NCBI GenBank assembly: GCA_913046365.1
Contig: CAJWRM010000002.1
Location: forward strand, 114,815 to 178,814
DNA from: an uncultured Flavobacteriales bacterium
GTDB lineage: Bacteria > Bacteroidota > Bacteroidia > Flavobacteriales_D > Crocinitomicaceae
Direction of reading: 5' to 3'
DNA: 64,000 nt
Shown here: one piece after another, positions 1-64,000 of the stretch
Layout of the letters: each line of letters begins with the position of its first letter
Position numbering within the stretch: the stretch's first letter is position 1
Translations under genes and position numbers: made by a program
The notes under the pieces: generated by a model
Database searches by the model: none
What the model saw: the letters and a program-made list of their open reading frames with translations, nothing else
What the model was told of the DNA's origin: nothing

Positions 1-1
1 T

Positions 2-2599
2 ATATCAGGAACCTTCGAACACATTCAATACGATCCAATTTCTTATTCAGCCATTCGAAGTGCAAACGAATTGAACTTTGGTAAGTCCTTTATTCCAACA
101 TACGATTTTTCAAAAGCGAAAACAATCGTTTCTTTTGGTGCAGATTTCTTAAGTACATGGCTCATGCCAACTGTTTTTTCATGTCAGTATGGTGAAAAGA
201 GAAACCCTGATGGTAAATGGATGTCAAAGCATTTCCAGTTTGAAGCAGTAATGAGTGTTACGGGTTCTAATGCAGATTATAGAGCAATGACAAAGCCTTC
301 TGAAGAGGAATCTGTACTGCGGTATATGCTGGCAAGACTCAACAATACATCTGCAAATATTTCTAAATCGCTGAAGTCTGTGGCAGATAGGGCAGTTAAA
401 TCGTTAAAAGAAACTGGAAAAGAATCTTTAGTGGTTAGTGGAACAAACAATACAGGGATTCAGCAGCTAGTGAACGAAATCAATAACGTTTTAGGTGCGA
501 ATGGAACGACTATAGATCTGTATAATGAGCTAAATTTATTTCAATCTGAAGAATCTAGAATGTTAGACTTGGTAGAGTCAATGGCAAAAGGAAATAGACC
601 CGATGTTATTCTCTTTTACAACTCCAACCCTGTTTACTCACTTCCAAATGGAGCTGATTTTGCAAAAGAGCTTAAAAATGTGAAGACAAGTATATCTTTG
701 AATTCTCATGCAGATGAAACCTCATCATTGTGCACCTACATGTGTCCTGCCCATCATTCTTTGGAGACCTGGTCTGACTTTACTGCGAAGACAAATCATT
801 ATGCACTAGCACAACCAATGATTACACCTCTTCACGACACTGCTTCACCCATAGAATCTATGATGGTTTGGGCTGGTCAAGCCATAAGAGAAGGTAAAAG
901 TTCTACTGTTGCTTACCATAAAATCAAAGAAACATTCTCAGAATTGAGTGGTGGTGACTTTGACTTAGCTGTACACAATAGTTGTATTGATTTACCTTCG
1001 TCAACAATAGAAGAGACATTAGCTTTCAATACCGCGACAATTTCTAAGACACCGAAATATGACAAAGGACTTGAGCTTGTTACTTATCAGAAGACAGCCA
1101 TAGGAGATGGAAACCAGGCAAGCAATCCATGGTTGCAAGAAATGCCGGATCCAATTTCTAAAGTCACTTGGGACAATTATATTACCATGAACCCTGTTGA
1201 AATGTCAGCAGCGGGATACGCCACTACATTTGACCAAGAGAATGGTTTATCAATGGCAACTATTTCTGCGAATGGTGTGAAATATACTCTACCTGTTTAT
1301 CCTTCACCCGGGCAAGCTCTTGGAACTGTTGGTGTGGCTCTAGGTTATGGTCGAGGTGGTAACGGTGAGAAAATAGGAAAAGCGGCCTTCCAAACAAAAG
1401 AATACGGTGGGCATATTCTAAATGCAAAAGGAAATCCGAAACCAATAGGTGAGAATGCTTTTAGGATGCTTTCGGCCGTTTCAAAAGAGTTCACTTATGC
1501 AAATTCCGGGAAGATTGTTAAAATAGAGGGCGAATACATTATTGCAGCGACGCAAATTCACCATACAGTTATGGCTCGACACTCTATTGTGCGTGAGACT
1601 ACTAAATCCATTTATGATTCACAAGATAAGGAGACATACAATCCAACACATACACTTCAGACCATAGACGATCATGGGCATCATGTTGAAAAGCCCGTCG
1701 GTGAATTTGATTTGTGGGATGAACATCCTGTAGAAAATATTGGGCATCGTTGGGCGATGTCAATCGACCTCAACGCTTGCTTTGGCTGTGGAGCTTGTCT
1801 CATTGCATGTCAGGCAGAGAACAACGTACCTGTTGTGGGTAAAGATGAAGTAAGGCGCGGTCGAGAAATGCATTGGCTCAGATTAGATAGGTATTATGCC
1901 AGTGATGAAGAGGCGACTGTTGGGACACGCAAGGATAAAGATACGTTCTCATACAGTAAGGCTGAGATAGCGGCTGCTAATCCAAAGGTAGTTCACATGC
2001 CTATGATGTGTCAGCATTGCAACCATGCGCCTTGTGAAACTGTTTGCCCTGTTGCGGCAACCACACATAGTAATGAGGGTCTTAACCAAATGACCTACAA
2101 CCGATGCATCGGAACCAGATATTGCGCAAACAACTGTCCTTACAAGGTGAGAAGATTCAATTGGTTCAACTATCCTTCTTATAAAAAGTTTACAGAAATC
2201 AATCCTGCTCAAGATGATTTAGGAAGAATGGTATTAAATCCTGATGTTACTGTTCGAACGAGAGGTGTAATGGAAAAATGTTCCATGTGCGTACAAAACA
2301 TACAAGCCGCAAAACTTACTGCTAAAAAAGAAGGAAGACCAGTTGTAGATGGAGATGTGAGTTCTGTTTGTGGTGATTCTTGCCCAGCTGGAGCGATAAC
2401 ATTTGGTGACTGGAATGATATAAACTCCAATATTAGAAAGAGCTCTGAAGACAAGAGGTCTTATCAAGCCTTGGAGGAAGTAGGTGTGAAGCCTAACGTA
2501 TGGTATAAAGTAAAGGTTCGTAATGAAGAAAACGACTTACTCGCGAAGCTCCAAGAAGAGAAAGAAGTGCATCATGAATCAAATCACAAACAACACTAA
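2..2599 (+). CDS. actB: Alternative Complex III subunit ActB (5'-truncated by window edge)
   Basis: Membrane-associated quinol:cytochrome c oxidoreductase (ACIII) subunit, a fusion of a molybdopterin-oxidoreductase-like domain and a C-terminal ferredoxin-like domain. The frame is open from base 2, so the true start lies upstream; the TTG at 71 is internal. The last third holds four cysteine clusters: FGCGACLIAC, CQHCNHAPCETVC, CIGTRYCANNC with CPYKVRRFNW, and a KCSMC/CGDSC pair, matching three 4Fe-4S and one 3Fe-4S centre of the family. In known ACIII the N-terminal domain carries no molybdenum cofactor. It is the first of seven tightly spaced co-directional genes; ActA (pentaheme cytochrome) would be expected upstream of the window. 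Confidence 0.95.
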   Translation: MSGTFEHIQYDPISYSAIRSANELNFGKSFIPTYDFSKAKTIVSFGADFLSTWLMPTVFSCQYGEKRNPDGKWMSKHFQFEAVMSVTGSNADYRAMTKPSEEESVLRYMLARLNNTSANISKSLKSVADRAVKSLKETGKESLVVSGTNNTGIQQLVNEINNVLGANGTTIDLYNELNLFQSEESRMLDLVESMAKGNRPDVILFYNSNPVYSLPNGADFAKELKNVKTSISLNSHADETSSLCTYMCPAHHSLETWSDFTAKTNHYALAQPMITPLHDTASPIESMMVWAGQAIREGKSSTVAYHKIKETFSELSGGDFDLAVHNSCIDLPSSTIEETLAFNTATISKTPKYDKGLELVTYQKTAIGDGNQASNPWLQEMPDPISKVTWDNYITMNPVEMSAAGYATTFDQENGLSMATISANGVKYTLPVYPSPGQALGTVGVALGYGRGGNGEKIGKAAFQTKEYGGHILNAKGNPKPIGENAFRMLSAVSKEFTYANSGKIVKIEGEYIIAATQIHHTVMARHSIVRETTKSIYDSQDKETYNPTHTLQTIDDHGHHVEKPVGEFDLWDEHPVENIGHRWAMSIDLNACFGCGACLIACQAENNVPVVGKDEVRRGREMHWLRLDRYYASDEEATVGTRKDKDTFSYSKAEIAAANPKVVHMPMMCQHCNHAPCETVCPVAATTHSNEGLNQMTYNRCIGTRYCANNCPYKVRRFNWFNYPSYKKFTEINPAQDDLGRMVLNPDVTVRTRGVMEKCSMCVQNIQAAKLTAKKEGRPVVDGDVSSVCGDSCPAGAITFGDWNDINSNIRKSSEDKRSYQALEEVGVKPNVWYKVKVRNEENDLLAKLQEEKEVHHESNHKQH

Positions 2600-2608
2600 G
2601 ATATAACT

Positions 2609-3997
2609 ATGCAAAAGGAAGCTGCAATAAGAGAACCCCTCATACTTGGTCACAAATCATACCACGACATCACCGAGGATGTTTGTAGACCAATAGAAGA
2701 TAAAGCACCTAGAATGTGGTACATCCTCTTTGGTATTGCTTTGATCATTGGACTTTATGGTGTAGGATGTATTTTATATCTATTAGGCACAGGAGTTGGT
2801 GTTTGGGGGCTTAACAAGACTATTGGCTGGGCTTGGGATATTACAAATTTTGTTTGGTGGGTCGGTATTGGTCACGCTGGAACACTCATATCTGCGGTTT
2901 TACTTCTCTTCAGGCAGAAATGGAGAATGGCCATTAATAGGTCTGCGGAAGCAATGACGATTTTTGCTGTATTTATGGCAGGATTATTCCCGCTTATACA
3001 CATGGGGCGTTTATGGGTCGGATATTGGGTATTTCCTTTACCAAATCAGTTTGGTTCTTTGTGGGTAAACTTTAATTCACCTCTTCTTTGGGATGTTTTT
3101 GCGATTTCGACATACTTGTCTGTATCACTTGTGTTTTGGTATATTGGATTAATTCCTGATTTTGCAACGATTCGAGATCGAGCACGAAAACCTGTCTCAA
3201 AGAAAATGTATTCAATACTTGCTTTTGGATGGTCTGGTAGGGCAAAGCATTGGAATCGTTTTGAGCTAGTTTCATTGGTGCTTGCTGGTTTAGCGACGCC
3301 ACTTGTATTCTCTGTTCACTCTATTGTATCATTTGACTTCGCAACTTCTATTGTTCCAGGTTGGCATACTACAATTTTCCCGCCTTATTTCGTTGCTGGG
3401 GCTGTATTCTCGGGATTTGCTATGGTTCAGACCTTGCTTTTGATTATGAGAAAGGCAATGAATTTGGAAGCCTATATCCATACAAAGCATGTTGAATATA
3501 TGAATATCGTAATCATGGTTACAGGGTCTATTGTAGGTACTGCATACATTACAGAACTTTTTATCTCTTGGTATTCTGGAGTAGAATATGAAGCCTATGC
3601 TTTTATAAACAGAGCCACTGGTCCTTATTGGTGGTCTTACGCGGCAATGATGACTTGCAATGTGGTTTCTCCACAATTGATGTGGTTCCGAAAGTTGAGA
3701 AGAAGTCTTTTGTTTACCTTTTTCATTTCAATTGTTGTAAATATCGGTATGTGGTTTGAGCGTTATGTTATTATTGTAACTTCCATTCATAGAGATTATC
3801 TTCCATCGTCTTGGAGTATGCATTATCCGAGTCCTATTGATATCGGCGTATATATTGGTACCATTGGTTTATTCTTTGTCTTCTTTTTGTTGTTTGCAAG
3901 AGTCTTTCCAGTATTGGCGCTGAATGAAGTAAAATCAATATTGAAAGGTTCAGGACAGTCTTATAAAGAGTCACCTGATTATTATAAAAATCATTAA
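2609..3997 (+). CDS. actC: Alternative Complex III subunit ActC (NrfD-like quinol-binding membrane protein)
   Basis: Integral membrane subunit of ACIII related to NrfD/PsrC, expected to hold the quinol site next to the ActB Fe-S domain. The 462-residue protein is almost entirely hydrophobic segments, about ten helices, with the family-typical start around RPIEDKAPRMWYILF and the motif WWVGIGHAGTLISAVLLLF near residues 80-100. It begins 9 nt after actB and is followed 11 nt later by actD, so it is co-transcribed with both. Confidence 0.95.
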   Translation: MQKEAAIREPLILGHKSYHDITEDVCRPIEDKAPRMWYILFGIALIIGLYGVGCILYLLGTGVGVWGLNKTIGWAWDITNFVWWVGIGHAGTLISAVLLLFRQKWRMAINRSAEAMTIFAVFMAGLFPLIHMGRLWVGYWVFPLPNQFGSLWVNFNSPLLWDVFAISTYLSVSLVFWYIGLIPDFATIRDRARKPVSKKMYSILAFGWSGRAKHWNRFELVSLVLAGLATPLVFSVHSIVSFDFATSIVPGWHTTIFPPYFVAGAVFSGFAMVQTLLLIMRKAMNLEAYIHTKHVEYMNIVIMVTGSIVGTAYITELFISWYSGVEYEAYAFINRATGPYWWSYAAMMTCNVVSPQLMWFRKLRRSLLFTFFISIVVNIGMWFERYVIIVTSIHRDYLPSSWSMHYPSPIDIGVYIGTIGLFFVFFLLFARVFPVLALNEVKSILKGSGQSYKESPDYYKNH

Positions 3998-4008
3998 GTA
4001 AGAGAACT

Positions 4009-4539
4009 ATGTCTGAAAAAGTAATATATGTGATGTATGACGACGACGGAGTGCTGAAGGATGGCGCAAAAAAGCTCGTCTCAAAAGGTGTTAAAATCTC
4101 AGATACATTTTCACCGTTTCCTATTCATGGTATAGACCCAATCATAGGGGTTAAAAATACGCGTTTGGGGATTATGGCCTTTTTGTATGGTCTTACTGGT
4201 CTCACTTTAGCTACAATCGGAATGCGTTTTTTCATGATTGTCGATTGGCCAATGAATATTGGTGGTAAACCTAGTTTCTCATATCTTGAAAATATTTTAT
4301 CCTTTGTGCCAATTTCATTTGAGTTTACTGTAATGTGCGCTGCTCATGGTATGGCAATCACTTACCTTTTAAGAAACAAAACACTTCCTGGGATGCCGGC
4401 ACAAAATCCGGATCCTCGAACCACGGATGATAAGTTTGTTATGGAAATTCGAACTGCCGAAAATTCAATGGATGAAAAAGACTTGGATAAATTAATCAAG
4501 GATACAGGTTTTATTGAGATTGATAAAAAGACTATATAA
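4009..4539 (+). CDS. actD: Alternative Complex III subunit ActD (DUF3341)
   Basis: Small ACIII subunit of the DUF3341 family, 176 residues. The N-terminal soluble part (DDDGVLKDGAKKLVSKGVKI, then FSPFPIHGID) precedes two hydrophobic segments near residues 60-80 and 105-125, the second ending in the family-typical stretch with PGMPAQNPDPRTTDDKFV. In ACIII it packs as an accessory membrane subunit. Position between actC and actE is the canonical order. Confidence 0.93.
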   Translation: MSEKVIYVMYDDDGVLKDGAKKLVSKGVKISDTFSPFPIHGIDPIIGVKNTRLGIMAFLYGLTGLTLATIGMRFFMIVDWPMNIGGKPSFSYLENILSFVPISFEFTVMCAAHGMAITYLLRNKTLPGMPAQNPDPRTTDDKFVMEIRTAENSMDEKDLDKLIKDTGFIEIDKKTI

Positions 4540-4562
4540 GTACTATTTGAAAAGCTTTGAAA

Positions 4563-5285
4563 ATGAATAAGAAATTTAATTTAAATATGGGCCTATCCTT
4601 CCTAATTTTATTAGCATTGATGGCATCATGTTCCTCAAACCCAGATAGTGCGGGAACAGAGTACATGCCAGATATGTATAGGTCTCCAGCCATTGAAACA
4701 TATGTAGATTATGGTGAAATAAGAGGCCGTGAGAATAAGGAAATTAAAACTAAGCTATCTGCTCGTCAAACACCGAAATACACCGTGCCTTATTATGGAA
4801 CGGACGGTAGCGAAGTTCAAATGATGCTTCCTAATAAAAGGAAAGCTGGTGTCGCATGGAGAGAAAGCCATGGTTTATTTGGGTGGGATTTAAATGCTGA
4901 AAGTGCTTATGATAAAGCCAGACTTGATACTGTTAATCTCCTGACCATGACTCCTGAAAACGCAGAAACAATTTTAAAGAACGGAGAAAAATTATATACC
5001 TCGATGTGTGTGCATTGTCATGGTGAAAAGGGAGACGGTAATGGGACTATGATTCAAAGTGGTGCCTATGGAGACATGGGTGTCGTACCAAATTACAAGG
5101 ACTTAGATACTTTGTCTGAGGGTAAAATTTACTACAGTATATATTATGGTAAAGGATATATGGGAGCACATGGTTCTCTACTTAACAAAAAAGAAATATG
5201 GACTCTTGTTCATTACGTTCGACAATTTCAACGCGATGGATATGGGAAGTTTGAGGATGTAGCTGAGGCAGAAAGCGCTGAGTAG
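4563..5285 (+). CDS. actE: Alternative Complex III subunit ActE (monoheme cytochrome c lipoprotein)
   Basis: Periplasmic membrane-anchored cytochrome c of ACIII, passing electrons from the complex toward the oxidase. A hydrophobic N-terminus ends in the lipobox MASC (Cys23), so it is a lipoprotein. One heme-binding CVHCH lies at residues 149-153, followed by GDGNG, with a distal Met in KGYMGAHG. I start at ATG 4563; a TTG two codons upstream (4557) is in frame but gives no better signal peptide. Spacing to actF is 20 nt. Confidence 0.92.
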   Translation: MNKKFNLNMGLSFLILLALMASCSSNPDSAGTEYMPDMYRSPAIETYVDYGEIRGRENKEIKTKLSARQTPKYTVPYYGTDGSEVQMMLPNKRKAGVAWRESHGLFGWDLNAESAYDKARLDTVNLLTMTPENAETILKNGEKLYTSMCVHCHGEKGDGNGTMIQSGAYGDMGVVPNYKDLDTLSEGKIYYSIYYGKGYMGAHGSLLNKKEIWTLVHYVRQFQRDGYGKFEDVAEAESAE

Positions 5286-5305
5286 AAGCAATAAAATTTA
5301 GATAA

Positions 5306-6493
5306 ATGGAATTTCAAATAACACAAAAAGCCAAAAGAAATATTTACCTGTTATTGGGTACTGGTCTTTTATTGACACTTATTGGTGTGCTCACTGGTAT
5401 AGATAGCAATCATTTTTCCACGCGTCTATTGACGAATGGATTAATAGATACCTTTTTCTTTTTTGCAATGGGTTTGGGAGCGCTATTCTTTTTGGCACTA
5501 GCTTATGCTACAGAAACTGGATGGTATGCGTCAGTGAAAAGAATAATTGAGGCAGTAGCAGGATACTTGCCAATTGGAATGGGTTTGATGGGACTTGTTC
5601 TGTTGATTATAACATTTATGGATGGTGCTCATGTTTACCAATGGATGGACCCTGAGGTGGTTGCTCATGATGAGATCATTCAAGGAAAAACAGCTTACTT
5701 AAATCCTATATTCTTTTGGATCAGAACAATCGTGTATTTCGCATGTTATTTTATATTCTTGAGAGGTTTCAAAAGACGATCATTAGAGGAAGATAAAATA
5801 GGAGGTACAGACCTTCACTTTATGAATTATAAGAAAGGCGCGTTGTTTTTGGTATTTTTTGCAGTTTTCAGTTCCACATCTTCATGGGATTGGTTAATGT
5901 CTATTGACGTTCACTGGTTTTCTACGCTATTTGGTTGGTATACTTTCGCAGGCATGTGGTGCACTACAATGGTTGTTTTGATTATGGTGACTTTATACCT
6001 TAAAAAGTTGGGTTATTTAGAAAAAGTAAATGACCACCATATTCATGACCTGGGTAAATGGGCTTTTGCAACATCCTTTTTGTGGTCATATCTCTGGTTT
6101 TCACAATTCATGCTTATTTGGTATGCCAATATTGGCGAAGAGGTAACTTATTTTCAAATGAGAATAGACAATTATAAGTTGCTCTATTTCGGTATGTTCA
6201 TCATCAACTTTGCATTTCCAATGCTGATTTTAATGTCACGCGATGCCAAAAGACATGCCGGTATTTTAACATTCATTGGTTTGATTATTATTGGAGGTCA
6301 TTGGGTTGACCTGTATATTATGGTTACTGCTGGTTCGCTTGGACCCACAGCCCATATTGGATTATTAGAAATTGGAATGGCGTTGACTGCCTTAAGCATT
6401 TTTATATTAGTTATTCTGAGAAATTTAACAAAAGCTCCTTTGACTCCGGTCAACCATCCCTTTTTGGATGAGAGTATACATCATGAAATTTAA
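5306..6493 (+). CDS. actF: Alternative Complex III subunit ActF (second NrfD-like membrane subunit)
   Basis: Integral membrane subunit of ACIII paralogous to ActC, 395 residues with about ten hydrophobic segments. Recognisable parts are the dyad FSSTSSWDWLMSIDVHWFST near residues 190-210 and LWFSQFMLIWYANIGEE near residues 265-280, both typical of the family. It ends 21 nt before coxB, linking the quinol-oxidising complex to the terminal oxidase in one operon. Confidence 0.94.
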   Translation: MEFQITQKAKRNIYLLLGTGLLLTLIGVLTGIDSNHFSTRLLTNGLIDTFFFFAMGLGALFFLALAYATETGWYASVKRIIEAVAGYLPIGMGLMGLVLLIITFMDGAHVYQWMDPEVVAHDEIIQGKTAYLNPIFFWIRTIVYFACYFIFLRGFKRRSLEEDKIGGTDLHFMNYKKGALFLVFFAVFSSTSSWDWLMSIDVHWFSTLFGWYTFAGMWCTTMVVLIMVTLYLKKLGYLEKVNDHHIHDLGKWAFATSFLWSYLWFSQFMLIWYANIGEEVTYFQMRIDNYKLLYFGMFIINFAFPMLILMSRDAKRHAGILTFIGLIIIGGHWVDLYIMVTAGSLGPTAHIGLLEIGMALTALSIFILVILRNLTKAPLTPVNHPFLDESIHHEI

Positions 6494-6514
6494 CCTAACA
6501 AGTCGATAGATAAA

Positions 6515-7900
6515 ATGGAAAAAATTATTATTCTTATTGTCCTTATAACTGGAGTTATCGCTATTGCTCAGCTTGTAAGAGTATACGAGTTAACCTACAA
6601 GCTCAAGAATCGTGGCGAACATGAAATACCAAATAGAGACAACAATTTAAATGCCAAGTTGATGTTGGGTTTTATGTTGTTTCAATTTTTTGGTTTCATA
6701 TATTTAATGTTGAAATATGGTTGGACTGGTAGAGGAGAACCTGCATCTATTCAAGGGGTAGAAACAGATTGGCTATTGAATGTGAATTTTGTAATTATCA
6801 TCGCGGTATTCTTTATCACAAACTTTCTGCTGTTTTACTTCGCTTACAAGTATGTTCGAAAGCCTGGCGTAAAAGCAACCTATTACTCGCATAACAATAA
6901 ACTCGAGATGATTTGGACTATTGTTCCAGCGATAGTTCTAGCAGTCATTATTATTCTAGGTTTACAGTCATGGTCTGAATTAACGGCGGATGCATCCAAA
7001 AAAGCGGAAAAGGTTGAGCTGTTTGCCTATCAGTTTGCTTGGATTGCGAGATACGGTGGTGAAGACAATACTTTAGGTAAGTTCGACTATAAACTGACAA
7101 ATGGAAGCAATGAGCTGGCATTGATGACAGAAAGCACAATCGATACATCTGTTCAAGAAATGGGGAAATCAATTGAAAATGTTGAATTGAAATTAAAGCA
7201 GATAAATTTTGATTACCTGGCTTCCGAATATCGTGGATTAATGGCTGCTTCAGATTACAAGTCCGATGTTGATGCATTGGTTTCGGAGTTATCTTCATCT
7301 GATTTCAATCTTGTTAATGCAGAGGAAAGGTTAAAGCATCTTTATGGTAAACATTCCGGCGTAGATGGGCATATTACTGTTGCTTTAAATGAGCCGAACG
7401 CAGAAACCCAATCAATCATTGGTGATTTGGAGAAGGAACTCTCCATAAAAGAAAGATTGTATAGAAGCTTGGTTCAAATGAAACAAAACCATAATCCTGA
7501 TTTTGATGAGCTTGCACTAAATGATATTATTCAAAAAGACACCTTGTACCTTTGTAAAGGTCGAGAATATGACTTTTCTTTTAGAGCAAAAGATGTGATT
7601 CACTCTGCTTATTTCCCTCATTTTCGGGCACAAATGAATGTGGTGCCTGGAATGCCGACTCGATTTAAATTCACTCCAATATTAACTACACAAGAAATGA
7701 GGGAATCGAAGAAGGACGAAAAATTTAATTTCGTTTTAATGTGTAACAAAATCTGCGGAGGCGCACATTATAAAATGAAAATGATTGTAGTTGTTTATCC
7801 TGAAGCTGAATATGAGACTTGGATGAATTCAAAGAAAAAAGCAACTTTTAAGGATCAATATTTCCCTTCAGAAGCGGCAGAAGAAAAAGTATCTAAATAA
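6515..7900 (+). CDS. coxB: Cytochrome c oxidase subunit II with a large helical insert
   Basis: CuA-bearing subunit that accepts electrons from cytochrome c and hands them to subunit I. Three hydrophobic segments (about residues 1-22, 50-70, 90-112, then 135-150) precede the periplasmic cupredoxin domain. CuA ligands visible are His363 (DVIHSAYFPHF), Cys410, Cys414, His418 and Met421 (CNKICGGAHYKM). Between the first strand (ending near DYKLTNG, residue 198) and the CuA fold (starting near residue 335) there is a stretch of about 130 charged, helix-favouring residues that is far longer than the usual linker; this makes the protein 461 residues. It lies between actF and coxA. Confidence 0.94.
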   Translation: MEKIIILIVLITGVIAIAQLVRVYELTYKLKNRGEHEIPNRDNNLNAKLMLGFMLFQFFGFIYLMLKYGWTGRGEPASIQGVETDWLLNVNFVIIIAVFFITNFLLFYFAYKYVRKPGVKATYYSHNNKLEMIWTIVPAIVLAVIIILGLQSWSELTADASKKAEKVELFAYQFAWIARYGGEDNTLGKFDYKLTNGSNELALMTESTIDTSVQEMGKSIENVELKLKQINFDYLASEYRGLMAASDYKSDVDALVSELSSSDFNLVNAEERLKHLYGKHSGVDGHITVALNEPNAETQSIIGDLEKELSIKERLYRSLVQMKQNHNPDFDELALNDIIQKDTLYLCKGREYDFSFRAKDVIHSAYFPHFRAQMNVVPGMPTRFKFTPILTTQEMRESKKDEKFNFVLMCNKICGGAHYKMKMIVVVYPEAEYETWMNSKKKATFKDQYFPSEAAEEKVSK

Positions 7901-7926
7901 GAAATTAAAACTAAAAAAAATCTACT

Positions 7927-9777
7927 ATGTCATCAGTAGCACACGACGAACACCATCACGAGGAGCACTTTGTATCGAAGTATATCTTTAGTCAAGATCA
8001 TAAAATGATTGGCAAGCAGTTTTTAATGACTGCGGTATTCATGGGACTTGTTGCCATGATGCTCTCTATATTGTTTAGGATTCAATTGGCATGGCCAGGA
8101 GAAGAGTCAACGCTTTTAAACCTGTTTCTAGGTGATGCATGGGCACCAAATGGAATCATGAAAGAGGATATGTACCTTGGTTTGGTAACACTTCACGGAA
8201 CAATCATGGTCTTCTTTCTGCTTACAGGTGGTTTATCTGGAACATTTTCGAATATTCTTATTCCACTTCAATTAGGGGCAAGGGATATGGCTTCGGGATT
8301 TTTAAATATGCTTTCTTATTGGTTCTTCTTTATATCATCTTTATTGATGTTCGCATCTTTATTTGTGCATGAAGGAGCAGTCTTTGGCCTACAACTTGGT
8401 GACCCCACAACCTCTCTGCCCGGTGTTTGGGATGGATCTGGACCGGCAATGGCTGGTTGGACAATTTATCCGCCTCTATCAGCTTTGCCTCAGTCTGTTT
8501 CTGGTTCCGGTTTAGGGATGACATTGTGGTTATTCTCAATGACAATATTTATTGCGTCTTCTTTAATTGGTTCACTGAACTACATTGTAACCGTTCTAAA
8601 CCTGAGAACCAAAGGGATGACAATGACTAGAATGCCTTTGACGATTTGGGCATTTTTTGTGACAGCGATTTTAGGTGTGTTATCTTTCCCTGTTCTATTA
8701 TCTGCTGCTTTACTGCTCATGATGGACCGGATGGCCGGAACAAGTTTCTATCTTTCAGATATCATAGTAGGATCTGAGATGCTTGCTAACCATGGAGGCT
8801 CGCCAATTCTTTATCAACATTTATTTTGGTTCTTAGGGCATCCAGAAGTATATATTGTACTACTTCCAGCACTTGGACTATCCTCTGAGATTATTGCAAC
8901 AAATTCGAGAAAACCAATCTTCGGTTATAAAGCAATGATTGGTTCTATTTTGGCGATTGGATTTTTATCCTTTATTGTGTGGGGGCATCACATGTTCATT
9001 ACAGGAATGAATCCATTTTTGGGATCTGTTTTTGTCTTCACAACATTACTTATTGCGATTCCTTCAGCTGTAAAGGTTTTTAATTATCTTACAACCTTAT
9101 GGAAAGGATCTTTGGTTCTAACCCCTGCTATGATGTTTGCCATTGGATTGGTCTCTACATTTATAACAGGTGGTGTTACAGGTATTATTTTAGCGGATTC
9201 AGCTTTAGATATTGCCATACATGACACCTACTTTGTTGTAGCTCACTTCCACATCGTAATGGGAATGTCTGCCGTATTTGGAATGTTTGGTGGTGTTTAT
9301 CATTGGTTCCCTAAAATGTTTGGAAAAATGATGAATACTCGACTTGGATACGTTCATTTTTGGATCACAATTATTGGGGCTTATGGTGTGTTTTTCCCAA
9401 TGCATTTTGTCGGATTGGCTGGTGCTCCTCGGAGATATTATAACTACTCTGTTTATGAGGAGTTTGATCAGGGAGCTTTGGATATGATGATGGATCTTAA
9501 TGTCATTGTTACCTTCTTTGCTATTTTTGCAGCCATAGGTCAAGCCTTATTCTTGTTCAATTTCTTTTATAGCATATTTAGAGGTCCAAAAGCGCCTCAA
9601 AACCCCTGGAGATCGACTACACTTGAATGGACCACTCCTGTTGAACATATTCATGGAAACTGGCCTGGAGACCTACCGACAGTGCATAGATGGCCATATG
9701 ACTATTCTAAACCAGGTGCTCAAGAAGATTTCATTATGCAGACTGAACCTCTTGCAGAAGGAGAAGAAGAGCATTAG
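7927..9777 (+). CDS. coxA: Cytochrome c oxidase subunit I (heme-copper oxidase, A family)
   Basis: Catalytic subunit of the terminal oxidase: reduces O2 to water and pumps protons. Ligands visible in 616 residues are His90 (TLHGTIM) and His442 for heme a, His440 for heme a3 (HDTYFVVAHFHIVMG), and His305, His354 and His355 for CuB (GHPEVYIV; WGHHMFITG). Tyr309, cross-linked to the CuB His in this family, and the Glu of GHPEVY typical of A1-type D-channels are present. It closes the operon. No subunit III or assembly gene follows; the next gene converges on it only 2 nt away. Confidence 0.97.
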   Translation: MSSVAHDEHHHEEHFVSKYIFSQDHKMIGKQFLMTAVFMGLVAMMLSILFRIQLAWPGEESTLLNLFLGDAWAPNGIMKEDMYLGLVTLHGTIMVFFLLTGGLSGTFSNILIPLQLGARDMASGFLNMLSYWFFFISSLLMFASLFVHEGAVFGLQLGDPTTSLPGVWDGSGPAMAGWTIYPPLSALPQSVSGSGLGMTLWLFSMTIFIASSLIGSLNYIVTVLNLRTKGMTMTRMPLTIWAFFVTAILGVLSFPVLLSAALLLMMDRMAGTSFYLSDIIVGSEMLANHGGSPILYQHLFWFLGHPEVYIVLLPALGLSSEIIATNSRKPIFGYKAMIGSILAIGFLSFIVWGHHMFITGMNPFLGSVFVFTTLLIAIPSAVKVFNYLTTLWKGSLVLTPAMMFAIGLVSTFITGGVTGIILADSALDIAIHDTYFVVAHFHIVMGMSAVFGMFGGVYHWFPKMFGKMMNTRLGYVHFWITIIGAYGVFFPMHFVGLAGAPRRYYNYSVYEEFDQGALDMMMDLNVIVTFFAIFAAIGQALFLFNFFYSIFRGPKAPQNPWRSTTLEWTTPVEHIHGNWPGDLPTVHRWPYDYSKPGAQEDFIMQTEPLAEGEEEH

Positions 9778-9779
9778 GT

Positions 9780-10364
9780 TTACTTTTCTTGATTTTTTAA
9801 TTCAGCATCAACTTTTTCAAGTTCTTTATAAAAGTCCTCACCGTATGCGCGGGTTAAAGGTTCTTTGAGAAACTTATAAACAGGCAGTTTTAGCGATGCA
9901 CCTAGTTCGCATGCAGGGCTGCAGATATTCCAGCGTTCATAATTTATAGCTGTAAACTCATTAAAATCCTTTGTTCGAATAGGGTATAAATGACAGGATA
10001 TTGGCTTATTGAATGATATAGCACCCTCCTTGTAGGCATGTTCAATAGAACACATTGCGTGATTATTGTCTTTATTGAAATAAACAAAAACACATTCTTT
10101 TTTATTGACAAGTTGTGTAGCCGGCAGATCTTCCTCGTCTTCGTAATAAAAACCTTTTTTTTCTATTGTGTCGATACCCTTTTTATTCATGAAGGGCTTT
10201 ATTTTATCTAGGTTTTTTTTTATTAAAACACGTTCTGATTCTTTAAGCGGTGCCCCGCCGTCCCCCTCAACACAGCATGCGCCTTTGCATTTTGAGAGAT
10301 CACAAACGAACTCCTCTGAAAACAACTCAGTTGATATTATTTTATCATTAATTTCTACCAGCAT
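9780..10364 (-). CDS. DUF3109 family protein (cysteine-rich, YkgJ-like)
   Basis: Conserved Bacteroidota protein of 194 residues with no established function. Near the N-terminus it has CDLSKCKGACC, later CSIEHAYKEG, SCHLYPIR and CSPACELG: the spaced cysteines resemble YkgJ-type proteins thought to bind a metal or Fe-S cluster. The 3' end abuts coxA tail to tail, and the 5' end is divergent from rimP. A near-consensus -7 element (TACATTTA on the minus strand, 10370-10377) lies 5 nt upstream of the ATG. Family assignment is from recognition of the cysteine pattern. Confidence 0.85.
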   Translation of the reverse strand: MLVEINDKIISTELFSEEFVCDLSKCKGACCVEGDGGAPLKESERVLIKKNLDKIKPFMNKKGIDTIEKKGFYYEDEEDLPATQLVNKKECVFVYFNKDNNHAMCSIEHAYKEGAISFNKPISCHLYPIRTKDFNEFTAINYERWNICSPACELGASLKLPVYKFLKEPLTRAYGEDFYKELEKVDAELKNQEK

Positions 10365-10410
10365 AAGTATAAATGTAATGGTTATTACTTTTTTATTAAG
10401 GGAAATGTTA

Positions 10411-10418
10411 TATCTTTG
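10411..10418 (+). promoter_or_regulatory. -7 promoter element for rimP-nusA-infB
   Basis: TATCTTTG matches the Bacteroidota -7 consensus TAnnTTTG exactly. No clear -33 TTG is seen at the usual distance. Transcription would begin around 10423-10426, so the mRNA would carry the hairpin at 10443-10468 in its leader. Confidence 0.6.
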
Positions 10419-10442
10419 TATTCACAAATATGAGGTTTATAC

Positions 10443-10472
10443 AAAGAGGGGACGAAAGTCCCCTCTTTTTTT
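10443..10472 (+). terminator. Terminator-like hairpin in the rimP leader (possible attenuator)
   Basis: A perfect 11-bp stem (10443-10453 with 10458-10468) closes a GAAA tetraloop and is followed by an uninterrupted T run to 10472. It sits between the rimP promoter and the rimP start codon at 10486, not at the end of a gene. By structure it is an intrinsic terminator; by position it may attenuate the operon or yield a very short RNA. Confidence 0.75.
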
Positions 10473-10485
10473 AAGCAAGATTGAC

Positions 10486-10962
10486 ATGATTTCAAAAGAG
10501 CGAATAACGGCTTTAATCGATGAACGGATTCAAGAGCTAAACAAGGATCTTTATGTGGTTGATATGACTATATCGTCAAGTAATGTTATACGCGTTGAGC
10601 TAGATAGAGTAGTTGGGTATGTTGCTGTTGAGGATTGTATGTCGGTGTCTAGAAACATCGAGCATAACTTGGACAGGGATGAAGCTGATTTTGAACTACA
10701 TGTTTCTTCTGCTGGTTTAGATAAACCATTTCGCCACGACAACCAATACCTTAAAAATATTGGTAAAAGGGTTAAGGTCAAGCTAAACGATGCTTCTAAA
10801 ATTGAGGGAGAACTGATTTCTTTTAATCCTGAAGAAATTCAGCTTATGGATCGAGTTAAGACAAAAGTGGAAGGCCGAAAGAAGAAGGAGTGGGTAGAAG
10901 AAGTTTACAATATAAAGATGAAAGAAATAAAAGAAACAAAAATTATTATATCATTTAAATAA
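10486..10962 (+). CDS. rimP: Ribosome maturation factor RimP
   Basis: Needed for 30S subunit maturation. The 158-residue protein has the family N-domain (VELDRVVGYVAVEDCMSVSR, then DFELHVSSAGLDKPFR) and a C-terminal SH3-like barrel. I start at ATG 10486; the frame is open further upstream across the promoter and hairpin, but that extension has no RimP character. It is followed 6 nt later by nusA in the classical rimP-nusA-infB order. Confidence 0.95.
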   Translation: MISKERITALIDERIQELNKDLYVVDMTISSSNVIRVELDRVVGYVAVEDCMSVSRNIEHNLDRDEADFELHVSSAGLDKPFRHDNQYLKNIGKRVKVKLNDASKIEGELISFNPEEIQLMDRVKTKVEGRKKKEWVEEVYNIKMKEIKETKIIISFK

Positions 10963-10968
10963 TAGAAT

Positions 10969-12204
10969 ATGAATAGTATTGAATTGGTAGATTCGTTTTC
11001 AGAATTTAAGGAGCTCAAAAACATTGATAAGCAAACGATGCAGCATGTCCTCGAAGATGTTTTTCGAGCGATGTTTAAGCGAAAGTTCAACACCGATGAA
11101 CACATCGATATCATCGTGAACATTGACAAAGGAGATGTTCAGATATTTTTGAATAAAGAAATTGTCGATGATGGTGAGGTTGAAGATCCAAATACAGAAA
11201 TTGCTTATTCTGATGCGATTAAAATTGAGCCAGATTTTGAAATTGGTGAGGAGGTAACAGAAGAATTTCGATTTGCAGATTTCGGAAGACGAAATGTACT
11301 TTCATTAAGACAAAACCTTATCTCTCGTATTTTAGAATTAGAGAAAGACCATATTTATAAGAAGTACAAGGAGCGTGTCGGTGAAATTATGACGGGTGAA
11401 GTTTACCAAGTTTGGAAAAAAGAAATCCTTGTTATGGATGACGATGGTAATGAGCTTATTCTTCCAAAATCCGAACAAATCCCATCTGATTTTTTCAAAA
11501 AAGGAGAATCTGTAAGAGCTGTTGTTTCTAAGGTCGATATGCGTAATAGTACGCCAGTAATTATCCTTTCTAGAACAGCCCCTGAGTTTTTAGAGCGCTT
11601 ATTTGAGTTGGAAGTTCCTGAAGTATTTGATGGATTGATTACAATTAAGAATATTGTTAGAGAACCAGGTGAAAGAGCTAAAGTGGCTGTCGAGTCTTAT
11701 GATGATAGAATTGATCCAGTAGGAGCATGTGTTGGAATGAAAGGTTCCAGAATACATGGAATTGTGCGTGAACTTCGAAATGAAAATATTGATGTAATTA
11801 ACTTTACAACCAATAACCAACTTTTGATTCAAAGGGCGCTATCTCCAGCAAAGATAACTTCTATCGAAATAGTTGAAGAGGAGGGGCGCGTAAAAGTATT
11901 CCTTAAGCCAGACCAGGTATCTTTAGCAATTGGTAGAGGGGGTAATAATATTAAATTAGCCGGTAGATTGTGTGGCTATGAAATTGATGTCTATAGAGAT
12001 GGGGAAGTAGATATTGAAGATGTTGATTTAGAAGAGTTTGCGGATGAAATTGACAGTTGGATTATTGATGAGTTGAAGGCTATTGGATGTGATACAGCGA
12101 AGTCTGTTTTGGAGATTAGTATTGAAGATATGGTACAAAGAACAGATCTAGAAAAAGAGACCATTGAGGAAGTATTTCGTATATTAAATGCGGAATTTGA
12201 ATAA
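10969..12204 (+). CDS. nusA: Transcription termination/antitermination factor NusA
   Basis: RNA-polymerase-binding factor modulating pausing, termination and antitermination. In 411 residues the N-terminal domain (about 1-125) is followed by an S1 domain (GEIMTGEVYQVWKKEILV, about 138-200) and two KH domains, with the KH signatures CVGMKGSRIHGIVREL and VSLAIGRGGNNIKLAGRL. A short acidic tail resembling the AR2-like helix-hairpin region follows. NusA commonly controls its own operon through leader termination, which makes the hairpin upstream of rimP relevant. Confidence 0.96.
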   Translation: MNSIELVDSFSEFKELKNIDKQTMQHVLEDVFRAMFKRKFNTDEHIDIIVNIDKGDVQIFLNKEIVDDGEVEDPNTEIAYSDAIKIEPDFEIGEEVTEEFRFADFGRRNVLSLRQNLISRILELEKDHIYKKYKERVGEIMTGEVYQVWKKEILVMDDDGNELILPKSEQIPSDFFKKGESVRAVVSKVDMRNSTPVIILSRTAPEFLERLFELEVPEVFDGLITIKNIVREPGERAKVAVESYDDRIDPVGACVGMKGSRIHGIVRELRNENIDVINFTTNNQLLIQRALSPAKITSIEIVEEEGRVKVFLKPDQVSLAIGRGGNNIKLAGRLCGYEIDVYRDGEVDIEDVDLEEFADEIDSWIIDELKAIGCDTAKSVLEISIEDMVQRTDLEKETIEEVFRILNAEFE

Positions 12205-12237
12205 ATTTGGAAATCGATTGTAAATCGAAAATAAATT

Positions 12238-14904
12238 ATGGCAGGAAGACCGATTAGATTAGGTAAGGCAGCGGGAGAGCTCAACGTGGGTTTGCCAACT
12301 ATTGTAGAATTTCTCAGTTCTAAGGGAATTACTATTGACACAAACCCGAATACCAAGCTCGACAAGGAGCACTACGAAATGTTGTGCGATGAATTTTCGG
12401 CTGACCAAGACCTTAAAGAAAAATCGAAGGGTGTTCTTTCAAACCGCGAAAAAAGGGAATCTCTGTCTATTCAGGACACTAAAAAAGAGGAAGCTCCTGT
12501 GGTAAAAGAAGAGCCTCAGCTAAATGTAGAGGAGATTAAACGAAAGGTAGCCGAAGAAGAAACTACAGAAAAGCCAGACGCGGGACTCAAGGTGGTAGGA
12601 AATATTGATTTAAACGCATTAAAGCCGAAGAAAAAGTCAGAAGAAAAAACCACCGAAACTTCTAGTGATGTGCCTGCTGATGCGCCGAAGAAAGAATCCA
12701 CGAAGGCTGAAGAGTCGAATGCGGAGCCTGAAAATGTTGAGGAGGTAAATAAAGAAGAAGAGGCACCTGCGAACAAAGAGGAGATTGAGACCATCAAAAT
12801 AGAACGAAAAAAGATCACTGGCCCTACTGTTTTGGGTAAAATTGAGTTACCTGTTGAAAAGCAAAAAAGTGCTTCTAATTCTAAGGTGGATAATGCCAAT
12901 AAAAGAAAGAGGAAAAGGATTAAGAAAGTAGAAACACCTGCGCCTGGAGCAAAAGGTGGTAATGCTAAATTCCAATCGAATAAACCTCAAAAAGCTGAAA
13001 TTTCTGAAAAGGATATCCAGAAAGAAATTAAGGATACCCTTGCTAGACTTTCAAATAAAGGAGGTAAGTCGAAAGCATCTAAGAATAGAAGACAAAAAAG
13101 AGAAAGTGTCGCGCAGCGCCGTCAAGAAGAAATGGAGGCAGCCGAGCTTCAAGAGAAAATATTAAAGCTTACTGAGTTTGTTACAGTTTCGGAACTTGCC
13201 GTAATGATGAGCATTCAACCTACTCAGGTTATTTCAGTTTGTATGTCATTGGGTATTTTTGCATCAATCAACCAGAGGTTAGATGCCGAAACAATTCAAA
13301 TCGTGGCAGATGAATTTGGCTACGAAACTCAATTTGTAAGTGCTGAGGTGCAAGAATCAATTCCGACCGTTGAAGACAGTGAAGAGGATCTTATCGATAG
13401 GCCACCTATTATAACTGTGATGGGGCATGTTGATCATGGTAAAACGTCTTTATTGGATAGAATTCGCGATGCGAATGTTACAGAAGGTGAAGCAGGAGGA
13501 ATCACGCAGCACATCGGTGCATATTCTCTTGTGTTAAAAGATGGTCGTAAAATGACCTTCCTCGATACACCTGGTCATGAGGCCTTTACTGCGATGCGTG
13601 CAAGGGGAGCTCAAGTGACTGATGTTGCCATTATCATTGTTGCCGCTGATGACGATGTTATGCCTCAAACGAAAGAAGCAATTTCTCATGCGCAGGCTGC
13701 TAGTGTTCCAATGATTTTTGCGATTAATAAAATTGATAAGCCGGGTGCAAGTCCAGATAAAATACGTGAACAGCTTTCAGCCATGAACATTTTAGTTGAG
13801 GATTGGGGAGGGACTTATCAGTGTCAAGAAATTTCTGCCAAGCAGAATTTAAATATTGAAGAGCTTCTTGAAAAAGTATTGTTGGAGGCAGAAATGCTTA
13901 ACCTGAAAGCCAATCCTGCAAAACCGGCTTTAGGAACTGTGATTGAAGCCTCTTTAGATAAGGGTAAGGGATATATTACGAATATGCTTGTGCAAGCAGG
14001 TACTTTGAAGATTGGAGATGTTTTATTGGTAGGAAGACACCATGGTAGGGTTCGTGCAATGCATGATGAAAAAGGCATTGCAATGAAGGAAGCGGGTCCA
14101 TCTCAAGCCATATCTGTTTTGGGAATAAATGGAGCACCTAGTGCGGGTGATAACTTTAATGTCATGCTGGACGAAAAAGAAGCAAAATCGATTGCCACTA
14201 AGCGAGAGCAGCTATACCGTGAACAGGGCCTTCGAACTACCAAGCACATTACCTTAGATGAAATTGGAAGACGATTGGCAATAGGAGACTTTAAAGAGTT
14301 GAATCTTATTATAAAGGGAGATGTGGATGGTTCTATCGAGGCACTTTCAGATGCCTTATTAAATTTATCTACTCAAGAAATCCAAGTAAACATTATACAC
14401 AAAGGAGTTGGTGCAATATCTGAGGCAGACGTCAATTTGGCTTCAGCTTCTGATGCAATCATACTTGGTTTCCAGGTAAGACCTACTATGGGGGGGAGAA
14501 AACTTGCTGAAAACGAGCAAATAGACATTAGACTTTATTCTATTATATATAAAGCAATTGAAGAAATTAAGGCAGCCATGGAGGGAATGCTTTCTCCGGA
14601 TATTGAGGAGAAAATCATCGGGTCAGCTGAGATTAGGGAAACGTTTGACATTACAAAGGTGGGCACTATTGCTGGTTGTTTTGTACTCGAGGGGATAATA
14701 AAACGGAATTCTATGATTCGAATTATTCGTGATGGAATTGTTGTTCACTCTGGAGAGCTTGGTTCCTTGAAACGTTTCAAAGACGATGTTAAAGAGGTTA
14801 AGAACAACTACGAATGTGGTTTGAATATTGATAAGTATAATGATATTGAAGTTGGAGATATCGTCGAGGCTTATGAGGAGGTTGAGGTGGCTAGAAAGCT
14901 CTAA
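12238..14904 (+). CDS. infB: Translation initiation factor IF-2
   Basis: GTPase that brings initiator tRNA to the 30S subunit. An N-terminal IF2N motif ([20 protein letters not shown]) is followed by a long Lys/Glu-rich linker (about residues 60-300). The G domain has GHVDHGKTS from residue 396, [12 protein letters not shown] and the SAK loop (EISAKQ); domains II, III and IV follow to residue 888. It is the last gene of the rimP operon. The substrate tRNA-fMet is encoded at 62849-62924. Confidence 0.97.
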
Positions 14905-14945
14905 CCTAATACTTTCTAAAGGGTTTATGGCTACGTTTTATTCAC

Positions 14946-14953
14946 TACATTTG
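14946..14953 (+). promoter_or_regulatory. -7 promoter element for tatA-gatA
   Basis: TACATTTG is an exact TAnnTTTG match located 22 nt upstream of the tatA ATG, in the short gap after infB. No convincing -33 element is seen. Confidence 0.55.
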
Positions 14954-14975
14954 TTTGTTATTAAAAGTTAAGTAT

Positions 14976-15173
14976 ATGTTTTATTTAGGTGTTGTAGGTG
15001 GTCCGCAAATTTTAATTATCGTTTTGGTAATCGTTGTATTATTTTTCGGTGGCAAAAAAATTCCTGAATTAATGAAAGGACTTGGTAAAGGAGTCAACGA
15101 ATTCAAAAATGCCTCCAAAGGGGATCAAGTTTCAAATGAATCAGAATCAGAAGACGAAAAAGAGTCAAAGTAA
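14976..15173 (+). CDS. tatA: Twin-arginine translocase subunit TatA
   Basis: Pore-forming component of the Tat pathway for folded proteins. The 65-residue protein has one N-terminal membrane helix ([14 protein letters not shown]), then the hallmark [20 protein letters not shown] amphipathic helix and an acidic Ser/Glu-rich tail. I choose ATG 14976; a TTG seven codons upstream sits almost on the promoter. ActB-type proteins often use Tat, but no direct link is implied. gatA follows after 6 nt. Confidence 0.94.
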
Positions 15174-15179
15174 GTTTTC

Positions 15180-16586
15180 ATGTTTAGGACGATTGCGGAT
15201 ATAAAACAGGCCATTGAATCTGGTACTTCAGCAACGTCGATTGTTGAACAAAGTCTTTCTAGAATTGCCGAATGTCATGACCTTAATGCATTCGTAGAAG
15301 TTTTTTCAGGTTCTGCCCGAGAAGCTGCACTTAAAATTGATGATAAAATCAAAAATGGAACAGCAGGTAAGCTTGCAGGAGTTATTCTAGGCATTAAAGA
15401 CAATATATGCTATCAAGGGCACAAAATCTCTGCTGCTTCTAAAATCTTAGATAATTTCGAATCGTTGTTTACTGCGACTGTTTTACAGAAGCTCATAGAT
15501 GAAGATGCAATTGTTATCGGAAGACTGAATTGCGATGAATTTGCTATGGGCAGTACAAGTGAAACTTCTTTTTATGGCCCAGTAAAAAATAACATAAACC
15601 CTAAGTTTGTACCAGGTGGTTCTTCCGGAGGTTCTGCAGTTGCAGTATCAGCTGGCATGTGCACTGTATCATTGGGTAGTGATACAGGGGGTTCTGTTAG
15701 ACAGCCTGCATCTTGGACTAATACCTTCGGCTTAAAACCGTCTTATGGTAGATTGAGCCGTTATGGTTTAATTGCCTATGGTTCATCGTTTGATCAGATA
15801 GGTATTTTTGCAAATGAATTAAACGATGTTAAGCTTATTTTTGACTTAACCCAGGGAAAAGATCCAATGGACTCCACATCTATAGCAGACCCCCCTTTAC
15901 CTTATGATGAAGATAGACCCTTGCGTATTGGATTCTTGACTGAATACATGAATCATAAAGGTCTTGATACTGAAATTAAACAGAAAGTAAATCTTTTGAA
16001 GGCAGCTTTGCAAAAGGAGAAAATAGAGGTTCATGATTTTAGTTTTCCTTACCTCGATCATTTAGTACCGACCTATTATGTTTTATCTACAGCTGAGGCT
16101 TCTTCCAATTTATCTCGGTTTGATGGGGTTCATTATGGCTTTAGAAGCGAGACTTCAAAAGGTGTGGAAGAGACGTACAAAAACTCTCGCTCAGAAGGAT
16201 TTGGTGAAGAAGTTAAAAGAAGAATAATGACTGGAACTTTTGTACTATCTCACGGCTATTATGATGCCTATTATACCAAGGCACAAAAAGTTCGACGGTT
16301 GGCAACGCAAGCAACCAATGCTATTTTCGAAAAGGTGGATGTTTTGGTTACGCCAACGACAGCTTCTACGGCTTTTGAATTAGGGTCTATTTCAGACCCA
16401 GTACAACTGTATCTTCAAGATATATTTACAGTTCATGCAAATATTACAGGACACCCGGCAATAAGCATTCCTTTTGGCGATCACACTAACGGCATGCCTT
16501 TTGGACTGCAGCTCATGTCAGCTTGTAACGAAGAGGAAAAACTTATTTATTATTCAGAGGCAATCAAGAAATATTTTACGTCATGA
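15180..16586 (+). CDS. gatA: Asp-tRNA(Asn)/Glu-tRNA(Gln) amidotransferase subunit A
   Basis: Amidase subunit that releases ammonia from glutamine for transamidation of mischarged tRNA. The amidase-signature catalytic triad is visible: Lys73 (GIKDNI), Ser148 (PGGSSGGSAVAV) and Ser172 (GSDTGGSVRQPAS). Length (468) is normal. gatB and gatC are not in the window, as is common in Bacteroidota. The stop overlaps the start of the next gene by 4 nt (ATGA), indicating translational coupling. Confidence 0.94.
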   Translation: MFRTIADIKQAIESGTSATSIVEQSLSRIAECHDLNAFVEVFSGSAREAALKIDDKIKNGTAGKLAGVILGIKDNICYQGHKISAASKILDNFESLFTATVLQKLIDEDAIVIGRLNCDEFAMGSTSETSFYGPVKNNINPKFVPGGSSGGSAVAVSAGMCTVSLGSDTGGSVRQPASWTNTFGLKPSYGRLSRYGLIAYGSSFDQIGIFANELNDVKLIFDLTQGKDPMDSTSIADPPLPYDEDRPLRIGFLTEYMNHKGLDTEIKQKVNLLKAALQKEKIEVHDFSFPYLDHLVPTYYVLSTAEASSNLSRFDGVHYGFRSETSKGVEETYKNSRSEGFGEEVKRRIMTGTFVLSHGYYDAYYTKAQKVRRLATQATNAIFEKVDVLVTPTTASTAFELGSISDPVQLYLQDIFTVHANITGHPAISIPFGDHTNGMPFGLQLMSACNEEEKLIYYSEAIKKYFTS

Positions 16587-18061
16587 ACAAAAGCTTATTC
16601 ATCTATTTTTTAGTGATCTCTTTTTCAGGTTTTTCTCAACCAACCAATCCTCCTAAAATTGGGGATTCTCTTCATAAAGACCAATTTATGAATACAGTTG
16701 AACAAAGCCTTAAAGCCTTTTATTTAGAATATGAGGATTTAGAAAATGTCGACTCTATAAGGCAAGTTCTTGAATATCTCCCCACTGACCTTCCAGTTTA
16801 TTCTGATGAAATTTATTGTAATAGATTGGATGAAATGAATGAAATCAGCCCTTTTCATTTGGATTGTAATCCTAGTACTTTAAGTACTATCAAGTATTTT
16901 CTTCAAAAAAGGCGCGGTTTCATCAAAGTCGTATTGGGACGTTCTCCATTGTTCTTTGACATGTTTGAGTCTAAACTATCCGCCTATGGCTTACCTATTG
17001 AGCTTAAATACCTATCGGTTATCGAGAGCGGTTTGAGACCCAATGTTAAATCGCGTGTTGGGGCCTTAGGTTTATGGCAATTCATGTACAGAACGGGGCT
17101 TTATTTTGGGCTCAAAGAAAATTCATACGTAGACGAAAGGATGGATCCAGAAAAGGCAACTGATGCCGCGTGTAGATACCTCAAAAAGCTATTTGGCATA
17201 TACGGTGATTGGAATTTGGCACTTGCGGCTTATAATGCAGGCCCAGGAAATGTCAATAAAGCAATACGGAGATCAGGTAATAAAAAAACCTATTGGGAGG
17301 TCAGGCCATATCTTCCTCAGGAAACAAGGGGTTATGTGCCAAACTTTATTGCTGCAGCTTATTTAATGACCTATCACAAGGAGCATAATATTTTCCCTGT
17401 AAAATTTAATTTACATAATATTGAAACAGATACTTTATGCTTTAAGTCTTCTATTCACATGGGAACAATTTCAAAGGTGATTGATTGGCCTCTAGAGGAA
17501 ATAAAGGAGTTCAACCCTATTTATAAAACAACGTACATTCCTAAGGCAAATACTCCTTATTGTCTTACTGGACCATTTAAGAAAATTAGTTTGATTGCCG
17601 GTTTAGAGGACTCATTAATGGCCCTAGAGCACTCAATATTTGGAACAGATGAGGTTCAGGTAAAACAGATTTTTGTACAAGACTCCGCATCAGGAGATAC
17701 AATTCAAAAGACATTAAATATCTACTACCACAGGGTACAATCAGGAGATGTCTTGAAATCAGTAGCTACTTATTATGGTGTTAGCTCTGATGCAATCATG
17801 AATTGGAATGGTTTGAAAACATCCAATATTTACATTGGTCAGCATTTGCGTATAGAAACGGAGAAAAAAATAACAGCGCCAAAGCCAAAGCCAAAACCGG
17901 TAGTAAGTCAGACAACACGAAAATATTATACCGTAAGGAGTGGAGATACTTTTGGTCATATTGCTGAAAAGCACAGAATATCTCAGTCAAGGTTAAAGCG
18001 ATTAAACCCTCGAGTAAATATTAATCGGATTTCAATCGGACAAAAAATCAGAATTCGATAA
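16583..18061 (+). CDS. Membrane-bound lytic murein transglycosylase D-like protein with two LysM domains
   Basis: Cleaves peptidoglycan glycan strands to 1,6-anhydro ends. An N-terminal signal peptide (to about residue 18) is followed by a goose-lysozyme-type SLT domain with catalytic Glu148 (VIESGLRP), the VGALGLWQFM motif and LAAYNAGPGNV. Two C-terminal LysM repeats bind peptidoglycan: YHRVQSGDVLKSVATYYGVS and YYTVRSGDTFGHIAEKHRIS, separated by a Lys/Pro linker. MltD-like by architecture. Confidence 0.93.
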   Translation: MNKSLFIYFLVISFSGFSQPTNPPKIGDSLHKDQFMNTVEQSLKAFYLEYEDLENVDSIRQVLEYLPTDLPVYSDEIYCNRLDEMNEISPFHLDCNPSTLSTIKYFLQKRRGFIKVVLGRSPLFFDMFESKLSAYGLPIELKYLSVIESGLRPNVKSRVGALGLWQFMYRTGLYFGLKENSYVDERMDPEKATDAACRYLKKLFGIYGDWNLALAAYNAGPGNVNKAIRRSGNKKTYWEVRPYLPQETRGYVPNFIAAAYLMTYHKEHNIFPVKFNLHNIETDTLCFKSSIHMGTISKVIDWPLEEIKEFNPIYKTTYIPKANTPYCLTGPFKKISLIAGLEDSLMALEHSIFGTDEVQVKQIFVQDSASGDTIQKTLNIYYHRVQSGDVLKSVATYYGVSSDAIMNWNGLKTSNIYIGQHLRIETEKKITAPKPKPKPVVSQTTRKYYTVRSGDTFGHIAEKHRISQSRLKRLNPRVNINRISIGQKIRIR

Positions 18062-18062
18062 T

Positions 18063-19118
18063 ATGAATGTCCATCGTCTTGTATTTTGTTTAATCATTTT
18101 AGCTGGACTGTTTGGATGTGACGAGAAAAATCTTGCGGGCCTTAATGTTACTGGTAAGGTCGGTGAAATATTAGTGGTTTGCGATGATGCGATTTGGCAG
18201 GCACCATTAACCAATGAGCTGGATACGGCATTGACACAGTTTATCATGCCTTATTGGCCAGATGTTCCAACATTTGAATTGGTACATAGAAATTCAAAAA
18301 CTTTTGAAGGAGCGATCAAGAGACATCGCAATATTCTTTTTTTGACCATAGATAAAGGTTATACAGCGTCAGGGCCATCCATCGTTTCCAGAAAAGATGT
18401 ATGGGCGAACCGTCAGCTAGTGATTGAAATAACTGCAAAAAATATTGAGGAGCTTTATGCTACCTGCAGAGATGGATTACAAGAGGTTCATGATTCTTTT
18501 GACACCGCAGAGTGGAATCGTATCCGAAAGTATTTTCGGGAAAAACAAAGCCCATACGTAAATGATAAAATTGCAAATGGTTTTGGTATTCATATTGAGC
18601 TTCCAGATGGGGCAAATGTTGTTGCTTCTCAACCTAACTTTTATCGAATTCAGCTTCCTAACGCTTCTAGGCCTATTGAATTTATTGGTACTGGTCAGCA
18701 AGATGTTGGCACGATTTATTCTGGAGTGATGATCTACCAATACCCTTATACTGATGCTGCACAGTTGACCCATAAAAACTTACTTCAAGCGAGAGATACC
18801 ATGCTGAAATACAATGTTCCTCATGAAACCTCTCGTCTTTATATGGGAACTCAGTACACAGATTTGGTGTATCCAGAAGCCTCGAAGAGCACCAATTTTA
18901 ATGGTAGTATCTCAGGTGTAGAAATGCGTGGGATGTTTGTTTTCAAAGGAAAAGCCATTCATACTACAGGTGGGGCTTTTTGGTCTTTTCATTTTGTGCA
19001 TCCTAAAACAAATAAGCTAATTTGTATTTCTGGGTACGTTGACGCACCTTCTACCACTAGCTGGACCCATTCCTTGAGAGAGATTGAGGCGATTTGGAAA
19101 AGTGTTACCATTAAATAA
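18063..19118 (+). CDS. DUF4837 family lipoprotein
   Basis: Bacteroidota-specific protein of unknown function, 351 residues. The signal peptide ends in the lipobox LFGC (Cys19), so it should be anchored in a membrane. The family hallmark GKVGEILVVCDDAIWQ follows at about residues 31-46. It begins 1 nt after the transglycosylase stop, so it is in the same transcript; a cell-envelope role is likely only by context. Confidence 0.85.
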   Translation: MNVHRLVFCLIILAGLFGCDEKNLAGLNVTGKVGEILVVCDDAIWQAPLTNELDTALTQFIMPYWPDVPTFELVHRNSKTFEGAIKRHRNILFLTIDKGYTASGPSIVSRKDVWANRQLVIEITAKNIEELYATCRDGLQEVHDSFDTAEWNRIRKYFREKQSPYVNDKIANGFGIHIELPDGANVVASQPNFYRIQLPNASRPIEFIGTGQQDVGTIYSGVMIYQYPYTDAAQLTHKNLLQARDTMLKYNVPHETSRLYMGTQYTDLVYPEASKSTNFNGSISGVEMRGMFVFKGKAIHTTGGAFWSFHFVHPKTNKLICISGYVDAPSTTSWTHSLREIEAIWKSVTIK

Positions 19119-19136
19119 TAAAACATTTCCATTTAT

Positions 19137-19895
19137 TTAGGATTTACTGTTATTCAGCTCTTTAAGTTTTCTGTATTTCATTTGCTTTGCAAAAGCAGAG
19201 TTTTTGCAAATAACGAATCCATAGTATCCATCTAGGAAGCCGAGTTTTAGGATATAATCTCTAAAAAACTTAAACGCAGATTTATAGATAATTTTAAAAG
19301 CTGTGCTTTTTTCGCCTTGATCAAATGCTGCTTTTGCACTAATGTTGGTAAAAAAATCAATTTGTTTTAAATGTTGCTCTATAGTATAAAATGAATAATG
19401 CAGGATATCATGGTTAAGATGACAAATAGTTGTTCCCTTTTTCATTATTACTTTATCATGAGGGTTTGTTCCTCCCCAATGACCAACGCGAGTATCCCAT
19501 AGACGTAGTTTTTTATCAGGATACCACCCACAATGTTTGATCCATTGTCCACAATAATTTGTAAGTCGATTCATAGTGTAGCCATCAGCTATCCAGTTTC
19601 CTTTTATTGACTCAATTTGGGACTTAAGTTTCTCGTCAAGTGCCTCATCCGCGTCTAATGATAAAACATGCGGGTATTTTGCGTGTTGCAAAGCCCAGTT
19701 TTTTTGTTGTATGTGTCCTTCGAATTTATGTTGGATAAAACGCACTTTGAATTTTAAACAAATTTGTTCCGTTTTATCTGTTGAAAAAGAATCAACTACA
19801 ACAATGTCATCTGCAATATTCTCGATAGAGGCTAAACACCGGGCTATATTTTTTTCTTCATTGAATGTAATGATGACGACAGAAAGTTTTGTCAT
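19137..19895 (-). CDS. Family 2 glycosyltransferase (LPS-core WaaE/KdtX-like)
   Basis: GT-A fold sugar transferase acting at the cytoplasmic membrane on envelope glycans. The N-terminus has VVIITFNEEKNIARCLASIE, then DDIVVVDSFSTDKTEQIC and the metal-binding LSLDADEAL; the conserved middle (CGWYPDKKLRLW, WGGTNPHDKV) is typical of lipopolysaccharide core beta-glycosyltransferases of this subgroup. Acceptor sugar cannot be predicted. Convergent with the DUF4837 gene and divergent from the next gene. Confidence 0.88.
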   Translation of the reverse strand: MTKLSVVIITFNEEKNIARCLASIENIADDIVVVDSFSTDKTEQICLKFKVRFIQHKFEGHIQQKNWALQHAKYPHVLSLDADEALDEKLKSQIESIKGNWIADGYTMNRLTNYCGQWIKHCGWYPDKKLRLWDTRVGHWGGTNPHDKVIMKKGTTICHLNHDILHYSFYTIEQHLKQIDFFTNISAKAAFDQGEKSTAFKIIYKSAFKFFRDYILKLGFLDGYYGFVICKNSAFAKQMKYRKLKELNNSKS

Positions 19896-20063
19896 TGTGG
19901 AAACATTTGATTGACCTCAGGTAAAAGTAGTAATTAAATTATCTTTTTGTCCTTTACGATTTGACGTAGATTTGGTCTTTATATTTTAAAGTTGTCTAAC
20001 TTTATATGAAGAAATGCATAGTATTATTTATCCCTTTTAAAACCTGAACCTAATTCGTTAAAA

Positions 20064-20849
20064 ATGAACAAGGCCATTGAATTCGCTATTCGTTCTCACC
20101 TTCATTTGGCGATTTTTAGTTTTGTATACGTATCTGGACTGTACAAGGCGGAGGTACATTCTACATACTATGCTTTGATGTTTGCATTTGGGATTTTAAG
20201 CATCTATAATTTCCATCGTCTATGGAAGCTAGGGCGAGGTGATTTACCTGACTTGGTTTTAAAGTGGTTAGAGATCAATAAGTATTCTATCTCAATACTG
20301 TCTGTCTGTTCCATTCTTTGTACGGTATACTTGTACGTAAACTATTTTTCAAAGAACTATCTGCTTCATTTATTATGCGCTGCCTGTATATTGATATGTA
20401 TTCTATATGTTTATAGAATTCGCAGATATAGTCTTCGAGAAATCCCATATCTAAAAATATTCTTAGTGTTGGGTATTTGGTACTTTTTACTTCACATCAT
20501 GCCCTATATTTTGTTTGATAGCCTCATTTTCCCCATTGAAGGCCTCATACTTTTATTTGCCATCCTTATTCCTTCAGATATGAAAGATATCGACTATGAT
20601 CCAAAGGAAATGAAAACGATCCCTCAGCTCATAGGAACAAGTAATTCTTTAAAGCTGATGCGTGTACTTTCATTAATCGGTATATCGTATACTTTGATTA
20701 TGCATAATGAACCTATGTTGCCCTGGCTAATTAGCTTTAGCTATATGTTCGTATCAACCTTTTTCTATTCTAGAACTAATAAAGATTATTATTTTGTTTG
20801 GATAGATACTTGCTTTTTAATTGTGGGAATAGCTCTGTTTTACTTCTAA
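20064..20849 (+). CDS. UbiA-superfamily-like integral membrane protein with a degenerate first motif
   Basis: 261 residues with about eight hydrophobic segments. The sequence SDMKDIDYDPKEMKTIPQLIG near residues 171-191 resembles the second Asp-rich motif of UbiA prenyltransferases (DxxDxxxD followed by a TIP motif). The first Asp-rich motif, normally NDxxDxxxD, is replaced by IYNFHRLWKL near residue 50, so metal-diphosphate binding there looks lost. Such a protein could be a non-catalytic or altered relative. It is monocistronic as far as can be seen. Confidence 0.55.
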   Translation: MNKAIEFAIRSHLHLAIFSFVYVSGLYKAEVHSTYYALMFAFGILSIYNFHRLWKLGRGDLPDLVLKWLEINKYSISILSVCSILCTVYLYVNYFSKNYLLHLLCAACILICILYVYRIRRYSLREIPYLKIFLVLGIWYFLLHIMPYILFDSLIFPIEGLILLFAILIPSDMKDIDYDPKEMKTIPQLIGTSNSLKLMRVLSLIGISYTLIMHNEPMLPWLISFSYMFVSTFFYSRTNKDYYFVWIDTCFLIVGIALFYF

Positions 20850-20867
20850 TTTTTACTACAACAAAAA

Positions 20868-20885
20868 GCCCGGAAACTTCCGGGC
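20868..20885. other. GC-rich hairpin with U-tract only on the minus-strand reading
   Basis: The arms GCCCGGAA and TTCCGGGC form a near-perfect inverted repeat in the 239-nt gap before leuS. A run of five T follows only when read on the minus strand; on the plus strand the hairpin is followed by CATCTGTG. It may still mark the 3' end of the preceding transcript with 3' processing, but it is not a classical terminator for it. The rest of the gap is very AT-rich; TATCTTTA at 21064-21071, one base off the -7 consensus, could serve leuS. Confidence 0.4.
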
Positions 20886-21088
20886 CATCTGTGTTAAAAA
20901 ACATTGAATTATGAAAAAGTAAGTGTTAAAAATTTAAAAAGTAAGAAAGTATATTTCTATATTTTAATCAAGTCAATACAAGTTTTATGCCAAAAAATAA
21001 CTAACCATTATTTTTTAAGAAACAATCTTTGGTTCATGGCTTTACATCATGAAGCACAATAACTATCTTTACATTCTTAAAAATAGAT

Positions 21089-23866
21089 ATGGAGTACAAC
21101 TTTAGGGAAATAGAGTCAAAATGGATTTCATTTTGGCAGGCAAATAATAGCTACCAGGTTTCTGAGGATTCAACTAAAGAAAAGTACTATATTTTGGATA
21201 TGTTTCCATATCCATCGGGTGCGGGACTTCATGTAGGTCACCCTTTAGGATATATTGCTTCAGATGTGCTTGCACGCTATAAAAAGCTACAAGGATATAA
21301 TGTTCTTCATCCTATGGGATATGATTCTTTTGGCCTCCCAGCTGAGCAGTATGCGATTCAAACTGGCCAACACCCGGCTGTTACGACCGAAGAGAACATC
21401 AAACGATACAGAAGTCAGCTTGATCAACTTGGTTTTTGTTATGATTGGGATAGAGAGGTGCGTACTTCTTCTCCAGAATACTATAAGTGGACACAATGGA
21501 TATTTAAGCAGCTTTTTGACTGTTACTATAATGAAAAATCTGATAAAGCTGAGCGGATATCTATTTTGATAGAAGAATTTGAAGCGAATGGAAATACCAA
21601 AATTCAGGCATCCCATGACTGTGAGATTGAATTTACTTCGATTGAGTGGAAGTCTTTTGATTCCGAGAAAAAGGAAGCTGTTTTACAGAATTATAGGTTG
21701 GCCTATCTGGCGGATAGTTGGGTAAATTGGTGCCCCGAACTTGGAACCGTACTTGCCAATGACGAGGTGATCAATGGTAAGTCTGAGCGTGGCGGTCACC
21801 CTGTGGTTCAGAAAAAAATGCGCCAATGGTCTATGCGTATCAAGGCTTATGCTGAACGTCTGCTTCAGGGTTTAGGCCAAATAGATTGGACAGACTCCCT
21901 AAAGGAGCAACAGAAAAATTGGATTGGAAAATCTGTGGGCTGCTCTGTTATATTTAATATTGAGGGTTATGATAGCCCAGTGGAGGTTTTTACAACTAGA
22001 CCGGATACTATATTTGGTGTTTCTTTTATGGTTTTGGCTCCAGAACACCCATACGTTGAACACATTACAACGGAATCAAATAAAAAAGCTGTTTTAAATT
22101 ATCAGCAGGCCGCTACTAAGAAATCTGAGCGTGATCGCCAAAGTGATGTAAAGTCAATTACGGGAGAAAATACTGGTGCATTTGCCATACATCCATTGAG
22201 CGGAGAGAAAATTGAAATATGGATAGCTGACTATGTGCTTGCTTCTTATGGAACTGGTGCAGTCATGGCTGTACCTTGTGGAGATCAGAGAGATTATGAT
22301 TTCGCACGTCATTTTGATATACCTATTAAAAATATATTTGCAGATGTTGACCTTTCTGAGGCAGCACATACTGATAAAACAGGAATACTCAAAGATTCTG
22401 CTTTTTTAGATGGCTGTTCTGTACCCGAGGGGATAAAAAAATCCATTGAGACTTTAGAGCTAAAGGGTTTTGGTAAAGGGAAAACTAATTATAGACTTAG
22501 AGACGCCGTTTTTTCTCGTCAAAGATATTGGGGTGAACCTTTTCCTATTTACTACAAGGATGAGCTCCCCTATGCCGTTGAAGATCAAAATTTACCTATT
22601 GAACTTCCGAAAGTCGATAGTTATTTGCCTACACAAGAGGGAGAGCCACCCTTGGCTCGGGCGGCAAAAGATTCGTGGAATTATTTTGCGGGAGATCGAA
22701 TGGAATTTAATACGATGCCAGGTTGGGCAGGTAGCTCCTGGTACTTTTTAAGGTATATGGATCCTAGTAACGAAAACGAATTTGTTTCTAAAGAAAAATC
22801 TGAATACTGGAAACAAGTCGATTTATATATTGGTGGTGCGGAGCACGCCACCGGTCATTTACTTTATTCAAGATTTTGGACCAAGTTTCTTTTTGACCAG
22901 GGATATATATCTTTTGAAGAGCCTTTTCATAAGCTCATAAACCAAGGGATGATTCTTGGAAAAAGTAGTTTTGTATACCGTATTGCAGATAGCAATACTT
23001 TTGTTTCTAAGGGTAAACTTCAGGGTCAAGATACCCAAGCGATACATGTGGATATTTCATTGGTTGAAAATAATAAACTCAACATTGAAGACTTTAAAAA
23101 ATGGCGCAAGGAATATGCTGATGCATCTTTCATTCTAGAAGAAAATGGGGATTATATCTGTGGCGATGAGGTCGAGAAGATGTCAAAGTCTAAGTTTAAT
23201 GTTCAAACGCCCGATGAGCTTATTCAAAATTATGGAGCCGATACGCTTCGGCTATATGAAATGTTTCTGGGACCTATAGAACAGAGTAAACCTTGGGATA
23301 CGAAGGGCATTTCAGGGGTTCATAATTTTTTACGAAAATGTTGGAGGCTTTATTGTAACCCCGAGGGTGAATCTATTGTGCAGCAAGGCCAAGAGGCGAC
23401 GAAGGCAGCGCTAAAAACCTTACATAAAACAATCAAAAAGGTTACGGATGATTTAGATCGATACTCGTTAAACACTTGTGTATCAACTTTTATGATTGCA
23501 GTAAATGAATTTACAGAGCAAAAATGTAAAAACCTTGAGGTATTAGAACAATTTCTTATCCTTCTTGCTCCTTATGCACCTCATTTTTGTGAGGAGCTAT
23601 GGATGAAAATTGGAAAAGAAGAAGGGAGCTTGTTTGCAGCTAATTTCCCAGTCTTTAATGCAGATCATCTAGTGGAAGATTCTTTTGATTATCCTATATC
23701 TTTTAATGGGAAAATGCGTTTTAAAGCCAACCTTTCATTGTCTTTGGACAGAACAGAAGTTCAAAAAGAGGTTGAGAATATGGAGCTTACAAAGAAATGG
23801 TTGGATGGGAAAACACCCAAAAAGGTGATTGTTGTGCACGGTAAAATTGTGAATATTGTTGTTTAG
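21089..23866 (+). CDS. leuS: Leucyl-tRNA synthetase
   Basis: Class I aminoacyl-tRNA synthetase charging tRNA-Leu, 925 residues. The HIGH-type motif is HVGH at residues 48-51 in PYPSGAGLHVGHPLGY; KMSKS begins at residue 697. The CP1 editing domain is present (TTRPDTIFGVSFMVLAPEHP; GTGAVMAVPCGDQRDYDFA). An acidic insertion around residues 150-200 (KAERISILIEEFEANGNTK) precedes NWCPELGTVLANDEV, as in other flavobacterial LeuRS. Convergent with the MerR gene 40 nt downstream. Confidence 0.97.
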   Translation: MEYNFREIESKWISFWQANNSYQVSEDSTKEKYYILDMFPYPSGAGLHVGHPLGYIASDVLARYKKLQGYNVLHPMGYDSFGLPAEQYAIQTGQHPAVTTEENIKRYRSQLDQLGFCYDWDREVRTSSPEYYKWTQWIFKQLFDCYYNEKSDKAERISILIEEFEANGNTKIQASHDCEIEFTSIEWKSFDSEKKEAVLQNYRLAYLADSWVNWCPELGTVLANDEVINGKSERGGHPVVQKKMRQWSMRIKAYAERLLQGLGQIDWTDSLKEQQKNWIGKSVGCSVIFNIEGYDSPVEVFTTRPDTIFGVSFMVLAPEHPYVEHITTESNKKAVLNYQQAATKKSERDRQSDVKSITGENTGAFAIHPLSGEKIEIWIADYVLASYGTGAVMAVPCGDQRDYDFARHFDIPIKNIFADVDLSEAAHTDKTGILKDSAFLDGCSVPEGIKKSIETLELKGFGKGKTNYRLRDAVFSRQRYWGEPFPIYYKDELPYAVEDQNLPIELPKVDSYLPTQEGEPPLARAAKDSWNYFAGDRMEFNTMPGWAGSSWYFLRYMDPSNENEFVSKEKSEYWKQVDLYIGGAEHATGHLLYSRFWTKFLFDQGYISFEEPFHKLINQGMILGKSSFVYRIADSNTFVSKGKLQGQDTQAIHVDISLVENNKLNIEDFKKWRKEYADASFILEENGDYICGDEVEKMSKSKFNVQTPDELIQNYGADTLRLYEMFLGPIEQSKPWDTKGISGVHNFLRKCWRLYCNPEGESIVQQGQEATKAALKTLHKTIKKVTDDLDRYSLNTCVSTFMIAVNEFTEQKCKNLEVLEQFLILLAPYAPHFCEELWMKIGKEEGSLFAANFPVFNADHLVEDSFDYPISFNGKMRFKANLSLSLDRTEVQKEVENMELTKKWLDGKTPKKVIVVHGKIVNIVV

Positions 23867-23906
23867 AATCCAAGCTTCAGAATATCTTGGTGATCGCTTG
23901 ACAACA

Positions 23907-24779
23907 TTATTTCTCTAGATGGTCTAACAAGTCAGGGATGTTTTGGACTTCAATAATATATTCTTCAAGCTCCTTACTGTTTGACTTAATTTGAGCACCT
24001 CCGGCGAAAACCTTTAAATCGGGAAGGTCTTTTTTCAATTGTTTGAAATAGTTAACTATAAACTTTTTGTCAACAGCCGTCAGCCATGAAGAAAGTATTG
24101 CATTTGGCTGAAGTTTGTCAATGCTTTCTAAAAGTGAAGGGTAGGGTAAACTTTGTCCAAGATAAGAGGTGTGAATGCCCTTTTCTCTTAAAAGGAACTG
24201 ATAGAACAACAGACTTATTTCGTGCCATTCATGCTCTGGCAGGTACATTAAAATAGACTTACTGTTTGGTTTTGGAACAGGTTGTTTATCTATTTCTGAA
24301 ATAATTTTTTGTCTAATCAGGTTTGACATAAAGTGTTCTTGAGAAGGATTGATAGAACCAATTAACCACATGATACCAATCCTATCCAAAAAAGGAATAA
24401 GATGATCTACGAAGGTTTTTTCCAAACCATATTTTTCTATGAGGGTGTTCATTGTTCCTTTAAAGAGCTCTTCATCAAGGGACACCAAAGCTAGGATTAG
24501 TTTATCCATGCTATATTCAGGTTGCTTATTCACCTTAATATCCCAAAGCAACTTGTTCATGTCATTTTGCTCAAGTTTGGCAATTTTGGATATTTTAATA
24601 CCATTACGATTCAACATACTCACTGTCAATAAATGTGTTAATTCATCATCTGAGTAAGTCCTTATTTTGGTATCTGTTCTATCCGGAGATAAAATACTGT
24701 ACCTCTTCTCCCAAATACGTATTGTATGGGACTTAATACCTGTAAGGTTTTCGAGATCTTTTATTTTATATTCTGCCAT
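23907..24779 (-). CDS. MerR-type regulator with B12-binding domain (CarH/LitR-like photoreceptor candidate)
   Basis: 290 residues: N-terminal MerR winged helix (YKIKDLENLTGIKSHTIRIW, about 4-70), a four-helix cobalamin cap and a C-terminal B12-binding Rossmann domain (about 174-285). The cap has Trp138 and Glu148-His149 with exactly nine residues between, the Wx9EH motif of adenosylcobalamin photoreceptors. The Rossmann domain has ExH (Glu184, His186), His186 aligning with the lower cobalt ligand; the usual following Gly is Ser189. In CarH/LitR, light breaks the Co-C bond and releases DNA, derepressing pigment and photolyase genes. Three photolyase-like genes lie 24 kb away. Light sensing is inferred, not shown. 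Confidence 0.85.
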   Translation of the reverse strand: MAEYKIKDLENLTGIKSHTIRIWEKRYSILSPDRTDTKIRTYSDDELTHLLTVSMLNRNGIKISKIAKLEQNDMNKLLWDIKVNKQPEYSMDKLILALVSLDEELFKGTMNTLIEKYGLEKTFVDHLIPFLDRIGIMWLIGSINPSQEHFMSNLIRQKIISEIDKQPVPKPNSKSILMYLPEHEWHEISLLFYQFLLREKGIHTSYLGQSLPYPSLLESIDKLQPNAILSSWLTAVDKKFIVNYFKQLKKDLPDLKVFAGGAQIKSNSKELEEYIIEVQNIPDLLDHLEK

Positions 24780-24794
24780 GATTGTCTAGGTACA

Positions 24795-24802
24795 CAAACA
24801 TA
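24795..24802 (-). promoter_or_regulatory. -7 promoter element of the B12-MerR gene
   Basis: Read on the minus strand this is TATGTTTG, an exact TAnnTTTG, 15 nt before the start codon. No TTG lies at normal -33 spacing; the region where the -33/-7 spacer would be is filled by the 24804-24826 inverted repeat, the position MerR-family proteins usually bind. Confidence 0.6.
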
Positions 24803-24803
24803 A

Positions 24804-24826
24804 AACAACTAAACGGTTTAATTGTT
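24804..24826. promoter_or_regulatory. Inverted repeat 1, candidate operator of the B12-MerR regulator
   Basis: Arms AACAACTAAAC and GTTTAATTGTT flank a single G; 10 of 11 arm positions pair. It lies in the divergent merR/engB promoter region, immediately upstream of the merR -7 element. Overlaps the second inverted repeat by 6 nt. Confidence 0.55.
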
Positions 24827-24840
24827 CGCCTAAGAACAAT
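24821..24840. promoter_or_regulatory. Inverted repeat 2, candidate operator between merR and engB
   Basis: ATTGTTC and GAACAAT are perfect 7-bp arms separated by GCCTAA. The repeat covers the presumed -33 TTG of the engB promoter, so a bound regulator could affect both divergent genes. Confidence 0.5.
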
Positions 24841-24846
24841 ATATCT

Positions 24847-24854
24847 TAGTTTTG
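24847..24854 (+). promoter_or_regulatory. -7 promoter element of engB
   Basis: TAGTTTTG fits TAnnTTTG; a TTG lies 22 nt upstream at 24822-24824. Only 4 nt separate the element from the engB ATG, so the transcript would start at or next to the start codon. Confidence 0.55.
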
Positions 24855-24858
24855 TAAA

Positions 24859-25464
24859 ATGGATATCAAAAGTGCGTCTTTTTTAGTATCAAATACTTCA
24901 TTTAAAAAATGTCCAATGGATGGTAAAGCTGAGTTTGCCTTCATAGGTAGATCAAATGTTGGGAAGTCTACTTTAATTAACATGTTAACAGGTAAAAAGA
25001 AGTTGGCCAAAACTTCTTCAACGCCGGGAAAAACGCAGCTCATTAATCATTTTGAGATTAATGATGAATGGTATTTGGTTGATTTACCAGGTTATGGTTA
25101 TGCAAAAGCCTCAAAAAAGAGTCGCCAAACCTGGGAGGTTTTTATTACCGAGTATTTGCTTCACAGGGAAAGCCTAATGACCACATTTGTTTTGATTGAC
25201 GCGCGTCTTCCTCCTCAAAAAATCGATCTTGAATTTATGAATTGGTGTGGTGGTAAGGGGATTCCGTTTTCCTTGGTTTTTACTAAAACGGACAAGCTTT
25301 CAAGTTCTGCATTGCAAAAAAACCTCATTGGTTATAAGAAAGAGATTCTTAAGTATTGGGATGAGCTACCCCCAGTTTTTGTTACCTCTTCTCAATCGAA
25401 ATTCGGTCGTGAACCCTTGCTGAATTATATCTCTGAAATCCTAAAGGCATTTAAAGCCTCCTAA
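24859..25464 (+). CDS. engB: Ribosome biogenesis GTPase EngB (YsxC/YihA)
   Basis: Small GTPase needed for 50S subunit assembly. G motifs visible in 201 residues: GRSNVGKSTLIN (G1), DLPGYGYAKAS (G3) and TKTDK (G4), with FVTSSQSKFGREPLL near the C-terminus as the G5 region. Divergent from the B12-MerR gene with a 79-nt shared promoter region. Confidence 0.95.
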   Translation: MDIKSASFLVSNTSFKKCPMDGKAEFAFIGRSNVGKSTLINMLTGKKKLAKTSSTPGKTQLINHFEINDEWYLVDLPGYGYAKASKKSRQTWEVFITEYLLHRESLMTTFVLIDARLPPQKIDLEFMNWCGGKGIPFSLVFTKTDKLSSSALQKNLIGYKKEILKYWDELPPVFVTSSQSKFGREPLLNYISEILKAFKAS

Positions 25465-25465
25465 C

Positions 25466-25496
25466 TTGACCATACAGGGGCAATTCCCTATTTTTG
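25466..25496 (+). promoter_or_regulatory. Promoter of yebC (-33 TTG, 20-nt spacer, -7 TATTTTTG)
   Basis: TTG at 25466-25468 and TATTTTTG at 25489-25496 match the Bacteroidota consensus with ideal spacing. The start codon is 13 nt beyond the -7 element. Confidence 0.65.
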
Positions 25497-25509
25497 TCAA
25501 AAGCAAATT

Positions 25510-26220
25510 ATGGGAAGAGCATTTGAATATCGCCGAGCAGCAAAAGAAAAGAGATGGGATAAAATGTCCAAGATTTTCCCGAAGCTAGGTAAGGCTATAA
25601 CCATGGCTGCGAAGGAAGGTGGAATAGACCCTGCAACCAATGCTAAGTTGAGGACGGCAATTCAGAACGCAAAGTCTGAAAATATGCCTAAGGACAACAT
25701 TGAAGCGGCGATTTCTCGCTCAGTTCAAAAGGATACAGACCTTTTTTCTGAAATGAATTATGAAGGGAAGGGACCACACGGAGTACTTGTTTTTGTTGAA
25801 TGTGCAACGGACAATTCAACTAGAACAGTAGCGAATGTGAAGTCTTATTTTAACAAGGCGGGGGGAAGTATTGTTCCTACAGGCTCATTAGAATTTATGT
25901 TCCAAAGGAAAAGTGTCTTTGAAATAGAAATGACAGCTGAAATGGATCTGGAAGAGCTTGAGCTTAATTTGATTGATGCTGGAGTAGAGGAGCTTGAATC
26001 TCAAGAGCAAACCTTGTTTATTTATGGTGATTATACTGCTTTTGGTACAATTTCAAAGGGGCTCGAAGATATGGGAATTCCCGTTCAGAAATCTGGACTC
26101 AAAAGATATGCGACCTCACCTGTAGAATTCACTGAAGAACAGCTTGTTGATATAGAGAAAATGCTAGATAAGATTGAGGATGATGATGATATTCAACAGG
26201 TTTTTACAAACATCGCATAG
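25510..26220 (+). CDS. YebC/PmpR family DNA-binding regulatory protein
   Basis: 236-residue member of the YebC family (TACO1 homologues), associated with transcription regulation and, in recent work, with relief of ribosome stalling. N-terminal [20 protein letters not shown], the [20 protein letters not shown] stretch, and [14 protein letters not shown] are diagnostic; the acidic C-terminal domain is complete. Starts with MGRAFEYR in place of the more usual MAGHSKW start, which is a known Bacteroidota variant. Confidence 0.93.
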
Positions 26221-26280
26221 AAATCTTGATTTTATATACTAAAGTTCATTAAAACAAGTTATAGTAAGACATTAGCTCTC

Positions 26281-28917
26281 ATGAAATCAGATTTATACGC
26301 TTTATTGTTGGTTTTTTTACTCTTCTCTTCTTGCTCCACAGAGAATAATGCTTTTTTAAATCGGACGTATCATTCTGCAACAGCCAAGTATAATGGTTAT
26401 TTCAATGCAAATGAACTTTTGGATCAAGCGTTAAGAAGCTTTTATAATTCTAATAAAGATGATTTCTATTCAATTCTAGATGTTAACCCTCTCCCCGATG
26501 AGGAAGAGGCAAAAGCAATGTACCCAGCGATTGATACGGCAGTTGTAAAGTGTTCAGAGGTTATTAAAAATCACAGTATGCCAAGTACTGAAGATATGTA
26601 TTACAAGGATGTGGAGCATAATAAATGGATTGATGAGAATTGGATTACAATTGGGAGGGCACTTTATTATAAGCGAGAGTATGAGAAGTCTTTGAAGAAT
26701 TTTCAATTTGTGAAGCGCTTATTTGCAAAAGATCCTTCCTTCTATGTTGCTAAATTATGGATGGCTAAAATTCATATAGAGCAAAGATCCTATGCAGATG
26801 CCAAGTTGACACTTGATGACTTGAATGGTATATCTCGGGCGCAAAGAAAAAAGACATTTAAAGACTATATTCCTTTTGTAAACAAAAAGCCAACGGGTGA
26901 AGATATTATTCCTGAGATCAGCAAAAGCTTACAGTTTGATATTTACAAGTCATACGCTGATTTAGCCATTAAAAGAAAAGAATATCCTGAGGCAATAAAA
27001 GGTTTGAAATCTGCAATTGTAAAATGCCCTACTTCAAAGGAAAAGACAAGATTAAATTTTATTTTAGGTCAACTGTATCAGAATAGTAATCGATTGGACT
27101 CAGCGGCGCATCATTTTTCAAAAGCACTCAAATCTGCGGCGCCCTTTGAAATTTCATTTAATGCCCGGCTGAACCGTGCCATTTGTGGAGGAGGAGAGCG
27201 TTTGAGTAAAGACCTGAAAAGAATGCTTAAGGATGCGAAAAACGCCCAATATAAAGATCAGATTTATTTTGCCATGGCTAATCTAGAGTTGAACCGTGGA
27301 GAGAAAGAAATGGGAATCAATTACCTCACAGAGTGTGCATTTTACTCTAACGGAAATGCCCGACAGAAAGCAATGGCATACGAGAAGTTAGGTGACATTA
27401 GCTATGCGGATCGGAATTATGTTTCCGCCCAAAAATATTATGATTCATGCGCACGATTTATTCCTGAGGGATATCCAAATGGAGCTCTTGTAAAAGAGAA
27501 AGCTACCAAGCTTTCTGATCTTGTAGTTGCGATAGAAACTGTGAATTTTGAGGATAGTGTTGAGCGCATTGCACTGATGCCTGAAAAAGAGCGTGAACGT
27601 TTTCTTAAGGAAACCCTAAAACAATTAAAGCGGGAGGCTCAAGAGCGCAAAGAGCGGGAGGCGGCTAAGCTTCTTGCACTTCAAGAACAAAGCAATGCGA
27701 ATTCTAATGCCAATTCAAGCAAATCTGTTTTTAGCAATCCTAAATTGCGTGAGCAAGGCTTCGAAGAGTTTAGGAAAATTTGGGGAACTACCCGGGAGAA
27801 TGAGGACCATTGGAGAAGAAGCGAGAAAATGAGCTTTGAAATAAGTGAACAATCTGACTCTACCAACACAGATTCTTTACTCGTTGAAGAATCTGATTCA
27901 GATTCTTTGACTATTGATAACCTTAGGAAAAATATTCCATTGACAGACAGTTTATTCGCTGCTTCGGAGCTTCGATTATTTGAAGCGCTATACACTAGCG
28001 GCGTATTATATAAAGAAATATTAAATGAAACTGAACTAGCTCAGATACAATTTGAGCGGGTTCTTTCGAAAAATAAGCGCAATCTCACTGATCTTTCTTC
28101 CGCCTTTCAATTATATAAAATAAATGAAGCATCTGGCAAAAAGCAACCCTTTATTGATCATATATTGGATTACTATCCGAAATCGGATGCAGCGAAATAC
28201 TTGAAGGATCCGGATTTTTACATCAAGCAAAAGGAGTCGGAAAAGCTAAATGAGCAAGAATATATAGAAATGGCGGAGTTATACTTTGCTGGTAAATATA
28301 CTGAGGTGGCGTCCGCATCTCTAAAGGTTATTGATGAAGACCTCACTAATGCTTTCCGTGCAGAGTACCTGCTTTTACATGTTTTCGCAATGGGCCAAAT
28401 TACGGAAGATAAATCTTTATTGGAACCACTAATCAATAGAGTGATTGATGAGAAACCAGGAACCCCACAAGCCGAAGTCGCAAAGGATTTGTTAGATATC
28501 TTAAAGAATGGGTACTCGGATAATTTAGAGCTTTCTTTCGAACCCGATTATATATACAAAAGGGCATTTTCTGAAAAACACTTTGTCATTATTTTTGCCG
28601 ATAAGAACGATGATGATGATGAGGAAATCGAAGATTTGAAATCGGGAGTCAAATCCTTCAATAGAAAAATTCATAGGTCTAAGGCATTGAAAGAGAGTAT
28701 AAGCAAAACCGCAAAAAAAGAGTCCTTTTTGGTGGTTAAAGAGTTCGATGATTCAAAATTAGCTCAAGAGTATATTAACTCTTATAAAGCTGGTTATGAG
28801 TACTTAGAAGAGTTTCAAAACAATAAAATATATTCCATTGGCAAAACCAATTTGAAATTATTGATTGAAACTTCAAAATTAGATGAATACAAATCATTTT
28901 TTGATGATTTTTATTAA
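26281..28917 (+). CDS. porW: T9SS/gliding lipoprotein PorW/SprE (TPR protein)
   Basis: Tetratricopeptide-repeat lipoprotein of the type IX secretion system, linking periplasmic and outer-membrane parts of the machine; called SprE in gliding flavobacteria. The signal peptide ends in the lipobox FSSC (Cys18). The conserved N-domain has LNRTYHSATAKYNGYFNANE. TPR-like helices cover roughly residues 110-440 (YYKREYEKSLKNFQFVKRLF), a charged coiled-coil and low-complexity Asn/Ser region follows at about 440-490, and a second helical half reaches residue 878. Length fits the family. Candidate T9SS substrates lie at 58885-60612 and 63885-64000. Confidence 0.88.
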   Translation: MKSDLYALLLVFLLFSSCSTENNAFLNRTYHSATAKYNGYFNANELLDQALRSFYNSNKDDFYSILDVNPLPDEEEAKAMYPAIDTAVVKCSEVIKNHSMPSTEDMYYKDVEHNKWIDENWITIGRALYYKREYEKSLKNFQFVKRLFAKDPSFYVAKLWMAKIHIEQRSYADAKLTLDDLNGISRAQRKKTFKDYIPFVNKKPTGEDIIPEISKSLQFDIYKSYADLAIKRKEYPEAIKGLKSAIVKCPTSKEKTRLNFILGQLYQNSNRLDSAAHHFSKALKSAAPFEISFNARLNRAICGGGERLSKDLKRMLKDAKNAQYKDQIYFAMANLELNRGEKEMGINYLTECAFYSNGNARQKAMAYEKLGDISYADRNYVSAQKYYDSCARFIPEGYPNGALVKEKATKLSDLVVAIETVNFEDSVERIALMPEKERERFLKETLKQLKREAQERKEREAAKLLALQEQSNANSNANSSKSVFSNPKLREQGFEEFRKIWGTTRENEDHWRRSEKMSFEISEQSDSTNTDSLLVEESDSDSLTIDNLRKNIPLTDSLFAASELRLFEALYTSGVLYKEILNETELAQIQFERVLSKNKRNLTDLSSAFQLYKINEASGKKQPFIDHILDYYPKSDAAKYLKDPDFYIKQKESEKLNEQEYIEMAELYFAGKYTEVASASLKVIDEDLTNAFRAEYLLLHVFAMGQITEDKSLLEPLINRVIDEKPGTPQAEVAKDLLDILKNGYSDNLELSFEPDYIYKRAFSEKHFVIIFADKNDDDDEEIEDLKSGVKSFNRKIHRSKALKESISKTAKKESFLVVKEFDDSKLAQEYINSYKAGYEYLEEFQNNKIYSIGKTNLKLLIETSKLDEYKSFFDDFY

Positions 28918-28925
28918 ATTGAACC

Positions 28926-29339
28926 ATGTTTAAGCGTAAAGAAATAGAAAATACAACTATGGCAAATTCACACACACAAGAAACGAATTTAATTATTGCA
29001 GGAACCAAGCTGCTAGGTGACATTGTCACCGACAACAATATTCATATTGAAGGAGAAATCCATGGAAATATAGCATGTAAGGGTAAGGTAACAATTGGTA
29101 GCTCAGGTCGTGTCAAAGGGAATTTAAATTGCCTAACCTGTGAGATTTACGGTAAAATTGATGGTGAATTAAAAGTTGAAGACCTACTTACCTTGAAAGA
29201 GACCTCAAGAATCCATGGAAACATTGAAACACTTAAGCTAAAGATTGATGAAGGATCCTTCTTTGAAGGAACGTGTAAAATGTCTTCTGCTTTGCCTGAT
29301 ATGAGCGACGTATCCGAATTAGAGTTGAATGAAGAATAA
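28926..29339 (+). CDS. Bactofilin (polymer-forming cytoskeletal protein)
   Basis: Small beta-helical protein that self-assembles into filaments involved in cell shape or envelope organisation. The core (LIIAGTKLLGDIVTDNNIHI through GNIETLKLKIDEG) shows the repeating hydrophobic/Gly pattern of bactofilins. 137 residues from ATG 28926; a second ATG (28959, MANSHTQE) is an equally plausible start. It overlaps the next gene by 11 nt and follows porW by 8 nt. Confidence 0.9.
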   Translation: MFKRKEIENTTMANSHTQETNLIIAGTKLLGDIVTDNNIHIEGEIHGNIACKGKVTIGSSGRVKGNLNCLTCEIYGKIDGELKVEDLLTLKETSRIHGNIETLKLKIDEGSFFEGTCKMSSALPDMSDVSELELNEE

Positions 29340-29577
29340 ACAGCCTTCGCTGAAGAGGAAAGCGAACAAGTATGTTAAGTTTTCGTCTTTAGGCATTCAA
29401 ATGGGTTTGATCATATATTCATTTACTTGGGGAGGGATGTTTTTAGACGAACGTTATGAAATGTCGACTCCTTGGTTCACTGTCGCTTTATCTTTGACTG
29501 GCGTTATAGGTTCTCTGACACTTATCATAAGAGAGGTTATCAAAATGAATAAAGACGATGATTCGGAAAAGGTTTAA
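29329..29577 (+). CDS. AtpZ/AtpI-family small membrane protein
   Basis: 82-residue protein with two membrane helices (SSLGIQMGLIIYSFTWGGMF and WFTVALSLTGVIGSLTLII) and the GxxLDE-type turn (GMFLDERY) typical of the AtpZ/AtpI accessory family of F-type ATP synthase, implicated in Mg2+ handling or c-ring assembly. Overlaps both neighbours (11 and 20 nt). The ATP synthase genes themselves begin 12 kb downstream. Confidence 0.75.
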   Translation: MKNKQPSLKRKANKYVKFSSLGIQMGLIIYSFTWGGMFLDERYEMSTPWFTVALSLTGVIGSLTLIIREVIKMNKDDDSEKV

Positions 29578-29920
29578 AGGCTTACTTTTTTTGTATATAA
29601 CCCTTCTTTTTGCTTTTGTGGTAACATATGTATCCCTTCCTGATCTTTCTCAATCTGACAACATCCTGAATTCAGTTTTCCTATTGGTCCTTTATACCTG
29701 TTCTTGGTTATTTGTTCATGTCGGAGTCCGGAACAATCCAAAAAGATTCGTTGTAAACTTTATGATTATGACCGTTATGCAGTTTCTGGCTTTTTTGACT
29801 TTTGAGCTCATTTTGGTTATGAAGCATGCTCCATGGATTCAGGTAGTCCATGCCTTAGTACTTTGTGTTATACTCTTGATCATTCAATCTATTGGACTTG
29901 CACAGTCGGTTAAATCATAG
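29558..29920 (+). CDS. Small membrane protein at the ATP synthase subunit I position
   Basis: 120 residues, four hydrophobic segments, no catalytic motif. In many Bacteroidota a gene of this size and topology sits between atpZ and atpB, and may be an AtpI-like c-ring assembly factor; that assignment rests on synteny and topology only. It overlaps atpZ by 20 nt, and its 3' end overlaps the convergent peptidase gene by 6 nt. Confidence 0.5.
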   Translation: MIRKRFKGLLFLYITLLFAFVVTYVSLPDLSQSDNILNSVFLLVLYTCSWLFVHVGVRNNPKRFVVNFMIMTVMQFLAFLTFELILVMKHAPWIQVVHALVLCVILLIIQSIGLAQSVKS

Positions 29921-31204
29921 TTTGCGTATAAATTTCTCAAACAGCGATGAAAGTCCTTCGAATGACGAAAAACTCAGGGCTTCATAGGTATCATAAACAT
30001 CATGGTAATTTTGATTATTACCCATGGTATAGATGAAAAACCCAGGTACGCCTTTTTCAGTAAAATGATGGTGGTCGGAATTAGCTGCTTTTCCTCGAGC
30101 TTTAACAGTGAGAACAGCTGCCATTTTCTTATTCAGTTTTTGAAGTTTTTTAAATTCTTTTTTAAATATTCTTCCATTTACTGCCGTAATTCCTTTCTCT
30201 CCACTGCCCATAATATCCATGTTTAGCTGAAATTTAATTTTATCTAGAGGTATTACAGGATGCTCAGAAAGGTGTTTTGATCCCAGTAGTCCAATTTCTT
30301 CACCAGCAAAGGCGACGACCATTAAATTGATGTTTCTTAAGGGTTTATTTTTAAACTTTTCGGCTACCGAAAGCATCATTGCAACGCCGCTTGCATTGTC
30401 ATTACCACCTGGAAAAAAGGTTTCTGAGCCAAGTCGTCCCAAATGATCATAATGGGCAGTAAGCATAATTGTTGCTTTTGCTTTTTTGCGTGCTTCAATA
30501 ATACCAATAACATTTCGAGCTTTATGGTTCTTTATAAATTGATTGTGAATATTTATGCTAATCTCTTGGCCATTTGTTTGATTTAAAAGTGAAGATGATT
30601 GAATCTGAAGATGAGTTGAGCCATGTGCTATTGGACTCACAGACCAAGTAAATTTTTTATTTACAAGTTCTATGATTGGTTTAAATTGGGCATATTGGCT
30701 GATGAGATAGCTGATATTCCTGCTCTTATCCAAAGAGTAATTCAAATTTTTAACAATAAGAATATCATTTTCTTTCAAGTCAAACCAACTAATATCTCCT
30801 TTAGTTATGATTTCTAAGAATTCTTCTCCAGAAACAAATTTGGAATAAAAAAATGTTGGATTACACGGGGATTTAGTACAAGTTCCTGAGGAAGCAGCTG
30901 TTGCTACATAATCTTGTCCAGGAATAAGTTTTTGTCCCGAAAAAAAAACATCGCAGCTATCTGGGAACGTGTTCACGCTGAAGCTGAAAGACTGGAAATA
31001 ATTGTCCGAAATGGGAGCTATCCCCATTTGCGCATAGCTTCTTGCAATATATGCTGCCGCTATTGAATCTCCACCTCCGACATATCCTCTTCCGTGAAAT
31101 CCCGGAGCGCACATGGCTTTTGTAAATCGCTTGTAGTCAAAATCACCTTGCGCATTTAACTGACAAAACGATATAAGGCATAAAATATATACGTACTTAT
31201 TCAT
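29915..31204 (-). CDS. M28 family zinc aminopeptidase, secreted
   Basis: Exported metallopeptidase with a cleavable signal peptide ending near NAQG (residue 20). The two-zinc site of the family is visible: His in TAHYDHLG, Asp in GGNDNASGVAMM, the Glu-Glu pair in AFAGEEIGLLGS, Asp in LNMDIMGSG and His in NSDHHHFTEKGVPGFFI. 429 residues. Substrate unknown; likely trims peptides in the periplasm or outside the cell. Confidence 0.92.
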   Translation of the reverse strand: MNKYVYILCLISFCQLNAQGDFDYKRFTKAMCAPGFHGRGYVGGGDSIAAAYIARSYAQMGIAPISDNYFQSFSFSVNTFPDSCDVFFSGQKLIPGQDYVATAASSGTCTKSPCNPTFFYSKFVSGEEFLEIITKGDISWFDLKENDILIVKNLNYSLDKSRNISYLISQYAQFKPIIELVNKKFTWSVSPIAHGSTHLQIQSSSLLNQTNGQEISINIHNQFIKNHKARNVIGIIEARKKAKATIMLTAHYDHLGRLGSETFFPGGNDNASGVAMMLSVAEKFKNKPLRNINLMVVAFAGEEIGLLGSKHLSEHPVIPLDKIKFQLNMDIMGSGEKGITAVNGRIFKKEFKKLQKLNKKMAAVLTVKARGKAANSDHHHFTEKGVPGFFIYTMGNNQNYHDVYDTYEALSFSSFEGLSSLFEKFIRKL

Positions 31205-31364
31205 TTTTTAAATCAAAGCATTTTTCGTCTAATTTACATTAAAAAGTCGTTTTTTTTGAATGTATTCAGTCCCTTTATTTACCTAAAGTTGTTATCTTGT
31301 TCCATATCTAAGGGTTACAACATTTGCTTTTTGAGATGTGGCCGAATAGTTTAAATAAACACCT

Positions 31365-31940
31365 ATGTTTTTAGAGCAATTTCCAATACAGAATAGGTCC
31401 AACGGTTGGGTTGAAGTTATTTGTGGATCTATGTTTTCTGGAAAAACCGAGGAACTTATAAGGAGATTGAGGCGTGCAGAGTTTGCCAAGCAAGATTTAA
31501 TCTTATTCAAGCCATCAGTTGATAAAAGATACAGTGAGAATAATGTTGTCAGCCATAGTGGCACTGAATTCAATGCAGTGCTCGTTGCGAGCTCTCAAGA
31601 GATATTAAATAATGTTGAGAATCAAAAGGTTGTGGCTATAGATGAAGCACAATTTTTTGATGACCAGCTTGTCGAGGTTGCGTCTGAGCTTGCTGGACGT
31701 GGAATTAGAGTAATACTTGCTGGTTTGGATATGGATTATACAGGTACACCCTTTGGTCCAATGCCAGCTCTGCTGGCATCTGCAGAATATGTTTCTAAGG
31801 TCCATGCCATATGTGTGTCATGCGGTAACCTGGCCCAATTTTCAAACAGGTTAGTGGCTGACACCGATCAGGTAATGCTCGGTGCAGTTGAAGAATACCG
31901 TCCACTTTGCAGGTCATGCTTTAACAAATCCTCAACGTGA
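31365..31940 (+). CDS. tdk: Thymidine kinase
   Basis: Phosphorylates thymidine in nucleotide salvage. Type II TK features in 191 residues: P-loop GSMFSGKTEELIRRLRRAE, DEAQFFD, and a zinc-binding C-terminal part with CVSCG and CRSCF. Its TGA stop overlaps the GTG start of murF-alr by 3 nt (31938-31939 shared within GTGA), so the two are translationally coupled. Confidence 0.94.
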   Translation: MFLEQFPIQNRSNGWVEVICGSMFSGKTEELIRRLRRAEFAKQDLILFKPSVDKRYSENNVVSHSGTEFNAVLVASSQEILNNVENQKVVAIDEAQFFDDQLVEVASELAGRGIRVILAGLDMDYTGTPFGPMPALLASAEYVSKVHAICVSCGNLAQFSNRLVADTDQVMLGAVEEYRPLCRSCFNKSST

Positions 31941-34219
31941 ATCTACAGCTTACAATAGGTCAGCTATGTAAAATTTTTGAACTTGAGGATAGTACTCAAG
32001 ATCACGCTTTGGTCGTAAATGAAGTTGTTTATGACACAAGGACCCTTGTCCATGGTAGTGGTAAAATGTTTTTTGCCTTAGAGGGTAAATATCGAAACGG
32101 AGCTTCATTTATTGAAGAAGCTTATCGAAAAGGTGTTCGTGTCTTTGTTGTCCAAAAAAAGCCTAATAAAGCATACCTTGATGCGGTTTATCTGCAGGTC
32201 AGTGATCCTTTAGACGGGTTAATGAAGCTTGCGAAATGGCACAGAGCACATTTTGAGATTCCGATAATTGCGATTATAGGAACCCACGGTAAGACTACAA
32301 TTAAAGAATGGCTCGGGTATTTATTAAAGCGAAAGTATAGACTTGTAAAATCTCCAAAGAGCTATAACTCTAAATTAGGTGTTGCCCTTTCTATATTGGA
32401 GCTCCATTCATCTGCAGATATAGGTGTTTTTGAGCTTTCAATTTCTCTTCCACATGAAGGGAAAGTATTCAATGAAATGTTGGCTCCAACTCATGTTGTA
32501 GTTGGTCATATTGGTGATAAGCATAACGGAAATTTTTCTGAAAAGAATGGTAAAAAGATAGAGTACTTCAATTTCATAAAAGGGTGCAAATCAGTTTTTC
32601 AGCTTGAATCTAAACTCGATGATTTCTTGTCGGGAAATAAAGGGGTGATAAAACTTTCATCTTCTGCCTTTCAATCATCACTTGCAAAATTGGGTTTTCT
32701 AGATCAACTAAAAGAAGAAAATGCCATCATGGCGTTGGGTGTAGCAAGCTATTTTGAAGTTAAGATTCCGGAACATATCCAATTTTCAGATATTGCAATG
32801 CGACTTGAAACTTTTGATGGGATTCATAACTCACTTGTGATTAATGATACCTATAGCTTAGACAAAGAATCCTTGGAGGCGGCCTTGCAGTATCAAAGCA
32901 CACTTGCTAAGTCTAAAAAACGAGTTTTGTTGTTACCAAAAGAGGTCACAATCCCCATACAAGAGATAGATGCCTTAATTGAACGTTATGCGCCTTTGAA
33001 ATGTCATTTTTCAGATGAATTAACGCTAGAAGAATCGTCTTTAAATAACGCGGTCGTTTTAGTAAAGGGAAACGCAGGGTCGTCAATGAATAATGTAGCG
33101 CACCTACTTAAACTTAAGCAGCATAGAACTCAAATTAATGTCAACTTGAGTACTTTGAGAAAAAATATTCATACCCTAAAAGACCTTCTTCCTGCGCAAA
33201 CAAAAAGTTTGGTAATGGTAAAAGCCAATGCTTATGGGACAGGAATGAAAAGAACCGCGATATTTATAGAGGAATTAGGTATTGATTATCTAGGTGTAGC
33301 TTATACGGATGAAGGTGTACAGCTTCGAAACTATGGGGTCAAGTGCCCTATTTTGGTGATGAGCCCCGGCCCTGATGATTTTCATGATTGTATAGAGTAT
33401 GACTTAGAGCCAGCAATTTTTTCATTAACGCTTCTAGATGATTTGGTGCGCACTTTGATTTTGAAAAAAAGAATGGCTTTCCCAATACATCTTAAAATAG
33501 ATTCAGGAATGAATCGTCTGGGAATTGAGCCTTCTGAGATCCCAAGTTTTATAGATATACTTCACTCCCAACCAGAGCTTCATTTGAAGGGGGTTTATTC
33601 TCATTTTGCTGAATCAGATAACCAATTAGATCCTTCTTTTACTAAACATCAGTTGGATGTATTCCTTGGTGTATGCGAAATGTTAAGCAAGCATGTTTCA
33701 TACCCCTATATTAAACATATGGCGAATTCTGCAGCGATCATTAACCAACCGAAAGCCGCGTTAGATATGGTTCGAATGGGGCTTATTGTTTATGGAGTAG
33801 CTGATCATTTAAGTGCCAAAAAAGCCCTTGAGCCAGTGATTGAGTGGCGAAGTGAAATTACGCAGATAAAGTACCTTTCTAAAGGGGATACGGTTGGCTA
33901 CAATAGAGCGTTTTTAGCAAAAAAAGAGACTACTATTGCAATTGTTCCGGTGGGTTATGCCGATGGCTTCAGACGATCTTTAGGTAAAGGTAAAGGGACT
34001 GTTTTTATAGGAGGAAAAAGTTGTAAGACAGTTGGAAACGTATGTATGGATATGGTAATGGTCGATGTAACAGGATTAAAGCTTCAAGAGGGCGATACAG
34101 TAGAAATTATAGGTGAAAACCAATCTATTCTTGATTTTGCTGCGCAATTGAATACAATTCCATACGAAGTTTTAACTGCTCTTTCTTTGAGGGTTCACCG
34201 GAATTATATCGTAACTTAG
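31937..34219 (+). CDS. MurF-Alr fusion: UDP-MurNAc-tripeptide:D-Ala-D-Ala ligase / alanine racemase
   Basis: Bifunctional cell-wall enzyme of the Bacteroidota, 760 residues, GTG start. The MurF half (about 1-385) has the ATP loop GTHGKTTIKEW near residue 115 and ENA near 270, but the usual DSYNxxP-type motif reads NDTYSLDKES and the IGEAHxxxF motif reads IGDKHNGNF. The racemase half has PLP-binding Lys429 (MVKANAYGTG) and catalytic Tyr655 (TVGYNRAF), 226 residues apart as in alanine racemases. The racemase appears intact; the ligase half looks divergent. Confidence 0.9.
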   Translation: MNLQLTIGQLCKIFELEDSTQDHALVVNEVVYDTRTLVHGSGKMFFALEGKYRNGASFIEEAYRKGVRVFVVQKKPNKAYLDAVYLQVSDPLDGLMKLAKWHRAHFEIPIIAIIGTHGKTTIKEWLGYLLKRKYRLVKSPKSYNSKLGVALSILELHSSADIGVFELSISLPHEGKVFNEMLAPTHVVVGHIGDKHNGNFSEKNGKKIEYFNFIKGCKSVFQLESKLDDFLSGNKGVIKLSSSAFQSSLAKLGFLDQLKEENAIMALGVASYFEVKIPEHIQFSDIAMRLETFDGIHNSLVINDTYSLDKESLEAALQYQSTLAKSKKRVLLLPKEVTIPIQEIDALIERYAPLKCHFSDELTLEESSLNNAVVLVKGNAGSSMNNVAHLLKLKQHRTQINVNLSTLRKNIHTLKDLLPAQTKSLVMVKANAYGTGMKRTAIFIEELGIDYLGVAYTDEGVQLRNYGVKCPILVMSPGPDDFHDCIEYDLEPAIFSLTLLDDLVRTLILKKRMAFPIHLKIDSGMNRLGIEPSEIPSFIDILHSQPELHLKGVYSHFAESDNQLDPSFTKHQLDVFLGVCEMLSKHVSYPYIKHMANSAAIINQPKAALDMVRMGLIVYGVADHLSAKKALEPVIEWRSEITQIKYLSKGDTVGYNRAFLAKKETTIAIVPVGYADGFRRSLGKGKGTVFIGGKSCKTVGNVCMDMVMVDVTGLKLQEGDTVEIIGENQSILDFAAQLNTIPYEVLTALSLRVHRNYIVT

Positions 34220-34237
34220 CAAATTAAATTTCTTTTT

Positions 34238-35314
34238 ATGAAAAATCTCCTAGCATTACTTTTTATTTCATTCTTAATTTCATTTTCCTTTAATATTTAC
34301 GGCCAGGTTGAATCTACAGACTCTACGTTGTGTTTAATAGAAAAAAACGATGGCACAAAATATATTGCAATTATTCTAAGTGATGATGCAAGGGAGTTAC
34401 TAATTGAAACGAAAACAATAGGTAAAATATATATTCTTAAGTCAGAAGTAAAAAGAATAACCCTGATTGAGAACCAAGATGAAATAAAAAATGGTGAATT
34501 GCGTGAAGAAAGTCCTTTTTCAACCCGATATGCATTTACCAATAATGCATTACCGATTAAACGTAACGATCATTATGCAATGGTCAATTTGTTCGGTCCT
34601 GAGGTTCATTTTGCAGTGAATGACCGCTTAAATATAGGTGTTATGACTACTTGGATTGGTAGTCCTTTGGTTGCGGTTGGAAAGTTCACCATACCTACAT
34701 CAAATAAGAAAGTCAATTTTTCTATTGCCTCAATGTTAGGAACGACAGGTTATTTAAATAGTTTTCGGGGGCTTGGTGGTTTACACTGGGGTACCTTTAC
34801 ATATGGTGATCGTAAAAATAATATTAGTCTTTCTGCGGGTTTTGGATATATTCGTCCAGGCACGTCCCAGGAGATACCTGGAGTTTACATTGGAGATTCG
34901 ACCATTTACACGAGTGCTGATGGTTCAGATTATGTAAACTATAATTATCCTAACATACCTAGACAAGCCAATAATGATCTCCTGAAAGCACCGATTATTT
35001 CTGTTGCAGGAATTTTCCAAATAACGAGTAGCGCAAGTATATTCTTTGATTCTATGTTTGCGTTTGGTGAGGTTGAAAGGTCTGACATTAATAGAGACTT
35101 TGATGGCGGAGATATTTCTCCATATATCATTAGTATAACTGAAAATCAGCTAGCTTCTAATCAATTTGCCGCATTATATTTGATGCCGGGAATGCGTTTT
35201 CAGAAAAATGAAAACAGGGCTTTTCAAATTGCGGTTGCTGGAGTTTCGGTTTGGGATTCTGGTGATAACATAACGTTCCCATTACCGCTCTTATCATGGT
35301 TTTTTAAATTTTAA
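34238..35314 (+). CDS. Secreted protein of unknown function, probable outer-membrane beta-barrel
   Basis: Not recognised as a named family. 358 residues with a signal peptide ending near IYGQ (residue 23). An N-terminal module (LCLIEKNDGTKYIAIILSDD, then ILKSEVKRI) resembles short SH3-like modules seen in many Bacteroidota secreted proteins. From about residue 100 alternating Gly/aromatic strands ending in WFFKF suggest a beta-barrel with a C-terminal aromatic. Confidence 0.6.
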   Translation: MKNLLALLFISFLISFSFNIYGQVESTDSTLCLIEKNDGTKYIAIILSDDARELLIETKTIGKIYILKSEVKRITLIENQDEIKNGELREESPFSTRYAFTNNALPIKRNDHYAMVNLFGPEVHFAVNDRLNIGVMTTWIGSPLVAVGKFTIPTSNKKVNFSIASMLGTTGYLNSFRGLGGLHWGTFTYGDRKNNISLSAGFGYIRPGTSQEIPGVYIGDSTIYTSADGSDYVNYNYPNIPRQANNDLLKAPIISVAGIFQITSSASIFFDSMFAFGEVERSDINRDFDGGDISPYIISITENQLASNQFAALYLMPGMRFQKNENRAFQIAVAGVSVWDSGDNITFPLPLLSWFFKF

Positions 35315-35369
35315 TTCCTAACTTTTCAGAGCATCATTTGTTGTATTGCAATAAATAAAAAAAATCATT

Positions 35370-35891
35370 ATGAATAAAAGAGTAGAGACCGCATTAAATG
35401 ACCAAATTAAAAAAGAAGCATCGTCTTCTCAGTATTATCTTTCTATGGCGTCTTGGGCAGAGTCTAATGGCCTAAACGGAACAGCAAACTTTATGTATAC
35501 CCATTCAGATGAAGAGCGTTTTCACATGCTCAAGCTTGTGAAGTTTGTGAATGAGCGAGGTGGCAGGGCGGAGGTTCCTCAATTAGAAAAACCACCGCAT
35601 GAATTCAAGAACTTAAAGAGTGTTTTTGAATCACTTCTCCAGCATGAAATAGGCGTTACGGCTAGTATCAATAATTTAGTAGACATTTGTCTTCAGGAAA
35701 AAGATTATACGACACATAACTTTGTTCAATGGTATGTTTCAGAGCAGCTTGAAGAAGAAGCTTTGGCGCGCACAATACTTGATAAACTGAACCTGATCGG
35801 AACAGATTCAGGAGGAATGTATATGTTTGATCGAGATATGGAGAATTCTTTAATTCAAGCTAACAATGTAAATGACTCTGCGGAGCAATAG
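35370..35891 (+). CDS. ftnA: Ferritin
   Basis: Non-heme iron storage protein, 173 residues of four-helix bundle. The ferroxidase residues are present: Glu in EASSSQYYLSMASWAE, the Glu/His of HSDEERFHM, and Glu in the later QLEEEALARTILDKL helix. No Met-rich heme site of bacterioferritin is seen. Followed 11 nt later by the large cyclase sensor in the same direction. Confidence 0.95.
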   Translation: MNKRVETALNDQIKKEASSSQYYLSMASWAESNGLNGTANFMYTHSDEERFHMLKLVKFVNERGGRAEVPQLEKPPHEFKNLKSVFESLLQHEIGVTASINNLVDICLQEKDYTTHNFVQWYVSEQLEEEALARTILDKLNLIGTDSGGMYMFDRDMENSLIQANNVNDSAEQ

Positions 35892-35902
35892 CCTTTAAGC
35901 GA

Positions 35903-38900
35903 GTGAAAAAGCTTGTATTTCTTATCATCTTTGTTCCTTGTTTTGCATGGGCGCAATCGGTTTACCGCTTTAATAATTATACGATTAACAATGGCCTGTC
36001 CCAAAGTACCGTAAATACAATTTTACAGGACGACAATAGCGCCTTGTGGATAGGTACCCAGGATGGTTTGAACAGGTTTGACGGCGACAAATTTGAAATC
36101 TTCAATTCAGATGAGGAAGATGGTATTAACAATCCTTTTATTACAAGCTCCGCCAAAACAAAGGATGGTAAGTTATGGTTTGGAACCCACAACGGCCTCA
36201 CAGCATATAGTCCAATAAAGGAGGAATTTCAAACCTACACACCCAGCAATAAAAAAAACCTAGACATCTCATCGATTTCTATTGGAGAAGGAGACGACCT
36301 CTGGATTGCAACCTTAAATCAAGGAGTATTTAGGTTTGATAGTGAAAACAATAATTTTGAAACCCTTAAATGGGGAAATAGTACTCGCGAAATAAATTCT
36401 GCAACGTACGTTGAAAATAGCCTAATAATTCATACAAGTGCGGATGAATTATTTATATATAATTTTCCTTCTAATACCCTGAAGAAGGTGAGGACAGATG
36501 TTTTAGGTTTTGATGATTTTGAAATCTTAAACATCACTATTGCTTCAGATAGTAACATCTATTTAGGTTCAAATGTCGGTGTATTCCAATTAGACATAAA
36601 GTCTCATTGTTTGTTGCGGGAGTTTCAAAATTATCCTGAGCTTCAAAATATTCAAGTGAAGAATATTTGCTTGTCCCAAGGACAGTGGTTTTTTGCTTCA
36701 GCCGCCAATGGTTTATACACCATAGACGAACGCGGAGACCTCATCAATAGCACACAAGATATGTTCCAAAAGAGTGCGCTAATGTATAATGAATTGAATG
36801 TACTTTTCGAAGATAAGAATAAGAAATTATGGATTGGAAGTGACAGGGGGATCTCTAGTTTTGATCCTAAATACTCTGGCTTTATAGGTGTAGGACCCGG
36901 TGCGAATCCTAAAAAGAGTTTACCTTCTCCAAATGTTTGGACCTTCACAGAGGACAAAAGTGGAGATTATTTGTTTGTAGGTACTGACATAGGAATGTCA
37001 CGACTTGATAGAAGGACAGGCATCTTCGAACATTTTAATCGTTTGAATAAAAATGAAGCGAGTTATAAAGTTCTGTCGTCTTGTGCAATTGACTCAAATA
37101 CCGTGTTGGCAGGATTTGAGGATGGACTCTTTAAATTGGAAATAAATGGCGATCAATCCTTCGAGTATACTCGCTTAAATTATGTGAACCCAATCATTTT
37201 ATCTAAGTACAATCGGTTGTACGGTATAGAGAGTCTCGATGAAGAGAATTACCTATTGGCTACGAAAGCTGCGGCGTTTTTATACAATATAAAAACGGGT
37301 AATTCTGTGCGCTTTGAACACAATATAAATCTTCCTCAGGAATCTCTTTCTCCAGGCATCTGTCGGGTGGTATATAAGGATCGAAAGGGTAGGGTTTGGT
37401 TCGCTACAAGCGCTGGAGGAATCAATATGCTAGTCAAGAATGAATCGGGGAATTATATCATCCAGCCACCACCAATTAATAAGAAAATTCTCGAAGTGAC
37501 ACAGGACTATGCAATGGCTATTTGTGACGATGAAAAAGGAAATTTATATGTGGGAACGTCGGGGTCTGGAATGCTATATGTAGATTTTGACTCTGGCGAA
37601 ATCAAAAAAATTGATAAAAAATCTGGTCTTCCAAATAATACCATTTACGGTGTTTTAAATGATGGCAAGCGGATCTGGATTAGTACAAACAAGGGTATAG
37701 CTTCATACAATCCATTAAATGCGGATGTTAAGTCATATCTTGAGGTAAACGGCCTAGTGAGTAATGAGTTTAATTCCAATGCCTTTTTCAATTCTTCTAA
37801 TGGTGAACTGTTTTTTGGTTCGATATACGGATACAATGTATTTAAGCCAGATGAATTGAATGTTGAGAATACAGAGCAAGAAGTCATTATCACCAAATTC
37901 AAATTGAACAATGGTTGGTTAAAGCCTGGTCAAGTCGGATCGCCTTTGAAACAACCTATTGCAAAAACATCATTTATTGAGCTGCCATATACGGACAGAA
38001 GTTTTACCATTCGATTCCAAACTAGTGATTTATCCAATCCTGAATTGACTCATTTTAAGTACGAGCTTATTGGGTCTGGTTCGAATGAAAGTTTCATTGA
38101 AAAAAACCGCGAAATCACTTTTAATTCATTATCTCCTGGAGACTATCAATTAAAGATTTATGCTAAACTAGGTGAGGGTTCTTGGAGTAAAAACCCCAAA
38201 GTTCTTGAAATATCTATTTTACCGCCTTATTGGGGTACATGGTGGTTCTGGACTATTGCCGCTTTGATTATTTCAGTATTAGCGTTTTTATTTTTTAAAC
38301 GAAGAATCGAATCCGAACGTAGAGAACAAGTGAAATTGGAGATAAAGGTTACCGAGAGGACTCGTGAGATTAGCAATCAAAAAACAAGAATTGAAGAGCA
38401 AAGTAAGCTACTTGAAGCTGAGAAAAACAATGTCGTGCGTCAACAAGAGCTTTTGCAAATCGAAAAAGATAATGCTGAACGCTGGTTGGCAAATGCCCTC
38501 CCTGAGGAGGTTGTAAGAGAGCTCAAGGTAAAAGGTAAGGTAGAAGCGAATGCATTTGACAAGGTGACTGTCATGTTTACAGATGTTGTTGGGTTTACAA
38601 ACATTTCAAGGAGAATGAGGCCAAGTAGACTTGTGAAACGTTTGGATATTTTATTTAGAAGATTTGATGAGCTCATTCAAAATAATGATCTTGAGAAAAT
38701 AAAAACCATTGGTGATGCATACATGTGTGCAGGTGGTATTCCAATTGAAAATTCAATAAATCCAATGAATGCCTGTATTGCGGCATTACAAATCCAGGAT
38801 TATATGTCGAAACTAAAGTTTGACGCAATTGCTAACCACAGCGATTATTGGGAGTTACGTCTTGGGATACACACAGGGCCTGTTGTAGCAGGTATAATTG

Positions 38901-39781
38901 GGGACTTAAAGCTGGCTTATGATGTTTGGGGTCCAACGGTTAATCAGGCACAGCAGATGGAAAAGTTTGGCGCACCAGGAGAGGTGACGATTTCAGGAAC
39001 AACCTTTACGTTTATAGAACCATACTTTGAGTGTATACCCAAGGGGAAAGTGAAAATTAAAGGTGGTATTGAGGTGGATATGTACGCTGTGCTAAAAATC
39101 AAGCCGGAGCTTTCGGAAAAAGGAAAAGGGTTGTTCCCAAATGAAAAGTTTAGTGAAATTGTTCAGCTCCATCATTTTAGCTCAATTAAGTATTATAAAA
39201 CCGAGCATTTTGTTTTGGATTATTTAAAGGCCGGGTTGTCAGATAAATTGCTTTATCATTCTGTTAACCATTCCATTGATGTTGTGCAGGCTGTTGAACG
39301 CATCGCGCTTTCTGAGGGAGTAACGGATGAAGGTTTATTCTTATTAAAGACAGCCGCGATTTTACACGATGCAGGTTTTGTAAAGCAGTATGAAAACAAT
39401 GAAAGTATAGGTGCTGAAATGGCGGCAGAGTGGCTGCCTAAATACGGCTATACAGAGCGACACATTAAGACAATAGTAGAACTTATACATGTGACTGAAA
39501 TTCCACATAGGCCAATTAATAAGCTACAGGAGATCATTTGTGATGCCGATCTTGATTACCTAGGACGTGATGATTTTGAGGAGATTTCCAATAGATTAAG
39601 ACTAGAACTTAGAGGTATGGGGAAAATAGATAGTGATCGTACTTGGGATAAGATTCAGGTAGACTTTTTGAAAAAGCACAAGTTCTTTACCAAAACATCA
39701 ATCGCCGCAAGAAGAAAGAAGAAGAAAGAAAACCTAAAGGTTGTAATGAAACGTTTGGATAAGAACGAATATCAAGATTAA
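35903..39781 (+). CDS. Propeller-type transmembrane sensor with class III adenylate cyclase and HD domain
   Basis: 1292 residues, GTG start. Signal peptide (1-18); periplasmic Reg_prop beta-propeller (about 20-670; repeats such as LWIGTQDGLNRFD and LWIGSDRGISSFD); Y_Y_Y module (about 700-770); membrane helix (about 778-797); coiled coil (about 800-860); cyclase domain (about 880-1065); HD domain (about 1110-1250). Cyclase metal ligands Asp894 (FTDVVGFT) and Asp938 (TIGDAYM), adenine-specifying Lys934 and Asp1007, and Asn1014 are present, but the transition-state Arg is Gln1018 (VNQAQQM). The HD domain has His1119, His1123, His1155-Asp1156 (LHDAG) and Asp1214 (DADLDYLG). The signal sensed is unknown; cAMP synthesis with a built-in phosphohydrolase is an inference. 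Confidence 0.85.
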   Translation: MKKLVFLIIFVPCFAWAQSVYRFNNYTINNGLSQSTVNTILQDDNSALWIGTQDGLNRFDGDKFEIFNSDEEDGINNPFITSSAKTKDGKLWFGTHNGLTAYSPIKEEFQTYTPSNKKNLDISSISIGEGDDLWIATLNQGVFRFDSENNNFETLKWGNSTREINSATYVENSLIIHTSADELFIYNFPSNTLKKVRTDVLGFDDFEILNITIASDSNIYLGSNVGVFQLDIKSHCLLREFQNYPELQNIQVKNICLSQGQWFFASAANGLYTIDERGDLINSTQDMFQKSALMYNELNVLFEDKNKKLWIGSDRGISSFDPKYSGFIGVGPGANPKKSLPSPNVWTFTEDKSGDYLFVGTDIGMSRLDRRTGIFEHFNRLNKNEASYKVLSSCAIDSNTVLAGFEDGLFKLEINGDQSFEYTRLNYVNPIILSKYNRLYGIESLDEENYLLATKAAAFLYNIKTGNSVRFEHNINLPQESLSPGICRVVYKDRKGRVWFATSAGGINMLVKNESGNYIIQPPPINKKILEVTQDYAMAICDDEKGNLYVGTSGSGMLYVDFDSGEIKKIDKKSGLPNNTIYGVLNDGKRIWISTNKGIASYNPLNADVKSYLEVNGLVSNEFNSNAFFNSSNGELFFGSIYGYNVFKPDELNVENTEQEVIITKFKLNNGWLKPGQVGSPLKQPIAKTSFIELPYTDRSFTIRFQTSDLSNPELTHFKYELIGSGSNESFIEKNREITFNSLSPGDYQLKIYAKLGEGSWSKNPKVLEISILPPYWGTWWFWTIAALIISVLAFLFFKRRIESERREQVKLEIKVTERTREISNQKTRIEEQSKLLEAEKNNVVRQQELLQIEKDNAERWLANALPEEVVRELKVKGKVEANAFDKVTVMFTDVVGFTNISRRMRPSRLVKRLDILFRRFDELIQNNDLEKIKTIGDAYMCAGGIPIENSINPMNACIAALQIQDYMSKLKFDAIANHSDYWELRLGIHTGPVVAGIIGDLKLAYDVWGPTVNQAQQMEKFGAPGEVTISGTTFTFIEPYFECIPKGKVKIKGGIEVDMYAVLKIKPELSEKGKGLFPNEKFSEIVQLHHFSSIKYYKTEHFVLDYLKAGLSDKLLYHSVNHSIDVVQAVERIALSEGVTDEGLFLLKTAAILHDAGFVKQYENNESIGAEMAAEWLPKYGYTERHIKTIVELIHVTEIPHRPINKLQEIICDADLDYLGRDDFEEISNRLRLELRGMGKIDSDRTWDKIQVDFLKKHKFFTKTSIAARRKKKKENLKVVMKRLDKNEYQD

Positions 39782-40182
39782 ACAACGTCTTCGCAAAGTT
39801 CAATAAGCATACCATTTGTAGACTTTGGATGCAGAAAAGCTATTTTTTTATTGTCAGCTCCTACTTTAGGCGTCGTGTGTATCAGTGTAAATCCTTCTTC
39901 GGTTAAACGGGCTATTTCAAATTCAATGTCTTCAACATCCAACGCAAGGTGATGAAAGCCTTCTCGATTTTTTTCCAAGAACTTAGCAATTGAAGAGCTT
40001 GGATCCGTTGCTTCTAGCAACTCTATTTTTGATTCTCCTAGCTCAATAAAAATAGTTTTAACCGCTTCAGATTCTACAATTTCGGTTTTATACATTTTCT
40101 TACCAAGAAGCTTTTCAAAAACAGGAAGAGATGCCTCTATTGATGCTACAGCAATTCCAAGGTGTTCAATTTTTTTTATCAT
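39778..40182 (-). CDS. mce: Methylmalonyl-CoA epimerase
   Basis: Interconverts (R)- and (S)-methylmalonyl-CoA beside the B12-dependent mutase in propionate/odd-chain metabolism. The 134-residue vicinal-oxygen-chelate protein has metal ligands His7 (IEHLGIAV), His in GFHHLALDV and the C-terminal Glu in GMLIELCED. It overlaps the upstream gene by 4 nt and overlaps the cyclase gene tail to tail by 4 nt. The mutase genes are not in the window. Confidence 0.93.
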   Translation of the reverse strand: MIKKIEHLGIAVASIEASLPVFEKLLGKKMYKTEIVESEAVKTIFIELGESKIELLEATDPSSSIAKFLEKNREGFHHLALDVEDIEFEIARLTEEGFTLIHTTPKVGADNKKIAFLHPKSTNGMLIELCEDVV

Positions 40183-40985
40183 TCGCTGGCTTTTAAGAAC
40201 TTTTCACTTTTGTTATCGTAATTCATATAGTAGATCCCATTTACAATATTTCGACAATCCACATGGTCTGCGAATCCAACCTTTAAAAGGTTTCCAAAGG
40301 CATCAAAAACTTCGTACCGGGTCTTTTTTTTATAACCCTCAGAGTAGAAGAATATATCATCTCTTACACTTGTTGGTGTCATTGAAAACTCCTTAATACT
40401 TGATTCTTGAGTAACTTCTTTAGATATACGTTTTTCCCCTGAATTGTCGGTTTGTGTTACCCTGAATTTATTCACTCCTGAATGCAGGGGGACTTTAAAA
40501 GAGTATTTGTTTTTCGTTTCGCCTCCCTTTCCTCTAACCTGTCCAATACTCACCCAATGGTTCCATTTAAATTGTTCAATATCATAATCTAAAATACCAG
40601 TTTCATTTGTAGTTGACCATTCAAGAAATGTATTATCGCGCATGCGAATATCGGCGAGGATGAAGGTGCTCTCAGGCAAAAGGATTTCAGGATTAAGAAA
40701 TCGAGGTGTGCATCCCTCAAAGTGTTCGATAACCACAAAAACATCGGCCCCTACCTCAAGATTAAATAGACTGAAGTCAACTTCGAAGTTTGGAGATTGA
40801 ATAGACGCCGGAAGAACATCACCATTTACAGTGACTTTAATAATACAATAACCAAAGCCATCGACCTGCTTGGGATTTTTAATAAAAAGTTTGTCTCCTT
40901 GATATTGACCTTCAGTAGAAAGCAATTTGTATTGACCAAAAAGCAAAAATGGGATACTAAAAAAAAGAATTAAGACAAGTTTCAT
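40179..40985 (-). CDS. Secreted protein of unknown function with T9SS-like C-terminal region
   Basis: 268 residues with a signal peptide (to about LFGQ, residue 17). The middle (ILADIRMRDNTFLEWSTTNE) resembles the fibronectin-like module preceding T9SS tails in Bacteroidota. The last 60 residues (YEVFDAFGNLLKVGFADHVD, then IVNGIYYMNY) have the strand pattern of a type A sorting domain, though the end (KFLKASE) is slightly atypical. The stop overlaps the start of mce (4 nt). Confidence 0.6.
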   Translation of the reverse strand: MKLVLILFFSIPFLLFGQYKLLSTEGQYQGDKLFIKNPKQVDGFGYCIIKVTVNGDVLPASIQSPNFEVDFSLFNLEVGADVFVVIEHFEGCTPRFLNPEILLPESTFILADIRMRDNTFLEWSTTNETGILDYDIEQFKWNHWVSIGQVRGKGGETKNKYSFKVPLHSGVNKFRVTQTDNSGEKRISKEVTQESSIKEFSMTPTSVRDDIFFYSEGYKKKTRYEVFDAFGNLLKVGFADHVDCRNIVNGIYYMNYDNKSEKFLKASE

Positions 40986-41062
40986 TTAATGAAGGTACTT
41001 CAAAACAATATTAATGCCAATAAATCGAAAAAACAAGGTAAGGACAAATGGACATTAAAATG

Positions 41063-41070
41063 TATTTTTG
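41063..41070 (+). promoter_or_regulatory. -7 promoter element of hemJ
   Basis: TATTTTTG fits TAnnTTTG exactly and ends 4 nt before ATG 41075. This argues that the ATG at 41048, which lies upstream of the element, is not used and that the mRNA may be leaderless. Confidence 0.45.
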
Positions 41071-41074
41071 TACC

Positions 41075-41608
41075 ATGAGCTTTGATGTATTAAAATCATT
41101 ACATATCATTTTTGTTGTTTGTTGGTTTGCCGGTTTGTTTTATATGGTCAGATTGTTTATCTATCATAGGGAAGCTCAGCTTGGAGAAAAGGCTAAAAGA
41201 GATATTCTTTGTGAACAATTCGAAGTCATGGAAAAAAAGCTTTGGTGGATCATCACCACGCCGTCCATGTTTTTAACAACTATTTTTGGAGCTTGGATGA
41301 TTGTTTTGAATTATGAATATTATCTTTCTCAACCTTGGATGCACCTCAAACTTGGTTTTGTTCTCTTGTTAATTATCTACCATTTTTTTACGCAGAAAAT
41401 CATGTATAACATTCAACATGAGAAACTGGCTTGGTCAAGCACGAAGCTTCGGCTTTGGAATGAGTTAGCAACGTTGTTTTTAGTAGCAATTGTATTCATA
41501 GTAGTCTTAAAAAGTACGTTGAATTGGGTGTATGGAACTCTAGGTTTTTTTGCAGTTGGTATAGGCCTCATGATTGCTGTTCGAATTTATAAGAGATTTA
41601 GGTCTTAA
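41075..41608 (+). CDS. hemJ: Protoporphyrinogen IX oxidase HemJ
   Basis: Integral membrane enzyme oxidising protoporphyrinogen IX to protoporphyrin IX in heme synthesis. Family features in 177 residues: SLHIIFVVCWFAGLFYMVRL with the conserved His and Arg, MEKKLWWIITTPSM, and WMHLKLGFVLLLIIYHFF with the conserved Lys and His. Four to five membrane helices. I use ATG 41075 because family members begin just before the LHIIFVV helix; in-frame ATGs exist at 41048 and 41060. Product heme serves the cytochromes encoded at 1-9.8 kb. Confidence 0.88.
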   Translation: MSFDVLKSLHIIFVVCWFAGLFYMVRLFIYHREAQLGEKAKRDILCEQFEVMEKKLWWIITTPSMFLTTIFGAWMIVLNYEYYLSQPWMHLKLGFVLLLIIYHFFTQKIMYNIQHEKLAWSSTKLRLWNELATLFLVAIVFIVVLKSTLNWVYGTLGFFAVGIGLMIAVRIYKRFRS

Positions 41609-41637
41609 TTTCACCCCTAAATCTTCACTCATTTGTA

Positions 41638-41667
41638 TTGTTTCTTTTAAAAGTTTAGTTACCTTTG
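41638..41667 (+). promoter_or_regulatory. Promoter of the atp operon (-33 TTG, 19-nt spacer, -7 TACCTTTG)
   Basis: TTG at 41638-41640 and TACCTTTG at 41660-41667 match the Bacteroidota consensus. The atpB start codon is 29 nt beyond the -7 element, giving a leader of about 20-25 nt. Confidence 0.65.
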
Positions 41668-41696
41668 CCCAAAATTTTTGAAAAGACATTTTTAAC

Positions 41697-42797
41697 GTGA
41701 AAAAAGCACTGAACAATATCTTAATTGCACTCGTTTTTTCAATGACTTCTTTTGCCACCTTGGCGAATGAGCATGGAAAAGAAAGTCATGATGAAAAAGA
41801 ATTTGATGTAAGCGAGATGATTATGCATCACGTCAAAGACGCCCATGAATGGCACCTATGGGGCCCAGAGCATGGCGGAACAGCGATTTATCTACCTGTA
41901 ATTATTAAAACTGATGAAGGGATTAAAACCTTCTCATCTTCGCACCTTTACCATGGTGAGATAATTCATGAAGGAGAAAATCATTACTACAAAGGAGTTG
42001 GTCCAGCGGAAGGTTTTGGAATGTTCCATGAGAAAATATACGCCTTAGATGAGCACGGAGCGCTTCATTTTGAAGACGGTCATGTTCATGGCAATATAAA
42101 GCCAATGGATTTTTCAATAACCAAAAATGTTACCTCCCTTTTTATTGGTTCATTTTTGGTGTTTATCATTATGTTTTCATGTGCAAGGTTTTACAAAAAA
42201 AACGGTGCTGTCGCGCCAAAAGGGATCGCCAAATTTATGGAACCGATTATATTGTTTGTTCAAGATGATATTGCTAAGGCAAACATTAATGAAAAGAAGT
42301 ACAAAAAGTTCGTTCCATTTTTGTTGACCATATTTTTCTTTATTTGGATCAACAATTTACTTGGAATGATTCCAATATTCCCTGGGAGTGCCAACCTCAC
42401 TGGAAATATTTCAGTTACATTCTTCTTGGCTGCTTTGACCTTGGTCATCATACTAGTGAATGGTAATAAAAACTATTGGGGACATATTTTTGCTCCTCCA
42501 GGAGTTCCCAAACTTTTACTTCCCATTATGATCCCTATCGAAATCGTTGGGATTTTTACAAAACCTTTTGCTTTAATGATTCGTTTGTTTGCCAATATCA
42601 CGGCAGGACATATCATCATTCTTGCATTGATTTCCATCATCTTTATAAACAAGAACGTAGCATGGGGAGCTTTGTCTGTTCCTATGGCTTTGTTTATATC
42701 GATATTGGAGCTTTTGGTAGCCGCTCTTCAAGCATATTTATTTGCGATGTTATCGGCTTTATTTATCGGTGCTGCTGTTGAAGAGGCGCACCATTAA
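41697..42797 (+). CDS. atpB: ATP synthase Fo subunit a
   Basis: Proton-channel subunit of F-type ATP synthase, 366 residues, GTG start. It has an N-terminal signal-like segment and a His/Glu-rich extramembrane extension (about 25-130), as usual in Bacteroidota. The essential Arg lies in FALMIRLFANITAGHIIILA; the last helices contain ELLVAALQAYLFAMLSALFI. First gene of atpB-E-F-H-A-G. Confidence 0.95.
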   Translation: MKKALNNILIALVFSMTSFATLANEHGKESHDEKEFDVSEMIMHHVKDAHEWHLWGPEHGGTAIYLPVIIKTDEGIKTFSSSHLYHGEIIHEGENHYYKGVGPAEGFGMFHEKIYALDEHGALHFEDGHVHGNIKPMDFSITKNVTSLFIGSFLVFIIMFSCARFYKKNGAVAPKGIAKFMEPIILFVQDDIAKANINEKKYKKFVPFLLTIFFFIWINNLLGMIPIFPGSANLTGNISVTFFLAALTLVIILVNGNKNYWGHIFAPPGVPKLLLPIMIPIEIVGIFTKPFALMIRLFANITAGHIIILALISIIFINKNVAWGALSVPMALFISILELLVAALQAYLFAMLSALFIGAAVEEAHH

Positions 42798-42811
42798 TTA
42801 GTAATTTTTAA

Positions 42812-43039
<228 letters not shown>

Positions 43040-43050
43040 TAATTAGAATG

Positions 43051-43086
43051 AATTCTGCTGCTACGGTTGGTAGCGGCAGAATTTTT
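43051..43086 (+). terminator. Terminator-like hairpin between atpE and atpF
   Basis: Arms of 14 nt (43051-43064 and 43070-43083) pair throughout with one G-U wobble around a GGTTG loop and run into a short T tract. It sits inside the atp operon, 20 nt before the atpF start. A partial terminator or 3'-stabilising hairpin here would raise atpE mRNA over the downstream genes. Confidence 0.7.
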
Positions 43087-43105
43087 AAAATTTAAATTAA
43101 AAGAA

Positions 43106-43600
43106 ATGGATTTAGTATTACCAGATTTTGGATTGTTGTTTTGGACAGGACTTGTTTTCTGCTCCTTACTTTTCTTGTTAGCGAAATACGCTTGGAAGCC
43201 AATTCTTAATGCCGTAAACGATCGTGGAAATAGTATCGCAGAGGCATTAGAGCTTGCTGAAAAAACAAGAGAGGAGATGAAATCCTTGAAAGCCGAAAAT
43301 GATAAGATTTTAAAAGCGGCCAAAGCCGAACGTGATGAAATTTTAAAAGACGCGAAGCAGACGTCTAACGAAATGATAGAAGCCGCCAAGGGTAAGTCAA
43401 AAGAGGAAGCTCAGAAAATTGTAGATTCCGCCAGAGATTCAATTCGTTCAGAGAAAGCCGCAGCGATGGCCGAGCTCAAAACGCATGTTGCGGCCTTGTC
43501 ATTAGAGATCGCAGAGAAAGTTGTTAGAGCAGAACTATCATCTGACGAAAAGCAAAAAGCGCTTGCCAATAATTTGGCTTCAGACATTAATATGAATTAA
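43106..43600 (+). CDS. atpF: ATP synthase Fo subunit b
   Basis: Peripheral stalk subunit: one membrane helix (FGLLFWTGLVFCSLLFLLA) then a long charged coiled coil (NDRGNSIAEALELAEKTREE through the C-terminus). 164 residues from ATG 43106; the frame extends 13 codons upstream through the hairpin, which is not needed for a normal b subunit. Ends 2 nt before atpH. Confidence 0.94.
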   Translation: MDLVLPDFGLLFWTGLVFCSLLFLLAKYAWKPILNAVNDRGNSIAEALELAEKTREEMKSLKAENDKILKAAKAERDEILKDAKQTSNEMIEAAKGKSKEEAQKIVDSARDSIRSEKAAAMAELKTHVAALSLEIAEKVVRAELSSDEKQKALANNLASDINMN

Positions 43601-43602
43601 TC

Positions 43603-44136
43603 ATGAGATCAACGAAGTCAGCAATCCGATATGCCAAAGCAATTTTAGAATTGTCTTCAGAATCTAATTCTGTTGAACAAGTTGCTGCTGATATGGAGCG
43701 TATTATTGTGGCAGGAAACGAAACAGCAGATTTTCAAATATTTTTGAATTCACCTGTGATTAAAACCGATAAAAAAATTGACATTTTAAAGGTTCTGTTT
43801 TCGGAATTTACAGAGCTTACAATGTCTTTCGTTGAATTAATAACAAAGAACAAAAGAGAGTATCTTCTCACTGAAATTGCTAGCTCTTTTGTTAGTTTAC
43901 TAAAAAAACAAAACGGAATTGTACCCGTTTCAGTTACAAGTGCTGTTAAACTTGAAAAAGAAACCCTCGCTCAGATCCTGGATAAACTGAAGTCTCATGT
44001 TGACGGAGATTTTGAGGTTACTGAAGAGGTAGATCCATCCTTAATAGGGGGGTTTGTTGTAAGAATGGATGATAAGCAAATTGATGCTTCCATTGCTTCA
44101 CAATTGAATAGAATGAAAATAGAATTGGCTAATTAA
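43603..44136 (+). CDS. atpH: ATP synthase F1 subunit delta
   Basis: Joins the peripheral stalk to the F1 head. 177 residues with the OSCP/delta N-domain (KSAIRYAKAILELSSES) and the C-terminal signature VDPSLIGGFVVRMDDKQIDA. Sits between atpF and atpA in standard order. Confidence 0.94.
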   Translation: MRSTKSAIRYAKAILELSSESNSVEQVAADMERIIVAGNETADFQIFLNSPVIKTDKKIDILKVLFSEFTELTMSFVELITKNKREYLLTEIASSFVSLLKKQNGIVPVSVTSAVKLEKETLAQILDKLKSHVDGDFEVTEEVDPSLIGGFVVRMDDKQIDASIASQLNRMKIELAN

Positions 44137-44156
44137 TTTTTTAAAAAACAAATAAC

Positions 44157-45731
44157 ATGGCAGATATTAAACCAGCAGAGGTTTCAGCAATTTTGAGAGA
44201 GCAGCTTTCGGGCTTTCGCTCTGAAGCGGAGTTGCAAGAAGTAGGAACTGTACTGCAAGTTGGAGATGGTATTGCGAGAATCTATGGATTGACAGGTGTT
44301 CAATACGGTGAATTGATTGAATTTGACGGCGGAATGCAAGGGATTGCATTGAACCTTGAGGAAGACAACGTTGGAGCAGTACTTTTAGGAAAGTCTTCTA
44401 GTGTTAAAGAAGGAGATACAGTCCGTCGTCTCGGTAAGATCGCCTCCGTTGAAGTTGGTGAAGGTATCGTTGGTCGTGTTGTAAATACGCTTGGCGAACC
44501 GATTGATGGTAAAGGACCTATTCAAGGAGATTTGCACAATATGCCGATTGAAAGAAAGGCTCCTGGTGTTATTTTCCGTCAACCAGTAAATGAGCCACTT
44601 CAAACGGGAATTAAAGCCGTTGACTCTATGATCCCTATTGGAAGAGGTCAAAGAGAGTTAATTATTGGCGACCGTCAAACGGGTAAAACTACTGTTGCAA
44701 TTGATACGATTATCAATCAGAAAGAATTTTATGACAGAGGTGAACCTGTTTATTGTATCTATGTTGCGATTGGTCAAAAAGGCTCGACAGTTGCTGGAAT
44801 TGTTAAAAAATTAGAAGATGCTGGAGCAATGGCGTATACGACTATTGTTGCAGCAAATGCTTCGGACCCTGCTCCTATGCAGTTTTACGCACCTATGACT
44901 GGGGCAGCTATTGGTGAGTATTTTAGAGATACTGGTAGACCGGGATTGATTATTTATGACGATTTATCAAAACAAGCAGTTGCTTACCGTGAGGTATCAC
45001 TTCTTTTAAGAAGACCTCCAGGTCGTGAAGCATACCCAGGAGATGTATTTTATCTTCATTCAAGATTACTTGAGAGAGCGGCAAAAGTCATTTCTGATGA
45101 TAATATAGCAAAAGAGATGAATGATCTACCTGAATCATTGAAGTCAAAAGTGAAAGGCGGTGGTTCTCTAACAGCACTTCCAATTATTGAAACACAAGCG
45201 GGTGACGTCTCTGCTTACATTCCTACAAACGTAATTTCGATTACAGATGGTCAAATTTTCTTAGAGTCCGATTTGTTTAATTCTGGTATTCGTCCTGCAA
45301 TTAACGTAGGTATCTCTGTTTCTCGTGTTGGAGGTTCTGCTCAAATTAAATCGATGAAAAAGGTTGCAGGTACCTTGAAGTTAGACCAAGCTCAATACAG
45401 AGAGCTCGAGGCATTTGCAAAGTTTGGATCTGATTTGGATGCGGCTACAAAATCTGTTTTGGATAAAGGAGCTCGTAATGTCGAAATCTTAAAGCAAAGA
45501 GAAGGGGATCCATTTACCGTTGAAAGACAAATTGCAATTATTTATGTTGGTACAAAAGGTCTTATTCAAAATGTTCCAATTAATAAGGTGAAGGATTTCG
45601 AAAATGAATATTTAGATTTCTTGGAGGCAAAACATTCAGATGTTATGGCTTCATTAAAGTCAGGTAAATACACAGACGAAAACACTGCGGTACTTGAAAA
45701 AGTAGCCAAAGAACTTGCAAGTAAATATTAA
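44157..45731 (+). CDS. atpA: ATP synthase F1 subunit alpha
   Basis: Non-catalytic nucleotide-binding subunit of F1, 524 residues. P-loop [13 protein letters not shown] near residues 170-182, [20 protein letters not shown] with the [20 protein letters not shown] signature, and the Arg finger in [15 protein letters not shown]. Followed after 30 nt by atpG. The beta and epsilon genes (atpD, atpC) are not here; in Bacteroidota they usually form a separate operon. Confidence 0.97.
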
Positions 45732-45761
45732 GTAAAAGCATAACTCAAAAAAAGGTTATCG

Positions 45762-46643
45762 ATGGCAAACTTAAAGGAGATACGAAATAGAATTTCATCC
45801 GTAGGGTCTACAATGCAGATTACTTCTGCAATGAAAATGGTTTCTGCGGCAAAATTAAAAAGAGCTCAAGATGCAATTGTGCAAATGAGACCGTATGCTG
45901 TTAAGCTAAAAGAAATCCTAACAAATTTGAGTGCGACACTTGACCTTTCTGAAAATGCATTTTCAGAAGACCGTGAGGGAGGTAAAACATTGGTTGTGGG
46001 AATTACCTCAAATCGAGGTTTGTGTGGAGGGTTCAATAACAATATTGTGAAGAACATTAACCATACGATTGCGACGGAATTTAATAATTCTACCGATGTT
46101 CATGTGATGTGTTTGGGTAAAAAGATTAGAGACGTGTATAAAAGATCTGATCGTTTTTTTACCAATGATTTTCTTACTGAGCGTGAAGATGTATATGCTG
46201 ACCTAAGTTTCGAGAATGTTTCTGAGATTGCTAACGAATTAATGGAACTTTATAAAACTGGTGAGTTCAATCGCATTTATGTAGTTTATAACCGTTTTGT
46301 GAATGCAGCAACTCAGAAGGTTGAAATGGAGCAGTTTCTTCCAATTCAAGCGCCAGAGTCGAGCGAGGATTCAACGGGTACTGGTGACTATATCTTTGAA
46401 CCATCTAAAGAAGAAATCATTGAGGATTTAATTCCAAAGTCTCTTAAGGTCCAACTATTCAAGGCTCTTTTAGATTCGAATGCAGCGGAGCATGGTGCGC
46501 GTATGACTGCTATGCACAAAGCAACCGATAATGCAAGCGAGCTTCAAAAGGAGCTTAAGCTGAGCTATAATAAAGCACGTCAAGCAGCAATTACAAATGA
46601 AATTTTGGAGATTGTTGGTGGAGCGGAAGCTTTGAATGCTTAA
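45762..46643 (+). CDS. atpG: ATP synthase F1 subunit gamma
   Basis: Central rotor shaft of F1, 293 residues. The N-terminal helix (KEIRNRISSVGSTMQITSAM) and the C-terminal helix (KATDNASELQKELKLSYNKA then RQAAITNEILEIVGGAEAL) form the conserved coiled coil; SNRGLCGGFN is the family motif. Last ATP synthase gene of this operon. Confidence 0.96.
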   Translation: MANLKEIRNRISSVGSTMQITSAMKMVSAAKLKRAQDAIVQMRPYAVKLKEILTNLSATLDLSENAFSEDREGGKTLVVGITSNRGLCGGFNNNIVKNINHTIATEFNNSTDVHVMCLGKKIRDVYKRSDRFFTNDFLTEREDVYADLSFENVSEIANELMELYKTGEFNRIYVVYNRFVNAATQKVEMEQFLPIQAPESSEDSTGTGDYIFEPSKEEIIEDLIPKSLKVQLFKALLDSNAAEHGARMTAMHKATDNASELQKELKLSYNKARQAAITNEILEIVGGAEALNA

Positions 46644-46663
46644 ATTAGTGTAAAATATGCTTT

Positions 46664-47299
46664 ATGGATACCAATATCAAAGTCCTTATTGTAGACGATC
46701 ATAAACTAATTAGTGAAGCATGGTCATCTCTTTTAAAAGATGCTCCAAATATCACAGTAGTAGGAACAGCAGACAACGAAGATGATGCCTATACCATGTC
46801 AATGCAGCATAAGCCAGACATCGTATTAATGGATATTAATTTGGGAGAGGGTAGCGGTTTTGATGCGACAGAAAAAATTAATGATAGTTTACCTAAAACC
46901 CGTGTAATCGGTCTTTCTCTGCATGACGATATTACCTACGTGAAAAAGTTTCTCTCTATAGGTGCTAAGGGATATCTAACAAAAAACACTTCGAAAAGTG
47001 AATTGGTTGAGGCCATTCATGCAGTTTACAAAGGAGAAACCTTCATCGCATCTGACATCAAGGATAGATATTTTACTTCACTTTTAAACGTTGATTCTGA
47101 GGCAAAAAAAGAATTGACAATGAAGGAAATTGAAATTGTCAAGCATATCGCCAAAGGACTTACTTCTAAAGAAATTGCCGAAAAGCTCTTCATTTCACAC
47201 AGAACAGTAGAGACCCACAGACACAACATTCTTAAAAAGTTAGACATGCCAAATTCTGCGCAGCTCAGTAGCTGGGCAAAGGATAAGGGTTACGTTTAA
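46664..47299 (+). CDS. LuxR-type (NarL/FixJ) response regulator
   Basis: 211-residue DNA-binding response regulator. Receiver domain with acidic pocket Asp11-Asp12, phosphoacceptor Asp57 (VLMDINLGEGSG) and the conserved Lys in LTKNTSK; C-terminal HTH (ELTMKEIEIVKHIAKGLTSK, then ISHRTVETHRHNILKKL). It begins 20 nt after atpG in the same direction with no visible promoter, so it may be read from the atp operon. No partner histidine kinase lies nearby. Confidence 0.92.
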   Translation: MDTNIKVLIVDDHKLISEAWSSLLKDAPNITVVGTADNEDDAYTMSMQHKPDIVLMDINLGEGSGFDATEKINDSLPKTRVIGLSLHDDITYVKKFLSIGAKGYLTKNTSKSELVEAIHAVYKGETFIASDIKDRYFTSLLNVDSEAKKELTMKEIEIVKHIAKGLTSKEIAEKLFISHRTVETHRHNILKKLDMPNSAQLSSWAKDKGYV

Positions 47300-47407
47300 G
47301 GAAGCTATCCAAGTCTTACTTTTCTGAAATATTTCTGAAGATTTATCGTTTTAATTCAGCTACTGAAACGAATTCTTCACCCTTCGTTTATATTATAAAC
47401 AAGCTTT

Positions 47408-48622
47408 ATGAAAACTCCTTATCTCTATATCTTAAGTCTCACATGTCTTCTTTTCGGCTGTAGAAAAGTCAATAATACTTGCACTGTTGCAGACTATCCT
47501 GCGGCACCTAGTTCTGATTGGCAAACGGCTTATGGAGGATCAGGAGAAGAAGCTCATGGTCATTTTATCTTGACTTGTTCCGATGGTGGTTATCTTCAGG
47601 TAGGCGAAACTGGTTTCATACCGAATTCCGCAAAAATATTGGTGGTCAAGACCGATCCAAGTGGTGTTTTCCAGTGGTCAAGGGAATTCTCAGGCGGAAC
47701 AGGACACAATCTGGGTAACTCGGCATTTGAAGGAGAGGATGGCTATTTTATTTGCGGTTCTTTAAATGAAAATAGTGCCATTATAAAGCTCAATAAATCA
47801 GATGGAAGTATTGTTTTCGAGAAAACACACGAAAATGGCGGAAGTGATGCTTTCGAGCACATAAGCGTTACTCCAGAAGGTATCATTGCGGTTGGATATA
47901 TTCAAGCCGAAGACAATTTAAATACCTTTTTTACAGAAGGCCAAGGTTATCTTACCTTTCTTGATGGTGATGGAAACATAACAAATGGAATCAATCTTGA
48001 AAACAATATGTCTCATGCTTATCGGATTAAAAATTTAGGGTCTGATTTTATTGTTTCCGGGCTTACAGAGGGAGCAAATGATTATGCGCTCTTAAAGATT
48101 GACGCTTCAGGTAATTTGATTTGGAATAAAACTTTTGGAGGAAGTAATGCAGACCATTGTTTTGCAATGGACTTATCAGCTGATGGTCATATATTACTCT
48201 CAGGACATACCTTATCTGGAACTGAAAACTGGGATGCTTATACAATGAAAATTGATCCTGATGGCAATCAGCTTTGGGAATCTAAAACAGGAAATCCTCG
48301 GGGCTTTGACCCCAAATACATTCATGATGAGGTTTGGGGAATAAAAGGAACTACTGACGGAGGTTGTATTATTGTTGCGGGTACAGGTGATGAATATAGT
48401 ACCTATAAAAGACGCTGTGGAAATGATGGAGATGATTCCAATACTTGGCATGTTTATTTGGTGAAATATGATTCTAATGGAAATGTCGAATGGCAAAAGA
48501 CCTATGGGTCCGCTGAGGGTGGTGATTGGGCAGGAGAAGATATTGACTTAACTGCTGATGGAGGAGCAATTGTTGCTGTGGATAACGGTTCTTTTGGTTT
48601 TCTTAAAATTTCGCCTTTCTAG
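47408..48622 (+). CDS. Lipoprotein with repeated beta-propeller-like motifs
   Basis: 404 residues; lipobox LFGC (Cys18). Repeats of the type ILVVKTDPSGVFQWSREFSG, ALLKIDASGNLIWNKTFGGS and LVKYDSNGNVEWQKTYGSAE recur about every 50-60 residues and suggest a seven-bladed propeller of the kind common in Bacteroidota surface lipoproteins. No catalytic motif is seen; function unknown. Confidence 0.7.
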   Translation: MKTPYLYILSLTCLLFGCRKVNNTCTVADYPAAPSSDWQTAYGGSGEEAHGHFILTCSDGGYLQVGETGFIPNSAKILVVKTDPSGVFQWSREFSGGTGHNLGNSAFEGEDGYFICGSLNENSAIIKLNKSDGSIVFEKTHENGGSDAFEHISVTPEGIIAVGYIQAEDNLNTFFTEGQGYLTFLDGDGNITNGINLENNMSHAYRIKNLGSDFIVSGLTEGANDYALLKIDASGNLIWNKTFGGSNADHCFAMDLSADGHILLSGHTLSGTENWDAYTMKIDPDGNQLWESKTGNPRGFDPKYIHDEVWGIKGTTDGGCIIVAGTGDEYSTYKRRCGNDGDDSNTWHVYLVKYDSNGNVEWQKTYGSAEGGDWAGEDIDLTADGGAIVAVDNGSFGFLKISPF

Positions 48623-48639
48623 ATTTAGTAAATAAATTT

Positions 48640-48675
48640 TTTGAGTCATCAACCAAATGTCAGATTTGTTTGTTG
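48640..48675 (+). promoter_or_regulatory. Promoter and overlapping inverted repeat upstream of the photolyase cluster
   Basis: TTTG at 48640-48643 and CAGATTTG (one base from TAnnTTTG) at 48661-48668 form a candidate promoter with a 17-nt spacer. Overlapping it, CATCAACCAAAT (48647-48658) and ATTTGTTTGTTG (48664-48675) form an inverted repeat pairing at 10 of 12 positions across a 5-nt spacer: a candidate operator. Confidence 0.45.
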
Positions 48676-48684
48676 TAATGACAT

Positions 48685-49803
48685 ATGCAAGCCATTACAA
48701 CATATTCACAAAGTAATTTCCCTACGGACTGGAATTCTATTCAAGATCGAATTCAAGCCATTGATCCGATTAAATATGCGGCAACGCGAAATTTTGAAAA
48801 AGGTGCATTGACCTTATTGGGTCCTTATATTTCTCGTGGTGTAATTTCTACAAAGTCTATTTTCGAGCATGTCAATTCATTGGACCTAGAATGGAGAGCA
48901 TCTGAAAAGCTTATCCAAGAATTGGCATGGAGAGATTATTGGCAGCAGGTATGGGTGGCAAAGAAAACCCAGATTGAGTCAGACCTTAATTATGAGCAAA
49001 AAGAGGTTTTGCATTCTGGAGTGCCCACTGCAATTGTTGAGGCAAACACAGGTATTGAAGCCATTGATAAAGCAATAGATAATTTCTACAATACAGGTTA
49101 TTTACACAATCACATGCGCATGTATATTGCAGCAATATGTTGTAATATCGGAAAGTACCATTGGAGTAGACCAGCGAAGTGGATGTATGCAAACCTACTT
49201 GATGGTGATTTGGCAAGCAATCATCTGAGCTGGCAATGGGTCTCAGGTACTTTTTCCAATCGAAAATATGTGGCAAACCAAGAGAATATCAACAAGTATT
49301 TTAATAGTACACAGCGCAATACTTTTTTAGATGTTCCCTATGAGGCATTTAACAGTCTAGAGGTACCTGATGCATTAAGGCAAAGTAACAATGGTATAGC
49401 TGAAATCAAATATCCCGAGTCCCTTTCGCTTCCGGCACTTGAGCAGAAGAGAACTTTGGTTTACAATTATTATAATCTAGATCCATTATGGTATCAAGGA
49501 GAGGATGTACAGCGGATATTATTAATTGAGCCTGCTATTTTTGAGCGTTATCCAATCAGCCAAAAGTGTATGGACTTTGCAGTTGGCCTTTCCAATAATA
49601 TAAAGGGTATTAAGATTTTTGTTGGGTCATTTGCGGCACTTGAAGCTCAGCTGAATGGTGCCGAAATTGTATTCAAAGAACATCCGCTAAACGAACATTA
49701 TCACGGTACTCAAGACAATCGAGATTGGATGACTTCTGTTCATGGATATTTTCCTGGATTCTTTAAGTTTTGGAACAAAGCAAAAAAGGAGCTCGTCAAG
49801 TGA
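48685..49803 (+). CDS. Photolyase-like FAD-domain protein with reversed domain order
   Basis: 372 residues. The protein begins directly with the FAD-binding helical domain of the photolyase/cryptochrome family: [25 protein letters not shown], then [25 protein letters not shown] and [13 protein letters not shown], which keeps the FAD-contacting Asn and the Trp pair. The usual N-terminal antenna domain is missing at the front. Instead the last 120 residues ([13 protein letters not shown], then [16 protein letters not shown] and IKIFVGSF) look like a beta-alpha-beta part of that domain. Relatives occur in other Bacteroidota. Repair or signalling role cannot be told from sequence. First of three overlapping genes. 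Confidence 0.75.
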
Positions 49804-51269
49804 AAGAGGCAATGAATATTGTTTGGCTTAAGAGAGACTTGCGCTTGCAGGACCACCTTCCCTTTTTTGAGGTGGAAAATAATTCAAAATGTAATTATTT
49901 GCCCATTTATATTTTGGAGCCCTCCGCAATGGCGTATCCAGATTCTTCTTTAAGACACGTGCAGTTTGTCTACCACTCTATTTTGGAAATGAACAGCATC
50001 TTGGCAGCCTTCAATCGAAAGATATATATCCTGTATGGTGAAGCGATGGAGGTTTTTAATTCCTTAAACGAACAATTCGACATCCAAAACGTGTATTCTT
50101 ATCAGGAGAGCGGTGTTAAATCGACCTGGGATCGGGACAAGAATGTTTCCTCTTTTTTACAGAAAAATGGCATTAAATGGACAGAATTTCAACGAGACGG
50201 AATTATTCGAGGCATTAAAAATCGGGTGAATTGGGATAAAAATTGGTTTATTGCAGTGAATAGCCCATTGATTTTGAATGTATATTCCCACAATACAGAA
50301 CCGTTAAAAAGTTTGCCCTTTGATTTTCCTAATTCACTTAAAGAAACACTTCAGAAATATCCAGATTCTTTTCAGAAGGCTGGGGAAAGTTACGCTATGC
50401 GTTATATAAGTTCCTTTTGTGAAGGGCGAGGTTCGAACTATAGTCGGCATATTTCAAAACCTAAAGAGAGCCGAAAATCTTGTGGAAGAATATCTCCTTA
50501 TTTGGCTTGGGGGAATTTATCGGTACGTCAGGCTGTGCAATATGTTCGAAACCATCCGAACTATGACTCAAATAAGCGCAGCTTTAATAATCACCTTACT
50601 CGACTCAAATGGCGTTGTCATTTTATCCAAAAGTTTGAGGTCGAGTGTACCTATGAAACGCATTGTGTAAACCGGGGCTATGAAACCTTGGAATATGAAA
50701 GTAACCCTGAATTCCTAGAAGCCTGGAAAAAAGGACAAACTGGTTTCCCACTTGTTGATGCTTGCATGCGTTGTTTGATAGCAACGGGTTGGATTAATTT
50801 TAGAATGCGTGCGATGCTCGTCTCTGTATTGTGTTTTCATTTGGATTGCAATTGGAAAAAAGGGGTGTATTTTGTTGCTCAACAATTCCTAGATTACGAA
50901 CCTGGAATTCATTATCCACAATTTCAGATGCAAGCCGGTACGACCGGAATAAATACCATTCGGATGTACAATCCCATCAAGCAATCCCAAGAGCACGATC
51001 CAAATGGTGTGTTCATAAGAGAATGGGTTCCCGAATTAAAAAATATCCCCGTTGAATTTATTCATGAACCGTGGAAAATGACTGCCATGGAAAAAGAGCT
51101 ACATGATATTGGAAATGATTATCCCGAGCCGATTGTCGATTTAACAGCAGTTGCCAAAATCGCTAGAGCAAAAATTTGGGGACACCGAAAGCATAAAGCT
51201 GTCAGAGCAGACAGTAAACGAATTGTTGCATTACACACCAGAAACAATGGAAAAAAGAAAAGCCGTTAA
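49800..51269 (+). CDS. Photolyase/cryptochrome family flavoprotein with altered FAD pocket
   Basis: About 489 residues with an antenna-type N-domain ([20 protein letters not shown]) and FAD domain ([60 protein letters not shown]). The usual HNR motif is NFR, and where typical photolyases have DxDxxxN followed by WQW this protein has [16 protein letters not shown], so both the flavin-N5 Asn and a triad Trp are replaced. GTG 49800 overlaps the previous stop (GTGA) and has AGGAG upstream; ATG 49812 is an alternative start. It overlaps the next gene by 23 nt. Confidence 0.8.
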
Positions 51270-52737
51270 TCTTATCTTCCCGCACCAGCTTTTTGAGAAA
51301 AGAGACTTGCTAGATAACGCATGTGAGACCTACCTGATAGAGGAATATTTGTTCTTCAATCATTTCAAGTTCCACAAACAAAAAATTGCATTCCATAGGG
51401 CTTCTATGAAGGCATATGCTGATTTCTTGAAATCACAAAATACTTCAGTGACATATATTGAGTCAACTGAGATGAAAAGTGATATTAGGATCCTTTTAGA
51501 GGAAATTTTGGCTTCTGGAGTGACGCAGATAAACTTCTATGACCCTGTAGATAGCTGGTTATTAAAAAGGTTAAATTCATTTTCCGAGCGCATACAACTG
51601 AACATGCTTGAGACACCTTATTTTATCAATACAAATGAAGATTTGAGTACCTTCTTTCGAGCAGATAAGAAGTCTTTCTTTCAAACTACTTTCTATAAGC
51701 AGCAACGCGTAAAACATAATGTCTTGATGGAAAAAGACGGCAACCCAAGAGGAGGGAAGTGGACCTATGATGTAGACAATAGAAAAAAATACCCAAAAGG
51801 TCAGCAGCCACCTGAAATACAATTCCCTAAATCAAGTCCATATTGGGAGGAGGCCATACAATATGTCGGAACCCACTTTAAAGACTACCCTGGTTCCCTT
51901 GAGGCCAAACGTATTTATCCAATCACCTTTGAAGAGACATCCGATTGGCTGGTATGTTTTTTAAGTGAGCGCTTTGAGGAGTTTGGTATTTATGAAGACG
52001 CAATCGTAAAAGAGGAAATTTTTCTAAACCACAGCTTGCTTTCGCCACTTATGAATGCTGGCTTGATTTCACCGCACAAAGTCATCAATGAAAGTCTTTT
52101 GTTTGCGGAAAACAATGACATACCATTAAATTCCTTAGAGGGCTTCATTCGTCAAATTATGGGTTGGAGAGAATTTATTCGCGGGATGTATTTGTGTAAA
52201 GGGGGCTTCTCTCGAACTCAGAATTTTTGGGGTTTTGAACGAAAGATACCGAAAAGCTTTTATGATGGTACAACAGGAATTGATCCCGTAGATGATACGA
52301 TTAAAAAAGTTTTAGCCACTGGTTATTGTCACCATATTGAACGTCTCATGGTACTTGGAAACTTTATGCTTCTTTGTGAATTTCATCCAGATGAGGTCTA
52401 TCGTTGGTTTATGGAATTATTTATAGACGCCTATGATTGGGTTATGGTTCCGAATGTATATGGAATGAGTCAGTTTGCAGATGGTGGAACTTTTGCAACC
52501 AAACCATATATCGGTGGATCTAACTATATCAAAAAAATGAGCAACTATGGTAAAGGTCCTTGGACGGATATTTGGGATGGCTTGTTTTGGCGGTTTATTT
52601 CTGTAAACCAAGATTTCTTTCTTAAAAATCCGCGGATGTCAATGATGGTACATTCCTTTAACCGAATGTCAGATGAAAAGAGCGCTTTGCACTTAGAGAA
52701 TGCAGCAACGTTTTTAGCTCAAATGGATAGCCAATAA
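51247..52737 (+). CDS. FeS-BCP/PhrB-like cryptochrome-photolyase lacking the Fe-S cysteines
   Basis: 496 residues related to the bacterial (6-4) photolyase/CryPro (FeS-BCP) family: [15 protein letters not shown] start, [50 protein letters not shown] and [14 protein letters not shown]. Family members bind a 4Fe-4S cluster through four Cys, three of them just after the KMS motif; here that loop is short and reads [16 protein letters not shown] with no Cys, and the fourth position is also not Cys. ATG 51247 lies inside the previous gene. The stop directly abuts the sufD stop on the other strand. Confidence 0.82.
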
Positions 52738-53943
52738 TTAAGCGGAAAAATGTTTTTCAATTTGATCCTCAAGATAGGATCGAACATCTTCATTTCCTAC
52801 TTCTTCAAGCACCTCCCCCAAGAAAGCTTTTACCAATAGCTCTTTTGCAGATTTTTCAGACAAACCTCGTGACCTAAGGTAAAAAACCGCTTCTTCATCT
52901 AATTGACCCGTTGTGGAGCCGTGAGAACATTTTACGTCATCTGCATAGATTTCGAGTTCTGGTTTCGAATTTATTGTTCCCGTTTCACTCAATAATATGT
53001 TGGCGTTGGATTGAAAAGCATTGATTTTTTGGGCATCTTTTCTTACAAATACTTTCCCGTTGAATACATTTGTGGCTCGATCATCCACCACTCCTTTATA
53101 AAGCTCTTTCGAATAACAATGGGCAACTTTATGATCTACGGTGGTGTGGTTGTCGCAGTGTGATTTCCCCTTTAAGGTATAAGCACCATTCATGAAGGTT
53201 TCACAATTATTTCCATTCACCCTAATGTTCAGGTCATTTCTTGTCAATCGCCCGGATAGACAAAAGGTATTCATCGTAAAGGAACTGTTTGCCGCTTGAT
53301 TGACATATTCTCTCTGAATGTCGAAGGTATTTAAGCCATTTTTCTGAATTTTATGTACACTAAGATGGGCATTTTCTTCCACCTCAATATAAGTAGATGC
53401 GTTGATGAAGCTCGCATTTACCTCTGATCCTTGAAAATTCATGATTACGTTTCCTTTCGATTGTTTACAACATCGGATGTAAGTTCTAGGAAAGACAAAA
53501 TTATTTTCTGTATTCTCAAATACAAGCTCAATATCCGAGGTGTTTTCTTGATCAAAGACAATCTCTATGGCTGATGTGCAATGCAGAAGGTTTAAGGCGT
53601 CAAAAGGATCTTCTTCGCTTATTTTTGGTATTGATTCCCAATGTGTTTTTACCCCGTTTATTGAAACATCTGCTTGGATTTGACCATTTTTAATAATGAT
53701 TCGTTTGGCATTGGATGATATTTGAGGTGCTGATACCTCCCCATTTAACTCGCCATCAAATGGCAGTTTCAATAAACTGTTGAGACTGGTGTATTTCCAA
53801 TGTTCGTTTTTTCTTGTTGGAAAATCGCTTTCTTTCAATATACGCCCAGCTTGCTTTACAGAATCATCTGATAAAGGAAATTGAGAGGGCTTGAAGTGAG
53901 CTCTCAGGTCATCAAATTTGGTTTTTTTCAGTACTTCTTCCAT
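52738..53943 (-). CDS. sufD: Fe-S cluster assembly protein SufD
   Basis: Scaffold partner of SufB and SufC, 401 residues. It has the SufBD beta-helix core and the C-terminal signature VKCSHGSTTGQLDEEAVFYL then RGLSEKSAKELLVKAFLGEV. Last gene of the sufA-B-C-D operon, 3 nt after sufC. No sufS or sufE follows, because a convergent photolyase gene ends on the adjacent base. Confidence 0.95.
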   Translation of the reverse strand: MEEVLKKTKFDDLRAHFKPSQFPLSDDSVKQAGRILKESDFPTRKNEHWKYTSLNSLLKLPFDGELNGEVSAPQISSNAKRIIIKNGQIQADVSINGVKTHWESIPKISEEDPFDALNLLHCTSAIEIVFDQENTSDIELVFENTENNFVFPRTYIRCCKQSKGNVIMNFQGSEVNASFINASTYIEVEENAHLSVHKIQKNGLNTFDIQREYVNQAANSSFTMNTFCLSGRLTRNDLNIRVNGNNCETFMNGAYTLKGKSHCDNHTTVDHKVAHCYSKELYKGVVDDRATNVFNGKVFVRKDAQKINAFQSNANILLSETGTINSKPELEIYADDVKCSHGSTTGQLDEEAVFYLRSRGLSEKSAKELLVKAFLGEVLEEVGNEDVRSYLEDQIEKHFSA

Positions 53944-53946
53944 GAC

Positions 53947-54702
53947 TTAACCTTCCTGTAATTCAGCTTTAATCCAATCGTAACCCTTTTCTTCAAGTTC
54001 AAGAGCCAAATCTTTATTTCCTGTTTTTACAATTTTCCCGTCATAAAGTACATGAACGTAGTCGGGAACAATGTAATCTAAAAGTCTTTGATAGTGTGTG
54101 ATTACTATGGATGCATTCTCAGGTGACTTTAATGAATTCACACCTTTTGCAACAATTCTTAGCGCGTCTATATCCAATCCAGAGTCAGTTTCGTCCAAAA
54201 CAGCAAGCTTAGGACTCAGCATGGCCATCTGAAATATTTCATTTCGTTTTTTTTCACCGCCGGAGAATCCTTCATTTACAGCCCGCGATGCCAACTTGCT
54301 ATCTAGCTCAACAATTTTCGATTTTTCTCTGACAAGAGACATGAATTCTTTGGCAGAAATAGGGTCCTCTCCATTAGCTTCACGGGTTTCGTTGATGGCC
54401 GTTCTTAAAAAGTTAACATTGGAAACGCCTGGGATTTCAACCGGATATTGAAAGGCTAAAAACAATCCCGCATGGGCTCTTTCTTCCGTATCCAATTCTA
54501 ATAGGTCTTCTCCTTCAAAGGTAACCGATCCTTCGGTTACTTCGTACTCTTCTCGTCCTGCAAGGATACTGGCTAATGTACTTTTACCGGCTCCATTAGG
54601 TCCCATGATGGCATGAACTTCACCTGCATTGACACTAAGGCTTAATCCTTTGAGAATTTCCTTCCCTTCAATGCTTGCATGTACGTTTTTTATTTCAATC
54701 AT
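53947..54702 (-). CDS. sufC: Fe-S cluster assembly ATPase SufC
   Basis: ABC-type ATPase of the SufBCD scaffold, 251 residues. Walker A GPNGAGKSTLASIL, signature FSGGEKKRNEI, Walker B LAVLDETDSGLDID and switch His in SIVITHYQRLLDY are all intact. Lies between sufB and sufD with 10- and 3-nt gaps. Confidence 0.97.
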   Translation of the reverse strand: MIEIKNVHASIEGKEILKGLSLSVNAGEVHAIMGPNGAGKSTLASILAGREEYEVTEGSVTFEGEDLLELDTEERAHAGLFLAFQYPVEIPGVSNVNFLRTAINETREANGEDPISAKEFMSLVREKSKIVELDSKLASRAVNEGFSGGEKKRNEIFQMAMLSPKLAVLDETDSGLDIDALRIVAKGVNSLKSPENASIVITHYQRLLDYIVPDYVHVLYDGKIVKTGNKDLALELEEKGYDWIKAELQEG

Positions 54703-54712
54703 AACTTTTGAT

Positions 54713-56161
54713 TTATCCTACGGATCCTTCTAAACTAATGGCTAATAATTTCTGTGCTTCTACGGCAAACTCCATTGGAAGCTGATTCAATACTTCTTTA
54801 CAATAGCCATTGACAATAAGACTTATCGCTTTTTCTTCTGAAATTCCTCTTTGCTTACAATAAAATAGCTGATCTTCTCCAATCTTGGATGTTGTTGCTT
54901 CATGCTCTATTTGGGCACTCGGATTTTTACATTCAATGTATGGGAAGGTATGGGCTCCACAATGGTCTGTCATTAACAAAGAATCACACTGTGAAAAGTT
55001 TCTTGCATTTTTAGCATTCTTGTGAATCTGAACTAGTCCGCGGTAAGAATTCTGAGAATCTCCTGCAGATACTCCCTTAGAAATAATGGTGCTCTTTGTG
55101 TTTTTACCCAAGTGAATCATTTTAGTGCCCGTATCAGCTTGCTGATGATTGTTGGTAACGGCTACTGAATAAAATTCGCCTACCGAGTGATCCCCTTTCA
55201 AAATACATGAAGGGTACTTCCAAGTAACAGCAGATCCGGTTTCAACTTGTGTCCATGATATTTTTGCATTGGTCTCGCAGAGGCCTCTCTTTGTCACAAA
55301 ATTAAATACGCCACCGACTCCGTTTTTATCACCTGGATACCAATTTTGAACCGTAGAATACTTGATTTCTGCATCTTTGAGTGCTTTCAGCTCAACAACA
55401 GCAGCGTGTAATTGATTTTCGTCTCTTGAGGGAGCTGTACAACCCTCTAAATAGGAAACATAAGAGCCCTCCTCGGCAACGACTAATGTGCGCTCGAATT
55501 GACCCGTTCCTCCCGCATTTATTCTGAAGTAAGTCGATAATTCCATTGGACACCTTACGCCTTTCGGAATGTAGCAGAATGAACCATCGGTAAATACGGC
55601 GGCATTTAGGGCTGCATAAAAATTGTCTGTATGTGGTATGATTGTGCCCATGTGTTCACGAACCAATTCTGGATATTCTTGAACAGCCTCTGAGAAAGAG
55701 CAAAATATAATCCCCAACTCCTTAAGCTTTGATTTGAATGAAGTTGCTACAGAGACAGAGTCCATAACAAAGTCTACAGCAACGCCTGTCAGCCTTTTTT
55801 GCTCCTCAAGCGATATTCCAAGCTTCGCCATAGTTTCCTTCATCTCAGGATCTACATCATCCCAAGATTCATATTTCTTGCTTTGTTTTGGAGCTGCGTA
55901 GTAGGTTATTTTTTGGAAGTCTGGTTTATCATACTTAACATGCGCCCACTCCGGTTCCGTCATTGTTAGCCAAGCTTTGTAGGCATTTAAACGATATTCA
56001 AGAAGCCATGATGGCTCCTCTTTTTTTGCTGATATTAAACGAATGATATCTTCATTTAATCCCGCGGGAATTGTTTCGGTTTCTACGTCTGTAACGAAGC
56101 CAAATTTGTAATCTTGATTTTCAAGATCTTTTGCCAATTCGTTTTCCGTGTATTGTCCCAT
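54713..56161 (-). CDS. sufB: Fe-S cluster assembly scaffold SufB
   Basis: Scaffold on which clusters are built, 482 residues. Recognisable are [40 protein letters not shown] and the C-terminal [20 protein letters not shown] with the conserved late Glu/His/Cys residues. Follows the sufA-type gene by 18 nt. Confidence 0.97.
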
Positions 56162-56179
56162 ATTCGATTAAACCTTATT

Positions 56180-56503
56180 TTAAACTGAGAAAGATTCTCC
56201 GCATCCGCACGTCCTGTCCGCATTTGGGTTTTGGAAAACAAAGCCTTTTCCGTTGAGCCCACCAGAAAAATCTAGCGTGGTTCCTAACAAATAGAGATAA
56301 CTTTTCTTGTCTACAACAACCTCAATATCGTTGTCCATAAAACTAGAATCATCCTCTTTTCTCTCGTTGTCGAACGTCAATTGATACATTAAACCTGAGC
56401 ATCCTCCGCCTTCAACACCAACGCGAATGAAGAATCCTTCTTTCCCATCGTCTTCCATGAGTCTTATGGCTTGTTTTTTCGCTGAATCTGTAACAGTAAT
56501 CAT
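56180..56503 (-). CDS. sufA: HesB/IscA-type Fe-S carrier (SufA-like)
   Basis: A-type carrier of 107 residues delivering clusters to apo-proteins. The three conserved Cys are in GGGCSGLMYQL and CGCGESF near the C-terminus. I start at MITVTDSAKKQAIRL (56503), because the longer in-frame extension to 56554 would run into the -7 promoter element at 56552-56559. First gene of the suf operon. Confidence 0.93.
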   Translation of the reverse strand: MITVTDSAKKQAIRLMEDDGKEGFFIRVGVEGGGCSGLMYQLTFDNERKEDDSSFMDNDIEVVVDKKSYLYLLGTTLDFSGGLNGKGFVFQNPNADRTCGCGESFSV

Positions 56504-56551
56504 TCCTAGCGTATAAATTAGAATTGTTTTAAGTAACCTTTTTTGTATTTG

Positions 56552-56584
56552 CAAAAGTACTACATTTTGGCCATTGACACAAAA
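56552..56584 (-). promoter_or_regulatory. Promoter of the suf operon (minus strand)
   Basis: On the minus strand TTTTG (56584-56580) is followed after 20 nt by TACTTTTG (56559-56552), an exact TAnnTTTG. The leader to the sufA ATG would be about 40 nt. Confidence 0.65.
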
Positions 56585-56638
56585 TTACCTTTGACTTGTA
56601 CTTTTTAAACATTTCAATTCTAAACTTGTTTGGAAAGC

Positions 56639-57301
56639 ATGGAAAAGAAAACACTGATTATTGGCGGTACGAAGGGTATAGGAAAAGCAATTTTAGAAGA
56701 ACTATCAGGTCATGAATGTTATGTCATTTCTAGGTCTGAATCAACACTTTCGAATCATTTTGTCGTAGACGCCTTGACAGGTGATTTGCCCGAAATTGAT
56801 GGCTTGACGGGTTTAGTCTATTGTCCTGGGTCAATTAATCTGAAACCATTTCACAGGCTTACACAGGACGATTTTATTGATGATTATCAAAAAAATGTGC
56901 TTGGCGCAGTTCGTGTACTCCAGTTTTATTTTCGAACCCTCAAGAAAAATCAAGGTTCTGTCGTCCTATTTGGAACAGTAGCCAGTCAACAAGGAATGCC
57001 TTTTCACGCCTCAATTGCGGCTGCTAAAGGCGGATTGGAGTCTTTAGCAAGAAGTTTAGCAGCGGAATGGGCACCCAGCATTCGCGTTAATATTGTAAAT
57101 CCATCGCTTACTGATACCCCATTAGCAGAAGCTTTATTGAGTACAGAACAGAAAAGAGAAAATGCGGCACAACGTCATCCTTTAAAGAAAATAGGGACTC
57201 CCCAAGATATTGCAAAAGCAGCGGTGTTTTGTTTAGAGAATGATTGGCTAACGGGTCAAACTATTGGCGTCGACGGTGGGCTGTCATCGGTTCGTGTTTA
57301 A
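56639..57301 (+). CDS. Atypical short-chain dehydrogenase/reductase lacking the catalytic Tyr
   Basis: 220-residue Rossmann protein with dinucleotide loop GGTKGIGKAILEEL and C-terminal LTGQTIGVDGGLSS typical of the SDR superfamily. At the active site the YxxxK motif reads ASIAAAKGG: the Lys is kept but the Tyr is Ile, and the usual Ser is not evident (LFGTVASQQG). Relatives with the same change occur in Bacteroidota. Oxidoreductase activity is therefore doubtful or unusual. ATG 56639 chosen over TTG 56630. Divergent from suf. Confidence 0.85.
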   Translation: MEKKTLIIGGTKGIGKAILEELSGHECYVISRSESTLSNHFVVDALTGDLPEIDGLTGLVYCPGSINLKPFHRLTQDDFIDDYQKNVLGAVRVLQFYFRTLKKNQGSVVLFGTVASQQGMPFHASIAAAKGGLESLARSLAAEWAPSIRVNIVNPSLTDTPLAEALLSTEQKRENAAQRHPLKKIGTPQDIAKAAVFCLENDWLTGQTIGVDGGLSSVRV

Positions 57302-57317
57302 CTAAGTATCTTCTTAA

Positions 57318-57345
57318 TTGTCTCTTTTACTTTTGATTATATTTG
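57318..57345 (+). promoter_or_regulatory. Promoter of the CPHC membrane protein gene
   Basis: TTG (57318-57320) and TATATTTG (57338-57345), an exact TAnnTTTG, are separated by 17 nt. ATG 57358 follows 12 nt later. Confidence 0.55.
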
Positions 57346-57357
57346 CCGAAAAACAAG

Positions 57358-57963
57358 ATGAATAATTTAGAGGAAACATTATTAAATATTGGTTTCTCAT
57401 GGCAGTTCTCCATGTTAATACCTTTCATTATCATTTTCGTTTTTGGATTTTTTATTTCTTTTTTGTTTTCAAAGATTATAAAATCAAAACCTTTGAGGTT
57501 CAGCATATCTTTTGTCATTGGGATCCTATTCTCGGGCGCTTATTTTGCTTTTTACCCAATTTATATATCTGATCTTGACAATGAATTCAGAATTGAAAAT
57601 CATATATCGAACAATAAACAAAATGAGGCTTTTCTTGAAGTTTTGGTCCTTCCTGACTGTCCGCATTGTATTTATTCCACGGACTTAGTTAAAAAACTTG
57701 CTTTACGGAATACTGACGCTAAAATTGTTTACAAGATTGTATCTAGGGATGGTTATGGTGGAGGTATTGAAGAAAAGTTGAAAAAGGAAGGTATGAAATA
57801 TAGCCATTCCGCTTATGACGCCTATATCAAAACCTTAGCAAAGGGTTCCTTTCCTTCCTTTGTCTTTCACGAAAAGGGATCGAAAAATGTTCAGATTTGG
57901 AATAACAACACTTTTGGCAGTAAGGCATTAGATGATATCGAATCAAAACTGAAGATCGATTAG
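57358..57963 (+). CDS. Membrane-anchored thioredoxin-like protein with CPHC motif
   Basis: About 201 residues: two N-terminal membrane helices (FSMLIPFIIIFVFGFFISFL; ISFVIGILFSGAYFAFYPI), then a soluble domain beginning LEVLVLPDCPHCIYSTDLVK. CPHC is the active-site motif of DsbA-type oxidoreductases, but the rest is shorter than DsbA and lacks an obvious cis-Pro block apart from SFPSFVF, which fits it. A thiol-disulfide role in the periplasm is likely; substrate unknown. Confidence 0.65.
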   Translation: MNNLEETLLNIGFSWQFSMLIPFIIIFVFGFFISFLFSKIIKSKPLRFSISFVIGILFSGAYFAFYPIYISDLDNEFRIENHISNNKQNEAFLEVLVLPDCPHCIYSTDLVKKLALRNTDAKIVYKIVSRDGYGGGIEEKLKKEGMKYSHSAYDAYIKTLAKGSFPSFVFHEKGSKNVQIWNNNTFGSKALDDIESKLKID

Positions 57964-58175
57964 CAAACACCCAACAATCTATCTAAAGTATAGAACTGAG
58001 CCGCTATTTGTTGTTATTATTTAAATTTAATTAAACCAAAGGCCCGTTTATTCAAATCATAGATGTAATATATTAAGCCGAGTGAATGATATGCTAAAAA
58101 ATAAACGCGATTGAAATTTCATTTGCAATGAATTGTCTATTTTTGATTTGATTACGAAAACTAAAATAAAATAAA

Positions 58176-58775
58176 ATGTCATTTGAACTACCAAAATTGA
58201 GCTACGCTTATGATGCGCTCGAACCCCATGTTGATGCAAGAACTATGGAAATCCATCATTCTAAGCACCACCAAGGTTATACAAATAATTTAAATGCTGC
58301 GATTGCAGGAACGGATTTAGAAGGTAAATCAATTTCTGAAATTCTGGTCGCTTGCGCAGATAAACCTGCTGTTCGAAATAATGGTGGAGGTTTTTATAAC
58401 CATACCCTGTTTTGGGAAGTAATGTCTCCGAATGGAGGCGGCGCTCCTTCCGGAGATTTAGCAAGTGCTATCGATAGTGCTTTTGGATCATTCGAAGGAT
58501 TTAAAGATGTTTTCTCAAAAGCTGCGGCTACAAGATTTGGTTCTGGATGGGCTTGGCTTTGTGTTACAGATGGTAAATTAGAGGTTTGTTCTACACCAAA
58601 CCAAGACAATCCAGTAATGGGAGAAGGTTGTGATGGAACACCCATTTTGGCCCTTGATGTTTGGGAGCATGCCTACTATCTGAATTATCAAAATAGAAGA
58701 CCGGATTACATTAAGGCTTTTTTCGAAGTTGTAGATTGGTCTGTGGTTTCTGAAAAGTTTGAAGCAGCTAAATAA
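58176..58775 (+). CDS. sodB: Superoxide dismutase (Fe/Mn family)
   Basis: Cytoplasmic enzyme dismutating superoxide, 199 residues. Metal ligands: His27 (MEIHHSKHH), His in NHTLFWEVM, Asp and His in [14 protein letters not shown]. The GGGFYNH context and the Gln in STPNQDNP resemble Mn or cambialistic members more than classical Fe-SOD, so the gene symbol is nominal. The 212-nt upstream gap is AT-rich with no feature I can name. Confidence 0.94.
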
Positions 58776-58854
58776 CTTATATACTGAATATTAATAATAT
58801 TTGACGCAATATTAGGCAGCAATAATAGGAGTTTTTATTCTCTGATTTTTGTGT

Positions 58855-58862
58855 TAAATTTG
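58855..58862 (+). promoter_or_regulatory. -7 promoter element of the PA-domain protein gene
   Basis: TAAATTTG is an exact TAnnTTTG, 22 nt upstream of the ATG at 58885. No clear -33 TTG at normal spacing. Confidence 0.5.
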
Positions 58863-58884
58863 TATGAATTAAAATCAAAATTTT

Positions 58885-60612
58885 ATGAAAAAACTTATAC
58901 TATCTTTAATAGGAGTAGTCTTTGCATTCGCAACTAACGCTCAAGTTGTTGTTAGGGGAGTTACTCCTGAGGTAATTGCCAACAACTATGAATTTACATG
59001 GGCCGATCCAGGTGGAGGCGATTGGTCTTGTCCAGACTTTTTAGTCCCGAATACTTTTGTGGAAGCGCCAATTATGTTGGCTGACGATGGCACTGCCGGT
59101 GAAAATATTCAAGGGAATCCTTTGTCCGCAGAAGCTTGTAATGGTCCATTGATCAATGATATGACTGGTTACATCGCAATCATTTACAGAAACACTTGTG
59201 AGTTTGGATACAAAGCACTTCAAGCACAAAATGCAGGAGCTGTTGGAGTCATTATCTTAAACCGTGATCCAGAAGTAGTTGGAATGGGTGGAGGAGTTGA
59301 AGGGCTTAATGTCACTATTCCTACTGTTATGCTATCAAGTGTTGATGGTGCTACACTAACGGATGAGATGGCAAACGGTGAGGTTGTTGTATTTATGGGG
59401 AATAAGCAAAACTTATTTGCGAATGATGGTGGTTCCTCTGAATCCGCTGCACTTTCTCCAAGATATGGTTCTATTCCTGTAGCTATGGCGAATAACAATT
59501 ACTCTTTCCAAGTTGGTATTGAGGTTTATAATTTCGGTTCAGCGGACAATACTTTTAACGTAACGGCATCTGTTGATGGCCCTTCTGGTAATGTTTATAC
59601 TGAGACAGTTAGTTCACTTATTCCTACAGGTGATACATTGCCGATTTTCAATGGTAATCCAATTGAATTTTCCACTGTGGCTCCTGGTACATGGGATGAA
59701 GGTGATTACACGCTTACCTATACAATTGCGATCGATGGACAAACAGATGAGTCAGATTTTGACAATGTTTACGTGAGAAACTTTAGTGTGACATCAATGC
59801 TTTCCCTTGCAGGACAGGAAAATGGAACGCTTAAAGCGAATTCATTCCCAAATAATGCTACTGCAAGTTACCAAACATGTATGCAAATTCAGGATGTTTA
59901 TCCGAGTGTTACTTCTGGGATTTCAGGAGTATACTTTGCAGCACAAGCTAGTGATAGTTTACTTCAGGATGAAGAAATCATTATTGACATCTTCGAATGG
60001 AATGATGCATGGATTGACGTTTCTGCAGGTTGGGCAGCAATTACATTTGATGATTTAAATCAAGTAGGTGGTGGATTGTACTATCCAGCTTCGAATGATG
60101 AGAATGGTCAAGTCGTTTATGCTCCACTTGACAATGGCGTTGCACTAGCAGACAACCAAAGATACTTGGCTTGTTTGACAACATATAACCCTAATATTTC
60201 TTTTGGTTATGACAACTCTCTGAACTACGATGCGAATTACAGCATTTATCTGCAGCCAATTTCTCCATTGAACATTGACGGTACACAGTGGTATTCAGGA
60301 TGGACAGGAGTTTCTGCATTGGCTTTAGGATTGAAGATCGAAGAGAATGCAGGTCTTGAAGAGATTGCTGAGGTTTCTGGTTCAGCATTTCCTAATCCAG
60401 CAACTGATGTTGTAACAATTGACATCGACGGTGAAGGATCAGCAATCGTTGTTGTTTCTGACATCTCAGGTCGTATTGCCTTTACAAATAATGTAACATT
60501 GGTAAATGGACAGTCTTCTTTTGATATTTCTTCTTTAGACAACGGTGTTTACATGTTCAATGTAACATTGGAAAATGGAAGTACATCAACCTTTTCGGTT
60601 GTTAAAAAATAA
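58885..60612 (+). CDS. Secreted PA-domain protein with T9SS type A sorting domain
   Basis: 575 residues: signal peptide (to about residue 19), a protease-associated domain around residues 85-165 (GYIAIIYRNTCEFGYKALQA then NAGAVGVIILNRD), a beta-rich middle, and a C-terminal type A T9SS tail (SAFPNPATDVVTIDI, then SGRIAFTNN, DISSLDNGVYMFNVT, ending FSVVKK). The tail predicts export by the T9SS and cell-surface attachment or release. No peptidase catalytic site is seen, so the PA domain may mediate binding only. Confidence 0.88.
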   Translation: MKKLILSLIGVVFAFATNAQVVVRGVTPEVIANNYEFTWADPGGGDWSCPDFLVPNTFVEAPIMLADDGTAGENIQGNPLSAEACNGPLINDMTGYIAIIYRNTCEFGYKALQAQNAGAVGVIILNRDPEVVGMGGGVEGLNVTIPTVMLSSVDGATLTDEMANGEVVVFMGNKQNLFANDGGSSESAALSPRYGSIPVAMANNNYSFQVGIEVYNFGSADNTFNVTASVDGPSGNVYTETVSSLIPTGDTLPIFNGNPIEFSTVAPGTWDEGDYTLTYTIAIDGQTDESDFDNVYVRNFSVTSMLSLAGQENGTLKANSFPNNATASYQTCMQIQDVYPSVTSGISGVYFAAQASDSLLQDEEIIIDIFEWNDAWIDVSAGWAAITFDDLNQVGGGLYYPASNDENGQVVYAPLDNGVALADNQRYLACLTTYNPNISFGYDNSLNYDANYSIYLQPISPLNIDGTQWYSGWTGVSALALGLKIEENAGLEEIAEVSGSAFPNPATDVVTIDIDGEGSAIVVVSDISGRIAFTNNVTLVNGQSSFDISSLDNGVYMFNVTLENGSTSTFSVVKK

Positions 60613-60630
60613 GTCATTTATTTGATGGAA

Positions 60631-60660
60631 AAGGGCTGATTTTATCGGCCCTTTTTTTTT
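60631..60660 (+). terminator. Intrinsic terminator after the T9SS-tail protein gene
   Basis: A 10-bp stem (60631-60640 with 60644-60653, one G-U pair) around a TTT loop, followed by a run of T to 60660. Located 18 nt after the stop codon. Confidence 0.85.
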
Positions 60661-60685
60661 GCACTACAATCAAGGAATTCTTCCT

Positions 60686-60693
60686 TATCTTTG
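60686..60693 (+). promoter_or_regulatory. -7 promoter element of metG
   Basis: TATCTTTG matches TAnnTTTG exactly and lies 9 nt before the metG ATG, directly after the upstream terminator. TTTG at 60658-60661 is 24 nt upstream, slightly far for a -33 element. Confidence 0.6.
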
Positions 60694-60702
60694 ACCTCCG
60701 AT

Positions 60703-62766
60703 ATGACAAACAAATATACTGTTACAGCCGCTTTACCATACGCTAATGGCCCTTTACATTTGGGACATGTAGCGGGCGTATATCTTCCGGCTGATACCTT
60801 TGTCCGGTATTTAAGAATGAATGATGCCGATGTTTTATTTGTTTGTGGCAGTGATGAGCATGGCGCTGCAATCACCTTGCGTGCAAAAAAAGATGGCGTT
60901 AGCCCTAAAGAGATAGTCGATAAGTACCATAAGCTTATTGGAAATGCCTTTACCGACTTTGGAATAGAATTCGATGTATATGATCGAACTTCCAGTGAGC
61001 TACATCATGAAACCTCTTCAAATTTTTTCAAAGAATTAAATAGAAAAAACCGATTCGTTCAAAAGTCTTCCGAGCAGTATTACGATGAAGATTTTAATCA
61101 GTTTTTAGCTGACCGATATATTACAGGAACTTGTCCTAAATGTCAAAATCCACATGCTTATGGTGATCAATGCGAAAAATGTGGCAGCGATTTAAGCCCG
61201 ACAGATTTAATTAACCCAAGGTCTACACTGAGTGGTAAGGTACCCGTTTTACGTAAGACCTCTCATTGGTTTCTGCCCATGGACCAGCATGAAGAATGGT
61301 TGAAAGAATGGATTACGGAAGGCAGGCTTGAAGGCTCGCAACAACATGACCCTAAAGCATGGCGAAATCAAGTTACAGGACAATGTATGTCGTGGCTAGA
61401 CGGAGGACTGAAGCCAAGGGCGATGACACGAGATCTCGATTGGGGCGTTAAGGTACCACTGCCTGATGGCGAAGGAAAAGTTTTGTATGTATGGTTGGAT
61501 GCTCCGATAGGTTATATTTCAGCTACCAAGAAATGGGCAAATGAAAATAATAAGAACTGGGAGGATTATTGGCTAAAAGAAAAAGCGCAAGACAGAAAGC
61601 TGGTTCATTTTATAGGAAAGGACAATATTGTCTTCCATGCCATTATATTTCCGATTTTATTGAAAGATCACGGTGGCTATATTCTTCCTGATAATGTCCC
61701 TGCATCTGAATTTTTAAACCTGGAAGGGGATAAGTTTTCTACATCAAGAAATTGGGCGGTTTGGCTTCATGAGTATCTCGAGGCTTATCCTGATAAAACG
61801 GATGAGCTAAGGTATGTTTTAACCTCAATTGCTCCAGAAAGCAAAGATGCTGAATTCACGTGGAAAGACTATCAAGCACGAGTCAACTCAGAGCTGGCTG
61901 ATGTGTTCGGTAATTTTGTAAACAGAACAGTTGTCCTAACCAATAAGTATTATGACGGTCTTGTTCCTGCTCAGGGAAAACGCACCGAACAGGATAAAGC
62001 AATTATAGTGCAAGTAGCTGATTCTGTTGCGAACATCGGTGATTTAATCATAAAATACAAGCTTAGAGAAGCACAAGCCGAGATGATGCGTATTGCACGT
62101 ATCGGAAACAAGTATTTGGCGGATAATGAGCCCTGGAAGCTCGTAAAAACAGATGAAAATCGAGTAGAAGCGATCATGAGTGTGGCGCTAGAAATTACGC
62201 GTCAGCTATCGATAGCCTGTATGCCCTTTCTTCCAAAAACAGCTAAAAAGCTACAAGGATTTTTAAATATCAATTGTGACAAGTGGTATGATTTAAAAGC
62301 CACTAATGAATTGATAGTAGGATCACAGATCAATAAAGCTGAAATATTATTTAAAAAGATTGAAGATGAGTTTGTTGAATTAGAGGTTCAAAAGCTCAAA
62401 GAGAAATCACAACAAACTTCTAAATTTCCTCCAATGAAAGAATTAATAGATTTTGAGACATTTCAGAAAATGGACCTGAGAATGGGTAAAATATTAAGTG
62501 CGGAAAAAGTCAAAAAAGCAGATAAATTACTCCAGCTTAGCGTGGATACGGGAATCGATACGAGAACTGTCGTTTCGGGAATCGCGCAGCACTATGCTCC
62601 TGAGGATGTAGTTGGTAAAACTGTATTGGTCCTATTGAACTTAGCGCCTAGAAAGATACGTGGTGTTGAATCACAAGGAATGATTCTCATGGCTGAGAAC
62701 GAGGAAGGTGACTTAAGCTTTTTAGAGACTGAAAAAGAATTTTTACAAGGTCAATCTGTAAGTTAA
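60703..62766 (+). CDS. metG: Methionyl-tRNA synthetase with C-terminal tRNA-binding domain
   Basis: Charges tRNA-Met and initiator tRNA; 687 residues. HIGH-type motif HLGH in NGPLHLGHVAGVYL; zinc-knuckle Cys in CPKCQNPHAYGDQCEKCG; KMSKS variant KFSTSRNW; C-terminal Arc1p/Trbp111-type domain beginning DLRMGKILSAEKVKKADKLL. I start at ATG 60703; the in-frame TTG at 60691 lies within the -7 element. The initiator tRNA gene follows 82 nt downstream under its own promoter. Confidence 0.97.
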   Translation: MTNKYTVTAALPYANGPLHLGHVAGVYLPADTFVRYLRMNDADVLFVCGSDEHGAAITLRAKKDGVSPKEIVDKYHKLIGNAFTDFGIEFDVYDRTSSELHHETSSNFFKELNRKNRFVQKSSEQYYDEDFNQFLADRYITGTCPKCQNPHAYGDQCEKCGSDLSPTDLINPRSTLSGKVPVLRKTSHWFLPMDQHEEWLKEWITEGRLEGSQQHDPKAWRNQVTGQCMSWLDGGLKPRAMTRDLDWGVKVPLPDGEGKVLYVWLDAPIGYISATKKWANENNKNWEDYWLKEKAQDRKLVHFIGKDNIVFHAIIFPILLKDHGGYILPDNVPASEFLNLEGDKFSTSRNWAVWLHEYLEAYPDKTDELRYVLTSIAPESKDAEFTWKDYQARVNSELADVFGNFVNRTVVLTNKYYDGLVPAQGKRTEQDKAIIVQVADSVANIGDLIIKYKLREAQAEMMRIARIGNKYLADNEPWKLVKTDENRVEAIMSVALEITRQLSIACMPFLPKTAKKLQGFLNINCDKWYDLKATNELIVGSQINKAEILFKKIEDEFVELEVQKLKEKSQQTSKFPPMKELIDFETFQKMDLRMGKILSAEKVKKADKLLQLSVDTGIDTRTVVSGIAQHYAPEDVVGKTVLVLLNLAPRKIRGVESQGMILMAENEEGDLSFLETEKEFLQGQSVS

Positions 62767-62777
62767 TTGAATTTTTG

Positions 62778-62809
62778 TTTGGTGGGATTAAAGCTTTGAG
62801 CTATCTTTG
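62778..62809 (+). promoter_or_regulatory. Promoter of the initiator tRNA gene
   Basis: TTTG at 62778-62781, a 20-nt spacer, then TATCTTTG at 62802-62809: both Bacteroidota elements match exactly. The mature tRNA begins 39 nt after the -7 element, leaving a 5' leader for RNase P. Confidence 0.75.
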
Positions 62810-62848
62810 GTGTCCCAATTAAGAATAAGAATAACCCAAAAGATATAT

Positions 62849-62924
62849 TGCGGGGTGGAGCAGTTGGGAGCTCGTCGGGCTCATAACCCGAAGGTCACAG
62901 GTTCGAGTCCTGTCCCCGCTACCA
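62849..62924 (+). tRNA. Initiator tRNA-fMet (anticodon CAT)
   Basis: A full 76-nt cloverleaf folds: acceptor arms TGCGGGG and CCCCGCT, D stem GAGC/GCTC, anticodon stem TCGGG/CCCGA with loop CTCATAA (anticodon 62882-62884), T arm ACAGG/CCTGT with TTCGAGT, discriminator A and encoded CCA. Two initiator hallmarks are present: an unpaired 1:72 position (T opposite T) and three consecutive G-C pairs in the anticodon stem. Confidence 0.95.
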
Positions 62925-62928
62925 TTGA

Positions 62929-62958
62929 AAAGCCAGTCTGAAAAGACTGGCTTTTTTT
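62929..62958 (+). terminator. Intrinsic terminator after tRNA-fMet
   Basis: Perfect 11-bp stem (62929-62939 with 62944-62954) with a GAAA tetraloop and a T run, starting 5 nt after the tRNA CCA. A near-copy lies at 63724-63750. Confidence 0.88.
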
Positions 62959-63047
62959 ATGTAAAAACTTCAAATATCTGGTATTCATTCAGTAACTATT
63001 TTTTAAAAAAATCGTAAAGGATGATCAAAACAATTAAATTAAAAATA

Positions 63048-63674
63048 ATGAAAAAGTTATTAATGTCTGGTGCTATACTACTTGTGGGATTGCCGTTATT
63101 CTCTCAAATTGAAAAAGGCACATTTTTACTTGATGGTAGTTCTAGTTTGAATTTTTTGAACGACAGAATTACGGATGGTGATCCAAGTGGTTTTGATTCA
63201 GATATAAAACAGACTCAAAGACAGATTAATGCAAATGTTATGGGAGGTTATTTTATAATCAAAGGTCTAGTTGCTGGGGTCCAGTTACAATATAGTAATG
63301 TTACTCAAATTTCAGAATCAGAAACCACGAATTATGAATCTTCACTGTCCTTAAGTTCATTTTCTGTTGCTCCAACTATTCGATATTATATTGGTGATAT
63401 TGGATTATGGGGACAAGTATCATATGGTTTAGGGCAACAGATTCAGAAATTCGAAGATTCGGACTTCGATATCGAAGATTCGTTTTCCACTAGAATAGGC
63501 GATTTAGGTATTGAATTGGGATATGCAATATTCTTAGGTGAAAAAGTCTCTTTAAATCCTTCCTTGGGTTATTCGATGAAAAGCTTTAGACTGGAAAGTA
63601 CTGATCTTTTATCGAGTGACACTCAAAAGACATCGGGCATGAATTTCAATTTTGGAATAGCACTTCATCTTTAA
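63048..63674 (+). CDS. Outer-membrane beta-barrel protein
   Basis: About 208 residues with a signal peptide (MKKLLMSGAILLVGLPLFSQ). The rest alternates short hydrophobic/aromatic strands (VMGGYFIIKGLVAGVQLQYS; FSVAPTIRYYIGDIGLWGQV; LGIELGYAIFLGEKVSLNPS) and ends FGIALHL, typical of an eight-stranded OmpW/OmpX-like barrel. ATG 63048 gives the better signal peptide than ATG 63021. Flanked by two near-identical terminator hairpins. Specific role unknown. Confidence 0.75.
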   Translation: MKKLLMSGAILLVGLPLFSQIEKGTFLLDGSSSLNFLNDRITDGDPSGFDSDIKQTQRQINANVMGGYFIIKGLVAGVQLQYSNVTQISESETTNYESSLSLSSFSVAPTIRYYIGDIGLWGQVSYGLGQQIQKFEDSDFDIEDSFSTRIGDLGIELGYAIFLGEKVSLNPSLGYSMKSFRLESTDLLSSDTQKTSGMNFNFGIALHL

Positions 63675-63723
63675 AAAAACTGATTTTTAGGTTCGAAATT
63701 TTTATTTCATAGTACATAAACTG

Positions 63724-63750
63724 AAGCCAGTCTGAAAAGATTGGCTTTTT
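63724..63750 (+). terminator. Intrinsic terminator after the outer-membrane protein gene
   Basis: A 10-bp stem (63724-63733 with 63738-63747, one G-T wobble) with GAAA loop and T tract. The sequence nearly repeats the tRNA-fMet terminator 795 nt upstream. Confidence 0.8.
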
Positions 63751-63884
63751 CATTTCCCGGAGCATTGAAAGCTTGCTGTAATAAGTGAACGGAAATGTAA
63801 AAAGGAAGAGCACGAAGTAGTCTGAGCTTTTCTTTGTTAGCCTCCATTAAGGTCCATCCGTTGTTTTCTTTAACTAAAGCACAT

Positions 63885-64000
63885 CTAATTCTTGATAATA
63901 GATATTTGGCCTATACTTTCATCTTCAAATACAAGGTTGTATTCTCCCCTTGATAGTTTTGAGATATCTACTATTTCTTCTGATGATTCTATTTTACCTA
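63885..64000 (-). CDS. 3' end of a gene with T9SS type A-like C-terminal tail (truncated by window edge)
   Basis: On the minus strand, frame open from the window edge to a TAG stop at 63885-63887, giving 38 residues that include EEIVDISKLSRGEYNLVFED and end GQISIIKN. The pattern (DIS-x-L-x-x-G-x-Y, then a basic-ended last strand) is that of T9SS type A sorting domains. The main part of the protein lies beyond the window, so only secretion route can be suggested. Confidence 0.6.
   Translation of the reverse strand, partial: GKIESSEEIVDISKLSRGEYNLVFEDESIGQISIIKN

Follow-up and report, generated by a model that had tools for sequence, protein, structure and literature searches.

A propeller sensor with class III cyclase and HD domains in which glutamine occupies the position of the cyclase transition-state arginine

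Introduction

Enzymes that make and break the same second messenger, either fused in one protein or working as a pair, are well known for c-di-GMP and (p)ppGpp. Among the Bacteroidota, the propeller-kinase hybrids are hybrid two-component systems that carry Reg_prop repeats, a Y_Y_Y domain, one membrane helix and a coiled coil. For cAMP, the make-and-break example that we found in the literature is the plant protein CAPE (combined adenylyl cyclase with phosphodiesterase) of Marchantia and other streptophytes, as described in the available passages of PMC5159850 and PMC8115329, and the sensor family described here would be a bacterial case. Mutation of either H199 or H203 of CAPE, which lie four residues apart, abolished its phosphodiesterase activity (PMC5159850, in the part available). 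The catalysis of adenylyl cyclases relies on an Asn and an Arg as the transition-state pair, according to the accessible portion of PMC4886424, which also covers the DUF2652 cyclase-like proteins of Bacteroidetes, for which its authors suggest a guanylyl cyclase-like function.

The protein analyzed here is encoded in a 64,000-nucleotide stretch (the window) from an uncultured marine bacterium of the Flavobacteriales. It shares the Reg_prop repeats, Y_Y_Y domain, helix and coiled coil of the propeller-kinase hybrids, but its output is a cyclase plus an HD domain, whereas theirs is a histidine kinase. Class III adenylyl cyclases that have the Arg, for example the second catalytic half of adenylyl cyclases 8 and 9, share with it the PF00211 fold, the metal Asp pair, the Lys/Asp pair and the Asn, and the sensor differs from them by a Gln at the transition-state Arg. 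As far as the available text of the CAPE papers goes, both CAPE and the sensor are single, predicted membrane-bound proteins that join a class III adenylyl cyclase to an HD-fold domain, which is a cyclic-nucleotide phosphodiesterase in CAPE and putatively one here, and the two histidines four residues apart that are essential in CAPE have their like in a pair that is invariant in the sensor family. They differ in that the phosphodiesterase of CAPE comes first and is a class I domain, whereas in the sensor the cyclase precedes a smaller HD domain, which scores below the PF00233 cut-off, a propeller is added and, in the source lineage, Gln replaces Arg (PMC5159850; PMC8115329). Several DUF2652 proteins have Gln at the transition-state Arg position as the sensor does, but their substrate residues are Glu with Lys or Arg, and they are mostly single-domain (PMC4886424, in the portion available). 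We found no account of a Reg_prop-cyclase-HD protein in the accessible parts of open-licence PMC papers; those of PMC1183210 tell nothing of a cyclase-HD fusion, and those of PMC2447327 hold no passage matching the terms looked for.

Results

The sensor gene (positions 35903-39781 of the window; this and all features below are on the plus strand) was confirmed as an open reading frame of 1292 residues with a GTG start. A hydrophobic stretch at about residues 3-22, judged by eye, suggests a likely signal peptide at about residues 1-18 (35903-35956), followed by a β-propeller of Reg_prop repeats with approximate limits at residues 20-650 (35960-37852; Pfam PF07494, E 3.4e-26), which would be located in the periplasm. 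The Y_Y_Y domain comprises residues 711-773 (38033-38221; PF07495, E 7.8e-11), hydropathy places a single membrane helix at about residues 780-798 (38240-38296), and a coiled coil with the linker to the cyclase was read by eye at about residues 800-879 (38300-38539). Residues 880-1063 (38540-39091) match PF00211 (Guanylate_cyc) with an E-value of 4.6e-46 and 157.2 bits against a curated cut-off of 21.9, which puts the domain in the class III nucleotide cyclase homology family. The C-terminal domain of about 185 residues (1095-1280, 39185-39742; Pfam core 1122-1216) belongs to the HD superfamily by its PF01966 match (E 4.4e-7; 34.6 bits against a cut-off of 22) and its H...HD...D residues. The domain chain proposed in the initial annotation is thus borne out by Pfam, hydropathy and reading by eye; the rarity attributed to it there is not, since the chain occurs widely across the family and order, with 77 full-length copies aligned. 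In a separate branch the propeller has been lost and the cyclase retained. Identity with the type IX secretion (T9SS) protein PorZ was rejected, the NCBIfam equivalog model scoring 64.9 bits against a cut-off of 260.

The active-site residues D894, K934, D938, D1007, N1014 and Q1018 all carry the numbers that the initial annotation gave. We compared them across 122 distinct cyclase-HD fusions. The metal ligands Asp894 (38582-38584) and Asp938 (38714-38716) are Asp in 120 of 120 and 121 of 121 covered proteins, the adenine-selecting Lys934 (38702-38704) and Asp1007 (38921-38923) are each unchanged in 121 of 121 covered, and the transition-state Asn1014 (38942-38944) is present in 122 of 122. 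Where covered, only residue 1018 varies among the six: Gln1018 (CAG, 38954-38956), at the transition-state Arg position, is Gln in 18 and Arg in 104 of the fusions, a 104:18 split that is not a rate, the fetched loci having been chosen from listed places. The peptide pattern of one scan spanned residue 1018, so that its hits lean to Gln; those of the other contributing scans did not. The claimed replacement of the Arg held up in the alignment check, which puts no Arg there: phmmer alignments with adenylyl cyclases 8 and 9 have no gaps near the site, and in them Q1018 falls opposite the Arg of the "SRMD" motif in C2, an Arg that we take to be the transition-state residue. From the residue set of a catalytically complete class III adenylyl cyclase, the sensor therefore has the metal Asp pair, the Lys/Asp pair and the Asn, and lacks the Arg. 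All 44 other cyclases of the fetched loci have Arg at the equivalent position, and the sensor domain is the only PF00211 match in the source genome, which is 94% complete.

Gln1018 is not unique to the source protein; related proteins share it, and it is inherited in one or two related clades and is not a random change. The tree requires at least two changes at 1018, but the data do not reject an arrangement with all Gln proteins in one clade (p-AU 0.189). We do not claim a regain of Arg: a quick tree, for which the tool gave a long-branch warning, nests an Arg group among the Gln rows, yet one Gln clade stays compatible with the data. At a fixed threshold, column 1018 alone separates the 18 Gln from 96 Arg proteins. 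As to the suggestion that the cyclase might need another Arg, no column with an Arg gained by all 18 was found; the core Gln clade of 13 has Arg872, in the linker before the cyclase, and Lys1021 (38963-38965), which are rare or absent in Arg proteins. Residue 1021 is Lys in 13 of 13 core proteins and Met in 83 of the 96 nearer Arg proteins, as well as in four other Gln proteins (L042, L079, L214 and L216).

To follow constraint on the cyclase half we set plain distance ratios of groups side by side. In a first comparison, cyclase/HD divergence was 1.54 and 1.51 in two Gln groups versus 0.44-1.09 in six Arg groups; in a second, on nine groups holding 64 of the 77 full-length proteins, a distant Arg group reached 1.44, and the second Gln group fell to 0.87. 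The cyclase-to-propeller distance ratio in this second comparison was 0.33 in both Gln groups versus 0.13-0.34 in the seven Arg groups. This is close to the top of the Arg range yet within it, so decay of the cyclase in the Gln groups is not supported. The HD-to-propeller ratio stood at a low 0.21 in the core Gln clade and at 0.38 in the second Gln group, with Arg groups at 0.24-0.46. By these distances, the cyclase appears to be under no clear relaxed constraint.

The HD domain keeps its H...HD...D residues, as first proposed, in 122 of 122 fused proteins, across which eight HD residues are invariant. The Tyr and both His of the Y1118-H1119-x3-H1123 motif (39254-39271), H1155-D1156 (39365-39370) and Asp1214 (39542-39544), the last metal-ligand candidate, are found in all 122. 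Q1252-V-D-F1255 (39656-39667; Gln in 121 of 121 and Phe in 119 of 121 covered) resembles its presumed counterpart in class I phosphodiesterases, which likewise consists of a Gln and a Phe. The best matches to a model of the domain (pLDDT 88.5) are PDE10A (Z 17.9), PDE7A (17.4), PDE2A (17.3) and PDE5A (16.9), and class I phosphodiesterases mostly align over 190-198 of 221 residues with an rmsd of 2.5-3.1. A bacterial HD hydrolase, 2pq7, scores level with them (Z 17.1, 167 residues, rmsd 4.2). Foldseek with the same model gave no match at E 0.001 or better; 2pq7 heads both the Foldseek and the profile lists, and the structures nearest by either are 2pq7, YedJ and YpgQ-type, HD superfamily hydrolases whose substrates, where known, differ and which, to our knowledge, are not fused to a cyclase. 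Because 2pq7 both ties with the phosphodiesterases and leads these lists, another substrate is possible. PDEase_I (PF00233) matches the sensor protein with 14.2 bits, below its cut-off of 24.8 and starting at the YH-x3-H motif; it weakly matches 5 of 34 members, and in 296 genomes of the phylum it exceeds the Pfam cut-off nowhere, with five matches below. HD-only relatives have a class III cyclase nearby in 9 of 17 loci, with none in the fetched stretch of the other 8. Of the two substrates first proposed, a cyclic nucleotide is favored by the fusion with or nearness to a cyclase and by the class I phosphodiesterase resemblance, and a (p)ppGpp-like compound less so; we infer that the HD half probably destroys cAMP.

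The source genome encodes two cNMP_binding proteins, in neither of which an RSA-type cAMP cassette was found by eye, no class I cyclase, and one CYTH protein, through which a class IV cyclase is possible. Were the sensor cyclase dead, cAMP could come from the CYTH protein, another cyclase type or import. A ferritin gene (35370-35891; PF00210, E 2.3e-41), the only PF00210 match in the genome, precedes the sensor gene by 11 bases in the same orientation, an adjacency retained in 53 of 76 long-protein loci. Neighbors with a Pfam match are the ferritin, glyoxalase-type and UPF0093 genes, two of the five scanned having none.

Discussion

We propose, with about even confidence, that the protein is a cAMP make-and-break receptor whose cyclase half has been attenuated by Gln1018 and now either works slowly or regulates the phosphodiesterase half by binding a nucleotide. 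The receptor would be a transmembrane dimer in which the periplasmic propeller and Y_Y_Y domain bind a signal, and the helix and coiled coil would relay it into the cytoplasm, where a class III adenylyl cyclase would work against an HD-type phosphodiesterase with cAMP as its putative substrate. Judged by their residues, both halves look complete in most relatives examined, which could thus make and break cAMP. In the source lineage, the inherited Arg-to-Gln change at 1018 may have weakened the cyclase. The residues that bind ATP and metal, like the HD site, seem to have stayed under selection, and the cyclase half would act mainly as a slow enzyme or a regulator of its partner. The Arg is truly replaced, the Gln is common to related proteins and the HD residues are intact, so the refuting checks set out in the initial annotation do not count against it; its weak cyclase or nucleotide sensor remains a fair reading.

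A possible but less probable account is that the Gln enzyme simply goes on making cAMP at a lower rate, Gln1018, perhaps helped by Lys1021 in the core clade, stabilizing the transition state well enough, and that the receptor is still a make-and-break enzyme whose set point has shifted. This account draws on the remaining catalytic residues being kept, on a constraint within the range of the Arg groups, on Lys1021 throughout the core clade and on the Gln of some DUF2652 proteins (PMC4886424, in part). If the sensor holds the sole class III cyclase of its genome and that cyclase is dead, the phosphodiesterase would be left without cAMP unless another source provided it, which argues for residual activity. 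The Met1021 of the four other Gln proteins means, however, that compensation by Lys1021 is not general, and the model of cyclase and HD domain together reached a pLDDT of only 55.6 and was set aside. That the cyclase is instead a remnant in the process of being lost, with the receptor only an HD enzyme, is improbable: the replaced Arg in 18 proteins, the cyclase/propeller ratio near the top of the Arg range and the higher cyclase/HD ratios of the first comparison would fit, but the binding residues are unchanged in Gln proteins where covered, the cyclase/propeller ratio is still within the Arg range, and the other branch dropped its propeller and not its cyclase.

The HD half might act on another nucleotide (a dNTP, an ADP-type, (p)ppGpp-like or 2',3'-cyclic compound) in the manner of YpgQ, with the cyclase half sensing or supplying something else. 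This we consider unlikely; no structure comes closer by profile or Foldseek than 2pq7, YedJ and those of YpgQ type, and YpgQ-like HD enzymes are broad in their substrates (PMC8431786, in the part available), but the cyclases beside HD-only relatives, the extent of the class I phosphodiesterase alignments and the YH-x3-H and QVxF patterns speak against it. An anti-phage Pycsar-type cyclase is very improbable, since the weak match to the PycC profile (E 1.3e-8) spans the shared cyclase core (residues 887-1033), no effector was recognized among the five scanned neighbors, although the two that lack a Pfam match might encode one, and a single PF00211 match occurs in 66 of the 75 genus genomes that have any, unlike a scattered defense gene.

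An extension of the make-and-break reading, which we hold only tentatively and as somewhat doubtful, is that the proteins form a widespread bacterial cAMP-switch family, co-transcribed with ferritin, in which the Arg-to-Gln change of one lineage made the synthesis half a nucleotide-gated control of class I-like hydrolysis. If so, a receptor able to raise cAMP would have become one that mainly lowers it. A lineage distinguished from sister lineages by a single catalytic column offers a clean natural experiment on a class III cyclase without the transition-state Arg. The ferritin pairing likewise raises a testable question of iron or redox, and points to a possible role of the sensor in such a response.

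The sensor belongs to a widespread receptor family

The sensor gene (35903-39781, + strand) starts with GTG and runs as one open frame for 1292 codons; its product matches the Pfam families Reg_prop, Y_Y_Y (711-773), Guanylate_cyc (880-1063, E 4.6e-46) and HD (1122-1216), with a single membrane helix at residues ~780-798 by hydropathy. The frame and domain chain of the initial annotation were thus found as described, as was Gln1018; in phmmer alignments to solved structures, gapless around this residue, it pairs with an Arg that adenylyl cyclases 8 and 9 carry in their second catalytic half. The architecture had also been called rare, but among 249 genomes from the order, 189 gave a match to a cyclase-HD query, whether fused or not, and the sensor is a member of a receptor family widespread there. 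The same query matched, again fused or not, in 184 of 296 genomes of the phylum. Within the genus, PF00211 was matched in 75 of 81 genomes, exactly once in 66 of those 75.

A chosen part of the listed places, together with further loci, was reduced to 122 distinct cyclase-HD fusions, window protein included, 77 of which are full-length with a propeller. A propeller-less branch of 27 proteins (525-572 aa; fetched loci L080-L087, L090-L094 and kin) retains the helix, coiled coil, Arg cyclase and HD domain. By eye, L146 and L149 join a response-regulator-like domain to cyclase and HD, and L155:2375-4963 carries an HD relative behind TIR-like and TPR-like parts, with no cyclase part. We fetched all 17 HD-only matches shown for the phylum; by raw count, a class III cyclase lay in the fetched stretch at nine and none at eight. 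One of the nine is fused, the others lie 0 to about 5.5 kb away, and one of the nine cyclases is weak (E 6.6e-7). L047 and L151, HD loci reached by other routes, both contain a class III cyclase.

Gln1018 replaces an otherwise conserved catalytic residue

The Arg aligned with position 1018 is known as the "transition-state Arg." Of the 122 fusions, 104 have Arg and 18 have Gln in column 1018; all 44 other distinct cyclases of the fetched loci have Arg there. The transition-state pair of adenylyl cyclases is given in PMC4886424 as an Asn with an Arg. Asn1014 is the same in 122/122 fusions, Asp938, Lys934 and Asp1007 in 121/121 covered, and position 894 is Asp in 120/120 covered. We asked which columns have one residue in >90% of the 18 Gln proteins and another in >85% of the Arg proteins (96, after eight distant ones were set aside), and 1018 alone passed. 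All 18 Gln proteins use CAA or CAG at this position; a single base separates these codons from the CGA or CGG found in 47 of the 104 Arg proteins. At position 1021, where Met is usual, the 13 core Gln proteins share Lys, and four other Gln proteins have Met.

A quick tree of 121 proteins, built with fragment L046 dropped and column 1018 left out, needs at least two changes at residue 1018. Forcing the tree's 17 Gln rows into one clade was not rejected (p-AU 0.189), and a single origin of Gln is therefore possible; two Arg losses, or one loss and one regain, are also conceivable. In the window's lineage one catalytic residue was replaced and then held. L229, which comes from a Gln-clade genome, holds two membrane class III cyclases of 446 aa each (2410-3750 and 5453-6793); they look alike by eye, are separated by 1.7 kb and adjoin a gene reading as a tyrosine recombinase.

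The cyclase/propeller distance ratio was 0.33 in both Gln groups, the core clade (12 proteins) as well as the smaller second one (3), and 0.13-0.34 across seven Arg groups, these being means over pairs that share branches, covering 64 of the 77 full-length proteins, with some results pointing the other way. Judged from these sequences, the cyclase of the window's lineage does not clearly appear to be decaying. A dead enzyme is argued against by the sensor being the only class III cyclase found, and the sole PF00211 match, in its genome (63 contigs totalling 2.44 Mb; 94% complete). Most likely, Gln1018 would attenuate the cyclase, with the HD domain next to it staying intact and probably hydrolysing cAMP. 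As for cAMP receptor candidates, 72 of the 81 genus genomes encode cNMP_binding proteins; no RSA-type cassette was seen by eye in the CRP-like stretches read, including both from the window's genome.

The HD domain resembles phosphodiesterases and bacterial HD hydrolases

All 122 fusions keep Y1118, H1119, H1123, H1155, D1156, E1167, D1214 and D1216. VIA-align of the HD model (pLDDT 88.5) placed class I phosphodiesterases on top (PDE10A, Z 17.9; PDE7A, 17.4; PDE2A, 17.3), tied with the bacterial HD hydrolase 2pq7 (Z 17.1). The top Foldseek matches were 2pq7 and YpgQ-type structures, and none of its matches fell below E 0.001. A profile search gave 2pq7 as best (E 2e-7), then YedJ and a Cas10 HD domain; phosphodiesterases 9A, 5A, 8A and 7A were weak (E 0.04-0.4), amid chance-like matches such as troponin. 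Pfam PDEase_I matched 5 of 34 members tested (best E 7e-4); its match to the window HD domain (E 0.035, below the cut-off) begins at the YH-x3-H motif. Gln1252 and Phe1255 resemble the Gln and Phe with which class I phosphodiesterases bind the base. The best comparison for the sensor in action is CAPE, the plant combined adenylyl cyclase with phosphodiesterase, although by profile the sensor is not a member. The His pair of the sensor has the same spacing as His199 and His203 of CAPE, and changing either of these was reported to abolish activity (PMC5159850).

Pairing with ferritin

A ferritin gene (35370-35891, + strand) ends 11 bases before the sensor begins; no other gene of the genome matches PF00210. 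Of the loci encoding a >1200-aa protein with enough upstream sequence (76, counting L152, in which no propeller was seen, and leaving out two long ones with too little of it), 53 have ferritin as the immediate upstream gene on the same strand; these include all 14 Gln loci of the set. In a comparison of 27 non-core loci, 21 have ferritin nearby, each of the two genes further upstream recurs in 8, and the glyoxalase and ATP synthase genes found downstream of the sensor recur in none; the sensor-ferritin pair is therefore kept while other neighbours change. Of the 26 members of the propeller-less branch with data, 23 have no adjacent ferritin gene. The pairing may point to an iron or redox link of the sensor. 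Also in the window, a long frame at 31937-34219 appears by eye to encode a MurF-like part and then one resembling alanine racemase.
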